Source of the DNA: Phycisphaera sp.
Lineage (GTDB): Bacteria; Planctomycetota; Phycisphaerae; Phycisphaerales; Zrk34
DNA: 44,739 nt
Assembly (NCBI GenBank): GCA_016125285.1
Contig: WGMA01000070.1
Location: 1 to 44,739, forward strand
Direction: 5' to 3'
Shown here: positions 1 to 44,739 of the stretch, piece after piece
Layout: every line of letters starts with the position of its first letter
Position numbering within the stretch: the first letter of the stretch is position 1
Position numbers and translations under genes: made by a program
Notes under the pieces: model-generated
Database searches by the model: none
What the model was told of the DNA's origin: nothing
What the model saw: the letters and a program-made list of their open reading frames with translations, nothing else

Positions 1-115
1 GCTGGGCTATCAGCCCCCGGCGCCCGAGGCGATTCAGCCGTGGCCGCCGGGTTCCAGGGCTGCGCCCTTCCACCCGCCAGCCACGGCTGCGGGCGTGCAA
101 CAACTAACATAGAAT
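1..115. repeat. Palindromic intergenic repeat at left window edge
   Basis: This stretch does not look coding. A 9-bp inverted repeat (CAGCCGTGG at 35-43, CCACGGCTG at 81-89) encloses a smaller hairpin (AGGGC-TGC-GCCCT, 56-68). The first bases contain GGGCTAT next to a CCCCCGGC stem, which resembles the hairpin repeats found elsewhere in this window near 15,758 and 19,813. It is probably a dispersed planctomycete intergenic element. It joins the coding fragment that follows without any recognisable gene start. Confidence 0.5.
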
Positions 116-2146
116 GTGGACCCATTCATGGGGGCAGGTCACATCAACATCGTCGATGCGGATCCGTGCATTCAGTCAGACTCCGGTCGCGTCGGTGAGA
201 TATGGATAGCAGGAACATCGGTCGGACAAGGATACTGGCGTGACCACGACGCAACCCATCATTCTTTCAACGCACGCTTATTCGACACCCACGATGGTCC
301 GTTTCTTCGCACCGGCGACTTAGGCTTCATTTTCGAAGGCCAACTTTACGTTACAGGTCGGCAAGATGATCTGCTCATTTCACACGGCCTCAACTACCAT
401 CCGCAGGACGTCGAGGCAGTCGGACGCAAGAGTCACCCGCTGCTGAATGCGGGCTTTGGCGCGGCGTTCTCCGTTGACGATGACGGAACGCAGGCCTTCG
501 TGCTCGTGCATGAAGCGACACACACCGGCGATTCGGATTTCGGACCGGTGATCAGGGCGATCCGCGAAGCGGTTCTTGAGGAACTGGGGCTGCCATTGCA
601 CGCCATCGTTCTCATACGGCGCGGCATGATTCCCAAGACGTCGAGCGGGAAAGTGCAACGACGCCGCTGTCGCGACATGTACATCAATAATCGACTGAAT
701 GCGCTCGCGCGCTATCAGAATGCCTCAGGCGGAGTCACTGACGGCTACGGTGTGACGAGTAAGCGCACGCCACCGTCCTCACAGGACAAACACCTCAATG
801 TTCTCGCCGCGGTCTGCCAACACGCGCTCGTTCTAAGCGGCACCGCATTATCCGATGTCACGCCCGACACGCCGCTCGCTGCACTGGGGCTGGATTCTCT
901 CCAGCGCATGGAACTCGCCGCAGCGCTCGAGAAGACCTTCGCCTGTCGCCTGCCAGACGCGGACTTCAACCCCGCCCACACGCTCGGGGGTCTCGCCCTC
1001 AGCGTACATCAACACCTGACCAGTCATTCACCTTCCGACGCAAGCGTCGATCAGATCCCGCCGCATGCTTGCAACGTGGCCGACTTCCCTGAATACACCG
1101 AACTCAAGAGATACGAACGGATGTTGTATACGGTAGCCGGCTCTAATCCCTATTTCCGCATTGATGAGGGCGGATCGGCCAACGGCAGCATCACACGCAT
1201 CGACGGTCACGACCTGATCAACTTCTGCAATTATGACTACATTGGGATGGCGCACGACCCGCGGGTTGGCGATGCCGCCAAAGCCGCGATCGATCATTAC
1301 GGCACCGGCGCCGGAGCGAGCCGACTGGTCTCAGGCGAGAAACAGGTGCATCGCGATCTCGAGCATGCGATCGCTGAGTTTCTGGGTACGCAGGCGGCGC
1401 TTGTCTTCGTCTCAGGCCACGCCACCAATGTCTCCACCATCGGCCACCTCTTCGGACACGAAGACCTCATCGTCCACGATGCGCTAGCTCACAACTCGAT
1501 CGTTCAGGGCGCTCAACTGTCCGGCGCGACACGCCGGACCTTTGCGCACAACGAGTTTCGCGCCATGGATGAGATGCTTTCGCAAATCCGCCACCGCTAC
1601 CGCCGGGTGCTCATCGCCATCGAAGGCGTCTACAGCATGGATGGCGATATTCCCGATCTGCCACATTTCATCGAGCTGAAGAAGAAGCACAACGCGTTGC
1701 TGCTCGTCGATGAAGCCCATTCACTGGGGACCGTGGGCGAGACCGGACGCGGCATCGGCGAGCTCTGCAATGTCGATCGGCGCGACGTCGATCTCTGGAT
1801 GGGCACGCTTTCCAAGGCGCTCGCCAGTTGTGGTGGCTATATCGCGGGGTCTAACGAACTGATCGAATACCTCGCCTATACAACCCCCGGGTTCGTTTAC
1901 AGCGTCGGCATCCCCCCTTCCAATGCGGCCGCAGCGCTTGCCGCCATTACCCTACTTCATTCGCAGCCCCAACGCGTCGCCAAGCTCCACGCACTGTCCT
2001 CGCTGTTCCTGAGGTTGGCCAAGGAGTCTCACCTCGACACCGGGTTACCCGCCAGGTCTTCGGCTCCGGTGGTGATCGTGGCGGTATACATGGTGGCGGG
2101 GGCAAGATTGCTCGAAGGCATGAATGTCGCGGTGTTGCCGACGTAG
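116..2146 (+). pseudogene. FAAL-ACP-oxoamine synthase fragment, truncated at both ends
   Basis: The open frame holds three modules. Residues 1-190 are only the C-terminal part of a fatty acyl-AMP ligase (RTGDLGF, GRQDDLLISHG, and the basic loop GKVQRRRC). Residues about 225-305 are an acyl carrier protein with the phosphopantetheine site LGLDSLQ. From about 320 comes an alpha-oxoamine synthase of the KBL/AONS fold I PLP class, with the Schiff-base lysine in GTLSKALASCGG and the motif VDEAHSLG. Fusions of this kind load a fatty acid on the ACP and condense it with an amino acid, as in sphingolipid-like or tambjamine-type pathways. The ligase lacks its large N-terminal adenylation domain, and no ribosome site precedes the GTG at 116. 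The synthase stops matching its family at LDTG (about 2040), after which the frame only reads the antisense of the neighbouring Ig-like repeat. GC is lower than in the core region. It is probably non-functional here, or a product of an assembly join. Confidence 0.75.
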
Positions 2147-4248
2147 GTCACCATGCCCACCACTGGCGTCATGCCCGGACCGGTCAAAGAGAACGTCGCG
2201 TCGGTGATGGTCATCGGGTCCATCGACTCGCTGAAGGTCGCGGCGACCTTCTTATTCAGCGCGACGCCCATGGCGTTGTTGGCCGGGCTGGTTGAACTCA
2301 CCGTCGGCGCGGTGGCATCAGCACTGTTGCCGGTCATAAAGGTCCAGACGTAGCTGCTGGCCATGGGATTGCCTGCAGCGTCATGAACACCGGTGGTGAT
2401 CGTGGCCGTGTACACGGTATCGACAGCGAGATCGATCGAGGGCGTGAAGGTCGCGGTCGTGCCGACATAAGAAACCGTGCCCGCCACAGATGTCATGCCC
2501 GGGCCGGTCAACATGAAGTTGTCCGTGGTGATGGTCGACATGTCCATCGACTCGCTGAAGGTCGCGGCGATCTTCTTGTTCAACGCGACATTGGCGGCGT
2601 TATTGGCCGGGTCGGTACTCGTCACGGTCGGCGCCGTGTTGTCGGCGGTCATGAAGGTCCACACAAAATTGCTGGCCAGGGGATTGCCTGCAACGTCACG
2701 AACACCCGTGGTGACCGTGGCGGTAAACAGCGTGTTGCGGGCAAGGTGGTTCGCAGGCGTAAAGATTGCGGTGTTGCTCAGTGCGTCATAACTCAGGCTG
2801 CCCGCAAGTGCGCCGCCGCCCGGACCGGCCAGCGTGAAATTGGCGGCGGTGATGGTCAGCGGATCCATCATCTCACTGAACGTAGCAGCGACCGTCGTGT
2901 CCTGCTCGACATTCGTAGCGCTATTGACCGGGACGGTAATCGTGACGGTCGGCGCGGTGGTGTCGGCCGTCATGAAGGTCCAGACGTAGTCGCCGGCCAG
3001 GGGATTGCCTGCCAGATCGCGCGCTCCGGTGGTGATCGTCCCGGTATACAGGGTCTCAGGAGCGAGATTGCTCGACGGCGTGAACGTCGCCGTGTTGTCG
3101 AGGTAGGTTACCATGCCCGTCACTGACGTCATGCCGGGGCCGGTCAGAAGGAACGTCGCAGCGTTGATGGTCGACATGTCCATCAACTCGCTGAAGGTCG
3201 CCGCGACCGGCGCGCTCGCCGCGACACCCATAGCGCCATTGACCGGGTTAGTGGAAGTCACGGTCGGCGCGATGGTCTCAGCAGGCCCTTCGGTGGACTG
3301 AAAATGCTTGATCCGTCGCCCACTGGTAAGAGACGAACTCGATCCATTATCGAGCAGCGTGTCATAGTCATTGCCGCCGTCGAAGCGTACTCGATGGTTT
3401 AATATGGCGTTATTGCCGGGCTGGCCAAACTGTCCGATCTGGAGGGTGTCATCACCTCCACCCAACGCGATACTCAGCGGCCCGTCGAACACGGTAGGCG
3501 GCCCCACAGGGTCGCCTTGTACATCGATCTCAACAACATCATTACCCTCGTTGGTGCTTATCTTCACACCCCTGTGGAAGTACGAGTCGTCGATCGTCAG
3601 GAGGTCGGCTCCATCACCACTAAGGATCTTGGCGCCGCCACGGACATCCACTGAACTCAGCACAATATTCTGGCTGCTCGTGCTTGGCAGGATGACAAGT
3701 GACCTGCGAATGATTGTATTTGTGAGCGTTGTGCTTGTCGTATCAGAATCTGAAGCATTATTCACCAAAAGGTTGTACCGAACATTCACGTTATTAAGCA
3801 TGAAGTCATTCGCGCCGTCCATGTCCGCGATCCAAACATTTCCTGCAACGACGAGGTCGTTCATCGTCACGGTATCGTCCCCGCCACCCGGCAGGATATA
3901 GACGCTGCGTGTGACACCGCTGAGGACGATTGGCTCGGACTGGCCGTTGATGTCGGTGCTGCTCACGCCCGAAATACGCACCTGGTCGGCGTCCAAACCG
4001 ATTTGGTCCAGCACAATAGCGTTCGCCGCGGCGTCACCCTGAATGATCAGGTTTCCTTTCGCCACGGAAGCAAGAACGGAACCGGACATCAATACCCGGG
4101 GCTCGAGCGCTTCAAATAGCGGTGCGGAAGCCTCCTGAACCACCCGATGTCGCTTCAGACCGTGCCCTGAAATGAAACGCTGTCCAAGGTAACGCAGTGC
4201 ATTGTTCAGTGTCCGCTTGGTGCGGACGACAATTGACGTGATAAGCAA
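2029..4248 (-). CDS. LEPR-type surface protein with Ig-like (Big_5/SbsA) repeats, 3'-truncated
   Basis: The TTG start is chosen because AGGAG lies six bases upstream. The N-terminus carries the planctomycete motif FEALEPRVLMSGS at about residues 45-57, a known N-terminal signature of large exported proteins in this phylum. Residues 60-310 are a repetitive, probably beta-helical region with GGDDTV- and GNDVVE-like turns. From about residue 324 there are four Ig-like repeats of about 107 residues (APTVTSTNP, VAATFSE.MD, TFTPS..LA..T.YTATITTG, D.AGNP, YVWTFMT). The fourth ends abruptly after AGNP and is followed by VSR and a stop. That point coincides with the breakpoint of the convergent gene. 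A wall or membrane anchor is therefore missing. The likely role is a secreted adhesin or structural protein. Repeat nucleotide similarity (positions 2045-3275) makes assembly collapse possible. Confidence 0.75.
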   Translation of the reverse strand: MLITSIVVRTKRTLNNALRYLGQRFISGHGLKRHRVVQEASAPLFEALEPRVLMSGSVLASVAKGNLIIQGDAAANAIVLDQIGLDADQVRISGVSSTDINGQSEPIVLSGVTRSVYILPGGGDDTVTMNDLVVAGNVWIADMDGANDFMLNNVNVRYNLLVNNASDSDTTSTTLTNTIIRRSLVILPSTSSQNIVLSSVDVRGGAKILSGDGADLLTIDDSYFHRGVKISTNEGNDVVEIDVQGDPVGPPTVFDGPLSIALGGGDDTLQIGQFGQPGNNAILNHRVRFDGGNDYDTLLDNGSSSSLTSGRRIKHFQSTEGPAETIAPTVTSTNPVNGAMGVAASAPVAATFSELMDMSTINAATFLLTGPGMTSVTGMVTYLDNTATFTPSSNLAPETLYTGTITTGARDLAGNPLAGDYVWTFMTADTTAPTVTITVPVNSATNVEQDTTVAATFSEMMDPLTITAANFTLAGPGGGALAGSLSYDALSNTAIFTPANHLARNTLFTATVTTGVRDVAGNPLASNFVWTFMTADNTAPTVTSTDPANNAANVALNKKIAATFSESMDMSTITTDNFMLTGPGMTSVAGTVSYVGTTATFTPSIDLAVDTVYTATITTGVHDAAGNPMASSYVWTFMTGNSADATAPTVSSTSPANNAMGVALNKKVAATFSESMDPMTITDATFSLTGPGMTPVVGMVTYVGNTATFMPSSNLAPATMYTATITTGAEDLAGNPVSR
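2045..3275 (-). repeat. Four tandem ~320-bp Ig-like domain repeats
   Basis: Four successive domain-sized repeats encode APTVTSTNP to YVWTFMT. They are at roughly 2955-3275, 2640-2955, 2320-2640 and 2045-2320, and the last is incomplete. The DNA is alike enough between copies to permit unequal recombination or short-read misassembly. Confidence 0.7.
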
Positions 4249-4315
4249 GGGGAACTCCTACGGGACAAGGGGGCAAGGATCGTGTGAAATCAGATTCGAG
4301 GTACGCTGAACAATC

Positions 4316-4364
4316 AAAAAAAAAGCCGACGCGTGCTAACACCTGAGTGTTTGCACGCGTCGGC
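4316..4364 (-). terminator. Strong intrinsic terminator in the leader of the surface-protein gene
   Basis: A perfect 12-bp stem (GCCGACGCGTGC at 4325-4336, its complement at 4353-4364) has a 16-nt loop. On the minus strand it is followed by an uninterrupted run of T (A run at 4316-4324). It sits only about 70 bp upstream of the TTG start of the LEPR gene and downstream of a candidate promoter. It is therefore placed as an attenuator rather than a gene end. No real gene ends into it from the right. Confidence 0.75.
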
Positions 4365-4490
4365 TCGCTCCGAAACTGGCCTCCCGCAAAACCGCGTTGC
4401 CGTTCCTTTAGCTATCCGACACCAGAATCGAGCTGTCGTCTCTCGCTCTGCTGCTTGAACTAACGGTAGCAGCAAAGGCAAACAAGTCAA
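4357..4490 (-). promoter_or_regulatory. Candidate promoter and attenuated leader of the LEPR gene
   Basis: On the minus strand a TTGACT (4485-4490) lies 16 bp before TACCGT (4463-4468). The roughly 130-nt leader that would follow contains GTGTCGG (complement of 4416-4422). This can pair with CCGACGC (complement of 4357-4363), which is most of the 5' arm of the terminator stem. That pairing would be an antiterminator. I cannot match the leader to a known riboswitch family. Confidence 0.4.
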
Positions 4491-4812
4491 GACAATTCTG
4501 AAGCGAGCTACGGACGACGATCTCTTATGGCAGGCGACCTGCTCAAGCAATTGCCGTTGCATAGGCGTGATTTGAAGTGCCTGGCTGCTTGCATCAGGTT
4601 CGCCGAGACATCGACTTCTGCGGAGAACCTCATGAAGAAGGTAGCGGCCTACGATGCATTGACACTGCACGGGCGCGGCACACGACCCTGTACGGATGTC
4701 GTGGAAAGACACAGCTATGGTAGAAATTCCCGAAGGCTCAGCTGCATGAGAATAACGTCAGGAAGGGAACGAAACCGCCCCGTGGCACATCATCTCACCG
4801 GGCGTCTTCAAA

Positions 4813-4862
4813 TATCCGCGGCAGGGCTCGAACCCGCAACCTTCGGCTCCGGAGACCTAGTG
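4813..4862 (-). tRNA. 3' half of tRNA-Arg(CCG), isolated fragment
   Basis: Reading the minus strand: an anticodon arm with loop CTCCGGA (anticodon CCG at 4852-4850), a five-base variable loop AGGTT, a T arm GCGGG-TTCGAGC-CCTGC, then CGCGGAT and discriminator A. The acceptor 5' strand (ATCCGCG expected) and a proper D arm are not found within 200 bp upstream. The anticodon stem also has one A-G mismatch. This is a 3' tRNA fragment rather than a working tRNA. Such fragments typically mark the far attachment site of an integrated element. The 3' end carries no CCA. Confidence 0.6.
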
Positions 4863-5039
4863 GTACGGTGTCTGAAACACCGTCGCGAGCCCCAGCGGAA
4901 TCATCACCTAAATCATCAACTCAACTCCTTTCACAACCCGAACAGCGACACCCACCACCGCTGTAATCGTGTTGTTTACAGAGAGATAACGGTAGCCGCC
5001 GCGTGCAAATTAAGGTGATGATTTACGGAGATAGCCAAA
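4863..5039. other. Intergenic DNA without recognised gene
   Basis: This is AT-richer DNA between the tRNA fragment and the tmRNA terminator. It contains a perfect 7-bp inverted repeat (ACGGTGT...ACACCGT on the minus strand, 4865-4883). I see no convincing reading frame. Confidence 0.4.
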
Positions 5040-5072
5040 ATCATAAGCTGTTTTATTTCAACCACTTATGAT
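5040..5072 (-). terminator. Probable tmRNA terminator
   Basis: An 8-bp AT-rich inverted repeat (ATCATAAG at 5040-5047, CTTATGAT at 5065-5072) is followed on the minus strand by TTTTGG. It lies a few bases after the mature 3' end of the tmRNA. Confidence 0.45.
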
Positions 5073-5080
5073 GATAAAAG

Positions 5081-5455
5081 TGGAGCCGGGGGGAATCGAA
5101 CCCCCGTCCCGTAACAGTCGACATGACGCCTCTACACGCTTATTCGTTGTTTTAATCTCGACGCCGCGGCGGCCAGCGACAGCCTACGCGTCGTCCAGTC
5201 CCAGTAGATTTAGCCCGCCGGTGTAGGGACACCGCCTTTGGGCGATCCGCACTTCTTTGCACCCCGCGCCGCGCTGCGGCGACTTGACGCGGGATGTGGC
5301 TGCGTTATTAGGCAGCCAGGCGAACCGGCGCGAAGCCGATTCGACCAGCGACGTTGTCGTTGGCATTTATGGTTTTTGCACGTGGTTTAACGAGGTTCGC
5401 GCACCTCGGCGTGCCACGCCATGCCTGCTCTGTCCGGTCGAAACCGATCGGCCCC
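5081..5455 (-). ncRNA. ssrA: tmRNA (transfer-messenger RNA)
   Basis: The two tRNA-like halves pair as a seven-base acceptor (GGGGCCG at the 5' end; CGGCTCC plus A at the 3' end, plus-strand 5081-5088). The T arm reads GGGTTCGATTCCCCCC, and the 5' part has the characteristic TTTCGACCGG. The body is about 375 nt, a usual one-piece length, and CCA is not encoded. The tag frame resumes at GCC (5364) and encodes ANDNVAGRIGFAPVRLAA followed by two TAA codons (5305-5310). The ANDN start and LAA end are the usual trans-translation degradation signals. The RNA rescues stalled ribosomes together with SmpB, which is not in this window. Confidence 0.95.
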
Positions 5456-5526
5456 AATTGTCAAAGATCAACCAGCAATCTTAGTACGTCCCTCATTGTA
5501 CGTCCGTTCGGCGTCGCTGTCGCGGT

Positions 5527-5661
5527 TGCTGGATGCTGGATGCTGGATGCTGGATGCTGGATGCGGCCATCGTAGGCTAACGCCGATCCAGCATCGGGAG
5601 CGCAGCGACCCATCTAGCATCCAGCATCGCGAGCATCAGCGAGCCATCCAGCATCGCCCGC
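5527..5661. repeat. CTGGATG heptad repeat element, copy 1
   Basis: A tandem array of the 7-bp unit CTGGATG (5527-5564) is followed after about 20 bp by inverted copies (GATCCAGCATCG, CATCTAGCATCCAGCATCGCG, GCCATCCAGCATCG to 5660). It includes the recurring GAGCGCAGCGA motif. The whole element can fold into a long hairpin. It fills the gap between the tmRNA and ispD. Related copies lie at 12,677 and 31,004. Confidence 0.85.
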
Positions 5662-5689
5662 CCCGCGGGCTTGCGGTATCCTTAAACCC

Positions 5690-6547
5690 ATGGACGACAA
5701 CCTCCGCATCGCCGTCATCCTCCCCGCCGCGGGACAGAGCAAACGCTTCGGTGACAAGCCCAAGCTCGAGCAGCCCCTCGCCGGGCGCGCCGTGCTGGTC
5801 CGCTCCGTCGAACTGTTCAGCGGCCGCCCCGAGGTCAAGCAGATCATCGTCGCCGTCGACCCCGACAACGTCGACACCTTCAAGTTCCGCTGGGGCGATC
5901 AGCTCGGATTCTTCAACGTCAAGATCGTCGCCGGCGGCAGGATCGAACGCTGGGAAACCGTGAAGAACGCGCTGGACGTCGTCGACGACGACATCACGCA
6001 CGTCGCCGTGCACGACGCGGCCCGCCCCGTCGCCGACGCCGCGATGATCGACCGCGTGTTCACCGCCGCCGCCACTCACCCCGCCGTCGTCCCCGCCGTG
6101 CGCGTCTCCGCGACGGTCAAGCGTGTCGACGCCAAGCCCGCCGCGTCCACCACCGCCGAGGTCGACCCGCTCGACGCGATCCTCGGCGCCGCCGGGAAGC
6201 AGACCGTCGAGGCGTACCCCGTCCTCGAAACCGTCCCCCGCGGCAACCTCTGGCTCGCTCAGACGCCGCAGCTCGTCGCCGTCGACCTGCTGAAGCGCGC
6301 CTACGCCGCGGTCGCCGCTGGCAAGATCGACACCGCTTCGATCACCGACGACGTCGGCCTCGTCGAAGCGCTCGGCGAACCCGTCGTCGCCGTCGAGGGC
6401 GATCCGCTCAACGTCAAGATCACCGTCCCCGACGACCTCAAATTCGCCGAGGCCGTGCTGAACCTCCGCTCCGGCAAGACGTCTAAGGATCTGCTGGGCC
6501 CCAAGCGCAAACACCCGACCTGGGCCCAGAGCAGCGACGACGAGTGA
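5690..6547 (+). CDS. ispD: 2-C-methyl-D-erythritol 4-phosphate cytidylyltransferase
   Basis: Transfers CMP from CTP to methylerythritol phosphate in the MEP route to isoprenoids, in the cytosol. The nucleotide-binding start reads ILPAAGQSKRFGD, with the lysines of KPKLEQPLAG following. Later come VHDAARPV (about residue 105), LAQTPQ, and the C-terminal ITDDVGLVEALGEPV and GDPLNVKIT signatures. At 285 residues it is longer than the usual 225-235. The extra length is a roughly 30-residue insert around residues 145-175 (after VSATVKRVD) and a charged C-terminal tail of about 30 residues ending in SSDDE. No clear ribosome site precedes the ATG, but the frame starts directly before the family's first conserved strand. 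A palindrome 40 bp after the stop may terminate transcription. Confidence 0.93.
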   Translation: MDDNLRIAVILPAAGQSKRFGDKPKLEQPLAGRAVLVRSVELFSGRPEVKQIIVAVDPDNVDTFKFRWGDQLGFFNVKIVAGGRIERWETVKNALDVVDDDITHVAVHDAARPVADAAMIDRVFTAAATHPAVVPAVRVSATVKRVDAKPAASTTAEVDPLDAILGAAGKQTVEAYPVLETVPRGNLWLAQTPQLVAVDLLKRAYAAVAAGKIDTASITDDVGLVEALGEPVVAVEGDPLNVKITVPDDLKFAEAVLNLRSGKTSKDLLGPKRKHPTWAQSSDDE

Positions 6548-6588
6548 CGCCGCGCCACCGCGCGTCCCCCACGTCTCGCACCCGTAAA

Positions 6589-6612
6589 GCCCGGGGCAGG
6601 CCTGCCCCGGGC
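6589..6612. terminator. 24-bp perfect GC palindrome after ispD
   Basis: A perfectly self-complementary 24-mer (half-site GCCCGGGGCAGG) starts 41 bp after the ispD stop. There is no T run, so it is either a weak terminator or one of the shape-conserved intergenic hairpins seen elsewhere in the window. Confidence 0.5.
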
Positions 6613-6642
6613 CCACTCGCCCCGCGCCACCCGGAGCCCCAC

Positions 6643-6978
6643 GTGATCCGCCACGCGCTGCTCACCACCGGCCTCCTGCTCATCCTCACCGCCGCGTATC
6701 TCGGCTGGGGCGTCCACGCCGCATCAGGCGGCAAACATACATCACCCCCCGCACGCACCGTCTATTGGGTCGAATCGGTACTCGGATCGAGAATCCCCGA
6801 TCCAATCCCCGGCCCCGGGAACTACGGTCTTTGGCATGTCGGGCATTGGATGGAAACCGATCGGATGGCGCGATGGACAACCGGCTGCGCTGCTCTGGCC
6901 ATCCCGGCGTCGCCCTCCTCGGCGCGGCCACCATCCGCCGTATCCCGCGGGGCACGGCGACAAACGCAGCCGCGCTGA
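6643..6978 (+). CDS. Small single-pass membrane protein, hypothetical
   Basis: I do not recognise this family. The GTG start is chosen because GGAG lies eight bases upstream and because a hydrophobic segment (ALLTTGLLLILTAAYLGWG, residues 4-22) begins right after it, giving a signal anchor or signal peptide. The remaining 85 or so residues are polar, proline- and arginine-rich and of low complexity toward the end, so the real extent is uncertain. The stop TGA at 6976-6978 overlaps an in-frame ATG of the lipoprotein gene (TGATG), which suggests translational coupling. Confidence 0.4.
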   Translation: MIRHALLTTGLLLILTAAYLGWGVHAASGGKHTSPPARTVYWVESVLGSRIPDPIPGPGNYGLWHVGHWMETDRMARWTTGCAALAIPASPSSARPPSAVSRGARRQTQPR

Positions 6979-7961
6979 TGCTCATCGCGTTCACGATCGC
7001 GGGTTGCTCCACAACCTGGCGTGACGAATCGCTCTTCACCCTTTACGCCGACACACCGCCCGGTCCGCCACAGATGCTGGACTTCGATTTCATCGTGCCG
7101 TGCGCCGATGGCCTGCTCGAGGCCGTGCCGCGCGTGCCACCCGAACAACTGCGTCACCTTGGCCGTCGCGCTGCGCTCGCTGACCGACGGCTCGATCGAT
7201 TCGTTCTCCTGCATGACGAACCCGCGGCACAGTTCTACTTCTGTTGTTGGCCGCCGTTCCCCTACCCGCGCGAAGAGGTCATGCGTGACCACTACGGCAT
7301 CGTTATCCGTAAGGCGATCTCTACCGACTTCGCCGCCGGCTACAACTCCGAATCCAAACGCTTCATCGAGCAACGCTACGGCCCCGACATCTGGAAACAC
7401 ATCCGTCGTGACACGCACGAACTCTTCCTTGAACGCCTCGAAGACCTCCCCGTCGACTTCCACCCCCGACGCGTCGCGATGGTCGTCGACGCGTCAGCGC
7501 AGATGACACCCTTCTGGTCGTCGGTCGCCAAGGAATTCGAAAAAACAATCCACGAAGAAGAGATTCACCAGACACTCACGCTGACGATCGCACGCGGCGA
7601 GAACGTCGAACGTGTGATCGATCTGCCCTACCGCTACATGACGCCGCACCGCAAGCAGCGGGCGATCTCCGGTGTGTGTGACCCACACCTGGCGCCGAGC
7701 GGCACCCCCGACCTGCGGCCCGCGATCGAAGTCGCACTGCAACAGAAACCCGAGATACTGTACATCCTCACCCACGATCCGGTCGCACATGACGATCAGC
7801 CCGGCGCCGCCGACCGCACAATCGACTTCATCCGCCAGCACATCCCGCCGGACGCAAAAACACCGAAAATCGTCTTGCTCCTGTGGGGCGACAGCGACGA
7901 CACCAATGCCCGCAAGATCGTCGACGCGTTCGGCGGCCTGATCAAACACGCCGACAAATAG
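6873..7961 (+). CDS. Lipoprotein with von Willebrand A-like domain
   Basis: The start is uncertain. ATG at 6873 gives a basic stretch, a hydrophobic run and the lipobox IAGC (cysteine at about residue 45). ATG at 6978 is coupled to the upstream stop but leaves a very short signal. The mature part has no strong family match. Residues about 190-350 look like a von Willebrand A fold: VAMVVDASAQM is a degenerate MIDAS (DxSxS is reduced to DASAQ), then TPDLRPAIEVALQQKPEILYILTHD, and a closing IVLLLWGD. The middle region is acidic with a conspicuous CCWPPFPYPRE loop. The likely location is the envelope, lipid-anchored. The metal site may not bind. Function is unknown. Confidence 0.6.
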   Translation: MDNRLRCSGHPGVALLGAATIRRIPRGTATNAAALMLIAFTIAGCSTTWRDESLFTLYADTPPGPPQMLDFDFIVPCADGLLEAVPRVPPEQLRHLGRRAALADRRLDRFVLLHDEPAAQFYFCCWPPFPYPREEVMRDHYGIVIRKAISTDFAAGYNSESKRFIEQRYGPDIWKHIRRDTHELFLERLEDLPVDFHPRRVAMVVDASAQMTPFWSSVAKEFEKTIHEEEIHQTLTLTIARGENVERVIDLPYRYMTPHRKQRAISGVCDPHLAPSGTPDLRPAIEVALQQKPEILYILTHDPVAHDDQPGAADRTIDFIRQHIPPDAKTPKIVLLLWGDSDDTNARKIVDAFGGLIKHADK

Positions 7962-7998
7962 TGGCAACACCTCAACGATTGTCTGGCCCCGGGGTCGC

Positions 7999-8017
7999 GC
8001 AGGGGCGGAGCCCCTGC
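7999..8017. terminator. Intergenic hairpin GCAGGGGC-GGA-GCCCCTGC
   Basis: A perfect 8-bp stem with a three-base loop lies between the lipoprotein stop and the oxidase gene. No T run follows. It belongs in form to the other compact GC hairpins of this window. Confidence 0.45.
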
Positions 8018-8060
8018 GGATCGAGTTGATCAACCACACCCCAACGTCGATCATTGAAGG

Positions 8061-9215
8061 ATGAGCAACACACGCTTCGACGTCATCGTCATCGGCGTCG
8101 GCACGATGGGCAGCGCCGCGTGCTGGCGGCTGGCGCATCGCGGCGTGCGTGTGCTCGGCATCGATCGCTACGACGTACCCCACACCCACGGCGCTCACCA
8201 CGGCGGCTCGCGCGTCGTGCGCAAAGCCTACTTCGAGCACCCCGACTACGTGCCCCTGCTGCACGAAGCCTACCGCGGCTGGGACGAACTCGAACGCGAC
8301 AGTGGGCGCACGCTGCTGCACCGCACCGGCGGGCTCTACATGGGTCGGCCCGACAGCGAAGCGATCGCCGGGTCGCTCGAGGCGATGCACACCCATGACC
8401 TCGATCACGAGGAGCTGACGCGCGAGCAGGTGCACGAGCGCTACCCGATGTTCCGGCTGCCGGAGGACTTCGTCGGGCTGATCGAGCCGGTGACGGGGTT
8501 CGTCGAACCGGAGGGCGCGGTCGCGGCGATGTCGGAACTCGCCAGACAGAGCGGCGCGGAGCTGCGTTACGGCGAGCCGGTCACGACGTGGAGCGCGACA
8601 TCCACCGGCGTCACCGTGCAGACGCAGCGCGACACGTATCACGCCGACCGGTTGATCGTCAGCGCGGGCGCGTGGTCGAGCGTGATCGGCAACGCGTGCG
8701 GCAAACTCGGCGTCGATCTCGTTGTCACCCGCCAGGTGTTCGGCTGGGTCACGCCCCGCCGCCCCGAGCTGTTCGCGATCGGCACGCTGCCCGTCTGGCT
8801 CATCGAGACCGGCCGCGGCGGCCAGCACTACGGCATGCCCATGCTGCCCGGGCAGACCAGCCTCAAGATCGCGTTGCACCATCCCGGCACGCCGACCGAC
8901 CCCGACCGCGTCGACCGCACCACGCACCCCGACGACGAGGCGACGTTCCGCTACGTGCTCCGCGATCACATCCCCGACGCCGACGGCCCGATGGTCGACA
9001 TGAAAACCTGCCTCTACACCAACAGCCCCGATAGCCACTTCGTCATCGACCGCCATCCCGACCCCGCGGCGCACGACCGCGTCATCATCGCGTGCGGGTT
9101 CAGCGGCCACGGCTTCAAGTTCGCCCCCGCCGTCGGCCGCGCGCTGGCCGACCTCGCCGCCGACAACCGCACCGATCTGCCGATCGACTTCCTCGGCGTG
9201 TCGCGCTTCAAGTGA
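8061..9215 (+). CDS. solA: FAD-dependent oxidase, monomeric sarcosine oxidase / N-methyltryptophan oxidase type
   Basis: Oxidative demethylation of a secondary amine such as sarcosine or an N-methyl amino acid, with covalent FAD. The N-terminal dinucleotide fold reads VIVIGVGTMGSAACWRLA and ends at GIDRYDVPHTHGAHHGGSR, the typical MSOX/MTOX sequence around the FAD. Near the C-terminus CLYTNSPDSHFVIDRHP holds the cysteine that bonds FAD in this family (the YTxxPDxxF motif), followed by ACGFSGHGFKFAP. The length of 384 fits the usual 370-390. GAAGG directly abuts the ATG, an unusually short spacing. No transporter or one-carbon genes are adjacent, so the true substrate is unknown. The gene symbol is by family resemblance only. 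Confidence 0.88.
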   Translation: MSNTRFDVIVIGVGTMGSAACWRLAHRGVRVLGIDRYDVPHTHGAHHGGSRVVRKAYFEHPDYVPLLHEAYRGWDELERDSGRTLLHRTGGLYMGRPDSEAIAGSLEAMHTHDLDHEELTREQVHERYPMFRLPEDFVGLIEPVTGFVEPEGAVAAMSELARQSGAELRYGEPVTTWSATSTGVTVQTQRDTYHADRLIVSAGAWSSVIGNACGKLGVDLVVTRQVFGWVTPRRPELFAIGTLPVWLIETGRGGQHYGMPMLPGQTSLKIALHHPGTPTDPDRVDRTTHPDDEATFRYVLRDHIPDADGPMVDMKTCLYTNSPDSHFVIDRHPDPAAHDRVIIACGFSGHGFKFAPAVGRALADLAADNRTDLPIDFLGVSRFK

Positions 9216-9302
9216 CGCGACGCGAAAAATCAGGGAATCTCCCGCGGATACCGCGATCGCAACACTTAAAATGGAGGTAGACAGTGGCGAAAGGAGCTTG
9301 CC

Positions 9303-9707
9303 ATGATCTGCCCCAAATGCAACGCCCAGATGGAAACCGTGACCTACGACGGGCTCGAGGTTCAGCGCTGCACGAGTTGCCAGGGCCTGTGGTTCGACGT
9401 GCTCGAGAAGGAGCGCCTCGCGGCGATGGAGGGCTCGGAGGCGATCGACACCGGCGACCCGAAGGTCGGCAGGTTCACGCACGACATCGAGGCGACGAAG
9501 TGCCCGCGCTGCGACGGGAAGATGATCCGCATGGTCGACCCGGCACAGCACCACATCTGGTTCGACTCGTGCTACTCGTGCGGCGGCGTGTTCTTCGACG
9601 CCGGGGAGTTCACCGACTACAAGCACCACGACTGGATCGGTCGCCTCAAGGACCTGTTCACGCCGGAGCAGCGCGAAGAGGAAGAACCGCCGCACCCCGA
9701 ATCGTGA
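9303..9707 (+). CDS. Zinc-ribbon protein of the TFIIB-type (zf-TFIIB) family
   Basis: There are two zinc-ribbon modules in tandem: CPKCNAQM with CTSCQGLWFD in residues 3-32, then CPRCDGKM with CYSCGGVFFDAGEF in residues 61-94. The C-terminal GLWFD/GVFFDAGE(F/L) signature is typical of zf-TFIIB-family proteins of unknown function, common in planctomycetes. A strong AAAGGAG lies eight bases before the ATG. The C-terminus is acidic. It converges on the following lipoprotein gene with only 7 bp between stops. It is probably cytosolic and binds zinc. No partner can be deduced from the neighbours. Confidence 0.85.
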   Translation: MICPKCNAQMETVTYDGLEVQRCTSCQGLWFDVLEKERLAAMEGSEAIDTGDPKVGRFTHDIEATKCPRCDGKMIRMVDPAQHHIWFDSCYSCGGVFFDAGEFTDYKHHDWIGRLKDLFTPEQREEEEPPHPES

Positions 9708-9714
9708 TCACACG

Positions 9715-10251
9715 TCACTTCTTCTGCACACCGCCGCCCGACCGCTCGATCTTCTCTTCGATCGCCTTGTCGACCTTGCCGTAGCGGATGTCGCCCTGCA
9801 TCTTGAACAGCGCCTTGTCGAGGTGGTCCAAGCCGGCGAGCTTGTCCTTGGCGGTGTTGTACCGCGCGGTGCGTCCGCCGGCGGTCAGCTCGACCTCGTA
9901 GACCTTGTCGCCCTTCGGGAACAGGTCGCCCTTGCCGTCGAGCAGGCCGTAGCGGTCGATGATCTGCCACAGGTAGCGCAGCTGATCGTCCTTGAGCCTG
10001 CCGACGTCCTCCGCCTGACGCAGGTTCGCGTCGCGTCCCCCGGCGTACTGCAGCGTGCCGTTGCGCTCGACGATGTAGTACACGTAGCGCTGCTCGCCGG
10101 GCGTCGAGACGAACAGCGAGATCTTCAGCGGCTGCGGGTAGCCGGCGTCGGCCTCACGCACCTGCTCGCCGGTCGCGCAGCCGCACACGAGCAGCGCGAG
10201 CGTGACGAGCGTGCATGTCGCGGCGAGGTTGAGAATCATCCGTCGTGTCAT
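9715..10251 (-). CDS. Lipoprotein, hypothetical
   Basis: The ATG at 10251 is preferred over an upstream frame extension because AGGAGG lies ten bases before it and the sequence then begins MTRRM, a hydrophobic run and the lipobox LLVCGC (cysteine at about residue 25). The mature part of about 155 residues is unassigned. It has a beta-rich start (LKISLFVSTPGEQRYVYYIVERNGTLQYAGG), then a helical part with KDDQLRYLWQIIDRYGLL, and ends in a charged helix. This resembles small lipoproteins that respond to protein sequestration but has no diagnostic motif. It is likely anchored to an envelope membrane. Confidence 0.75.
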   Translation of the reverse strand: MTRRMILNLAATCTLVTLALLVCGCATGEQVREADAGYPQPLKISLFVSTPGEQRYVYYIVERNGTLQYAGGRDANLRQAEDVGRLKDDQLRYLWQIIDRYGLLDGKGDLFPKGDKVYEVELTAGGRTARYNTAKDKLAGLDHLDKALFKMQGDIRYGKVDKAIEEKIERSGGGVQKK

Positions 10252-10568
10252 GTTCGTTGCGCCTCCTGCCCAGGGTACCGTTCGGATTCTACCGCAGAGA
10301 ACGCGGCGAGCGCAGCGAGGCGGTGAAGGTGTTGGCAAAGTCCCTTCACGATGACGGGTCGTGCGCGAAGGCGCGTCCCGGCAACGTCGCCACCGCCGAC
10401 GGCCGGCGCCACGCGCTTGGGCACGTCATCGGACGCTCGGAACGGCCCGCAACCGGGCAAACCTGATCCGCACGACGCGGCAACTGCTGGTTGGGACCGG
10501 AGCGGGTGTTAGAATCGACCATCGAACGCCCGGCGGCACCGCCGGGCGGAGGCCTATGGGGACTGACG
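10252..10568. other. Divergent intergenic region
   Basis: This region separates the lipoprotein and the sulfatase, which are transcribed outward, so it must hold both promoters. It contains GGCGAGCGCAGCGAGGCGG (10,307-10,325), a motif that recurs in the CTGGATG repeat elements. I see no clear -35/-10 pair or further gene. Confidence 0.4.
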
Positions 10569-12080
10569 ATGCACATGAGAGTCATCCTGGCGTGTCTGGG
10601 TGCAGCGCTGTTCCTGATCATCGGTCCGGCGCGACTGAGCGCCGCGGATCGCGTTTCGCCCAACGTGTTGTTCATCGCGGTGGACGACCTGCGCTGCGAC
10701 CTGAACTGCTACGGTGTGAAATACGTGCACTCGCCGCACATCGACCGGTTCGCGTCTTCAGCGGTGACGTTCACGCGCGCCTACGTGCAGGTCGCGGTAT
10801 GCAACCCCTCGCGCGTGAGCGTGATGACGGGGCTGCGGCCGGACACGACGAAGGTGTGGGACCTGGCGACGGAGTTCCGCACGACGGCTCCGAACGCCGT
10901 GACGATCCCGCAGCACTTCCGCGCGCACGGGTACTACGCGGTGTCGTTCGGCAAGGTGTTCCACAACCCCTGGCCGGACAACGTGTCGTGGAGCGAGCCG
11001 CACCGCTGGCCAGAAGGCGCGGAGCTGTGGTCGCGTGAGGCGAAGCAGCGTCTCTCGGCGTTCCGCGAGAAGATGCGTGCCGATGGCAGGCCCCAGGCGG
11101 CGATCGACCGCGTGCGCGCGGCGGCGACTGAGATCATCGACATCCCCGACAATCGGCACATCGACGGCGCGATCGCGGACCAGGCGATCGAGGCGATGGC
11201 GCGGCTCGTGAAGCGCGACGAACCGTTCTTCCTGGCGGTAGGCTTCATGCGCCCGCACCTGCCGTTCGTCGTGCCGCGCAAGTACTGGGAGCTGTACGAC
11301 CGCAACGCCTTGCCCCTGGCGTCCAACCCCTACTTCCCGAAGGACATGCCGGGCGTGGCGTTCGGCGATCGCTCCCGCGGCGGGCTGTACGAGTTGACCG
11401 ACTACATGGACTACGTCGATGCGCCGTCGCCGTTCGACGCGCCGCTGTCCGAAGCGCAGCAGCGCGCGTTGCGTCACGGGTACTACGCGTCGGTGTCGTT
11501 CACCGACGCGCAGGTCGGTCGCGTCCTCGACGAACTCGACCGGCTGAAGCTGACGGACAGCACGGTGGTGGTGCTGTGGAGCGATCACGGCTGGAAGCTC
11601 GGCGAGCACAACGGGTGGTGCAAGCAGACGAACTTCGAGGTCGACACGCGTGCGCCGCTCATCATCCGCCAGCCACACGCGGCGTTGAACGGCAAGCCGT
11701 GCGACGCCATCGTTGAGTTCGTCGACATCTACCCGACGCTGTGCGAACTGGCGGGCCTGCCGATCCCCGCGGCGCTCGAAGGCAAGAGCCTCGCGCCCCT
11801 GCTGCGGGGCGCGCCCGCGCCGAAAGACAGCGTCGCATTCAGCCAGTTCGAGCGCGTGCATGAGAAGAAGCAATACATGGGTTACGCGATGCGGACGGAT
11901 CGGTATCGCTATGTCGAATGGCTCGATCGCTCGACCTGCGCGGTGGCGTTCCGTGAGCTGTACGACCACCGATCTGATCCCGACGAGAACGTAAACATCG
12001 CCGTCGCGCCGGAGAACGCGCCGCTGCTGGAATCGCTCAGCGCTCACATGTGGAAGGCGTTGCCGCGTCCCCTGCCGTGA
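10569..12080 (+). CDS. Exported sulfatase, iduronate-2-sulfatase type
   Basis: A type I sulfatase that hydrolyses sulfate esters, probably of sulfated polysaccharides. The start at 10569 gives an immediate signal peptide (MHMRVILACLGAALFLIIGP, cleavage near LSAA). The metal-binding start is NVLFIAVDDLR. The formylglycine site is CNPSRVSVMTGLRPDTT at about residue 78 (C-x-P-S-R). The second metal and catalytic region is VVLWSDHGWKLGEH (about residue 340). VCNPSR, GLRPDTT and VGFMRPHLPF match the iduronate-2-sulfatase-like group that planctomycetes have in many copies. Length is normal. It needs a formylglycine-generating enzyme, which is not in this window. No carbohydrate-degrading neighbours are present, so the substrate is open. 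Its stop is 1 bp from that of the convergent membrane protein. Confidence 0.9.
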   Translation: MHMRVILACLGAALFLIIGPARLSAADRVSPNVLFIAVDDLRCDLNCYGVKYVHSPHIDRFASSAVTFTRAYVQVAVCNPSRVSVMTGLRPDTTKVWDLATEFRTTAPNAVTIPQHFRAHGYYAVSFGKVFHNPWPDNVSWSEPHRWPEGAELWSREAKQRLSAFREKMRADGRPQAAIDRVRAAATEIIDIPDNRHIDGAIADQAIEAMARLVKRDEPFFLAVGFMRPHLPFVVPRKYWELYDRNALPLASNPYFPKDMPGVAFGDRSRGGLYELTDYMDYVDAPSPFDAPLSEAQQRALRHGYYASVSFTDAQVGRVLDELDRLKLTDSTVVVLWSDHGWKLGEHNGWCKQTNFEVDTRAPLIIRQPHAALNGKPCDAIVEFVDIYPTLCELAGLPIPAALEGKSLAPLLRGAPAPKDSVAFSQFERVHEKKQYMGYAMRTDRYRYVEWLDRSTCAVAFRELYDHRSDPDENVNIAVAPENAPLLESLSAHMWKALPRPLP

Positions 12081-12081
12081 A

Positions 12082-12627
12082 TCAGACGCTGGCGTCCGCG
12101 TCGCGCTGCTGGGCGAGTGTCGTGACCGGCTGGCCGAGGCGCGGCTTGTGGCGGCCGAGGTAGATCAGCGTCAGCGTGACGACGATCGCCACCGCGAGGC
12201 CGAGCTGAACGCTGTGCAGACGCTCGATCTCGCCGTCGCCGATGTTGATCTTGTCGGCGTTGGCGCGGATGCGTCCGACGACGCCGCTGACCCACAGGTG
12301 CAGCGCGGGCACGCTCACGACGGCGATCGCGACCTTCAGCTTCACCCACCGCATCCGCCACAACACGCCGCCGTGCATCCGCGACAGGACGATGCCGCAG
12401 ACGACCGCCAGCAGCAGGCCGGGCACCGCGGCGAACAGGAAGATCGCCCGCAGCGTGTCGGCCATCTGCGTCCACTGATCCGCCGTCCGCGGCTCGACCG
12501 CGAGCGTGATCGCCAGCGCCGCCGTCAGACCGCCGAAGTACGCCGCGACGCCGATCACCTTCGCGATCAGCCAGTACGGCCGCGCCCCGCGACCGCCCTT
12601 GCGTCCGTGTACGTTCGTAACTGCCAT
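12082..12627 (-). CDS. Integral membrane protein with about four helices, hypothetical
   Basis: The ATG at 12627 excludes an upstream part that only translates the CTGGATG repeat. The 181 residues begin with a short basic tail (HGRKGGRGARPYW). Four hydrophobic segments follow: VIGVAAYFGGLTAALAITLAV, AIFLFAAVPGLLLAVVCGIVL, LKVAIAVVSVPALHLWVSGVV and LGLAVAIVVTLTLIYLG. The layout and the HLWVSG segment resemble the DUF2269/CopD-like group of small inner-membrane proteins, but no metal-binding motif is clear. It probably sits in the cytoplasmic membrane. Confidence 0.65.
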   Translation of the reverse strand: MAVTNVHGRKGGRGARPYWLIAKVIGVAAYFGGLTAALAITLAVEPRTADQWTQMADTLRAIFLFAAVPGLLLAVVCGIVLSRMHGGVLWRMRWVKLKVAIAVVSVPALHLWVSGVVGRIRANADKINIGDGEIERLHSVQLGLAVAIVVTLTLIYLGRHKPRLGQPVTTLAQQRDADASV

Positions 12628-12676
12628 GCCGCGTAGTGTAGCAGCCGCTTGCGGCTTGGCAGCGACGGATACCCGA

Positions 12677-12825
12677 CGCTGGATGCCGGATGCTGGACGC
12701 TGGATGCTGGATGCTGGATGCTGGATGCTGGATGCTGGATGCTGGATGCGATCAGCGTACACGTCGCCCCTATCCAGCATCGCGAGCGCAGCGAGCCATC
12801 CAGCAACCAGCATCGGGAGCAAAGC
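12677..12825. repeat. CTGGATG heptad repeat element, copy 2
   Basis: About nine units of CTGGATG (some degenerate: CCGGATG, CTGGACG) run from 12,677 to 12,748. Inverted arms follow (TATCCAGCATCGCGAGCGCAG, GCCATCCAGCAACCAGCATCGGGAGC). This is the longest copy. It separates the membrane protein from pheT, and it is translated into spurious MLDAG- or SIQHP-type frames on either side if starts are misplaced. Confidence 0.88.
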
Positions 12826-12902
12826 GACCCTGCCGCTTGTCCCGTCAACGCCCGGCACTTAACCTGTGCTCTTTTCGCTCCCGATCATCCGACGGAGATG
12901 CC

Positions 12903-15002
12903 ATGGCGACCAGCCTCAACTGGCTCAACAGTTACCTCGACCGACCGACCGACCGCGACGAGGCCGAGCAGGTGCTCACCGACGTGGGTTTCCCATTCGA
13001 CGGCGCCGAGGAACTCCATATCGTCTGCAACTCCCCCGGCAGATCGACGGAGGTACACGACTGGCAGCTCGACGTCGAGGTCACGTCGAACCGGCCCGAC
13101 TGCCTCTGCCACACCGGCCTCGCCCGCGAGTTGGCCGCACGCACCGGTCGCGCGTTCACCGCGCCGTCGCTCGACCTGCCCGCCGCCGTCGGCCCGGCCG
13201 TCGACACGCTGACCCGTGTCACCATCGACCCCGCCGCCGCCGACGCCTGCACGCTGTACACCGCACGCGTGATCCGCGGCGTGACCATCAAGCCGTCGCC
13301 CGACTGGCTCATGCAGCGCATCACCGCGATCGGTCTCCGCCCGGTTAACAACGTCGTCGACATCACCAACTTCGTCCTGCACGAGATGGGCCAGCCGCTG
13401 CACGCGTTCGACATGAACCTGCTGGCGGAGAAGCGCATCGTCGTCCGCCGCGCGACCGCCGGCGAAGCGTTCACCGCGATCGACGGCACGAAGCACAAGC
13501 TGCGTAGCGACATGCTCGTCATCGCCGACGCCGCGAAGCCCGTCGCCATCGCCGGGATCATGGGTGGCATGGACAGCGAAGTGGGCGACGCGACGACCGA
13601 CATCCTGCTCGAGTCCGCGTGGTTCGAGCCGCTGAACATCCGCACGACCAGCCGGGCGCTGAAGCTGTCGAGCGACTCGTCGCACCGCTTCGAGCGCGGC
13701 GTCGATCCGCACGGCATCGAGCGCGCCAGCCGGCGCGCCGCGGCGTTGATCGTCGAACTGGCCGGCGGTGAGTTGGCCGAGGGCGTGGTCGTCGCGGGAT
13801 CGACTCCGCCGGCGACGAACCTCGTGTCGATGCGCCCCGACCGCTGCCGCAAGCTGATCGGCATCGACATGCCCGTCGAGCACATGGTCGAACACCTGGC
13901 CGCGCTGGGGCTTGCGCCCGACTGGGAGCCCGAGGCCGACGAGATCACGTGCACCATCCCGTCGCACCGCGCCGCGGACCTGCGCCGCGAGGTCGACCTG
14001 ATCGAAGAGATCGCCCGGCTGCACGGCTACGACCACGTCGGCTTCGAGCCGAAGATGCGCATCACCGCACGTCGCCCGCAGCCGCAGGTGTTGGCCCGGC
14101 TGGAGGTTGGGCGGACGCTCGTCGCGCACGGGTATCACGAGACGATCACGTTCAGCTTCCTGTCGCCGGCGCACGCCGCGCCGTTCGACGCGGGGTGGCA
14201 GCTCGCGCGCGTCGACGAAGAAAAGAAGAAGGCCGAGCCCGCGCTGCGGCCGAGCCTGCTGCCGAGCCTGCTGGCGTGTCGCAAGTCGAACCAGGACGCG
14301 GGCAACCACAACGTGCGACTGTTCGAGGTGGCGCAGGTGTTCGGCAAGACCGACGCCGGGTTCGTCGACACGACACGCCTCGCGCTGCTGGCCGACTGTC
14401 CGGCGGGCGGCGCTGACGCGAAGTCGCATGCGCTGCGCGACCTCCGCGGGACGCTCACCGAGTTGCTCGAGTCGATGGGGCTCGCCGGGAGCGTCACGTT
14501 CACCGCGGTGGACAACCCCCCGGCGTGGGCCGACGCCGCGGCGCGCATGGTCACGACCACGGAGGCCGGCGACACCGTGGTCGGAACGTACGGCGTGGCC
14601 AGCGCTTCGGTGCTCAAGCTGTTCGACCTGCAGACGCCGGTCGTCCTCGCCGAACTCGACTACGCCGCACTAACCGCCGCATACCCGCCGGTCGCCCGCG
14701 TGTCGGAGCTGCCGAAGTTCCCCGCGATCGAGCGTGACCTGTCGATCGTCGTCGACGAGGCCACGCCGTGGTCGGCCATCGAGGCGATCGTCGCCGACGT
14801 GTCGCCGCAGCGGATGGAGACGCTGGAGTACGTCACGACGTACCGCGGCAAGCCGATCGCCAAGGGCCGCAAGTCGGTGACGCTGCGGATGACGTTCCGC
14901 GATCCCGAGCGTACGCTCCAGCACGACGAGGTCACCGCCCGCGTCGACCCCGTCGTCGCCCGCTTCGTGTCGGACCTCAACGCCGAGTTGCGGGCGAACT
15001 GA
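12903..15002 (+). CDS. pheT: Phenylalanyl-tRNA synthetase beta subunit, lacking the EMAP domain
   Basis: Beta chain of the alpha2-beta2 enzyme that charges tRNA-Phe; it holds the editing site and tRNA contacts. ATG at 12903 follows GGAG by six bases. Domain order: a short N-terminal piece (LNWLNSYL), B1 (VTSNRPDCL, residue 60 onward), B3/B4 editing region (PVNNVVDITNFVLHEMGQPLHAFD, then GIMGG, about residues 145-220), B5 (about 300-370), the catalytic-like core, and a complete C-terminal anticodon-binding FDX-ACB domain (FPAIERDLSIVVDE to the end). The EMAP/OB-type tRNA-binding domain normally inserted at about residues 40-150 is missing: the sequence runs from GFPFDGAEEL directly to DVEVTSNRPD. 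The protein is therefore about 700 residues against about 795. No pheS is adjacent. Confidence 0.95.
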   Translation: MATSLNWLNSYLDRPTDRDEAEQVLTDVGFPFDGAEELHIVCNSPGRSTEVHDWQLDVEVTSNRPDCLCHTGLARELAARTGRAFTAPSLDLPAAVGPAVDTLTRVTIDPAAADACTLYTARVIRGVTIKPSPDWLMQRITAIGLRPVNNVVDITNFVLHEMGQPLHAFDMNLLAEKRIVVRRATAGEAFTAIDGTKHKLRSDMLVIADAAKPVAIAGIMGGMDSEVGDATTDILLESAWFEPLNIRTTSRALKLSSDSSHRFERGVDPHGIERASRRAAALIVELAGGELAEGVVVAGSTPPATNLVSMRPDRCRKLIGIDMPVEHMVEHLAALGLAPDWEPEADEITCTIPSHRAADLRREVDLIEEIARLHGYDHVGFEPKMRITARRPQPQVLARLEVGRTLVAHGYHETITFSFLSPAHAAPFDAGWQLARVDEEKKKAEPALRPSLLPSLLACRKSNQDAGNHNVRLFEVAQVFGKTDAGFVDTTRLALLADCPAGGADAKSHALRDLRGTLTELLESMGLAGSVTFTAVDNPPAWADAAARMVTTTEAGDTVVGTYGVASASVLKLFDLQTPVVLAELDYAALTAAYPPVARVSELPKFPAIERDLSIVVDEATPWSAIEAIVADVSPQRMETLEYVTTYRGKPIAKGRKSVTLRMTFRDPERTLQHDEVTARVDPVVARFVSDLNAELRAN

Positions 15003-15305
15003 CGCAAAAGCTCAGCCTCTTTTTTGCGCCGCCCGCGCCCACCGCGGCGACGACTCCGCGAAATCGCCGAGACGCGTGATATCAGGCACTTACGTCGTCA
15101 CGGCGGGATATGTGTCGATGTAAGTCGTTATTTTGCGTGAAAAACACGGGGCGCAGACGGGGCGCCAATGGGGCGCGCATGGGACATTTGAGGGCGCGAA
15201 CGGGTCAAAAACGCACGATTGACGTGCCTCAACGGGACGCAAAACAGGCGAAAAAGCCACTCGTTTCTGACGGATTTGCTCAGTCGATTTTGGCGCGCCG
15301 CGGCG
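15003..15305. other. Intergenic DNA, 300 bp
   Basis: No reading frame with coding character. There are three irregularly spaced GGGGCGC motifs between 15,149 and 15,181 and a related GTCGATGTAAGTCG / TTACGTCGTCACG pair around 15,090-15,130. This might be a regulatory region or decayed DNA. I cannot assign it. Confidence 0.35.
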
Positions 15306-15596
15306 TCAGTTGAACGCCGCCCACCGCCCCGCGACTTTCGGGTATTCGCGTTCGGCATGGGCCACGGCCGCGTCGTAGTTTTTGCACCACGTGTCGCGCA
15401 CGCGGTCCCAGTTGGCGGTGCAGTACAGCAGGTAGACGCCGTTGGCTTCGCCGAGGCGGCAGATCGCCAGGCGCGTGGCCGGGCCGGTCATCCCGCCGGC
15501 GTACTGCTCCGCGGCGCCCGCCGTCTCCGCGGCGGCGTCGATCGTCACCCAGGCGACGACGCGGTAGTGGCCGATGTGTGCGGGGCAGGTGGGCAT
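15306..15596 (-). CDS. Small hypothetical protein
   Basis: A 96-residue soluble protein that I do not recognise. The start at 15596 (MPTCPAHIGHYRVVAWVTIDAA) is chosen as the shortest frame beginning at the first conserved-looking strand. An in-frame ATG at 15608 is an alternative. The composition (alanine, tyrosine and tryptophan with CTANWDRVRDTWCKNYD) suggests a compact alpha/beta fold. Stop and codon use are consistent with a real gene. It is isolated on the minus strand between pheT and the PQQ-propeller gene. Confidence 0.5.
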   Translation of the reverse strand: MPTCPAHIGHYRVVAWVTIDAAAETAGAAEQYAGGMTGPATRLAICRLGEANGVYLLYCTANWDRVRDTWCKNYDAAVAHAEREYPKVAGRWAAFN

Positions 15597-15714
15597 GACT
15601 CTCACCATACCGAGGCGCGTGGGCGACTGGCAATGTGAGAATCGCAGCACCGGCGGGCAAACCGCCAGTGGCGCAAGGGTGCGGACAGCATCCGATCTGC
15701 ATGACGCTGAAAGC

Positions 15715-15810
15715 TTGTTGCGCCCTTACAGGGCTCGCCGCGCGGGGTGACTCACAACCCAGGGCGTTGCCCTGGGCTACGTTGTTTGACGCGTTCGGCG
15801 TCATGAAACC
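15715..15810. repeat. Intergenic hairpin repeat with CCCAGGGC-GTT-GCCCTGGG
   Basis: An 8-bp perfect stem with three-base loop (15,758-15,776) sits in a longer conserved-looking context: TGCGCCCTTACAGGGCT on the left and GGGCTACGTTGTTTGACGCG on the right. The GGGCTAY after the hairpin is shared with the element near 19,823 and with the window's left edge. I know similar sequences as common intergenic repeats of planctomycete genomes. Confidence 0.6.
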
Positions 15811-15871
15811 CGGACGCACAAAGTCCTGCTCTGATAAAACAACTCGGTCGCAACGTCGCCTGCATGCGTCG

Positions 15872-18800
15872 TTACTTCGCGCCCAGGCAGATCAGTTCGC
15901 CGCGCACGGTCGTGATGAACAGCTTGCCGTTCGCCGCGGCCATGCCGTCCCGGGCCGGGCCCGCGGGCAGGTCGAGGTCGCCGGTGATCTTGCCGGTCTG
16001 GCTGTCGGCGAGGACGAGCTTGCCGCCCTTGAGACCCTCGAAGGCTTCGATGTTGTCGTCGGGCATGCCGGCCAGGACGATCGTGTTGCCGGCGCGGAGG
16101 ATGGCGCGGGGGTGCAGCGGGGCCTTGGTGGTCCAGGTCGGGCCGACGGTCTTGACGCCTTCGCCGCCGACCTTGCGGAAGTCGGGCATCTCGGCGACCT
16201 CGGTGCTCAGCGGGACGCTGGGCGTGGAGTAGAGCACATAGCTGTTGCCCTCGAGCTTGACGGGCCAGGCGGCGGTGTCGTCGTAGCACATGATCACGCC
16301 GTGGGGCACCATGAGGCGGTAGCCGCCCCACTTGCCTTCCTTGGGCTTGGCGACGCTCAGGCCGTTGACGATCCACGAGTAGGCGACGGGGGTGCGGCTG
16401 AAGTCGCCGCTGCCGAGGACCCAGTGCGAGCGGTGGCTCTCGTTGTCGTCGAGGAGTTGCGACGTGGAGAACAGGTGTCGGCCGCGCTGCTCGACCGGCT
16501 CGCACTTCGCGTCGAAACGCAGGTGTCGCAGGTAGACGGACTGACCGTCGCCGACCATCACGTCGCTGGTCGCGCCGTCCATCGAAAACGCGTCGGCGAG
16601 GTCGGGTTCCTTGAAGGTCTTTTCGTCGACGGCGTTCTGCACGATCGGGCGCGGCTTGCCGGCGAAGTCGGGGATCGCCACCGCCGGTGCGTTCTCGATC
16701 TGGTGGCGGTTCAGCACCTTGCCGGTCGCGGGATCGATCGCGTAGAGGGTGATGCCGCCGTCGAGATACGACGAGCGCCCGGCGGTGGCGTAGGCCACGC
16801 CGTTCTGCACGAGGATGCTGCCGTGCACGGGCCAGACCGATTCGATCTGGTCATACGCGACGGCTCGCAGGTCGTCGGGCGCGGCGCGGAATCGCCACGC
16901 CAGCGCGCCGTCCGCCAATCGCAGCGCGTAGATCGAGCCGTCGGCCGAACCGAACAGCGCGACGCCGTTGTGCACGGTGGGCGGCGAGTCGATGCGTCCG
17001 CCGGCGGTGAACGACCACGCGACCTGGCCGGACTGCGCGTCGACGGCCACGACGCGGTGGGCGTCGATCTCGGCGACGAGCACCTTGCCATCGGCGACGA
17101 CGGGTGCGGTCAGCGGGCCGCTGAGCTTCGCTTCCCACGCGCGGTCGAGATCCTGCGGCAGTGTCGCGGTCGTACATCCGCTGCGCGTCGCGTCGTGGCG
17201 GTAGGTGGGCCAGTCCTGCGGCCCTGCCTTCGCGGCGTCGGTCTTGCCGTAGGCCGGCCCGGTCTCCAGCGCCGCGCCGCCGGGCGCGGGCTTCGATGCG
17301 GCGGTCGCCTCGGGCGCCAGCGCCCAGAAGCCGTTGAGCTTGGCCTCCATGTAACAGCCGCACGCGTGCGAGGGCGCGTAGATCAGTCCGTTGGAGGGCA
17401 TGATGCCGTACTGGCACACGCCTCGGATCCAGTTGTTGCGTGAGTTCTGGCTGCCGTGGAGGTCGAAGAACTCGATGCCGCGCTTGCCGGACATCAGCCA
17501 GTTATCGGTGGCCTTGTTGCGGTAGCAGCGGTGGTGGTGGCCGGCGGTCCACACGTCGGACAGCTGCGCGGTGGTCTTCTTGACGTCGCCGGATTTCGGG
17601 TCGCGTCCGTCCTTGAAGTCGGGGCCGAGCCAGACGAGTCCGCCGGCGACGAGCACGTCGGGCGGCGACTGGAAACCCTTGTCGCTGGGCGCGTTCCAGG
17701 CGACGTGGCCGTTCGCGGCGTCGAGGCCGAACAGCTTGTTGCCGGTGGCGAGCAGCACCATGCCGTCGCGGACGACGAGCGTGGCGACGGACCAGCCGCT
17801 GGGGCGAGCCGTCGGATCACCGCCGGCCGGCTCCTTTTTCTTCTGCTTCTTGCTGTCGTTGTCCGTATCGCTGTCGCTGTCGTCGCTGTTGTCGGCCTTG
17901 CCGGCCGCGGCCTTGTCCAGCGTGGTCTGCCAGCGCGTCTTGCCGGTTTTGGGGTCGAGGCACACGGCGTCGAAGTCGGACTGGAAGTACACGCCGTTGG
18001 CGTCGACGGCTGCGGTGAGGGGCATGACGGCCGCGCCGTCGTTGTCGGGCCAGGCCCAGCGCTGCTTGCCGGTGGCGACCTCGACGGCGACGACGCGCTT
18101 GCGGTAGCGCGGCAGCGGTCCCCCGCCGCGGCGCGCCTCTTCGTTGGCCTGCTCGGCGGAGACCGCGCCGCAGACGACGTACAGCACGCCGTCGCGTTCG
18201 AGGATCTCTTCGGCGTGCTGCGTGGCGTCGTAGGTGCGGACGACCTCGCCGGTCGCCGCGTCGAGCGCGCTGACGGGCGCGTCGACGCCGAGCGGGACGA
18301 ACACGCGGTCGCCGTCGGTGACGAGCGTGCGCTGCGTCTGCACGGGGCCGGAGCGGAAGCGGCGATTGACGTCGGCCCAGGTGGGGATCTGGTGCTCCCA
18401 GAGCGGCACGCCGTTGAACGCGCCGCGCGCCGCGACGTACCAGCGCGGCGGGATGCTCATCGACGACGCCGGCGCCTCGTCGTAGATGTAGAACAGCCGG
18501 CCCTTGGCGGTGACGACGGAGCTGATGCTCGCGAGCTTGTGGTGATTGCGGAGCCAGGCCGGGCCGGCCTGCCACTGCATGCGGCGCGGCGGGCCGACCT
18601 CGTCGTCCTGCGACACGGCGTTGCCCGTCGCGTCGTGCAGGAAGTGCGTCCATTCGTCGATGTCGTCGGGGCGCGGCTTGACGAGCTTCGTCCAGCCGCC
18701 GCCGCTTTGGAGGTACGCCACGCCGCCGGGTCGCAGCACGCGCGTCACCTCATCTTTGGTGACCGCCTTCGCGTCGTCGACGACGACGAGGTCGACAAGG

Positions 18801-19108
18801 TTGTCGATGTAGGGGAGTCGGCCGGCGACAAGTCGGTCGACGGTGACCTTGCCGTAGAGGCCGGCGTCGCGGACACGCGTGCGGGCGGCGTCGACGTGGG
18901 CGGGGTCGGCGTCGAGGCCCTGGACGACGAAGCCCGGGCGGGCGCCCAGCTCGGTGATCAGCGCGCCGTCGGCGCAGCCGACGTGCACCGCCAGGCCGCC
19001 CGTGGCGCCGGTGGCGTCGAGAACGTCCTTCGCCGTGATCGCGTTGGCATGGGAGACCGTCAGGCCGGTCACGACCAGGAGACACGCCACAACCGCAGAG
19101 CTCTTCAT
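15872..19108 (-). CDS. Exported methyltransferase-like / PQQ beta-propeller fusion protein
   Basis: The ATG at 19108 has AGAGG five bases upstream and starts a signal peptide (MKSSAVVACLLVVTGLTVSHANA). Residues about 30-150 follow a SAM-methyltransferase fold: VHVGCADGALITELG (motif I), GLDADPAHVDAAR, LVVVDDAK and VLRPGGVAYLQSG. A linker with DEWTHFLHDATGNAVS leads into two sets of PQQ-like propeller blades (AxDAATGxVxWxxP; for example SALDAATGEVV, AVDAQSGQVAWSF, LADSQTGKI). Between them is a lysine/aspartate-rich stretch (residues about 410-435). This architecture occurs in planctomycetes as a large secreted protein of unknown function. Methyl transfer outside the cytoplasm would be unusual, so the first domain may be a non-catalytic relative. 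It is divergent from the rhodanese gene; a TATACT lies at 19,150-19,145 on the minus strand. Confidence 0.8.
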   Translation of the reverse strand: MKSSAVVACLLVVTGLTVSHANAITAKDVLDATGATGGLAVHVGCADGALITELGARPGFVVQGLDADPAHVDAARTRVRDAGLYGKVTVDRLVAGRLPYIDNLVDLVVVDDAKAVTKDEVTRVLRPGGVAYLQSGGGWTKLVKPRPDDIDEWTHFLHDATGNAVSQDDEVGPPRRMQWQAGPAWLRNHHKLASISSVVTAKGRLFYIYDEAPASSMSIPPRWYVAARGAFNGVPLWEHQIPTWADVNRRFRSGPVQTQRTLVTDGDRVFVPLGVDAPVSALDAATGEVVRTYDATQHAEEILERDGVLYVVCGAVSAEQANEEARRGGGPLPRYRKRVVAVEVATGKQRWAWPDNDGAAVMPLTAAVDANGVYFQSDFDAVCLDPKTGKTRWQTTLDKAAAGKADNSDDSDSDTDNDSKKQKKKEPAGGDPTARPSGWSVATLVVRDGMVLLATGNKLFGLDAANGHVAWNAPSDKGFQSPPDVLVAGGLVWLGPDFKDGRDPKSGDVKKTTAQLSDVWTAGHHHRCYRNKATDNWLMSGKRGIEFFDLHGSQNSRNNWIRGVCQYGIMPSNGLIYAPSHACGCYMEAKLNGFWALAPEATAASKPAPGGAALETGPAYGKTDAAKAGPQDWPTYRHDATRSGCTTATLPQDLDRAWEAKLSGPLTAPVVADGKVLVAEIDAHRVVAVDAQSGQVAWSFTAGGRIDSPPTVHNGVALFGSADGSIYALRLADGALAWRFRAAPDDLRAVAYDQIESVWPVHGSILVQNGVAYATAGRSSYLDGGITLYAIDPATGKVLNRHQIENAPAVAIPDFAGKPRPIVQNAVDEKTFKEPDLADAFSMDGATSDVMVGDGQSVYLRHLRFDAKCEPVEQRGRHLFSTSQLLDDNESHRSHWVLGSGDFSRTPVAYSWIVNGLSVAKPKEGKWGGYRLMVPHGVIMCYDDTAAWPVKLEGNSYVLYSTPSVPLSTEVAEMPDFRKVGGEGVKTVGPTWTTKAPLHPRAILRAGNTIVLAGMPDDNIEAFEGLKGGKLVLADSQTGKITGDLDLPAGPARDGMAAANGKLFITTVRGELICLGAK

Positions 19109-19237
19109 AGCACCTCTAATCAAACGTGCCTCGATGGTTCGGACAGTATAGGCGCAACGCCGCGGTGTCGGCGTTTATTTCAGCGGCGCGTGTACAATGA
19201 GCGTGTTGCCGCTGGGGGATGCAAAGGAGCGTTGGCC

Positions 19238-19747
19238 ATGGGCGTGTCACAGATTACGCCGCGGGAGCTGGCGGCGAAGGATTCTTTCGAGCTGATCGAC
19301 GTGCGCCCGCCGGTGGAGTTCAGGCGGCGGCACGCGGCGCCGGCGCGGAGCGTCCCGGCCCACACGCTCGACGACTTCATCCGCGACCGGCAGGGGTCGA
19401 CCGACGAGCCGCTCTACGTGATCTGCGAAAAGGGCGTGGCGTCGTCACGAGCCTGCGAGAAGCTCGACGCGGCGGGGTTCACGAACATCATCAACGTCGT
19501 GGGCGGCACCCGCGCGTGGGAAGAGGCGCGGTTGCCGGTGATCCGTCACGCCAAGGCGTTCAGCCTCGAGCGACAGGTCCGCACGGTCGCCAGCGTGATG
19601 ATCCTGACCGGTTCGGCGCTGGCGTACTGGGTGAACATCAACTGGCTCGCCCTGCCGGCGTTCGTCGGCGTGGGCCTGCTGATGTCCGGCCTGTTCGACT
19701 TCTGCGGGATGGGCATGCTGCTGGCGAAGATGCCGTGGAATAAGTGA
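19238..19747 (+). CDS. Rhodanese with C-terminal membrane tail (DUF2892-like)
   Basis: The ATG at 19238 is nine bases after AAAGGAG. Residues 1-105 are a single rhodanese domain: ITPRELAAKDSFELIDVRPPVEFRR, then the active-site loop ICEKGVASSRAC with the sulfur-carrying cysteine in position, and NVVGGTRAWEEARLPV. Two hydrophobic segments follow (VASVMILTGSALAYWVNI and WLALPAFVGVGLLMSGLFDF), matching the inner-membrane tail often fused to rhodaneses. The last part, DFCGMGMLLAKMPWNK, is typical of that tail. It would transfer or sense sulfane sulfur at the cytoplasmic face. A TACAAT at 19193-19198 is a candidate -10. Confidence 0.9.
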   Translation: MGVSQITPRELAAKDSFELIDVRPPVEFRRRHAAPARSVPAHTLDDFIRDRQGSTDEPLYVICEKGVASSRACEKLDAAGFTNIINVVGGTRAWEEARLPVIRHAKAFSLERQVRTVASVMILTGSALAYWVNINWLALPAFVGVGLLMSGLFDFCGMGMLLAKMPWNK

Positions 19748-19750
19748 CAT

Positions 19751-19832
19751 CGCCCCGGGTTGACCCGGGGAAACGTTACGCGACTCACCTGTCTATCGAG
19801 TTTGAAGGGTTACCCCCGGCGAGCCGGGGGCT
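19751..19832. terminator. Two compact GC hairpins between convergent genes
   Basis: CCCCGGGT-TG-ACCCGGGG (19,753-19,770) and CCCCCGGC-GA-GCCGGGGG (19,813-19,830) lie between the rhodanese stop and the DUF1501 stop. The second is followed by CTATAGGGCG. They may act as terminators for both genes. In form they belong to the shape-conserved hairpin set of the window. Confidence 0.5.
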
Positions 19833-19841
19833 ATAGGGCGG

Positions 19842-21362
19842 TCACGCCATGATCTTCTCGTACGCCTCGCCCTCGTTGATGTCGATGCGTTCGGGGCGGC
19901 CCTTGTAGCGGTAGATAAGCTGCGTGTGGTCGACGCCGAGGATGCGCATGACGGTGGCGTGCAGGTCGTGGACGTGGAGGCGGTCTTCGATGGCGTGCAG
20001 GCCGAGCTCGTCGGTGGCGCCGATGGCCTGTCCGCCCCGGACGCCGCCGCCGGCCATGACCATGGTGAAGCCGGTGGGGTTGTGGTCGCGTCCGCTGCCC
20101 TTCTCGGACATCGGCGTGCGTCCGAACTCACCGCCCCACACGACGAGCGTCGACTCGAGCAGCCCGCGCTGCTTGAGGTCGGTGAGCAGCGCGCCGATGG
20201 GCTGGTCGGACTCGGCGAAGCGGTCGCCGTGGTTCTTCTCGATGCCGGAGTGGGCGTCCCACTTCGACCCGGCGCCGTGGTAGACCTGCACGAAGCGCAC
20301 GCCGCGTTCGACGAGGCGACGGGCGAGCAGGCAGTTGCGGCCCATCGACTCGGTGACGGGGTTGTTCAGGCCGTACATTTCTTTCGTCGCGGACGACTCG
20401 CGTGCGAGGTCGACGGCTTCGGGCGCGGCGGCCTGCATGCGGAAGGCGAGCTCGTAGGAGCGGATGCGTGCGTCGAGCTCGGACTCCTGCTGCCGCGTGA
20501 GCATGTGACGCTCGTTGAGGGCGTGGAGGAAGTCGAGCTTGCCGCGCTGCTGGGCGGCGTTGATGCCCTTGGGCGTGTTGAGGTTGGAGATCGGCTCTTC
20601 GCCGACCTTCAGCGGCGTGCCCTGGTAGAGCGAGGGCATGAAGCCGGACGACCAGTTGCGCGGGCCGTTGGTGATGGTGTCCTTGCGGTCCTGCATGACG
20701 ACGAAGGCGGGCAGGTTCTGGTTCTCGGTGCCCAGGCCGTAGGTGACCCACGCGCCGAGCGACGGTCGGCCGGCCTGCGGGGCGCCGGTGTTCATCTGGC
20801 AGACGCCGGTCGAGTGGTTGATGCCGTTGGCCCAGCAGGAACGGATGACGGCGAGGTCGTCGGCGTGCTGAGCGATGTTGGGCAGCCAGTCGCTGATGAC
20901 CAGGCCGGACTCGCCGTAGTGCGACCATTTGCGCTTCGACGCGAGGATGGGCGACGACTGCTCACCCATCGCGGTGACGAGGTTCTTGCGCATCGACGGC
21001 GGGACGGGCTGGCCGGCGAGTTCGTTGACCTTCGGCTTGTAGTCGAACGAGTCGAGGTGGCTGGGCCCGCCCTCCATGAACAGGAAGATGACGGACTTGG
21101 CGCGGGCCGCGAGGTGCGGCAGCTTCGGCGCGAGCGGGTCGTCGGGGTCGATAGCCGCGGAGGCGGCCGACGCGGCGGGCGCGGCGAACAGCGGGTTGTT
21201 GGCCAGCAGCGAGCTCAGCGCGATCGCGCCGAACCCCGCCCCGCCGCGCAGCAGCGCGTTGCGACGCGAGACCAGGTCCATTTCGGATTGCGGATTGCGG
21301 ATTGCGGATTGGGCTCCGCGTGTGGGGGCGGCTTGCGAGTCTGTTCGTGTGTTTCGCTTCAT
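19842..21362 (-). CDS. DUF1501 protein, Tat-exported
   Basis: The ATG at 21362 has GAGG nine bases upstream. Residues 17-28 (AQSAIRNPQSEM) are encoded by an ATTTCGG heptad repeat. A second ATG at 21281 would skip it but has no ribosome site. The twin-arginine signal follows: SRRNALLRGGAGFGAIALSSLLA. The mature domain is DUF1501, a sulfatase/alkaline-phosphatase-like fold: FMEGGPSHLDSFDYKP, SCWANGINHSTGVCQMNTG, RLVERGVRFVQVYHG, VVWGGEFGRTP, and the end RPERIDINEGEAYEKIM. These proteins are nearly always encoded next to DUF1549/DUF1553 cytochrome proteins, as here (60-bp gap). Function is unknown; they probably act in the periplasm. Confidence 0.92.
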   Translation of the reverse strand: MKRNTRTDSQAAPTRGAQSAIRNPQSEMDLVSRRNALLRGGAGFGAIALSSLLANNPLFAAPAASAASAAIDPDDPLAPKLPHLAARAKSVIFLFMEGGPSHLDSFDYKPKVNELAGQPVPPSMRKNLVTAMGEQSSPILASKRKWSHYGESGLVISDWLPNIAQHADDLAVIRSCWANGINHSTGVCQMNTGAPQAGRPSLGAWVTYGLGTENQNLPAFVVMQDRKDTITNGPRNWSSGFMPSLYQGTPLKVGEEPISNLNTPKGINAAQQRGKLDFLHALNERHMLTRQQESELDARIRSYELAFRMQAAAPEAVDLARESSATKEMYGLNNPVTESMGRNCLLARRLVERGVRFVQVYHGAGSKWDAHSGIEKNHGDRFAESDQPIGALLTDLKQRGLLESTLVVWGGEFGRTPMSEKGSGRDHNPTGFTMVMAGGGVRGGQAIGATDELGLHAIEDRLHVHDLHATVMRILGVDHTQLIYRYKGRPERIDINEGEAYEKIMA

Positions 21363-21421
21363 GATTCACGTCCTCACTGTGTGATCTGCGAGTGTCAGCT
21401 CAATCCGAAATCCGAAATCGC
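21280..21421. repeat. ATTTCGG heptad repeat element spanning the DUF1501 start
   Basis: The left arm (21,280-21,313) has five units of ATTTCGG/ATTGCGG. The right arm (21,400-21,421) holds the reverse complement (CAATCCG AAATCCG AAAT). The 86 bp between carry the DUF1501 start codon and its ribosome site. The right arm ends one base before the stop codon of the upstream gene. Confidence 0.8.
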
Positions 21422-21422
21422 A

Positions 21423-24400
21423 TCAGTCGACGTAGATGAACTCGTTGGAGTTCATCAGCGCGTGGCAGAAGTCGATCAACGCGGCGCGCCGTGCGCTGGT
21501 GTTGGCGTTGTGGCTGTCGTCGGCCCTGACCACGTGCGTGGCCAGGTTGTTGTGTCGCGTGGACGAGTCGACCAGGAAACCGGGCGAGTCCTCGAACGTC
21601 CAGTGACCCACGACGCGCCCCTCGGCCTCGCCGCCGTTGATCAGCAGGTCCTTGGCGTCGAGCGCGCCGGTCGAGAGGCGGACCTCGTCGATCAGGCCGT
21701 CCCAGAAGTGCCGGGCCTTGGCGTGGTCGCGTGCGCCGATGAGCAGGTCGTAGTCGTTGGCGTGTCCGCCGAGGATGTCGTGCTCGATGGTGGCGGTCTG
21801 CAGCGGCGCCTCGGGCGTCGACAGGTCCTTGAGGTAGAACGTCACGACGCGGTTGTTGTTCTCGGTGACGTTGACCGACGCCGCGGCGTAGTACGGCGTG
21901 TTGAGCTTCGGGCGGAGGTTCGAGGCGATCACGCGGTACTTCACCCCCGCGTCGGCGGTGTCGCCGATGAGCTGGATGATCAGGTTGCGCGGCTCGTAGG
22001 CCGACTTCGTCGACGTGACGCCGAACGCCCACCCGCGGTTGCCGGTGTTGTTGTCCCACTTCGAGGCGATCGTGCGGACCGTCGCGTCGGGGTAGAGCGA
22101 CTCGAGCATGAAGTACGCCTCGATGGTGAAGTCGTCGGTCGGCATCGAGTCGTTGTCCGGCACGCCGATACGCGTGTTGTTCGCTTCCTTGATCAGCGCG
22201 GCCACGGAGTTGCGACGCGGGAACGTCGCGGCGAGCTTGTTGGTGTTGTCGGCCTTGTCGGCGGCGGGCTTCGCGGCCGGCTTCGGCTCGGCGGCGGCCT
22301 TGCCGAGGGCGCGCTGCTCCTGCACCTTGAGGAAGTGGATCGCGGTGATGCGCTCCGACTCGCTGGGGGCCCGGCCGAACATCAGCTGATACGCCGCGTC
22401 GATCCGGGCGTCGTCGCCGTCGACGTGGTCGAGCTTCGCGGCGAGCGAGCGGGCGCGGCTCAGCACCCAGTCGCCGTTGACCATCAGCAGCGCCTGCGTC
22501 GACGTGGTCGTCACGTTCCGCTGCGCCGACGACGTCATGCAGTCGGGGAAGTCGAAGGCGTCGAGCATCGAGTCGCGGTGGTTACGCAGGACCTTCACGT
22601 AGATGCTGCGGCGGCCTCGCGTGCCGTCCACGCCCGGCCCGCCGAACGCCAGGTCGAGGTCGCCGGACACCGCGAGTATCGCGTCGCGGACCTGCTCGGC
22701 GTCGAGCCGGCGGATGTTCTGCCGCCACAGCAGGTCGTTCTTGGGGTCCTTCATCGCCGCGACCTCGGAGGGCGCGACGTCCGCGGCCTGGCAGTACGTC
22801 GACGACAGCATGATCAGCCGGTGCAGCCGCTTGATCGACCAGCCGTGCTCGACGAACCACGTGGCGAGGTAGTCCAGCAGCTGCGGGTGCGTGGGCGGCG
22901 TGCCGAGTCGACCGAAGTCGGACGGCGTGGCGACGATGCCCGTGCCGAGGTGATGCTGCCAGATGCGGTTGACGATGACGCGCGTGGTCAGCTGGTTGTC
23001 GGGCTGCGTCAGCCAGTTCGCCAGCGCCAGGCGGCGACCGCTCGACTCCGGCAGCGCCTTCGGTGCGGTGATCTTCGCCGGATCGGGGTCGAGGATGCTC
23101 AGGAAGCCGGGCTCGATGGAGCGGTGCGTGCGGTCGTCGGGGATGGTGGTCGGCGCGATCGGCAGCATCGCGTCACGCACGGTGCGCACCTCCGGCAGGT
23201 CGGCGGGCTTGAGGCTCTCGAACTGCTTGAGCTGCTGCTTGAGCTCGTTGAGCTTCTTCGAGTCGTCGCCCTTGATGTACTTGCTGAGGTTCGCCCACTC
23301 GTACTCGACCTGCCAGAACACCAGGTCGTGGATCTGCTGGTCGTAGTTCGTCCGCTCGGCGACGGGCTTGTTGTAGATGTCCTGCACGTCCGGCGGGAAC
23401 ATCACCACGGCCTTCTGCTCGGCCTTGCCCTTCGCGACGCTCTCGATGGCGTCGATCTGCTTGCGGATCTCGCCGGTCTTCTCCTCCCACTCGGACATCC
23501 GCGATCGGTACTTCGCCAGCTCGATGGGGTTCGCGAGCGGGATGTCGTCGCGGAACCGCAGCGGCGCGAAGAACGCCTTGAGGCGGAAGTAGTCCTTCTG
23601 GAGGATCGGGTCGTACTTGTGGTCGTGACACTTGGCGCACCCGAAGCCGAGCGCGAGGAACGCGTCGGCGGTCACGTCGGTGATGTCCTGCAGCAGCACG
23701 TCGCGCTGCGTGCGGGCGTCACGCTGGTTGTACTCGTAGATGCCGTGACGCATGTAGCTGACGGCCACGAGGTTCTGCGGGTCGGTCGGGTCGATCTCGT
23801 CGCCGGCGATCTGCTCGCGGACGAATTCGTTGTACGGCTTGTCGGCGTTGAACGCGTTGATGACGTAGTCGCGGTAGCGCCACGCGGTCGGGCGGTAGTG
23901 GTCGGCCTTGTAGCCGTCCGACTCGGCGTAACGCACGAGGTCGAGCCAGTGCCGCGCCCACTTCTCGCCGTACTGCGGCGAGGCGAGCAGGCGATCGACG
24001 AGGTGTTCGTACGCCTTGGGGTCCGTGTCGTTGACGAACGCGTCGACCTCGTCGGGTGTCGGCGGCAGGCCGATCAGATCGAAGTACACGCGGCGGATCA
24101 GCGTGCGGCGGTCGGCGCGCGGCGCGGGCTTGAGGCCCTCGGCGGCGAGGCGCTCGAACACGAAGCCGTCGATCGCGTTCGTCGACCACCCGCCGTCGTT
24201 CACCTTCGGCGCCTCGGGGTGCTTGAGCGGCTGGAAGAACCAGTACGCGCGGTCGTCGTCGTCGAACTTGTCGCCGGGGCGCAGCTTCGTCGGATCGACG
24301 CCCGGCCACGGCGCGCCGAGCTTCACCCACTCGGTCAGCGTCGCGACCTCGTCGGCGGTCAGCTGCTTCTTCGGCGGCATCTGCAGGTCGGGGTCGCTGT

Positions 24401-24722
24401 AGCCGATCGCGGTGATCATCAGCGACTTGTCGGGGTTGCCGCGCTCGATCGCCGGGCCGGACTTGCCGCCGTTGACCAGCCCCGCGAGCGAGTCGACGCG
24501 GAGGTCGGCCTTGTGCTTCTTCTCGCCGTGGCACTCGAAGCACCTGTTCGACAGCAGCGGGCGGACCTTGGTCTCGAAGAACCTGATCTGGATCGGATCG
24601 ATCGCGGGGTCCTCGGCGTACAGCGTCGTGCCGAGCGTCGTCGCCGCGATGATCATGACGGCGGCCAGGCCGCCCCACCGCTTCCACATCGTCGTGTTCT
24701 GCATAGCTTCTCGCATCATCAA
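21423..24722 (-). CDS. Cytochrome-like PSCyt1 / DUF1549 / LamG / DUF1553 protein
   Basis: A large exported protein of the planctomycete cytochrome family. A signal peptide lies in the first 40 residues; the ATG at 24704 (MQNTTMWKRWGGLAAVMI) is an equally good start. Residues about 45-130 are PSCyt1, a cytochrome c-like domain with CFECHG as heme-binding CxxCH and a distal methionine in LQMPPKK. DUF1549 follows (about 150-370, ending in GFGCAKCHDHKYDPI, a second CxxCH), then DUF1553 (about 560-830 and the last 30 residues, NSNEFIYVD). Between residues about 845 and 1070 a LamG/concanavalin-like domain is inserted (DDFTIEAYFMLESL, ASKWDNNTGNRGWAFGV, FWDGLIDEVRLSTGAL). The carbohydrate-type domain suggests binding to a surface or polysaccharide substrate. 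Electron transfer is inferred, not shown. Confidence 0.9.
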   Translation of the reverse strand: MMMREAMQNTTMWKRWGGLAAVMIIAATTLGTTLYAEDPAIDPIQIRFFETKVRPLLSNRCFECHGEKKHKADLRVDSLAGLVNGGKSGPAIERGNPDKSLMITAIGYSDPDLQMPPKKQLTADEVATLTEWVKLGAPWPGVDPTKLRPGDKFDDDDRAYWFFQPLKHPEAPKVNDGGWSTNAIDGFVFERLAAEGLKPAPRADRRTLIRRVYFDLIGLPPTPDEVDAFVNDTDPKAYEHLVDRLLASPQYGEKWARHWLDLVRYAESDGYKADHYRPTAWRYRDYVINAFNADKPYNEFVREQIAGDEIDPTDPQNLVAVSYMRHGIYEYNQRDARTQRDVLLQDITDVTADAFLALGFGCAKCHDHKYDPILQKDYFRLKAFFAPLRFRDDIPLANPIELAKYRSRMSEWEEKTGEIRKQIDAIESVAKGKAEQKAVVMFPPDVQDIYNKPVAERTNYDQQIHDLVFWQVEYEWANLSKYIKGDDSKKLNELKQQLKQFESLKPADLPEVRTVRDAMLPIAPTTIPDDRTHRSIEPGFLSILDPDPAKITAPKALPESSGRRLALANWLTQPDNQLTTRVIVNRIWQHHLGTGIVATPSDFGRLGTPPTHPQLLDYLATWFVEHGWSIKRLHRLIMLSSTYCQAADVAPSEVAAMKDPKNDLLWRQNIRRLDAEQVRDAILAVSGDLDLAFGGPGVDGTRGRRSIYVKVLRNHRDSMLDAFDFPDCMTSSAQRNVTTTSTQALLMVNGDWVLSRARSLAAKLDHVDGDDARIDAAYQLMFGRAPSESERITAIHFLKVQEQRALGKAAAEPKPAAKPAADKADNTNKLAATFPRRNSVAALIKEANNTRIGVPDNDSMPTDDFTIEAYFMLESLYPDATVRTIASKWDNNTGNRGWAFGVTSTKSAYEPRNLIIQLIGDTADAGVKYRVIASNLRPKLNTPYYAAASVNVTENNNRVVTFYLKDLSTPEAPLQTATIEHDILGGHANDYDLLIGARDHAKARHFWDGLIDEVRLSTGALDAKDLLINGGEAEGRVVGHWTFEDSPGFLVDSSTRHNNLATHVVRADDSHNANTSARRAALIDFCHALMNSNEFIYVD

Positions 24723-24764
24723 CCATCCATTTTACGGCTGTCGTTCCGTGACCGAAGCGCTAAA

Positions 24765-25493
24765 TCAGTAGGTCGTGATCGGCCACCAGTAGGTGTTGCC
24801 GACCGACTCCTTGATGATCGGTTCGAGCTCGACGAACGGGACCCACGCGGCGCTGCCGTCGACGCGTCCGTTGCTCATGCCCCTGGGCTCGTCGAGTGTC
24901 TGCGCCACGTCGTGTCCGAGCCACGCCCCGGCGACCCAGCCCGACGTGGTCGTCGCCTTCTTGTGCGTCAGGCAGCCCCACAGCGGCAGGTGCCCCTGCG
25001 CGACGCTGTACTTGCGGTAGATCGGCTCCTTGACCTTCCACGCGTTGAGCCGCGACCCGGCGAACCCGCCCGAGGGCTGGTTCCAGAAGTCGTACGTGAC
25101 GTACATCTTGGCATAGTTCGGCGCGACCTGCGGGCCGCGCACCTTATTGAGGATCGTCGGGCAGAACATGATGTCGTCGCGCTTGGGGATGTACGCCTCG
25201 ACGAACGTGACGTTCAGGTCGTAGTTCGGCGGGACGGCCATGCGGTGCGGCCAGTCCGTGCCGGTGCGGTGCATCATGAAGCCGTTGAAGTCGCCGGCGT
25301 AGGTGATCGTCGCGACGTTGATCTGGCGGACCTGGCTGAGGCAGACGGCCTGCTGCTGGAGGTAGGTCGCGCGGTCCAGCGCCGGCAGCGAGATCGCCAG
25401 CAGCAGCAGCATGACGCTGACGACCACGAGCAGCTCGATGAGCGTGAAGGCGCGGGGTCGGGCGTTGCGATTTCGGGGGGTGGGGTACTTCAT
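24765..25493 (-). CDS. Prepilin-like protein (type II secretion/DUF1559-like), D
   Basis: A class III signal at the N-terminus: a basic leader (PTPRNRNARPRA) followed by [24 protein letters not shown]. The residue before F is alanine instead of the usual glycine. The body of about 200 residues has several cysteines and aromatic loops. Near the end NGRVDGSAAWVPFVELEP corresponds to the DG motif of planctomycete prepilin-like proteins (H-X9-DG type). These are thought to be processed by a prepilin peptidase and displayed as pseudopilins. It lies 42 bp before the PSCyt1/DUF1553 gene and just after the membrane zinc-ribbon gene. The upstream ribosome site is poor. Confidence 0.85.
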   Translation of the reverse strand: MKYPTPRNRNARPRAFTLIELLVVVSVMLLLLAISLPALDRATYLQQQAVCLSQVRQINVATITYAGDFNGFMMHRTGTDWPHRMAVPPNYDLNVTFVEAYIPKRDDIMFCPTILNKVRGPQVAPNYAKMYVTYDFWNQPSGGFAGSRLNAWKVKEPIYRKYSVAQGHLPLWGCLTHKKATTTSGWVAGAWLGHDVAQTLDEPRGMSNGRVDGSAAWVPFVELEPIIKESVGNTYWWPITTY

Positions 25494-25498
25494 GGGGG

Positions 25499-25912
25499 TC
25501 ACTTCAGTTCGTCCGGGATCAGCGTGATCCCCTTCTCTTTCGCGGCGGCCGCGACCTCGGGGTAGCACACCGGACAGCGTCCGTCGCCGTCGATGTGCAG
25601 GATGTGGTGCGTGCCGCATACGGGGCAGGCGGGAGCCGGATATGCCCAGCCCTCGTTGCACTTGATGCAGATCGCGATGGAGTCCGACGGCGCGTCCTCG
25701 GGCACGCGCCAGTTCGCGGCCTTGTTGGCGTTGAGCTCGCTGATGTCGTACACGGCGTGGCACTTGTTGCACCAGTACGGATAGCTGACGGTGGGCGTGG
25801 CGCGTCCGCCGGTGGTCAGCGACACGATCAGGCCGATGACGCCGAACGCGAAGAGGCCGACGGCGAGCATGCCCTTGGGGGTCTTGAGGATGTCGATGGA
25901 GAATTCGTTCAT
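25499..25912 (-). CDS. Single-pass membrane protein with two zinc-ribbon-like pairs
   Basis: 137 residues, no family that I recognise. A hydrophobic anchor lies at residues about 14-33 ([19 protein letters not shown]). The C-terminal part has cysteine pairs WCNKC, CIKC, CPVC and CPVC plus [10 protein letters not shown], which looks like one or two zinc ribbons. The start overlaps the stop of the upstream prepilin-like gene (ATGA), and the stop is 5 bp before the next prepilin-like ATG. It is therefore firmly part of the operon. A role in assembling or loading the pseudopilins, or in metal or redox sensing, is conceivable but is inference only. Confidence 0.75.
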
Positions 25913-26808
25913 GGCTTGGCCTGTGCGGGCGCCAGCGCCGCGGCGGGCGGGACCCATCCGCCCAGGTCCTTCTGGGCGATGTAGTACATGCGTGTGTAGT
26001 CGCCCGCCCAGCTGTGGGCGTAGACCATTTCCTTGTCGAAGGCGTGCCACTCGACCGACCCGTCGACCATGACCTGGTTGCCGCCGCTGGGCCACTCGTT
26101 GCCGTTGCACTGGCGGTGCGACGGCATGTCCTTGTGCGCGGTGACGCGTCCGCCGCCCCACGTGCCGTCGACGCGGCCGGTCGTGTCCGCCGCCATCACC
26201 CAGCTCGCCATCGACGAGCGCATGTTCACGGGGCTGCGGCCTGGCATCTTGGTGACCCACGGGTTCTTCCAGTACTCGATGCCGCCGAGCCAGCGGTAGC
26301 CGATGACCAGCTGCCTGGCCGACGGCTCCCACCCGCCGTAGTCCGAGTCGCGCTCGGGGTCGAAGTCACGCGAGGGGCAGTACAGGGCCTTCGACGCCCG
26401 CCACTGCATGCGCGAGATGCCCGTGCCCATGTTGCCGCAGTCGACCTTCGGGCCCTGCGTGAGGTTCATCTGCTTCAGCGCGTCGATCCAGTCGACGAGC
26501 TTGTCGTCGGTGTGGGCGTCCTGTCCGGAGTTGTAGCCCTTGGGCTGAAACACGACGGCGCTGCGTCGGCCCTTGCACGCGATGTAGTCGCCGTTGTTGG
26601 ACGTGGCGTACATCGTCTGCGCCTGGCCGATCGTGCGGAGGTTCGCGCCGCACGCGGTGATCCGCGCACGCTCCTTCGCCGGGCACAACGCCGGCAGCAG
26701 GATCGCGATCAGGATCGTGATGATCGCGACAACCACCAGCAGCTCGATGATCGTGAACCCGCGGCCCGCGCCGCGACGGGATGGGTGTTGGATGGCGTGC
26801 CCTGACAT
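25909..26808 (-). CDS. Prepilin-like protein, C
   Basis: The start at 26808 follows GGAG by seven bases. A short basic leader ending GRG precedes [24 protein letters not shown], giving a canonical G/F prepilin cleavage site. The rest resembles copy B of the neighbouring operon along its length: [84 protein letters not shown] and [14 protein letters not shown]. The VDGSVEW element is the conserved DG motif. B and C are thus paralogues, while A and D are more distant. It is probably an exported pseudopilin-like surface protein. Confidence 0.87.
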
Positions 26809-26831
26809 CCGTTGTCTCCACGAGCGCGGGT

Positions 26832-28568
26832 CTACCGCGACTCGAGTTCGATGACCGGATCGCCGAAGACGATCTGGTCGTTGTAGTAGCCGTTCGATGA
26901 ATCGGTCGCCGCGAGGGTGAGGAAGCGGTTGCGATCCGTCAGCTCGACGTCGACCTCGAAGGTGCCGTTGCCGCTGTTGATCCGCGCGCGCGAAAAACGC
27001 AGCTCGCCGTCGACGAACACCCACACGTCCGCGGCCTGCGGCGAGTTCTTGCCGCTGCCGGGGCCCTGGATGTTGCCGGTCGTTGCGTGGAAGCGCACGA
27101 GGCGCATGCCCTGGTGCTGCGCGCGCAGGGCGTTGAGGTCGAAGGTGATGCCGGCGTTGGCGTGCAGCGCCAGCAGGCCGCGCTGCTCGGGGTTGTAACG
27201 CGTCGCCGGGCCCGCCTCGCGGATCCAGTTCCGCTTGTCTTCGGGCAGCGACTTGAGATCGACCGGTTTCGAGCCCACGTCGAGCCGCGGGCGGTGCGTC
27301 CAGATCGGGCTGACGAACTTGCGGTCGGTCGTCGGGAAGCCATCGAACGTGTCGCCCGCGGAGTTCAGCTGCACCGCGCCGTCCGCGCCGTTCGGCACGA
27401 ACACGCCGTCGATCTGCGGGCTCCAGCGCACCGGCTTGTAGCCCGGCGTGCCGACGAGGCCGAAGTTGTGATACCACTTGTCGGTCTTCTCGGCGTTGTG
27501 CGGCTCGACGCCGCGGACGTTCGCCTCGCCCTCACCGTCGCCCCACGCGACGATGTCGAGCAGGTCGATCGCCCGCGCCTGCCCCTCGGCGACCGGTCGG
27601 CGGTTGAACCGCACGCGCTCGATCGCGGTCATCTCGTAGATGCCCGTCGCCGGATCGAACCGCAGCGCCTGACGCTCGGTCAGCCGCACCGGCTCCTTGA
27701 TCGGCCGCAGCGCCAGCGCCGAGTCGTCGGTCGCATCGGGCGTGTCGAAGCGGGCCTCGATCTCGCCCTGCACGACGTGCAGCTCGACCTTGCCGTCGTC
27801 GCGCACGTTCATGCCGAACTGCGTGCCGAGGTCGACGACCTTCAGGCCGGGCCCCTGCACGGTGAACCCGTGGGCGCGCGGCGGGACCCACGCGAGGATC
27901 TTGCCGCGTGTGAGCCGGGCGTTGCCCTCGCTGAGCAGCTCGAAGTCCGCCGGGCCGATCACGTCGACGACCGCGCCGCCGTTGAACATCAGCTGCGCGG
28001 TGCCGGCGCCGAGGTGGATCGCGCCGCGGGACATCTGCGTGCCGATCTCCGGCCGGGACTGCTCGCCGCCGCGCCACTCGGCGCTGGACAGGTCGGTGAC
28101 GATCGCCACCGACGCGCCGGCTCGTTCCTGCACGGCGACCGGCTCGGCGTTGTGATCGTCACGGAACATCGCCGACAGCAGCGTCATGGTGACCGCCGCG
28201 GTGATCGCCGCAGCCGCCGCGACCGCCGCGTAGCTCAGCCACGACCGCCGCGCCGCGCGGACGTCCGCCAGGCGGATCGGCCGCGCGATCGGCAGCGTGT
28301 CGTCCGCCGAACCCGTGGTACCAGACCCGGCGCCCGTGCCCAGAGCGCCCGGGTCCAGTACCGCGTGCTCGACGTGCAGCTCGGTCTCGAGCAGCGCGTC
28401 GGTCATCATGTAACGCACGTACCGCTGACGCGCCGCCGCGTCGTGCTTCAGCAACGCCGCCAGCTCGGCCGACTGCGCGTCGTCGAGGCGACCGTCCGTG
28501 CACTCGGCCATCAGCTCGGCCAAGCGGTCGTTGCGGGGTGCGTCGGGTTGTTCGTGCGGTGTGTTCAT
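26832..28568 (-). CDS. FecR-domain anti-sigma-like membrane protein with NPCBM domain
   Basis: Follows the sigma factor gene by 18 bp. Residues 1-60 form a cytoplasmic helical part typical of zinc-less anti-sigma N-termini ([31 protein letters not shown]). A single membrane segment is at about residues 105-127 ([23 protein letters not shown]). A FecR domain follows in the periplasm (about 140-260; ATVxDLSSAEW, [51 protein letters not shown]). The C-terminal 190 residues look like an NPCBM galactose-binding domain ([43 protein letters not shown]). The likely role is to sense a surface or polysaccharide signal and control the sigma factor encoded next door. Confidence 0.85.
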
Positions 28569-28586
28569 GTCCGTTGCGGCGGTGGC

Positions 28587-29114
28587 TTACGCCTGCCCCT
28601 CCGCGGTAAGTCGCTGTTCGATGCACTCGCCCAGCGTCGTGCGGATGCGGTAGAGCGTCTGCTTGACGGAGCCGACCGGGCGACCCAGCCGCTCGGCGAT
28701 CGCGTTGACCGAGTCGCCGAACGCGTAGCGGCGGTCGAGCATCTCGCGGTGCGTGGTGTTCAGCTGGTCCATGCAGACCTGCAACGCCGACCGCGACTCG
28801 GCCAGCATGCCCGTCTGACGCTCGGCCTCCGACGCCAGATCGCCGACCAGCTCGTCGTCGAACACCAGCTTCTCGCGGCCGATCTTCTGCCGCTGCGCCA
28901 GCGCCTGGTAGTACGCCACGCGACACGCCCACGCGCCGAAGTTGGTGCCGGGCTCGAAATCCTCCGCCTTGCGCCACAGCACGAGGTTGGTCTCCTGCAG
29001 CACGTCCTCCGCCATCGCGCGATTCGGCAGCAGCAGCCGGATGTAACCCCTCAGCCTCGGCTGGAAGTTGATCAGTTGCTGGACGAACTGGTCGTTGGCG
29101 TTGAAACCTTCCAT
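28587..29114 (-). CDS. ECF sigma factor, Rhodopirellula/Verrucomicrobium type
   Basis: 175 residues with sigma region 2 (GYIRLLLPNRAMAEDVLQETNLVLWRKAEDF, the core- and -10-binding part) and region 4 (LDRRYAFGDSVNAIAERLGRPVGSVKQTLYRIRTTL, a helix-turn-helix for the -35). The NxFxFxxWxxxxAYYQAL-like stretch, here NFGAWACRVAYYQALAQRQ, is the mark of this planctomycete ECF group. It heads the operon with the FecR protein, two prepilin-like proteins, a zinc-ribbon protein and the PSCyt1/DUF1501 pair, and probably controls them. A candidate promoter lies 45 bp upstream of the start. Confidence 0.9.
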   Translation of the reverse strand: MEGFNANDQFVQQLINFQPRLRGYIRLLLPNRAMAEDVLQETNLVLWRKAEDFEPGTNFGAWACRVAYYQALAQRQKIGREKLVFDDELVGDLASEAERQTGMLAESRSALQVCMDQLNTTHREMLDRRYAFGDSVNAIAERLGRPVGSVKQTLYRIRTTLGECIEQRLTAEGQA

Positions 29115-29159
29115 CGGATCACGCGGGCCGCGCCCGCCTCCATGGCTTTCGCTTACTAG

Positions 29160-29187
29160 GCAATAACGCTCAGGCGTCGTTGGTCAA
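29160..29187 (-). promoter_or_regulatory. Candidate promoter of the sigma/FecR operon
   Basis: On the minus strand TTGACC (complement of 29182-29187) is 16 bp from TATTGC (complement of 29160-29165). The same arrangement, including the adenines after TTGACC and a GTTAT at the -10, occurs before the other prepilin operon at 30,959-30,986. Confidence 0.45.
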
Positions 29188-29195
29188 CACGGCAT

Positions 29196-29228
29196 AAAAA
29201 ATCGGCCGGGGTCGAACCGCCGGCCGAT
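29196..29228 (-). terminator. Intrinsic terminator after prepilin operon A-B
   Basis: A perfect 9-bp stem (ATCGGCCGG at 29201-29209, CCGGCCGAT at 29220-29228) has a 10-nt loop and is followed on the minus strand by a T run (A run at 29196-29201). It lies 30 bp after the stop of prepilin-like gene B. It separates that operon from the sigma-factor operon. Confidence 0.88.
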
Positions 29229-29257
29229 CAGATTCTAGGTCGCTGTATCGCATAAGG

Positions 29258-30082
29258 TTAGGGCTGCGCCAAGGCGGCGTCCGGCGGCACCCAGCCCTTG
29301 AGGTCCCGCTGCCAGAAGTACGCGATACGGCTGCCGTTCGTCGTCCAGCTATGGATGTAGATCATGCGGTCGAACGGCACCCACTCCACCGAGCCGTCGA
29401 CGTACAGCTGGTTGTGTCCCACCGGCGTCCAGTCGCGGTTGTGATGCGACGGCATGCCCTGGTACGCGGTGCTTCGACCGGCGCCCCACTCGCCGTCGAT
29501 CTTGAGCGTCGTGTCCGCCGCGAGCACCCAGTCGGGCTTGGCGCTGTTGACGTTGACCGGGCTGGCCGACGGACGCGTGCCGAAGTAGCGGTTGTACCAG
29601 GTCTCGATGCCGCCGAAATACTGGTAGCCGATGATCATCGAGGGCCAGCCCTCCCACTGCGTCTCGTAATCGCGCGACGGGCAGTCCCACACCTTCGACG
29701 GCGGATAGTGCCACTTGCCCGGGATGACCTCTTCCTTGTTGGGCCCCATCAAGCCCATCTTGGCCCACTGCGCGACCCAGTCGACCTCCGCGTCGTCGGG
29801 GTGATTGCGATGGCTCAGGCCGCGCTCGGGGATGGTGAACGCCACCTGCACGGCGCGACCGACACAGATGATGTAGTCGCCGCGGCCTTCGGTAGTGTAC
29901 GCGGTCGACGCGATGCCGATCTGGTGCAGGTTCGCCCCGCACACCGTCCGGCGGGCGCTCTCACGCGCCTGCGTCAGCGACGGCAGCAGGATCGCGATCA
30001 GCAGCGCGATGATCGACACCACCACCAGCAGCTCGATCAGCGTAAACCCGCTCCGCGAGGCCTTAGTGTCCGTTGTGTTCAT
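29258..30082 (-). CDS. Prepilin-like protein, B
   Basis: The start at 30082 shares one base with the stop of the preceding gene (TGATG), so translation is probably coupled. The leader ASRSG is followed by [24 protein letters not shown], a canonical prepilin-peptidase site. The body parallels copy [89 protein letters not shown] and [14 protein letters not shown]. The DG motif (YVDGSVEW) is intact. B and C are paralogues split between two operons. It is probably an exported pseudopilin-like protein. Confidence 0.88.
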
Positions 30083-30885
30083 CACTGCGTCGGGTCCCAT
30101 CGATCGTATTCGTTGAGCTGTTCCTCGTCCGACACCCCGGCGGTCAGCGCCTCGGCGTGGCCGTCGTAATGCAGCACGTTGCACAGGCCGCGCTCGAGCG
30201 TCTGATCCGTGATGTGACGCCACGCGATCGACCAGTTCCCCGCCGGCGGCACCCAGTCCTCGCCGGTGTACACATACCACTTGCGCCGACCCCACGTCGG
30301 GTCCGCCCACATCGAGTCCATCATGTACATCTTGTCGTGCGGCCGCTTCACGTCAACGCCGCGGATGCCGCGGACGATGCTGTACTTGTTCTCCGGCGAC
30401 GTCGCGTTGACATGACCGGTCCAGCTCGGCAGCCCGATCGGGTTCATGCCGTACGTCGTGCCGATGCGGTACAGGCCGTTCTCGAAGTCGGGCGTCGGCA
30501 CGCCGTACTTGTTGTTCTTGTCGGCCGCGCCGCCGGGGTGATCGAGCGTCCACTTCGCGTCGGGGCAGATCAGGTCGCGCGGCGCGACGTACACCTGCCA
30601 GCCGTCCGGCGGGTTGATGTTCATCGTCCGCTGGAAGTGCCTGTTCTCGTACCACACGCGGTAGCCGGGCTTGTGCGGGATCGATTGCGGCACGTAGTAG
30701 CCGCGGAACTCGCTGGCGTAAACCGCCGACGCGATGCCCATGTGGTGCTGGATCGCCTGGCAGACCACCATGCGGGAACTCGCCCGGGCTTTGTTCAGCG
30801 ACGGCAGCAGGATCGCGATGAGCAGCGCGATGATCGACACGACCACCAGCAACTCGATGAGTGTGAACGCCTTCTTTCGCGACAT
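30082..30885 (-). CDS. Prepilin-like protein, A
   Basis: The start at 30885 has GGAGA seven bases upstream and gives a very short basic leader, MSRKKA, directly before [24 protein letters not shown]. Residue -1 is alanine rather than glycine, as in copy D. The body of 268 residues includes [41 protein letters not shown] and [20 protein letters not shown], where YDGHAEA is the DG motif. First gene of a two-gene operon with B. Its predicted promoter resembles that of the sigma-factor operon. Confidence 0.88.
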
Positions 30886-30958
30886 GGGCCGGTCTCCAGC
30901 GAGCGATTCGATGCCGTCAGAACTGCAGGAGCGACACGAACGCACCGCCCGCTACATA

Positions 30959-30986
30959 GAGATAACCCGGCAGCGGAATTGGTCAA
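30959..30986 (-). promoter_or_regulatory. Candidate promoter of prepilin operon A-B
   Basis: On the minus strand TTGACC (complement of 30981-30986) is 16 bp from TATCTC (complement of 30959-30964), about 74 bp before the start of gene A. The sequence is closely aligned with the promoter proposed at 29,160-29,187. Confidence 0.45.
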
Positions 30987-31003
30987 CAACGCGAAGAAAA
31001 AAA

Positions 31004-31100
31004 GCTGGATGCTGGATGCGCCCATCGAACAACCCGCGCCGATCCAGCATCGCGAGCGCCAGCGAGCCATCCAGCAACCAGAATCGGCGAGCGCCACTCG
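31004..31100. repeat. CTGGATG heptad repeat element, copy 3 (short)
   Basis: Two units of CTGGATG (31,004-31,018), then 23 bp, then inverted arms GATCCAGCATCGCGAGCGCC and GCCATCCAGCAACCAGAATCGG. It lies 3 bp from the stop of the DJ-1 gene and may serve as its transcript end. Confidence 0.82.
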
Positions 31101-31102
31101 CC

Positions 31103-31684
31103 TTAAAGCTCGATCTTCGTGCCCAGCACCTTCAGGAACTGCGCCAGCCACGCCGGGTGCGCGGGCCACGCGGGCGCGGTCACGAGATTGCCGTCCGTCG
31201 TTGCGTCGTCGATGGCGATCGCCTTGTAGGTGCCGCCCCCGGCGTCGACCTCCGGGCCCACCGCCGGGTACGCCGTGGCCGACTTGCCCTTCAGCGCCCC
31301 CGCCGTGGCCAGCAGTTGCATCGCGTGGCAGATCGCGGCGATCGGCTTGCCGTTGTCGGCGAAGTGACGCACGATCTTGAGCACGCGCTCGTCGAGCCGC
31401 AGGTACTCCGGCGCGCGCCCGCCGGGGATCACCAGCGCGTCGTACTTCGTAGCGTCCACATCCGCGAACGCGGTGTTGAGCGTGAAGTTGTGGCCCGGCT
31501 TCTCGCTGTAGGTCTGCGCCCCGTCGAAGTCGTGCACCGCCGTGCGCACCTGGTCGCCGGCCTTCTTGTCCGGACACACCGCGTGCACCGTGTGCCCCAC
31601 CATCAGCAGCGCCTGGAACGGCACCATCACCTCGTAGTCCTCGACGTAGTCGCCCACCAGCATCAGGATCTTCTTCGCAGCCAT
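31103..31684 (-). CDS. DJ-1/PfpI family protein
   Basis: 193 residues covering the whole DJ-1/PfpI fold. It begins [23 protein letters not shown] (the acidic residue that assists the nucleophile is in EDYE). The nucleophile elbow [14 protein letters not shown] has the reactive cysteine at about residue 119, with GGRAPEYLR before it. The group includes glyoxalases, deglycase-like chaperones and cysteine peptidase-like proteins; the exact activity cannot be told from sequence. GGGAGG precedes the ATG. It is the last gene of a run formed by an aminotransferase, a 34-residue membrane peptide and this gene. Confidence 0.88.
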
Positions 31685-31697
31685 GTCGTACCTCCCG

Positions 31698-31802
31698 TTA
31701 TTCCTCGTTCTTGCGCCCCAGCATGATGTAGATACCGAAGAACACCGCCGCGGCGACGCCGACCACCACCGCGATTCCGATGACGCTGAAGCCTACGCTC
31801 AT
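31698..31802 (-). CDS. 34-residue single-pass membrane peptide
   Basis: Too short for usual gene finders. The frame begins [16 protein letters not shown], continues through a hydrophobic stretch to FFGIYIMLG and ends in RKNEE, so it is a small membrane protein with a charged C-terminal tail, probably inside. GGAGG lies six bases before the ATG. The next gene's ribosome site lies in the 13 bp after its stop. It sits between dapL-like and DJ-1 genes on the same strand. I know no family for it. Confidence 0.65.
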
Positions 31803-31820
31803 GACGTTCCTCCGCGTGGG

Positions 31821-32987
31821 TTACCAGTTGATCTTGCCGATGCGTTCCACGGCTTCCTGCAGCCGCGCGACGTCGACGGTCAGCGCGGCGCGGAAGTAGC
31901 CCTCGCAGTGCGGAGCGAACCCGCCGCCGGGCACGATCACCGTGTCCGCCTGATCGAGCACCTTCGCCGCGAACTCCATCGACGTGTAGCCCTTGGGCAC
32001 CTTGCCCCACACGAAGAAGCTCGCGTTGGGCTTCGGCGTATCGATGCCGATCGCCGTCAGCCCGTCGCACAGCGCGTCGCGCCGCTGGCGATAGGTCTCG
32101 GTCATCGCCAGCACGTCGGGGTGCTGATAGTGGTCGATCGCCTCCTTGCCCGCCCACTGGATCGCGTTGAACTGGCCGGAGTCGCAGTTGCCCTTGACCT
32201 GCGCCAGCGCGCCGACGACGTCGGCGTTGCCCGCCACGAAGCCGAGGCGCCAGCCGGTCATGTTGAACGTCTTGGACAGCGAGTGCAGCTCGACGCAGCA
32301 GTCCAGCGCGCCGTCGACCTCCAGCAGCGAGTGCGGCGGCTCGTCGAAGTACGTCTCGCTGTACGCCAGGTCCGACGCGATGATCACGTCGTGCGCCTTG
32401 GCCCACGCGACGAGCTTCTCGTAGTAGCTCAGCGGCGCGGTCGCGGCCGTGGGGTTGTTCGGGTAGTTGATCCACATCAGCTTCGCCTGCGCCGCGACGT
32501 CCGACGGGATCGCGTCGAGGTCCGGCAGCCAGCCGTTCGCCTCCGTGAGGTCGAGCACGAACGGCCGCCCGCCCGCGAAGATCGCGCCGCTGTAGTACAC
32601 CGGGTAGCCGGGCTTCGGCACGAGCACGATGTCGTCGGGATTCACCACCGCCAGCGGCAGGTGCGCCACGGCGTCCTTCGAGCCGATCGTCGTGAGGATC
32701 TGGTTGTCCGAGTCGAGCTCGACACCGAACCGCGCCTTGAAGAACGCCGCGGCCGACTTCTTGAACGCCGGCACGCCCTCGTCGAACGGATAGCGGTGGT
32801 TCTTCGGGTCGTAGATCGCCTCGGCCATCTTGTCGATGATGAACTTCGGCGTCGGCCGGTCGGGGTCGCCCACGCCCAGGTTGATCACGTCCGCGCCGCT
32901 GGCGATCTTCGCACGCTTCTTCTTGTCGATCTCGATGAACAGGTAAGGCGGCAGCGCCTTGAGCCGGTCGGACTTCTCGAAAGCCAT
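31821..32987 (-). CDS. dapL: PLP aminotransferase, LL-diaminopimelate aminotransferase type
   Basis: A class I/II aminotransferase of 388 residues. The start at 32987 (MAFEKSDRLKALPPYLF) matches the family N-terminus. Motifs: VINLGVGDPDRPTP, IGSKDAVAHL, NYPNNPTAA, SDLAYSETYFD, and the Schiff-base lysine in SLSKTFNMTGWRLGF (about residue 235). The arginine of the carboxylate site is in CEGYFRAALT. The start of the protein and the KNHRYPFDEG segment fit LL-diaminopimelate aminotransferase, which makes LL-DAP in one step for lysine and peptidoglycan precursors. Related enzymes act on alanine, glutamate or methionine, so the symbol is tentative. Upstream gene of the membrane peptide and DJ-1 gene. 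Confidence 0.82.
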   Translation of the reverse strand: MAFEKSDRLKALPPYLFIEIDKKKRAKIASGADVINLGVGDPDRPTPKFIIDKMAEAIYDPKNHRYPFDEGVPAFKKSAAAFFKARFGVELDSDNQILTTIGSKDAVAHLPLAVVNPDDIVLVPKPGYPVYYSGAIFAGGRPFVLDLTEANGWLPDLDAIPSDVAAQAKLMWINYPNNPTAATAPLSYYEKLVAWAKAHDVIIASDLAYSETYFDEPPHSLLEVDGALDCCVELHSLSKTFNMTGWRLGFVAGNADVVGALAQVKGNCDSGQFNAIQWAGKEAIDHYQHPDVLAMTETYRQRRDALCDGLTAIGIDTPKPNASFFVWGKVPKGYTSMEFAAKVLDQADTVIVPGGGFAPHCEGYFRAALTVDVARLQEAVERIGKINW

Positions 32988-33098
32988 CACAAAACCTCGA
33001 ACTTTCACAAGGGGAATTCGGATTGCAGGCCGAGGATTGTAACGTTTTGCCCCGCGGATCGCGACGGGCGTCGGCCCGCGCCCGCGTCCCCCGCCGCG

Positions 33099-33527
33099 CT
33101 ACTGCGCCGCCGTCCGCAGCAGCGGGATCATCGGCAGAAACATCGCGAACGGGTACACCAGCGCGAACAGCACGAGCGGCGCCGCCAGGACGTAGTTGAC
33201 GATCATCCGCGCCATCATGCTGTCGATGACGAACTCCTTGAGGATCGCGAACGAGAACGTCAGCCCGAACACGATCGTGTAGGTCATCGACGAGACCGAC
33301 AGGATCGCGTCGGTGAGGCCGGGCAACTCCGTCTCGAAGCCCGCAAAGACCTCCGCCAAGCGCGGCGTCAGCGTTGGCACAATCAGCGTCAGCCCCGCCG
33401 CGAAGAGGCACACCACCACCGTGAGCATGCGGTTCCACGCCTTGTCGTAGCCGCGCTGCTCGGCCTCCTCGAGCGCGGCGTTGAGCCCCTCGTTCGGCTT
33501 GTCGAAGAATTCGTGCGGATCGTCCAA
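33099..33527 (-). CDS. Three-helix membrane protein resembling the C-terminal half of GspF, copy 1
   Basis: I place the start at TTG 33527 because AGGGG lies seven bases upstream and because it gives the same acidic opening (DDPHEFF) as the paralogue next door. An ATG at 33578 is possible. The 142 residues contain three hydrophobic segments (MLTVVVCLFAAGLTLIVP, MTYTIVFGLTFSFAILKEF and VLAAPLVLFALVYPFAMFLPM). Between the first two is TPRLAEVFAGFETELPGLT, which is close to the P-x-F-x-E-M-F-x-D-F-x-x-ELP-x-PT segment of type II secretion GspF/PilC. The usual N-terminal cytoplasmic half is missing. Function is unknown; it might belong with the pseudopilin genes upstream. Confidence 0.6.
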   Translation of the reverse strand: MDDPHEFFDKPNEGLNAALEEAEQRGYDKAWNRMLTVVVCLFAAGLTLIVPTLTPRLAEVFAGFETELPGLTDAILSVSSMTYTIVFGLTFSFAILKEFVIDSMMARMIVNYVLAAPLVLFALVYPFAMFLPMIPLLRTAAQ

Positions 33528-33617
33528 CCGTTGCCCCCTGCAAGACAGGCCCGCCGCGTCCCCGCGCGGCGGCCACATTGTAACCCGCTGGCGTCGGGGA
33601 TCGCTATCCCGATCGGG

Positions 33618-34031
33618 TCATCGCGACACAGACTGGACCAGCTTGATCATCGGCAGAAACATCGAGAACGCGTAGAGGATCGCGAACAGGATCAGCGGCA
33701 CGCCCAGCGCGTAGTTGATCGCCTTTCGGATGCGAAGCGACTCGATGGTGTACTCCTTGACGATCGCCAGCGTCAGCGCCAGGCCGAACACCATGACGTA
33801 CATCATCGGCGGGACGATAATGATCAGATTGGTCGAGGTCGGAAGCTCCGTGTCGAAGTCCGCAAAGACCTCCGCCATGTGCGGCGTGAAGAACGGCACG
33901 ACGAGCATAAGCCCCGACGCGACAAGGCAAACCACCACCGTCATCATCCGGTTCCACGCCAGTTGAAAGCCGAGCAGCTGCAGATCCTGCATCATCTCTT
34001 CGTCGAGCGGATCGTCTGAATCCTCGTCCAT
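33618..34031 (-). CDS. Three-helix membrane protein resembling the C-terminal half of GspF, copy 2
   Basis: The start at 34031 has GGAGG seven bases upstream. 137 residues: an acidic N-terminus (MDEDSDDPLDEEMMQ), then the same layout as copy 1 with WNRMMTVVVCLVASGLMLVVP, TPHMAEVFADFDTELPTSTN, MMYVMVFGLALTLAIVKEY and GVPLILFAILYAFSMFLPMI. The two genes are clear tandem paralogues, about 90 bp apart. Both keep the GspF-like ELP...T motif but lack the rest of GspF. The leuS gene is immediately upstream on the same strand (52-bp gap). Confidence 0.62.
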   Translation of the reverse strand: MDEDSDDPLDEEMMQDLQLLGFQLAWNRMMTVVVCLVASGLMLVVPFFTPHMAEVFADFDTELPTSTNLIIIVPPMMYVMVFGLALTLAIVKEYTIESLRIRKAINYALGVPLILFAILYAFSMFLPMIKLVQSVSR

Positions 34032-34083
34032 CCGTCGCCCTCCGCCAGTTGGAGCCGACGCAGCGTCGAAGCACACCAAGCCG

Positions 34084-37000
34084 TCAGTTCGCCACGATGT
34101 TCACCATCCGGCCCGGCACGACGATCGTCTTGCGGACGGTCTTGCCGTCGATCTGCTTCTGCACCTCGGCGTCGGCGAGGACCGCCTGCTCGATCGCGTC
34201 CTTGTCGGCGTCCGACGCGACCTTGATCCGCGCGCGGACCTTGCCGTTGATCTGCACCGGCAGCTCCACCTCGTCCTCGACGAGGTACTTCTGATCCACC
34301 GCCGGCCACGACTCGTACGCGATCGTTCCATCGTGCCCCATACGACGCCACAGCTCCTCGGCCAGGTGCGGCGCCATCGGCGCGAGCATCAGCACGAACG
34401 GCTCGGCGACGGCGCGCGGCAGCGTCGCGGCCTGCACCAGCGCGTTGTTCAGCTCGATCAGCGAAGCGATCGCCGTGTTGTACGACATGCGCTCCATGTC
34501 GTCGGTCACCTTCGCGATCGTCTTGTGCAGCGCCCGCAGCTGATCCTCGCTCGGCGCGTCGTCGTTGACCAGCAGGTCGCCCGTCTCGACGTTCACGAAG
34601 TTCCGCCAGACGCGCTTCACGAAGCGGCTGAGGCCGACGATGTCCTGCGTCTCCCACGGCTTGGACTGGTCCAGCGGGCCCATGTACATCTCGTAGAGCC
34701 GCAGCGTGTCGCACCCGTGCTGCTCGCACATCTCGTCGGGCGACACGGCGTTCTTGAGCGACTTGCCCATCTTGCCCAGCGAGCGCGTGACCTCGTCACC
34801 CTCGATGAAGTACTTGCCGTCGCGCGCCTCGACCTTCGTCGCGTCGCGGTAGATGCCGCGCTCGTCCTGGTAGCTGTACGCCTGGATGTAGCCCTGGTTG
34901 AACAGCTTGCCGAACGGCTCGGGCGTCGACACGTGGCCGAGGTCGAAGAGCACCTTGTGCCAGAACCGCGCGTACAGCAGGTGCAGCACGGCGTGTTCCG
35001 CGCCGCCGACGTACAGATCGACACCGCCCGCGTGCATCCCGCCGGACTTCTTCTCGCTGACCATCCAGTAGTCTTCGGCTGCCTGGCCGACGAAGCGGTC
35101 GTCGTTGCGGTTGTCGATGAATCGCAGGTAGTACCAGCACGACCCGGCCCACTGCGGCATCGTGTTCAACTCACGCTCGTACTTCACGCCGTCGATCTCG
35201 ACGATGCGCCACTCGTCGCCGGACCGCGCCAGCGGCGGGCGCGGCGGCGCGTTCGGGTCGTCCGACGACGTCGGCGAAAAGTCGTCCATCGGCGGCAGTT
35301 CGACCGGCAGGTCGCCCGCGTCGACCGCGCGGATGCGGCCGGTGTGCTTTCCGTCGGCGTCCAGCTCGTGGAGGATCGGGAACGGCTCGCCCCAGTAACG
35401 CTGCCGGCTGAACAGCCAGTCGCGCAGCTTGTACTGCACCTTGAAGCTGCCCACGCCCTTCTCGTCGAGCCACGCGGTGATCTTTCGCTTCGCGTCCGGC
35501 GTGTGCAGGCCGTCGATGCTTATCTCGGAATTGGCGGAGTTAATCGATTCTCCAGCACCAGTGAACGCTACTGCGTACATGTCTGGATCACGACTGTAGA
35601 GGCCCCTGATCGAATGCAGCGACTTCTTCCACTGTTCATCACTCAATTCGGCATAACCGGGTTCCTTTTCGTATGTATTCTCGCGAAACCAATCATCCGA
35701 CGGCATGACTACCGGCTTGATCGGAAGCCGAAATCGTTTCGCGAACTCCATATCGCGCTGATCGTGCGCCGGCACGGCCATGATCGCGCCGGTGCCGTAG
35801 CCCATCAGCACGTAGTCGGCGATCCAGATCGGGATCGCCTGCCCGTTGACGGGGTTGATCGCGGTCGCGCCGGTGAACACGCCGGTCTTGGTCTTCGTCT
35901 CGGCCATGCGGTCGACGTCGCTGCGCGCCTCGGCCTCGGCACGATAGGCGGCGATTGCGGATTTCGGATTTCGGATTTCGGATTTGGCCCCGCCCTTCCA
36001 CGACTCGGGCGTGCCTTCCGGCCACTCGTCGGCGACAAGCTCATCCACCAGTGGGTGCTCGGGCGCGAGCACCATGTAGGTTGCGCCGAACAGCGTGTCC
36101 GGCCGTGTCGTGTAGACGCGGATTGTCTCCTGTGACATCCGAGATCCGAGATCCGAAATCCGAAATTCCACATGTGCGCCCTCGCTGCGGCCGATCCAGT
36201 AACGCTGCATCGACTTGATCGCCTCGGGCCAGGCGACCATCTCCAGATCGTCGGCCAGGCGGTCGGCGAACGTCGTGATGCGCAGCATCCACTGCCGCAG
36301 CGGCCGCTTGAACACCGGGTGATTGCCTCGCTCGGACCGGCCCTCGTTGGTGACCTCCTCGTTGGCCAGCACCGTGCCCAGCGCCGGGCACCAGTTCACC
36401 GGCACCTCCGCGAGATACGCCAGGCGGTACTCGGCGAGCAACGCCTCCTGCTGCGTGGCGTCCAGCTCGTGCCACTTGCGTGCGCCGATCGGCGCGCCGC
36501 CGATCGCGTCCAGCCCGCCCGACGCGCCGACGTCAACCAGTCCGCCGTCGATGCTGACGTCGATCTCACCGGAACGGAGTCGGGCGATCAGTTCGCTGAT
36601 CGGCCGGGCGCGGTTGACTGACGGATCGAACCAGCTGTTGTAGAGCTGCAGGAAGATCCACTGCGTCCACTTGTAGTAGTCGACGTCGGTGGTGGAGATG
36701 CAGCGGTCCCAGTCGTAGCTCAGGCCGAGGCGGCGGAGCTGACGGGTCATGTTGTCGATGTTCTGCTCGGTGGTGACGCGCGGGTGCACGCCGTGCTCGA
36801 CGGCGAACTGCTCGGCGGGCAGGCCGAACGCGTCGAAGCCCATCGGGTGCAGCACGTTGAACCCGCGCATGCGCTTGTAGCGTGCGACGATGTCGGTAGC
36901 GATGTAGCCGAGCGGGTGGCCGACGTGCAGGCCGACGCCGGACGGGTATGGGAACATGTCCAGCACGTAGTACTTGGGTTTCGACGCATCGAAGCCCGCG

Positions 37001-37089
37001 TCGCCGGGGTTGCCGACGCGGAAGGTCTGGTTGCTGGCCCAGTATTCCTGCCAGCGTGCCTCGATCTCGGTGTGGTCGTAGTTGCTCAT
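34084..37089 (-). CDS. leuS: Leucyl-tRNA synthetase with heptad-repeat insertions
   Basis: Charges tRNA-Leu and proofreads in its CP1 domain. 1001 residues, longer than the common 820-970. The HIGH motif is in YPSGVGLHVGHPLGY (about residue 50-65). The CP1 editing domain runs from about 290 to 480 (VYTTRPDTLFGATYMVL, GYGTGAIMAVPAHDQRD). The second signature reads LGKMGKSLKNAV (about residue 773), with glycine for the first serine of KMSKS. The anticodon-binding domain and C-terminal tail are complete. Within CP1 two stretches, about residues 307-318 (FRISDLGSRM) and 366-379 (KSEIRNPKSAI), are translations of 7-bp repeats inserted in frame. A sigma-70-like promoter lies just before the ATG. 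Confidence 0.95.
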   Translation of the reverse strand: MSNYDHTEIEARWQEYWASNQTFRVGNPGDAGFDASKPKYYVLDMFPYPSGVGLHVGHPLGYIATDIVARYKRMRGFNVLHPMGFDAFGLPAEQFAVEHGVHPRVTTEQNIDNMTRQLRRLGLSYDWDRCISTTDVDYYKWTQWIFLQLYNSWFDPSVNRARPISELIARLRSGEIDVSIDGGLVDVGASGGLDAIGGAPIGARKWHELDATQQEALLAEYRLAYLAEVPVNWCPALGTVLANEEVTNEGRSERGNHPVFKRPLRQWMLRITTFADRLADDLEMVAWPEAIKSMQRYWIGRSEGAHVEFRISDLGSRMSQETIRVYTTRPDTLFGATYMVLAPEHPLVDELVADEWPEGTPESWKGGAKSEIRNPKSAIAAYRAEAEARSDVDRMAETKTKTGVFTGATAINPVNGQAIPIWIADYVLMGYGTGAIMAVPAHDQRDMEFAKRFRLPIKPVVMPSDDWFRENTYEKEPGYAELSDEQWKKSLHSIRGLYSRDPDMYAVAFTGAGESINSANSEISIDGLHTPDAKRKITAWLDEKGVGSFKVQYKLRDWLFSRQRYWGEPFPILHELDADGKHTGRIRAVDAGDLPVELPPMDDFSPTSSDDPNAPPRPPLARSGDEWRIVEIDGVKYERELNTMPQWAGSCWYYLRFIDNRNDDRFVGQAAEDYWMVSEKKSGGMHAGGVDLYVGGAEHAVLHLLYARFWHKVLFDLGHVSTPEPFGKLFNQGYIQAYSYQDERGIYRDATKVEARDGKYFIEGDEVTRSLGKMGKSLKNAVSPDEMCEQHGCDTLRLYEMYMGPLDQSKPWETQDIVGLSRFVKRVWRNFVNVETGDLLVNDDAPSEDQLRALHKTIAKVTDDMERMSYNTAIASLIELNNALVQAATLPRAVAEPFVLMLAPMAPHLAEELWRRMGHDGTIAYESWPAVDQKYLVEDEVELPVQINGKVRARIKVASDADKDAIEQAVLADAEVQKQIDGKTVRKTIVVPGRMVNIVAN
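35953..36168. repeat. ATTTCGG heptad repeat element inside leuS
   Basis: Left arm 35,953-35,989: five units of ATTTCGG (first ATTGCGG). Right arm 36,137-36,168: ATCCGAG, ATCCGAG, ATCCGAA, ATCCGAA, the reverse complement in a shifted register. The 147 bp between are ordinary LeuRS coding sequence (LFGATYMVLAPEHPLVDELV). Both arms keep the reading frame. The second copy of this family is at 21,280-21,421. Confidence 0.85.
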
Positions 37090-37098
37090 AGTCGCGAG

Positions 37099-37127
37099 AG
37101 TATAGGTGATGCGGTGACGCGCCCCAA
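37099..37127 (-). promoter_or_regulatory. Sigma-70-like promoter of leuS, nearly leaderless
   Basis: On the minus strand TTGGGG (complement of 37122-37127), a 17-bp spacer and TATACT (complement of 37099-37104). The -10 box ends only nine bases before the leuS ATG, so the transcript should begin within a few bases of the start codon. No ribosome-binding sequence is seen. Confidence 0.5.
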
Positions 37128-37163
37128 GGCGGCGCGGGATCTCGGTTTCGCAGGGGTGAGACG

Positions 37164-38267
37164 TTACTTGGCGGCGGCGGGTAGATTCATGCGGCCGACG
37201 CCGGCGTCGCTGCTCGAGCCGAGGTAGACGTGGCCGTTGTGCGGCGCGGCGGTGCTGATCGGGCCGTATGACGCCGACGCGTCGCGCAGGTGATGCAGCA
37301 CGCGGCCGGCGGCGTCGAGCACGACGATCCGCCCCGGCGTGCGCGGCTGACGCTCGTCACCCGCGGCGTCGGGCACGAAGGGCGCGATCACGTAAGGCAG
37401 GCCGGGCATCGCGCTGATCGTCTCCAGCGCCGCGTTGCGATCCGTGTGGATCGCGAGCCAGACGTGCTGCTGCTCGTCGACGACGATGTTGTCGGGGTAG
37501 CCGGGCAGATCGTCGGCCCACACGCGGTGCGCGCCGGCGTCCGGGCCGGTCAGCTGCACGCGGGTGACCCGCCGGGCGAACGTTTCGCTGACCAGCGCCG
37601 CATCGCCGCCGTCGACCAGCGCCACGCCGTTGGCGAAGCACAGCCCGTCGGCCACAACGCGTGTCTCGCCGGTCGCCGGATCGTGGGTGAGCAGCCGGCC
37701 GGTGCGGTCGCCGGTAAGCGCGGCGACGGCGATCTGCGGCGCGGGGTAACGCGTCGACGGCTGCGTAAAGTAGATCCGCCCGTCGAACGCGACGGCCAGT
37801 CCGTTGACATACTGGCACGACTGCTCGCCGATCGTGTCGACCAGCACGCGCACGTCGCCGTCGGCCGACACGGCAAGCAGGCCGCGGTCGCGATCGGCGA
37901 CGACGAGATGCAGCGTCGGGTGCAGCCGGACGCCGAGCGGGCGTCCGCCGGTGTTGGCGATCGTGTGCGTCGCGCCGTCGGGATCGATGCGGACGACGCG
38001 GCCGTCGAGCAGGCCGGTGTAGACACAGCCGTTGTCATCGAAGTCGAGGTTTTCTGGGCCGATCAGGTCGGCGCCGCCGATCGGCGCGGCGGACCAGTCC
38101 GACAGCGACGCGGTGTCGGGGGCGCAGCTCGCGGCGGTGAAGACCCACATCGGAAACATCAGCACGAGCACGACAACGCCGAGCACGACACGCGGCCACG
38201 AGCGCCGGCGGCGCGGCTCGCTGCCCTCCGCCGACATGGTCGTGTTGGCGTCGGTCGCAGCCGTCAT
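37164..38267 (-). CDS. Strictosidine synthase-like / SMP-30 family six-blade propeller, membrane-anchored
   Basis: The start at 38267 has GGA seven bases upstream; a second ATG is at 38237. An arginine-rich stretch (EPRRRRSWPR) precedes one hydrophobic segment (VVLGVVVLVLMFPMWVFTA), giving an N-terminal anchor with the rest outside. The body is a calcium-dependent-phosphotriesterase-type propeller: GPENLDFDDNGCVYTGLLDGRVVRI, YVNGLAVAFDGRIYFTQPSTRY, FANGVALVDGGDAALVSETFARRVTRV, LPGYPDNIVVDEQQHVWLAI, and YLGSSSDAGVGRM. These match the strictosidine-synthase/adipocyte-membrane-protein group, which hydrolyses esters or lactones in some members. The substrate is not predictable. It starts 14 bp after folC and is likely co-transcribed. 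Confidence 0.85.
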   Translation of the reverse strand: MTAATDANTTMSAEGSEPRRRRSWPRVVLGVVVLVLMFPMWVFTAASCAPDTASLSDWSAAPIGGADLIGPENLDFDDNGCVYTGLLDGRVVRIDPDGATHTIANTGGRPLGVRLHPTLHLVVADRDRGLLAVSADGDVRVLVDTIGEQSCQYVNGLAVAFDGRIYFTQPSTRYPAPQIAVAALTGDRTGRLLTHDPATGETRVVADGLCFANGVALVDGGDAALVSETFARRVTRVQLTGPDAGAHRVWADDLPGYPDNIVVDEQQHVWLAIHTDRNAALETISAMPGLPYVIAPFVPDAAGDERQPRTPGRIVVLDAAGRVLHHLRDASASYGPISTAAPHNGHVYLGSSSDAGVGRMNLPAAAK

Positions 38268-38280
38268 GCGCGCGTCCAAT

Positions 38281-39846
38281 TCAGTTGGTGGCTTTGCGCT
38301 TCGAAGCCAGGTCGGCCAGGTACTTCTTGGCCTCGCCAACCAGGTAGAAGCTGCCGGTGATGCAGATCAGGTCCTCGCGACCCACGGCGCGGGCGGCCAG
38401 CTGCAGCGCCTCGTCGAGGCTCTCGGCCGACTGCGCCATCTTGCCCGACACGTCGCGGAACTTCGTGAGCAGGTCCTTCGGCTCCGACGCACGCGGGTTG
38501 CCCTTCGCCTTGGTGAAGATCACCTTGTCCGCGCCGAGGTTCACCTGCTTGAGCATGCCGATCACGTCCTTGTCCTCGCCGCAGCCGAAGATCATCACCA
38601 GCGAGTCGTACGGCACGTGCGCGCCCATCGCGCGGATCAGCGACGTGATCGACGCGGCGTTGTGCGCGCCGTCGAGCATGATCCGCGGCTCTTTCCACGC
38701 CATCTCCATGCGGCCCGGGATCACCGTCGCCGCCAGGCCCTCGATCCACTGGTCCTCGGTCGCCTTGAAGCCCTTCTCACGCAGCTTGTCCAGCAGCGCC
38801 AGCGCCAGGCCGCAGTTCAGCGCCTGATGCTCGCCCTTCAGCGGCACGGGCAGGTGATCGTAGGTGTCGTTGGGCGTGGTGAGGCAGACACGCGTGTGCG
38901 GGCCGAGCTCGCGGTTCGCTTCGAAGCGGTAGCTGAACTCGATCTCCTTGCCGTTCTCCTCGAGCGGCGCGCCGATCTTTTCCGCGTGTTCACGGAAGAC
39001 CTTCATCACCTCGGGCTCCTGCTCGACGGTGATCGCCGGCACACCCTTCTTCATGATGCCGGCCTTCTCGGCGGCGATCTGCGTGATCTTCTTGCCGAGA
39101 ATGTTGGTGTGGTCGATGCTGATCTGCGTCAGGCCGACCACCTCGGGCTCCACGACGTTCGTCGCGTCGAGCCGCCCGCCCAGGCCGGTCTCGAGGATCG
39201 CCAGGTCCACGGCCTGATCCGCGAAGTAGCGCATCGCCACCGCGGTGATCACCTCGAAGAACGTCGGGTTGTTGGACCCGTTGTACTTGACCTTGGTCTG
39301 CACGCTCTTAAGCAGCTCGACAAAGTCGGCGTGCGGGATCATGTCGCCGTTGATCTGGATCCGCTCGCGGATGTCGATCAGGTGCGGCGAGGTGTACGTG
39401 CCGATGGCGTAGCCACAGTGCTGCAGCATGCTGGCGAGCATCGACACGGTCGAGCCCTTGCCCTTGGTGCCGGCGATGTGCACGAAGCGGACCTGCTCGT
39501 GCGGATTGCCAAGCGCCTTGAGCAGCTTGCGCATGCGGTCGAGGTTGAACGTGTCGGGGTTGTACTTGACCAGCCGCAGCCGCTCGAAGTCGGTGTGCTC
39601 GTTGAGCCACCGCATCGCCGACGAGTAGTTGCTGATCTCGCCGCTGCCGTTGCTGCTGCCGTTCGACTTGGACTTCGCACGCGACGACTTGGTCGTGGAC
39701 TTGGACTTGCGGGTGGAAGACTTCGACTTGGTCGTCGCCTTCTTCTTCTTTCCGCTGGTCTTCCCGGCCGTGGTCGTTCGCTTTTTGGTTGAAGCCTTGC
39801 CCCGCTTGGGGGTGGCTTTACGCTTTCGGGTGGTACTGCTGGGCAT
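38281..39846 (-). CDS. folC: Folylpolyglutamate/dihydrofolate synthase with lysine-rich N-terminal tail
   Basis: Adds glutamate to folates, and probably glutamate to dihydropteroate, in the cytosol. A Mur-ligase-type ATP site reads HIAGTKGKGSTVSML (about residue 125). TSPHLIDIRERI, ILETGLGGRLDATNVV (with the metal-binding glutamate), ISIDHTNILG and MLDGAHNAASI complete the family pattern through about residue 520. The first 70 residues are foreign to the family: almost only K, S, T, R, A and G with a repeated (K/S)SKS pattern, like histone H1 or eukaryotic-type DNA-binding tails. Codon use of the tail (AAG, TCG, ACC) fits translation. A start at the methionine of MRWLNEHTDFER (about residue 78) would remove it and cannot be excluded, because no strong ribosome site precedes 39846. 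Confidence 0.9.
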   Translation of the reverse strand: MPSSTTRKRKATPKRGKASTKKRTTTAGKTSGKKKKATTKSKSSTRKSKSTTKSSRAKSKSNGSSNGSGEISNYSSAMRWLNEHTDFERLRLVKYNPDTFNLDRMRKLLKALGNPHEQVRFVHIAGTKGKGSTVSMLASMLQHCGYAIGTYTSPHLIDIRERIQINGDMIPHADFVELLKSVQTKVKYNGSNNPTFFEVITAVAMRYFADQAVDLAILETGLGGRLDATNVVEPEVVGLTQISIDHTNILGKKITQIAAEKAGIMKKGVPAITVEQEPEVMKVFREHAEKIGAPLEENGKEIEFSYRFEANRELGPHTRVCLTTPNDTYDHLPVPLKGEHQALNCGLALALLDKLREKGFKATEDQWIEGLAATVIPGRMEMAWKEPRIMLDGAHNAASITSLIRAMGAHVPYDSLVMIFGCGEDKDVIGMLKQVNLGADKVIFTKAKGNPRASEPKDLLTKFRDVSGKMAQSAESLDEALQLAARAVGREDLICITGSFYLVGEAKKYLADLASKRKATN

Positions 39847-40065
39847 AGTCCAGCCATTCTAGCAAGTCTTGAAAACCTGTCAAATTGATAGGCGCAACTA
39901 CCGACAAACCAACGGGTTACGCAAAAGTCGGCGATGTGGACCTGACCCGAAGGCCGATTCGGGGCGGGTGGCTGTATCCGGCCACAGACGCTATACTTGT
40001 CCGCCTTGTACGCAGTGAAATGCCCTCCAATAGGGCCTAAAGCCGATAACCGGCCGGACAGAAAA
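39847..40065. promoter_or_regulatory. Divergent promoter region folC/leuD
   Basis: A 219-bp region between divergent genes. On the plus strand TATACT at 39,992-39,997 is a good -10 for leuD, with no convincing -35. I see no leucine-rich leader peptide or other attenuator. Confidence 0.4.
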
Positions 40066-40623
40066 ATGAGCAAGACCATCCGCGGAAAAGCCTACGTCCT
40101 CGGCGATGACATCGACACCGATCAGATCATCCCCGCCGAGTACCTCTACTACTCGATGACCGAGCCCGACGAACGCAAGCAGTACGCTCGCTTCGCCAAC
40201 TCCGGCGTCCCCGCCGGGCAGCGCGGTCTGCCGGACGGCAACATCCCCTTCGTCCGCGAAGGCGAGTTCACCAGCGACTACACCGTGATCGTCGGCGGGC
40301 GCAACTTCGGCTGCGGCTCGTCGCGCGAGCACGCCCCGTTCGCCCTCGCCGAGGCCGGCGCCAAGGCCGTGGTCGCCGAGTTCTACGCACGAATTTTCTT
40401 CCGAAACTGCGTGAATGGCGGGTTTTTGATCCCCTGCGAGACCACGCAGCGACTCGTCGAGGAAGTGACGACCGGCGACGACGTCGAGCTCGACGCCGAC
40501 GCCTGCACGCTGACCAATCACACCACCGGCAAGACGTACGAGCTCAAGCCACTGGGCGACGTGAAGCCCATCATCGAGGCCGGCGGCGTATTCGCATATG
40601 CCAAGCAGGCCGGCATGCTCTGA
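40066..40623 (+). CDS. leuD: 3-isopropylmalate dehydratase small subunit
   Basis: Small (swivel) subunit of isopropylmalate isomerase in leucine synthesis; the large subunit LeuC, which holds the iron-sulfur cluster, is not in this window. ATG at 40066 begins MSKTIRGKAYVLGDDIDTDQIIPAEYL, the typical opening with the DDIDTDQI(I/M) motif. GGRNFGCGSSREHAPFAL (about residue 75) contains the substrate-binding serine-arginine segment, and FYARIFFRNCVNGG follows. The length of 185 and the YLYYSM segment resemble the shorter homoaconitase-type or archaeal-like LeuD group, so a role in a related (R)-homocitrate-type pathway is possible but less likely. A terminator hairpin follows. Confidence 0.9.
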   Translation: MSKTIRGKAYVLGDDIDTDQIIPAEYLYYSMTEPDERKQYARFANSGVPAGQRGLPDGNIPFVREGEFTSDYTVIVGGRNFGCGSSREHAPFALAEAGAKAVVAEFYARIFFRNCVNGGFLIPCETTQRLVEEVTTGDDVELDADACTLTNHTTGKTYELKPLGDVKPIIEAGGVFAYAKQAGML

Positions 40624-40650
40624 TCTACCCGTGATATCCCCGCAAAAACG

Positions 40651-40680
40651 AACAGCCCCGGCCTGATGGTCGGGGCTGTT
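40651..40680. terminator. Terminator hairpin after leuD
   Basis: A 10-bp perfect stem (AACAGCCCCG at 40651-40660, CGGGGCTGTT at 40671-40680) has the inner GCC/GGT also able to pair. It lies 27 bp past the leuD stop and 37 bp from the stop of the convergent gene. A and T runs at both ends (AAAAACG before, TT after) suit use in both directions. Confidence 0.75.
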
Positions 40681-40717
40681 TGCGTCAGTTTGGAACGACG
40701 GCGGTACGCGGGTAATT

Positions 40718-41887
40718 CTACCCGATCCTCGCCCGCAGCGAAACCGGTTTGTCGTTATCTAACACGGTGCTTTTCAGCTCGATCCATCCCGGCTGCCCCC
40801 CGACGGGGCTGATCTCGAACGCCTTACCGGTAACCGGGTCGGCGACCTTCGCCGCCGCGTCCGCCCCACCGTCGGCGTAAGCGATCGCCGCACGGAGCAT
40901 GGCGCGCCGGATCACCGTCTTTGCCTCGACCGTCCGCACGCGTGTCGCCGTCGGCATCAGCGCCACGACGATCGCGTCGGCCGCGTGTCCGTCCGGGTCG
41001 GCCTTGACCTGCTTGCTGAGCTCGCCGAACTGCCGCTCAATCGCCGCCAGCCGCTTGATCGACTCGGCGTAAGGCAGCCGCATCGCCTCGATCTGCGTGT
41101 CGTACGCCGCGTCGAACCTCGCGATCGCCGCCTGCAGCGTTTTCGGGTCGGCCAACGCCTTCGCGAGGCCCTTCGTTTGAGCGGCGTCCCCGACGCCGAG
41201 CATGTCCAGCAGGTCCTTCACCGCGACATCCTTGGCTACGCGCTTGAACCACCCGCCGAAGACGGCCTTCTCACGCGTCATGCCTTCCGCGGTCGACGCG
41301 AGCGGCGGCAGCTTCGCGATCGCCTCGGCGAAACGGGCGTGCTGCTTGGTCGACATGACCTGCAGGTGCGCCGCGCCGGTGTCGACGGCGACCGCGTCCG
41401 TCGCGTAGCCGACGAGCACCTCGATGAGCAGGCCATGGTCTGCCATGTGATGGCCGAGGCAGAACGTCGCGACCAGGTCGTCGATCGCGCCGTCGGCATT
41501 GCCGTCGGCAAACCGCACGTTCGCACGCAGCGCCGCCAGCCGCGACAGCTCGCGCGACTTGCCCGCGTGCGGCAGCAGCATCGCGGGCCCGTCGCTGTCA
41601 TTCAGGCCCCAGTCGCACGGACCGATCGCCGCCCCTTCGGCCATCAGCTTCAGCGAAAACTCGGCGCGATCGGCCAGTGCACGCTGCGTGTCGTCCACCG
41701 CAGCCGTCGGCGGCGCGACGACCGCCTTGTTGTCCGCGTCGCTCATCTGAGGCAGCATCGCGAACGCCTGCCAGTACTTCAGCGCCGCGTTGTGACCCAG
41801 GTCCGTCGGCTCGGCCGCGGTGGCGCCACGCGCCGTCGCGGCGATCATCGCCGCCATCATCCACACGATTGTTCGTTTGTATTTCAT
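40718..41887 (-). CDS. Exported hypothetical protein of the second sigma operon
   Basis: A signal peptide (MKYKRTIVWMMAAMIAATARGATAA, cleavage near AAEP) begins 389 residues that I cannot assign. The mature part is alpha-helical and alanine-rich, opening with DLGHNAALKYWQAFAMLPQMSDADNKAV, a start I know from hypothetical planctomycete proteins. Later GLLIEVLVGYATDAVAVDT and FDAAYDTQIEAMRLPYAESIKRLAAIERQF suggest a helical bundle. Its ATG overlaps the stop of the anti-sigma-like gene (ATGA), so it belongs to that operon. It probably acts in the periplasm and may be part of the signal sensed or released by the sigma system. Confidence 0.7.
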   Translation of the reverse strand: MKYKRTIVWMMAAMIAATARGATAAEPTDLGHNAALKYWQAFAMLPQMSDADNKAVVAPPTAAVDDTQRALADRAEFSLKLMAEGAAIGPCDWGLNDSDGPAMLLPHAGKSRELSRLAALRANVRFADGNADGAIDDLVATFCLGHHMADHGLLIEVLVGYATDAVAVDTGAAHLQVMSTKQHARFAEAIAKLPPLASTAEGMTREKAVFGGWFKRVAKDVAVKDLLDMLGVGDAAQTKGLAKALADPKTLQAAIARFDAAYDTQIEAMRLPYAESIKRLAAIERQFGELSKQVKADPDGHAADAIVVALMPTATRVRTVEAKTVIRRAMLRAAIAYADGGADAAAKVADPVTGKAFEISPVGGQPGWIELKSTVLDNDKPVSLRARIG

Positions 41888-42333
41888 GACGAGGTATCCT
41901 TCATCAGGTCAGACAGGTTAAGGTCGCGCGTCGGGGGCATGAGCAGGCCGGCGTGCTTCTGCAGCAGCGCGTCGACCGCCTCGGGTGACTCCCGCATCGC
42001 GCGAAGATAGTTGCCCGCCGTGGGCAACGTCGGGTCCGTGAGTCGTATATCCGTGGTCGGGTTCGAGCCGGCAATGACGTGTACCGGCGGCGTGTCGATC
42101 TGAACCGGCGTGCCCGGCCGCGCCAACAGCCACACCATCGCCGCCAGCGTGAGCATCGCCGCCAGGCCCGCGACCGCTCGCCACGCCGCGAAGCCGTATA
42201 TCGGCGGCGCGACATCCGCGTCGCACTCGCCCGCCTCCACCGCACGCCCGATCCGCTTGACGAGGTCCGCCGAGGGGCGCGTCGGACGCATCGCCGCGAG
42301 CTTCGCTTCGAATTCCTTATCGTGATCGATCAT
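41884..42333 (-). CDS. Anti-sigma-like single-pass membrane protein
   Basis: 149 residues. The ATG overlaps the sigma-factor stop by four bases (ATGA). The N-terminal 45 residues are a charged helical part (MIDHDKEFEAKLAAMRPTRPSADLVKRIGRAVEAGE), then one membrane segment (AVAGLAAMLTLAAMVWLLA, about residues 53-71) and an extracytoplasmic tail rich in proline and threonine that ends LSDLMKDTSS. No zinc-binding HxxxCxxC motif is present. Position and topology, not sequence, suggest an anti-sigma factor for the upstream ECF protein. Confidence 0.65.
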   Translation of the reverse strand: MIDHDKEFEAKLAAMRPTRPSADLVKRIGRAVEAGECDADVAPPIYGFAAWRAVAGLAAMLTLAAMVWLLARPGTPVQIDTPPVHVIAGSNPTTDIRLTDPTLPTAGNYLRAMRESPEAVDALLQKHAGLLMPPTRDLNLSDLMKDTSS

Positions 42334-42833
42334 GACATCACCTCCGCGTCCGGCTCGGGATCGAGCGTGCGGCGCATCGCCGACAGCGCATATCGATAGC
42401 GGGACGCGACTGTATTCGGCGACGTGTCGAGCACACGCCCGATCGCCTCGAACGTCAGTCCGCCCCACACCTTCATCACCACGACCTCGCGCTGCTCATC
42501 GGACAGGCGCGACATCGCGGCCTCGATCGCCTCGTGATCCGCCGCGTCGTCCCCGCCGGATTCGAACAGCGGCCGCGTCTGCATCACCGCCCGCTCGCGC
42601 CCCCGCCGACGGGCGGCGCTGCGCAGCTGATCGAGCGCCGCGTGTCGCACCGCCGTGAACAGGTACGCCGCGGGATCGTCGGGTTGTGACGGGTTGCGGA
42701 TCATCTTGACGAACGCCTCCTGCACGACGTCCTCCGCGTCGGCGAACGACGCGGACCACTGGCGGGCGAAGAGCACGAGCGCCGGCCCGTGCCGCTCGAA
42801 AAGGTCCCGCCATGTGCATGTGACATCGTTCAT
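42330..42833 (-). CDS. ECF sigma factor
   Basis: 167 residues from the ATG at 42833; a TTG at 42845 is in frame. Region 2: LVLFARQWSASFADAEDVVQEAFVKMIRN, a typical core- and -10-recognition helix. Region 4: AMSRLSDEQREVVVMKVWGGLTFEAIGRVLDTSPNTVASRYRYALSAMRR, with the helix-turn-helix for the -35. The group differs from the sigma factor at 28,587. It heads a three-gene overlapping operon with a membrane protein and an exported protein, a common cell-surface signalling layout. A conserved palindrome for autoregulation is not obvious upstream. Confidence 0.9.
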   Translation of the reverse strand: MNDVTCTWRDLFERHGPALVLFARQWSASFADAEDVVQEAFVKMIRNPSQPDDPAAYLFTAVRHAALDQLRSAARRRGRERAVMQTRPLFESGGDDAADHEAIEAAMSRLSDEQREVVVMKVWGGLTFEAIGRVLDTSPNTVASRYRYALSAMRRTLDPEPDAEVMS

Positions 42834-42940
42834 TCGTGGTCTCAATGACAGGACGTCACCCGAGCCCGCGTTCGTCTAACCCGGTACATAAAGATTTGAC
42901 CGGAAAACCCCTGCCCGACGCCTCGCCACCCGGCAACCCG

Positions 42941-43288
42941 CTAAAGGCTGCGGGCTTCGTCGACCTCGTCGTCGTCGTCCGCACGCGTCTGATCCGCCGC
43001 CGCGGCCTCCGCGCCTTCCTCGGCGAACATCATCAGGTCGACCTCGCCGGCCGAACTCTCCCGCTCGATCGCCTCGAGCAGCCGCTGCAACTCATTGGCC
43101 GGGACGTGCGACCAGACAAACCCGCAGTCGGAACAGGCGAAGAAGGGTTCGGTGAGATTGACCGTCGTCCGCGCCACGACGTAGCGTGAGCCCGTCGGCT
43201 CGAACCGCGAACCGCGCCAGCCGTTGAAGCTCACGCAGTCACCGCCGATGGTGTTCGCACCTTTGCAACTCGGGCAGGTCTCGGACAT
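42941..43288 (-). CDS. Small zinc-ribbon protein
   Basis: 115 residues. AAAGGA lies six bases before the ATG. Residues 1-60 hold two cysteine pairs, CPSCKG (about 5-8) and CSDCGFVW (about 52-55), spaced like a zinc ribbon, with CVSFNGWRGSRFEPTG between. The second half is very acidic (AGEVDLMMFAEEGAEAAAADQTRADDDDEVDE), predicted to be disordered. It resembles small nucleic-acid or protein-binding zinc ribbons, with no known family that I can name. It lies between the ECF operon and mqnE, on the same strand as both. Confidence 0.7.
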   Translation of the reverse strand: MSETCPSCKGANTIGGDCVSFNGWRGSRFEPTGSRYVVARTTVNLTEPFFACSDCGFVWSHVPANELQRLLEAIERESSAGEVDLMMFAEEGAEAAAADQTRADDDDEVDEARSL

Positions 43289-43385
43289 CGGTTCCTTTCG
43301 ACGGCTGAATCCGTCGTAATCTCTTCGATTCAAGCGGCTTGTCAAGCGTGCGCCGGCCGAAGAGGCCCCAATCGGTCGCCCGCCA

Positions 43386-44543
43386 CTATACCGCCACCGG
43401 CGACTGCTTCGCCACGCGCCACGCCGGGCCGTCGCGATCCACACGCCGGTACAGCGTGTCGCGTTCGACCGGCGTGAACCCCGCCTCGACGATCGCCCGC
43501 CGCAGCGACGAGACCGTCGTCTCCTGATGCGTCGACGTCCCGCCGCGCACCTTCGTGATGTCGTACCACACGACCGTTCCATCGACATCATCGACCCCGT
43601 ACTGAAGCGACAGCTGCGTCAATTCGAGCGTCTGCATGATCCAGAACGCCTTGACGTGCGCGAAGTTGTCGAGCATCAGCCGGCTGATCGCCAGCATCTT
43701 CAGGTCGTCGAGCCCCGTCGGCCCAGGCAGGTGCTTGAGCTCACTCTGCCCCGGGATGAACGGCAGCGGGATGATCGTCTGGAACCGCGCGGGCCAGCCG
43801 TTGTCGATCGCCCGGTCCTGCGCGTCACGCAGCATGATGAAGTGGTTGAGGCGATCCTCGATCGACTCGATGTGCCCGTAGAGCATCGTCGCGTTGGACA
43901 TCATGCCGAGGCGGTGCGCCGTGTCGTGCACCTCGATCCACTTGTCCGAGCGGATCTTTCCCTTGAACGCCTCGTCGTGCACGCGGTCGTCGAACACCTC
44001 CGCCCCGCCGCCGGGCAGCGAGCCGAGGCCCGCGTCCTTCAGGTCGGACAGCACGCCCTCGATGTCGCGGCCGCGTTTGTCGATGCGCGCCAGGTGCACG
44101 ATCTCGACCGCGGTGAACGCCTTGATGTGCAGCTGCGGGTACTCCTCGTGCAGCAGGCGCATCATGTCGGTGTAGTACTCGAACTTCAGCCACGGGTGCA
44201 GGCCGCCAACGATGTGGATCTCGGTCGCGCCCGCTTCCTTGGCGAGCCGGGCCTGCTTGCGGATCTCGTCTTCGCCGAACTCGTACGCACCGTCCTCGCC
44301 CTTCTTGCGGTAGAAGTCGCAGAACTTGCACGACAGGGCGCAGACGTTGGAGTAGTTGAAGTGCCGGTTGACGTTGTAATAGGCGACGTCGCCGTGCAGC
44401 CGGCGGCGGACGGTGTCGGCGAGCCGGCCGATCGTCCACACGTCGCGCGACGCGAACAGCGCCCGGCCGTCCTCGAGCGTCAGCCGCTCGCCGCCGTCCA
44501 CCTTCGCCGCGATGTCACGGAGCTTCGGGTCCATGCGCATCAT
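43386..44543 (-). CDS. mqnE: Aminofutalosine synthase (radical SAM)
   Basis: Second step of the futalosine route to menaquinone: joins the enolpyruvyl benzoate compound to SAM-derived adenosyl. Radical SAM cluster motif CALSCKFC (CxxxCxxC) at about residue 75, followed by FYRKKGEDGAYEF. IHIVGGLHPWLKFEYYTDMM, FTAVEIVHLA, LPGGGAEVF and LYGHIESIEDRLNHF are characteristic of MqnE, as opposed to MqnC. The C-terminal GTVVWYDITKVRGGTSTHQE also fits. Length is normal. I place the start at 44543 (MMRMDPKL); ATGs at 44573 and 44534 are alternatives, and none has a strong ribosome site. The pathway implies menaquinone as respiratory quinone. No other mqn genes are in the window. Confidence 0.92.
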   Translation of the reverse strand: MMRMDPKLRDIAAKVDGGERLTLEDGRALFASRDVWTIGRLADTVRRRLHGDVAYYNVNRHFNYSNVCALSCKFCDFYRKKGEDGAYEFGEDEIRKQARLAKEAGATEIHIVGGLHPWLKFEYYTDMMRLLHEEYPQLHIKAFTAVEIVHLARIDKRGRDIEGVLSDLKDAGLGSLPGGGAEVFDDRVHDEAFKGKIRSDKWIEVHDTAHRLGMMSNATMLYGHIESIEDRLNHFIMLRDAQDRAIDNGWPARFQTIIPLPFIPGQSELKHLPGPTGLDDLKMLAISRLMLDNFAHVKAFWIMQTLELTQLSLQYGVDDVDGTVVWYDITKVRGGTSTHQETTVSSLRRAIVEAGFTPVERDTLYRRVDRDGPAWRVAKQSPVAV

Positions 44544-44614
44544 GGTAGCGGGAAATTCGGCGGGATACATCACGGAGCGTACTTAACGCTGCGATCACGT
44601 TAGAGCATCTTGCA
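44544..44614. other. Gap between mqnE and transposase fragment
   Basis: Short AT-richer stretch. If the IS630-like element is real, its terminal repeat and TA target duplication should be here, possibly near 44,600 (TTAGAGCATC), but I cannot confirm it without the other end. Confidence 0.3.
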
Positions 44615-44739
44615 TCAATCAGTTTCATATCCACATGACCGCATGTAGTTGGCGCACTCGGTCGGATCGACCGTTTGCAGCACCTCGACCAACGCCTGGC
44701 CGATCGCGTCGAATGCCCGGGCGGCGACCCGACGCAGCC
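44615..44739 (-). mobile_element. C-terminus of an IS630-like transposase, cut by the window edge
   Basis: The frame is open to the end of the window and gives 40 residues: LRRVAARAFDAIGQALVEVL, then QTVDPTECANYMRSCGYETD and a stop. The ending with TPxxCxxY.RxCGY is what I know from the C-termini of IS630/Tc1-like DDE transposases in many bacteria. The catalytic part lies outside the window. Repeated insertion sequences commonly end assembly contigs, which would explain the boundary. Confidence 0.6.

Follow-up and report, generated by a model that had tools for sequence, protein, structure and literature searches.

The two opposed heptad arrays within the leuS gene of Phycisphaera sp. probably belong to the GGATTTC family of widespread hairpin elements, which consist of an arm, a PF05635 (S23p) gene and an inverted arm and have dispersed gene-less short copies. 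In the same genome, GGATTTC arms enclose a PF05635 gene (C36:12352-12648) in a full element at C36:12266-12732. A first-pass annotation of the window, i.e., the whole analysed stretch of 44,739 nt, had read the leuS arrays as a non-transposase element inserted in frame or as arrays growing by slippage. That interpretation is partly supported; it lacked the point that such arms are the ends of elements carrying PF05635 genes.

The host gene leuS (34084-37089, minus strand) encodes a leucyl-tRNA synthetase of 1001 aa (TIGR00396, 957 bits), and both arms lie in its frame within the editing domain (PF13603, residues 296-467), as the first-pass annotation had it. The left arm (35953-35985, plus strand, 33 nt) is of the GATTGCGG plus (ATTTCGG)n type, and its minus strand codes for KSEIRNPKSAI (residues 369-379), the very residues said to have been added to the editing domain. 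The right arm (36133-36166, minus strand) is inverted and codes for FRISDLGSRMS (residues 309-319; 36133-36165). The unit ATTTCGG, proposed for both arrays, holds for the left arm; the right arm is degenerate, with the units ATCCGAG, ATCCGAG, ATCCGAA and ATCCGAA. Tandem Repeats Finder reported period-7 arrays at 35953-35985 and 36137-36163, and an inverted-repeat finder paired 35954-35983 with 36137-36166 (30 nt, 90% complementary), the left arm being forward and the right arm reverse, i.e., convergent. The measured gap is 151 nt, not 147 bp as originally given. The arms pair in the predicted fold of the leuS mRNA (231 nt, -109.6 kcal/mol, z = -5.0 against 200 shuffles), in agreement with the suggestion that they could form an RNA hairpin. 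On its inner side the left arm is followed by GGCCCCGC, which is near to GGCTCCGC found beside some other GGATTTC-family arms. With up to two mismatches allowed, ATTTCGGATTTCGG matched the window 12 times where 0.16 matches were expected, and its exact form had 62 matches in the 6.09-Mb genome, overlapping ones included, against 0 for the reversed control; therefore, chance can be ruled out as the origin of the arrays. Arrays of this type number in the tens across the genome.

We assessed heptad arrays in a sample of 1.09 Mb out of 6.09 Mb (18%) of the genome; as the sample was partly chosen for known arrays, its array densities are not genome-wide. It holds 174 period-7 arrays, 66 of which measure 31-33 nt, and the commonest arm length is approximately 32 nt (4.5 heptads). 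Pairs within 400 bp were inverted in 40 cases and direct in 3. Word-based calling yielded 104 arms in seven families, and same-family neighbours up to 300 bp apart were convergent in 23 cases, divergent in 0 and direct in 1 (24, 3 and 5 up to 1000 bp). That is, arrays counted beyond leuS do come in inverted pairs, as the first-pass annotation had asked. In pairs up to 400 bp apart, GGATTTC, AATGACC, GCTGGAT, GGAACGC and GGGACAG arms are invariably the left ones. An interrupted consensus, AATGACC AATGACC AAGCACC AATGTCC AATG (with variants), recurs in AATGACC arms at unlinked loci whose loops are unrelated. Octad families also occur, with ATTTGGTG in 36-nt arms on C32 (read by eye). Comparisons of pair loops, both among themselves and against the sample, found clear relatives within the GCTGGAT family only. 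GCTGGAT arrays reach 136 nt, and two contigs, C7 (1-130) and C46 (1-136), start within such arrays; therefore, the assembly probably breaks at these arrays, and fewer are counted than exist. As a replication of the pair statistics, stretches of four relatives (G033, G085, G058 and G042), partly chosen for arrays, were fetched. G033 and G085 had fewer arrays per base than our own sample. Only three inverted pairs occurred in the four stretches together. All three lay in G033, and the two that are GGATTTC-like show the usual polarity; G085 and G058 contained arrays of approximately 100 nt without an inverted pair.

A profile search of the 97%-complete genome found six PF05635 genes above the cut-off, and none was found in 14 control genomes. 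All six are enclosed by convergent heptad arms, each of another family: GCTGGAT on C76, GATTTTT on C35, CATTTTC on C30, GGATTTC on C36, AAAATGC on C22 and AATGACC on C73. The arm scores of these loci ranged from 32 to 59, and the best control scored 30. In addition, each of the six arm families has gene-less relatives in the same genome. Over 32 nt, the AATGACC arms of C73 have the same sequence as arms of gene-less pairs, at C30:161120 and C55:35297 for the left arm and at C55 for the right arm. GGATTTC arms occur without the gene in leuS, dnaE2 and many more places, and the GATTTTT, CATTTTC and AAAATGC families matched one gene-less pair each. The arms of at least five further families (GGAACGC, GGGACAG, GAATGAC, TCAGTAG and the octad ATTTGGTG) surround none of these six. 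Elsewhere in the genome, AATGACC arms 680 nt apart (L307, C5:4891-5626) hold a lipoprotein-like ORF of 219 aa and no PF05635; in a relative, G081, matches of the same pattern lie 720 nt apart as in L307 (C109:34252 and 34972), but with another arm in between.

The window contains further copies. A second convergent GGATTTC-family pair (21280-21419; arms 21280-21311 and 21402-21419) lies at the 5' end of a DUF1501 gene, where the left arm, with the inner edge GGGCTCCGC, adds SAIRNPQSE to the N-terminus of the protein. Of the GCTGGAT family, one element (5527-5657) has an array at 5527-5564 and inverted units, with a shared inner block at 5586, and another (12678-12814) has an array at 12678-12749, the shared block at 12772 and inverted units to 12814. 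The 25-nt inner block of the C76 element was found at 15 GCTGGAT places with up to three mismatches, itself included, and the reversed control had 0. A short GCTGGAT-type copy (31004-31070), with two units followed by a ATCCAGCATCGCGAGCG stretch that by eye resembles the inner block, is outside these 15 matches.

The same arrangement is present in the order and in other bacteria. PF05635 was found in 98 of 201 genomes of the order. We fetched our own six loci and the 30 best others; two (L200 and L205) were clipped and 34 of the 36 were used. Inverted arms scoring above the best of 256 controls surrounded PF05635 in 30/34 loci, our own six included, and the other four were below the threshold. 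This threshold, 31, was chosen after the 256 control windows, which were random places, not matched genes. We also scanned GTDB species genomes with one peptide pattern and kept the best 80 of at least 584 confirmed loci, so one PF05635 subfamily is over-represented among them. Four loci with flanks below 150 nt (L241, L259, L261 and L263) were left out of the scoring; among the remaining 76 of the best 80, drawn from many phyla, 59 had an arm score of at least 31, compared with 3/269 controls (at L228, L240 and L252), which were again random places. The arms are mostly of period 7 or 8; in these 59 loci from the best 80 of at least 584, the left arm had period 7 in 50, 8 in 8 and 9 in 1. Among the 17 of 76 loci scoring under 31, again from the best 80 of at least 584, five (L239, L252, L256, L296 and L300) still have period-7/8 arms; Rfam reported tRNAs at one of the 17 loci and no rRNA at any of them. 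A GGATTTC-type pattern occurred in 16 of the 201 order genomes, all 16 of which encode PF05635 (p = 5e-6 against the base rate of 98/201, relatedness ignored), while the reversed pattern had three matches across the 201. The AATGACC pattern AATGACCAATGACCAA occurred in 14 genomes, 12 of which encode PF05635 (p = 0.004); the two others, G062 and G158, have one match each.

Alternatively, the arrays could be plain microsatellites, i.e., heptads that grow by replication slippage and survive where harmless, with inverted pairs arising via template switching between nearby arrays. Some arrays are indeed long and satellite-like (GCTGGAT up to 136 nt; the unpaired arrays of approximately 100 nt in G085 and G058), and the available part of one report describes heptamer satellites in other bacteria (PMC6749651). 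However, the polarity is fixed (23 convergent against 0 divergent pairs within 300 bp), the arms typically measure 31-33 nt (66/174 arrays), and interrupted arms with AAGCACC as the third unit are identical at unlinked loci. Growth by slippage, one of the two origins first suggested, fails on these three points when taken alone. The enclosure of PF05635 genes by arms across phyla likewise counts against slippage as the sole cause, and we consider plain microsatellites unlikely.

The arms frequently adjoin stop codons. We assessed distances to gene ends with a home-made gene finder, leaving 62 intergenic arms, as 42 of the 104 lay in predicted genes or at stretch ends. The outer edge lay no more than 12 nt from a predicted gene end in 35/62 arms and the inner edge in 4/62, with median distances of 10 and 118 nt, respectively. 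Among 34 stop-adjacent arms, 7 of 18 GGATTTC arms begin exactly 3 nt past TGA, 5 of 7 AATGACC arms overlap the stop (two as TA-AATGACC), and 2 of 5 GCTGGAT arms read TGA-T-GCTGGAT. We extended the stop-codon test to 86 armed loci, after dropping three of unknown strand and counting any open frame of at least 90 aa as an ORF. In 60/86 loci, the stop of a codirectional ORF lay between -12 and 25 nt from the 5' arm, and in 20/86 the stop of a convergent ORF lay at the 3' arm; 752 random positions gave 3.5% and 5.6%. The arms also occur between tRNA genes. One stretch (L103, C32:10001-28000) has 32 tRNA genes, with a tRNA gene array at 6400-12000, and several of its spacers are hairpins of a heptad or octad family that differs by spacer; several hairpin edges lie 4-14 nt from the tRNAs. 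We also considered arms that flank tRNA genes and dropped the idea, since the tRNAs sit between separate hairpins.

Such positions raise the alternative that the hairpins are host signals under selection, such as terminators or RNase III sites, and that PF05635 genes merely happen to use them. The hairpins adjoin stop codons and tRNA genes, terminator-like hairpins are visible by eye in some loops, and RNase III cleaves the stem of the Coxiella intervening sequence, according to the available part of the report (PMC4990558). However, no such role is evident within leuS and dnaE2, neighbouring tRNA spacers differ in family, and the arms are patchy in relatives, with the two family patterns in 16/201 and 14/201 genomes. 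A purely host-selected signal is thus improbable, and we return to hairpin elements with PF05635 genes and gene-less copies.

The first-pass annotation had called for an alignment of leuS with relatives. We aligned 29 relative rows of the same order, of which 28 were usable (L059 is a wrong-strand frame), and heptad-type residues were absent at either arm place in all 28 usable relatives. As arms conserved in every relative and unpaired arrays were the two findings that would have refuted the first-pass reading, neither check refuted it. Both arms sit in protein loops whose length also varies among relatives. The sequence separating the arms (35986-36132, minus strand; TTRPDTLFGATYMVLAPEHPL...) is native and shared with relatives in the alignment. 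Because the 151-nt loop is native leuS sequence, the pair is not a simple one-piece insertion; the idea of a non-transposase element lying in frame in an essential gene stands as a reading, but not as a single insertion of arm, loop and arm. We infer from the native loop that the pair may comprise two end-only remnants or one arm that template switching copied inversely to a second place. Beside the right arm lies a native GCGGATT word. In the loop of the right arm, similar inserts (APGF..DPP..PGAN) are present in L041 (G001) and L052 (G045), which belong to two families of the order, and this loop may be a hot spot for another element.

Insertion of arm, loop and arm as one unit was found in dnaE2, the error-prone polymerase gene (C51:65000-68677; NF004225, 1421 bits), which carries GGATTTC hairpins in frame at two sites, 38 and 35 residues long. 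In the alignment, the frames of four rows (L166, L180, L187 and L188) are on the wrong strand, L189 is incomplete and L190 resembles a different DnaE. At site 1, 17/29 relative rows have 23-37 residues between anchors, compared with 64 in our genome, and the remaining rows have inserts of their own or are unusable; therefore, arm, loop and arm arrived here as a unit, unlike in leuS. At site 2, 12/27 rows have 22-31 residues compared with 53, and the others vary, which is compatible with a unit insert, less clearly so than at site 1. In three relatives (G014, G036 and G058), site 1 carries insertions with other, period-8 arms (periods by eye), and these insertions encode PF05635 (E = 2e-35, 5e-32 and 5e-26, respectively). 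In G058 (L325, C1:1842501-1847000), a PF05635 element with GGGGCAAA octad arms splits dnaE2 and breaks the polymerase frame. The element of G014 is absent in its congener G009; approximately 50 nt around the site are unalignable, so that no boundary is readable.

Near-copies in another relative also took the form of a unit. G004 has three gene-less 113-nt AATGACC elements with loops 79-89% identical and flanks unrelated, and their arms match those of L309, an element with a PF05635 gene. In our own genome, a GCTGGAT element is nested, by eye, in the loop of an AATGACC element (L323). The G004 copies and this nesting favour dispersal as a unit. Gene-less pairs, including the G004 copies, have terminal inverted repeats and lack a gene, as MITEs do. 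By eye, no target-site duplication was seen in our own-genome pairs and the G004 copies, and the flanks of dnaE2 site 1 are too diverged.

Dispersal could alternatively have been driven by diversity-generating retroelements, of which the hairpins would be remnants moved by a reverse transcriptase, PF05635 being kin to Avd. The available part of one report describes Avd (4DWL) and PF05635 (2GSC) as homologous (PMC10053308), and our genome has one RVT_1 gene (C12:84804-85334). However, RVT_1 was found in 56/201 genomes compared with 98/201 for PF05635 (RVT_1 model only, in drafts that may lack genes), and not in G004 (seven PF05635 genes), G005 (five), G014 (one) and G018 (one), indicating that a reverse transcriptase is seemingly not needed. 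In addition, four of our own proteins are matched by TIGR02436 but not by the Avd model, and the sole Avd-model match, a relative's protein (L198), is under the cut-off. Retroelement remnants are thus very unlikely. A need for reverse transcriptase was dropped from our scheme, as RVT_1, the only model used, had no match in several PF05635 genomes. GAATGAC arms (C12:90610-91250) lie approximately 5 kb from our own RVT_1 gene.

Several known systems resemble the elements in part. Cyanobacterial STRRs are tandem heptad repeats, and comparison with them, suggested by the first-pass annotation, proved a good lead. In Xanthomonas and Nostoc, GGGNATC repeats (Rehm 2015) have period 7 and approximately four units and lie beside stop codons on the sense strand (PMC4692102); our arms share these traits. 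The available part of that paper explains the repeats as quadruplexes and draws no link with PF05635. That our arms are such regulatory repeats, with four units folding into a quadruplex near gene ends, is hardly credible: GGGNATC likewise prefers four units and sits behind stop codons (PMC4692102), but this reading is contradicted by families without G tracts, as AATGACC arms have none yet equal length, pairing and stop-codon placement, and GATTTTT and AAAATGC arms enclose PF05635 genes too. Hairpin elements of the PF05635 type recall other dispersed repeats as well. REPINs are paired with a RAYT gene in the same genome. They are short dispersed inverted-repeat units, in the available part of their description (PMC3116915); unlike REPIN/RAYT, our full elements hold a four-helix bundle gene, not a transposase, and their arms are period-7/8 arrays. 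The TAACTGA heptamers of Beggiatoaceae, cyanobacteria and Bacteroidetes form dispersed arrays of two to six units near genes, patchy across phyla; unlike our arms, most of them precede start codons, and they are reported as direct repeats apart from one indirect set; the abstract makes no mention of PF05635 (PMC4679880).

A close likeness is to the intervening sequences (IVS) of 23S rRNA. In the available part of its description, the IVS of Coxiella burnetii has an S23p ORF in the loop of a 28-bp terminal inverted repeat and tandem GACAGAT heptamers upstream of the ORF (PMC4990558). Our full elements similarly hold the S23p gene between inverted, heptad-bearing ends. Whereas IVS lie in 23S rRNA helices (PMC4990558), our elements are scattered over sites after stop codons, between tRNA genes and within protein genes; they also differ in having gene-less copies and several arm families per genome. 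The leuS pair lies in leuS and not in a 23S rRNA helix, and its loop has no S23p ORF; six full elements elsewhere in our genome have this ORF in the loop. PF05635 is also present in cas loci, between cmr genes (PMC3936711), and appears by name in the legend to a figure on novel CRISPR associations (PMC10910872), in the available parts of both papers. This association could arise from heptad arms read as CRISPR arrays or from insertion of an element. In the literature searched, largely without subscription journals and partly as excerpts, we found no paper tying PF05635 to dispersed heptad arms.

A possible mechanism can be outlined. The elements would move as units, helped in trans by the S23p of their own family. 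S23p is a four-helix bundle whose structures were solved as pentamers; its PDB relatives, 2gsc (XCC0516) and 2rld, have five chains each, and an S23p pentamer may grip the single strand of an arm with one subunit per word; a 32-nt arm would then correspond to five 4-nt words with four 3-nt spacers, and a 36-nt arm to five words with 4-nt spacers. The TRAP protein likewise binds one word per subunit on a single strand. Insertion would take place into transcribed, unconstrained sequence in sense orientation, and copies in frame without stops would persist in protein loops. We tentatively propose, as a conjecture with somewhat less than an even chance, that these are mobile elements found across bacterial phyla, without a transposase, recombinase or reverse transcriptase of their own, whose sole gene encodes a homopentameric four-helix bundle that reads five words and moves its own hairpin and the gene-less copies, with heptad satellites and IVS as their traces.

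Heptad satellites appear to be the same kind of element as the intervening sequences of rRNA. The analysis joins three separate topics, namely the heptad satellites of cyanobacteria, Xanthomonas and others, the intervening sequences of 23S rRNA, and the orphan PF05635 "four helix bundle protein". If the elements move, they would constitute a widespread bacterial element whose sole gene encodes a non-enzymatic-looking pentamer, and the function of PF05635 would be directly testable via binding to its own arms. In addition, the arms show how essential enzymes can gain peptide inserts in frame.
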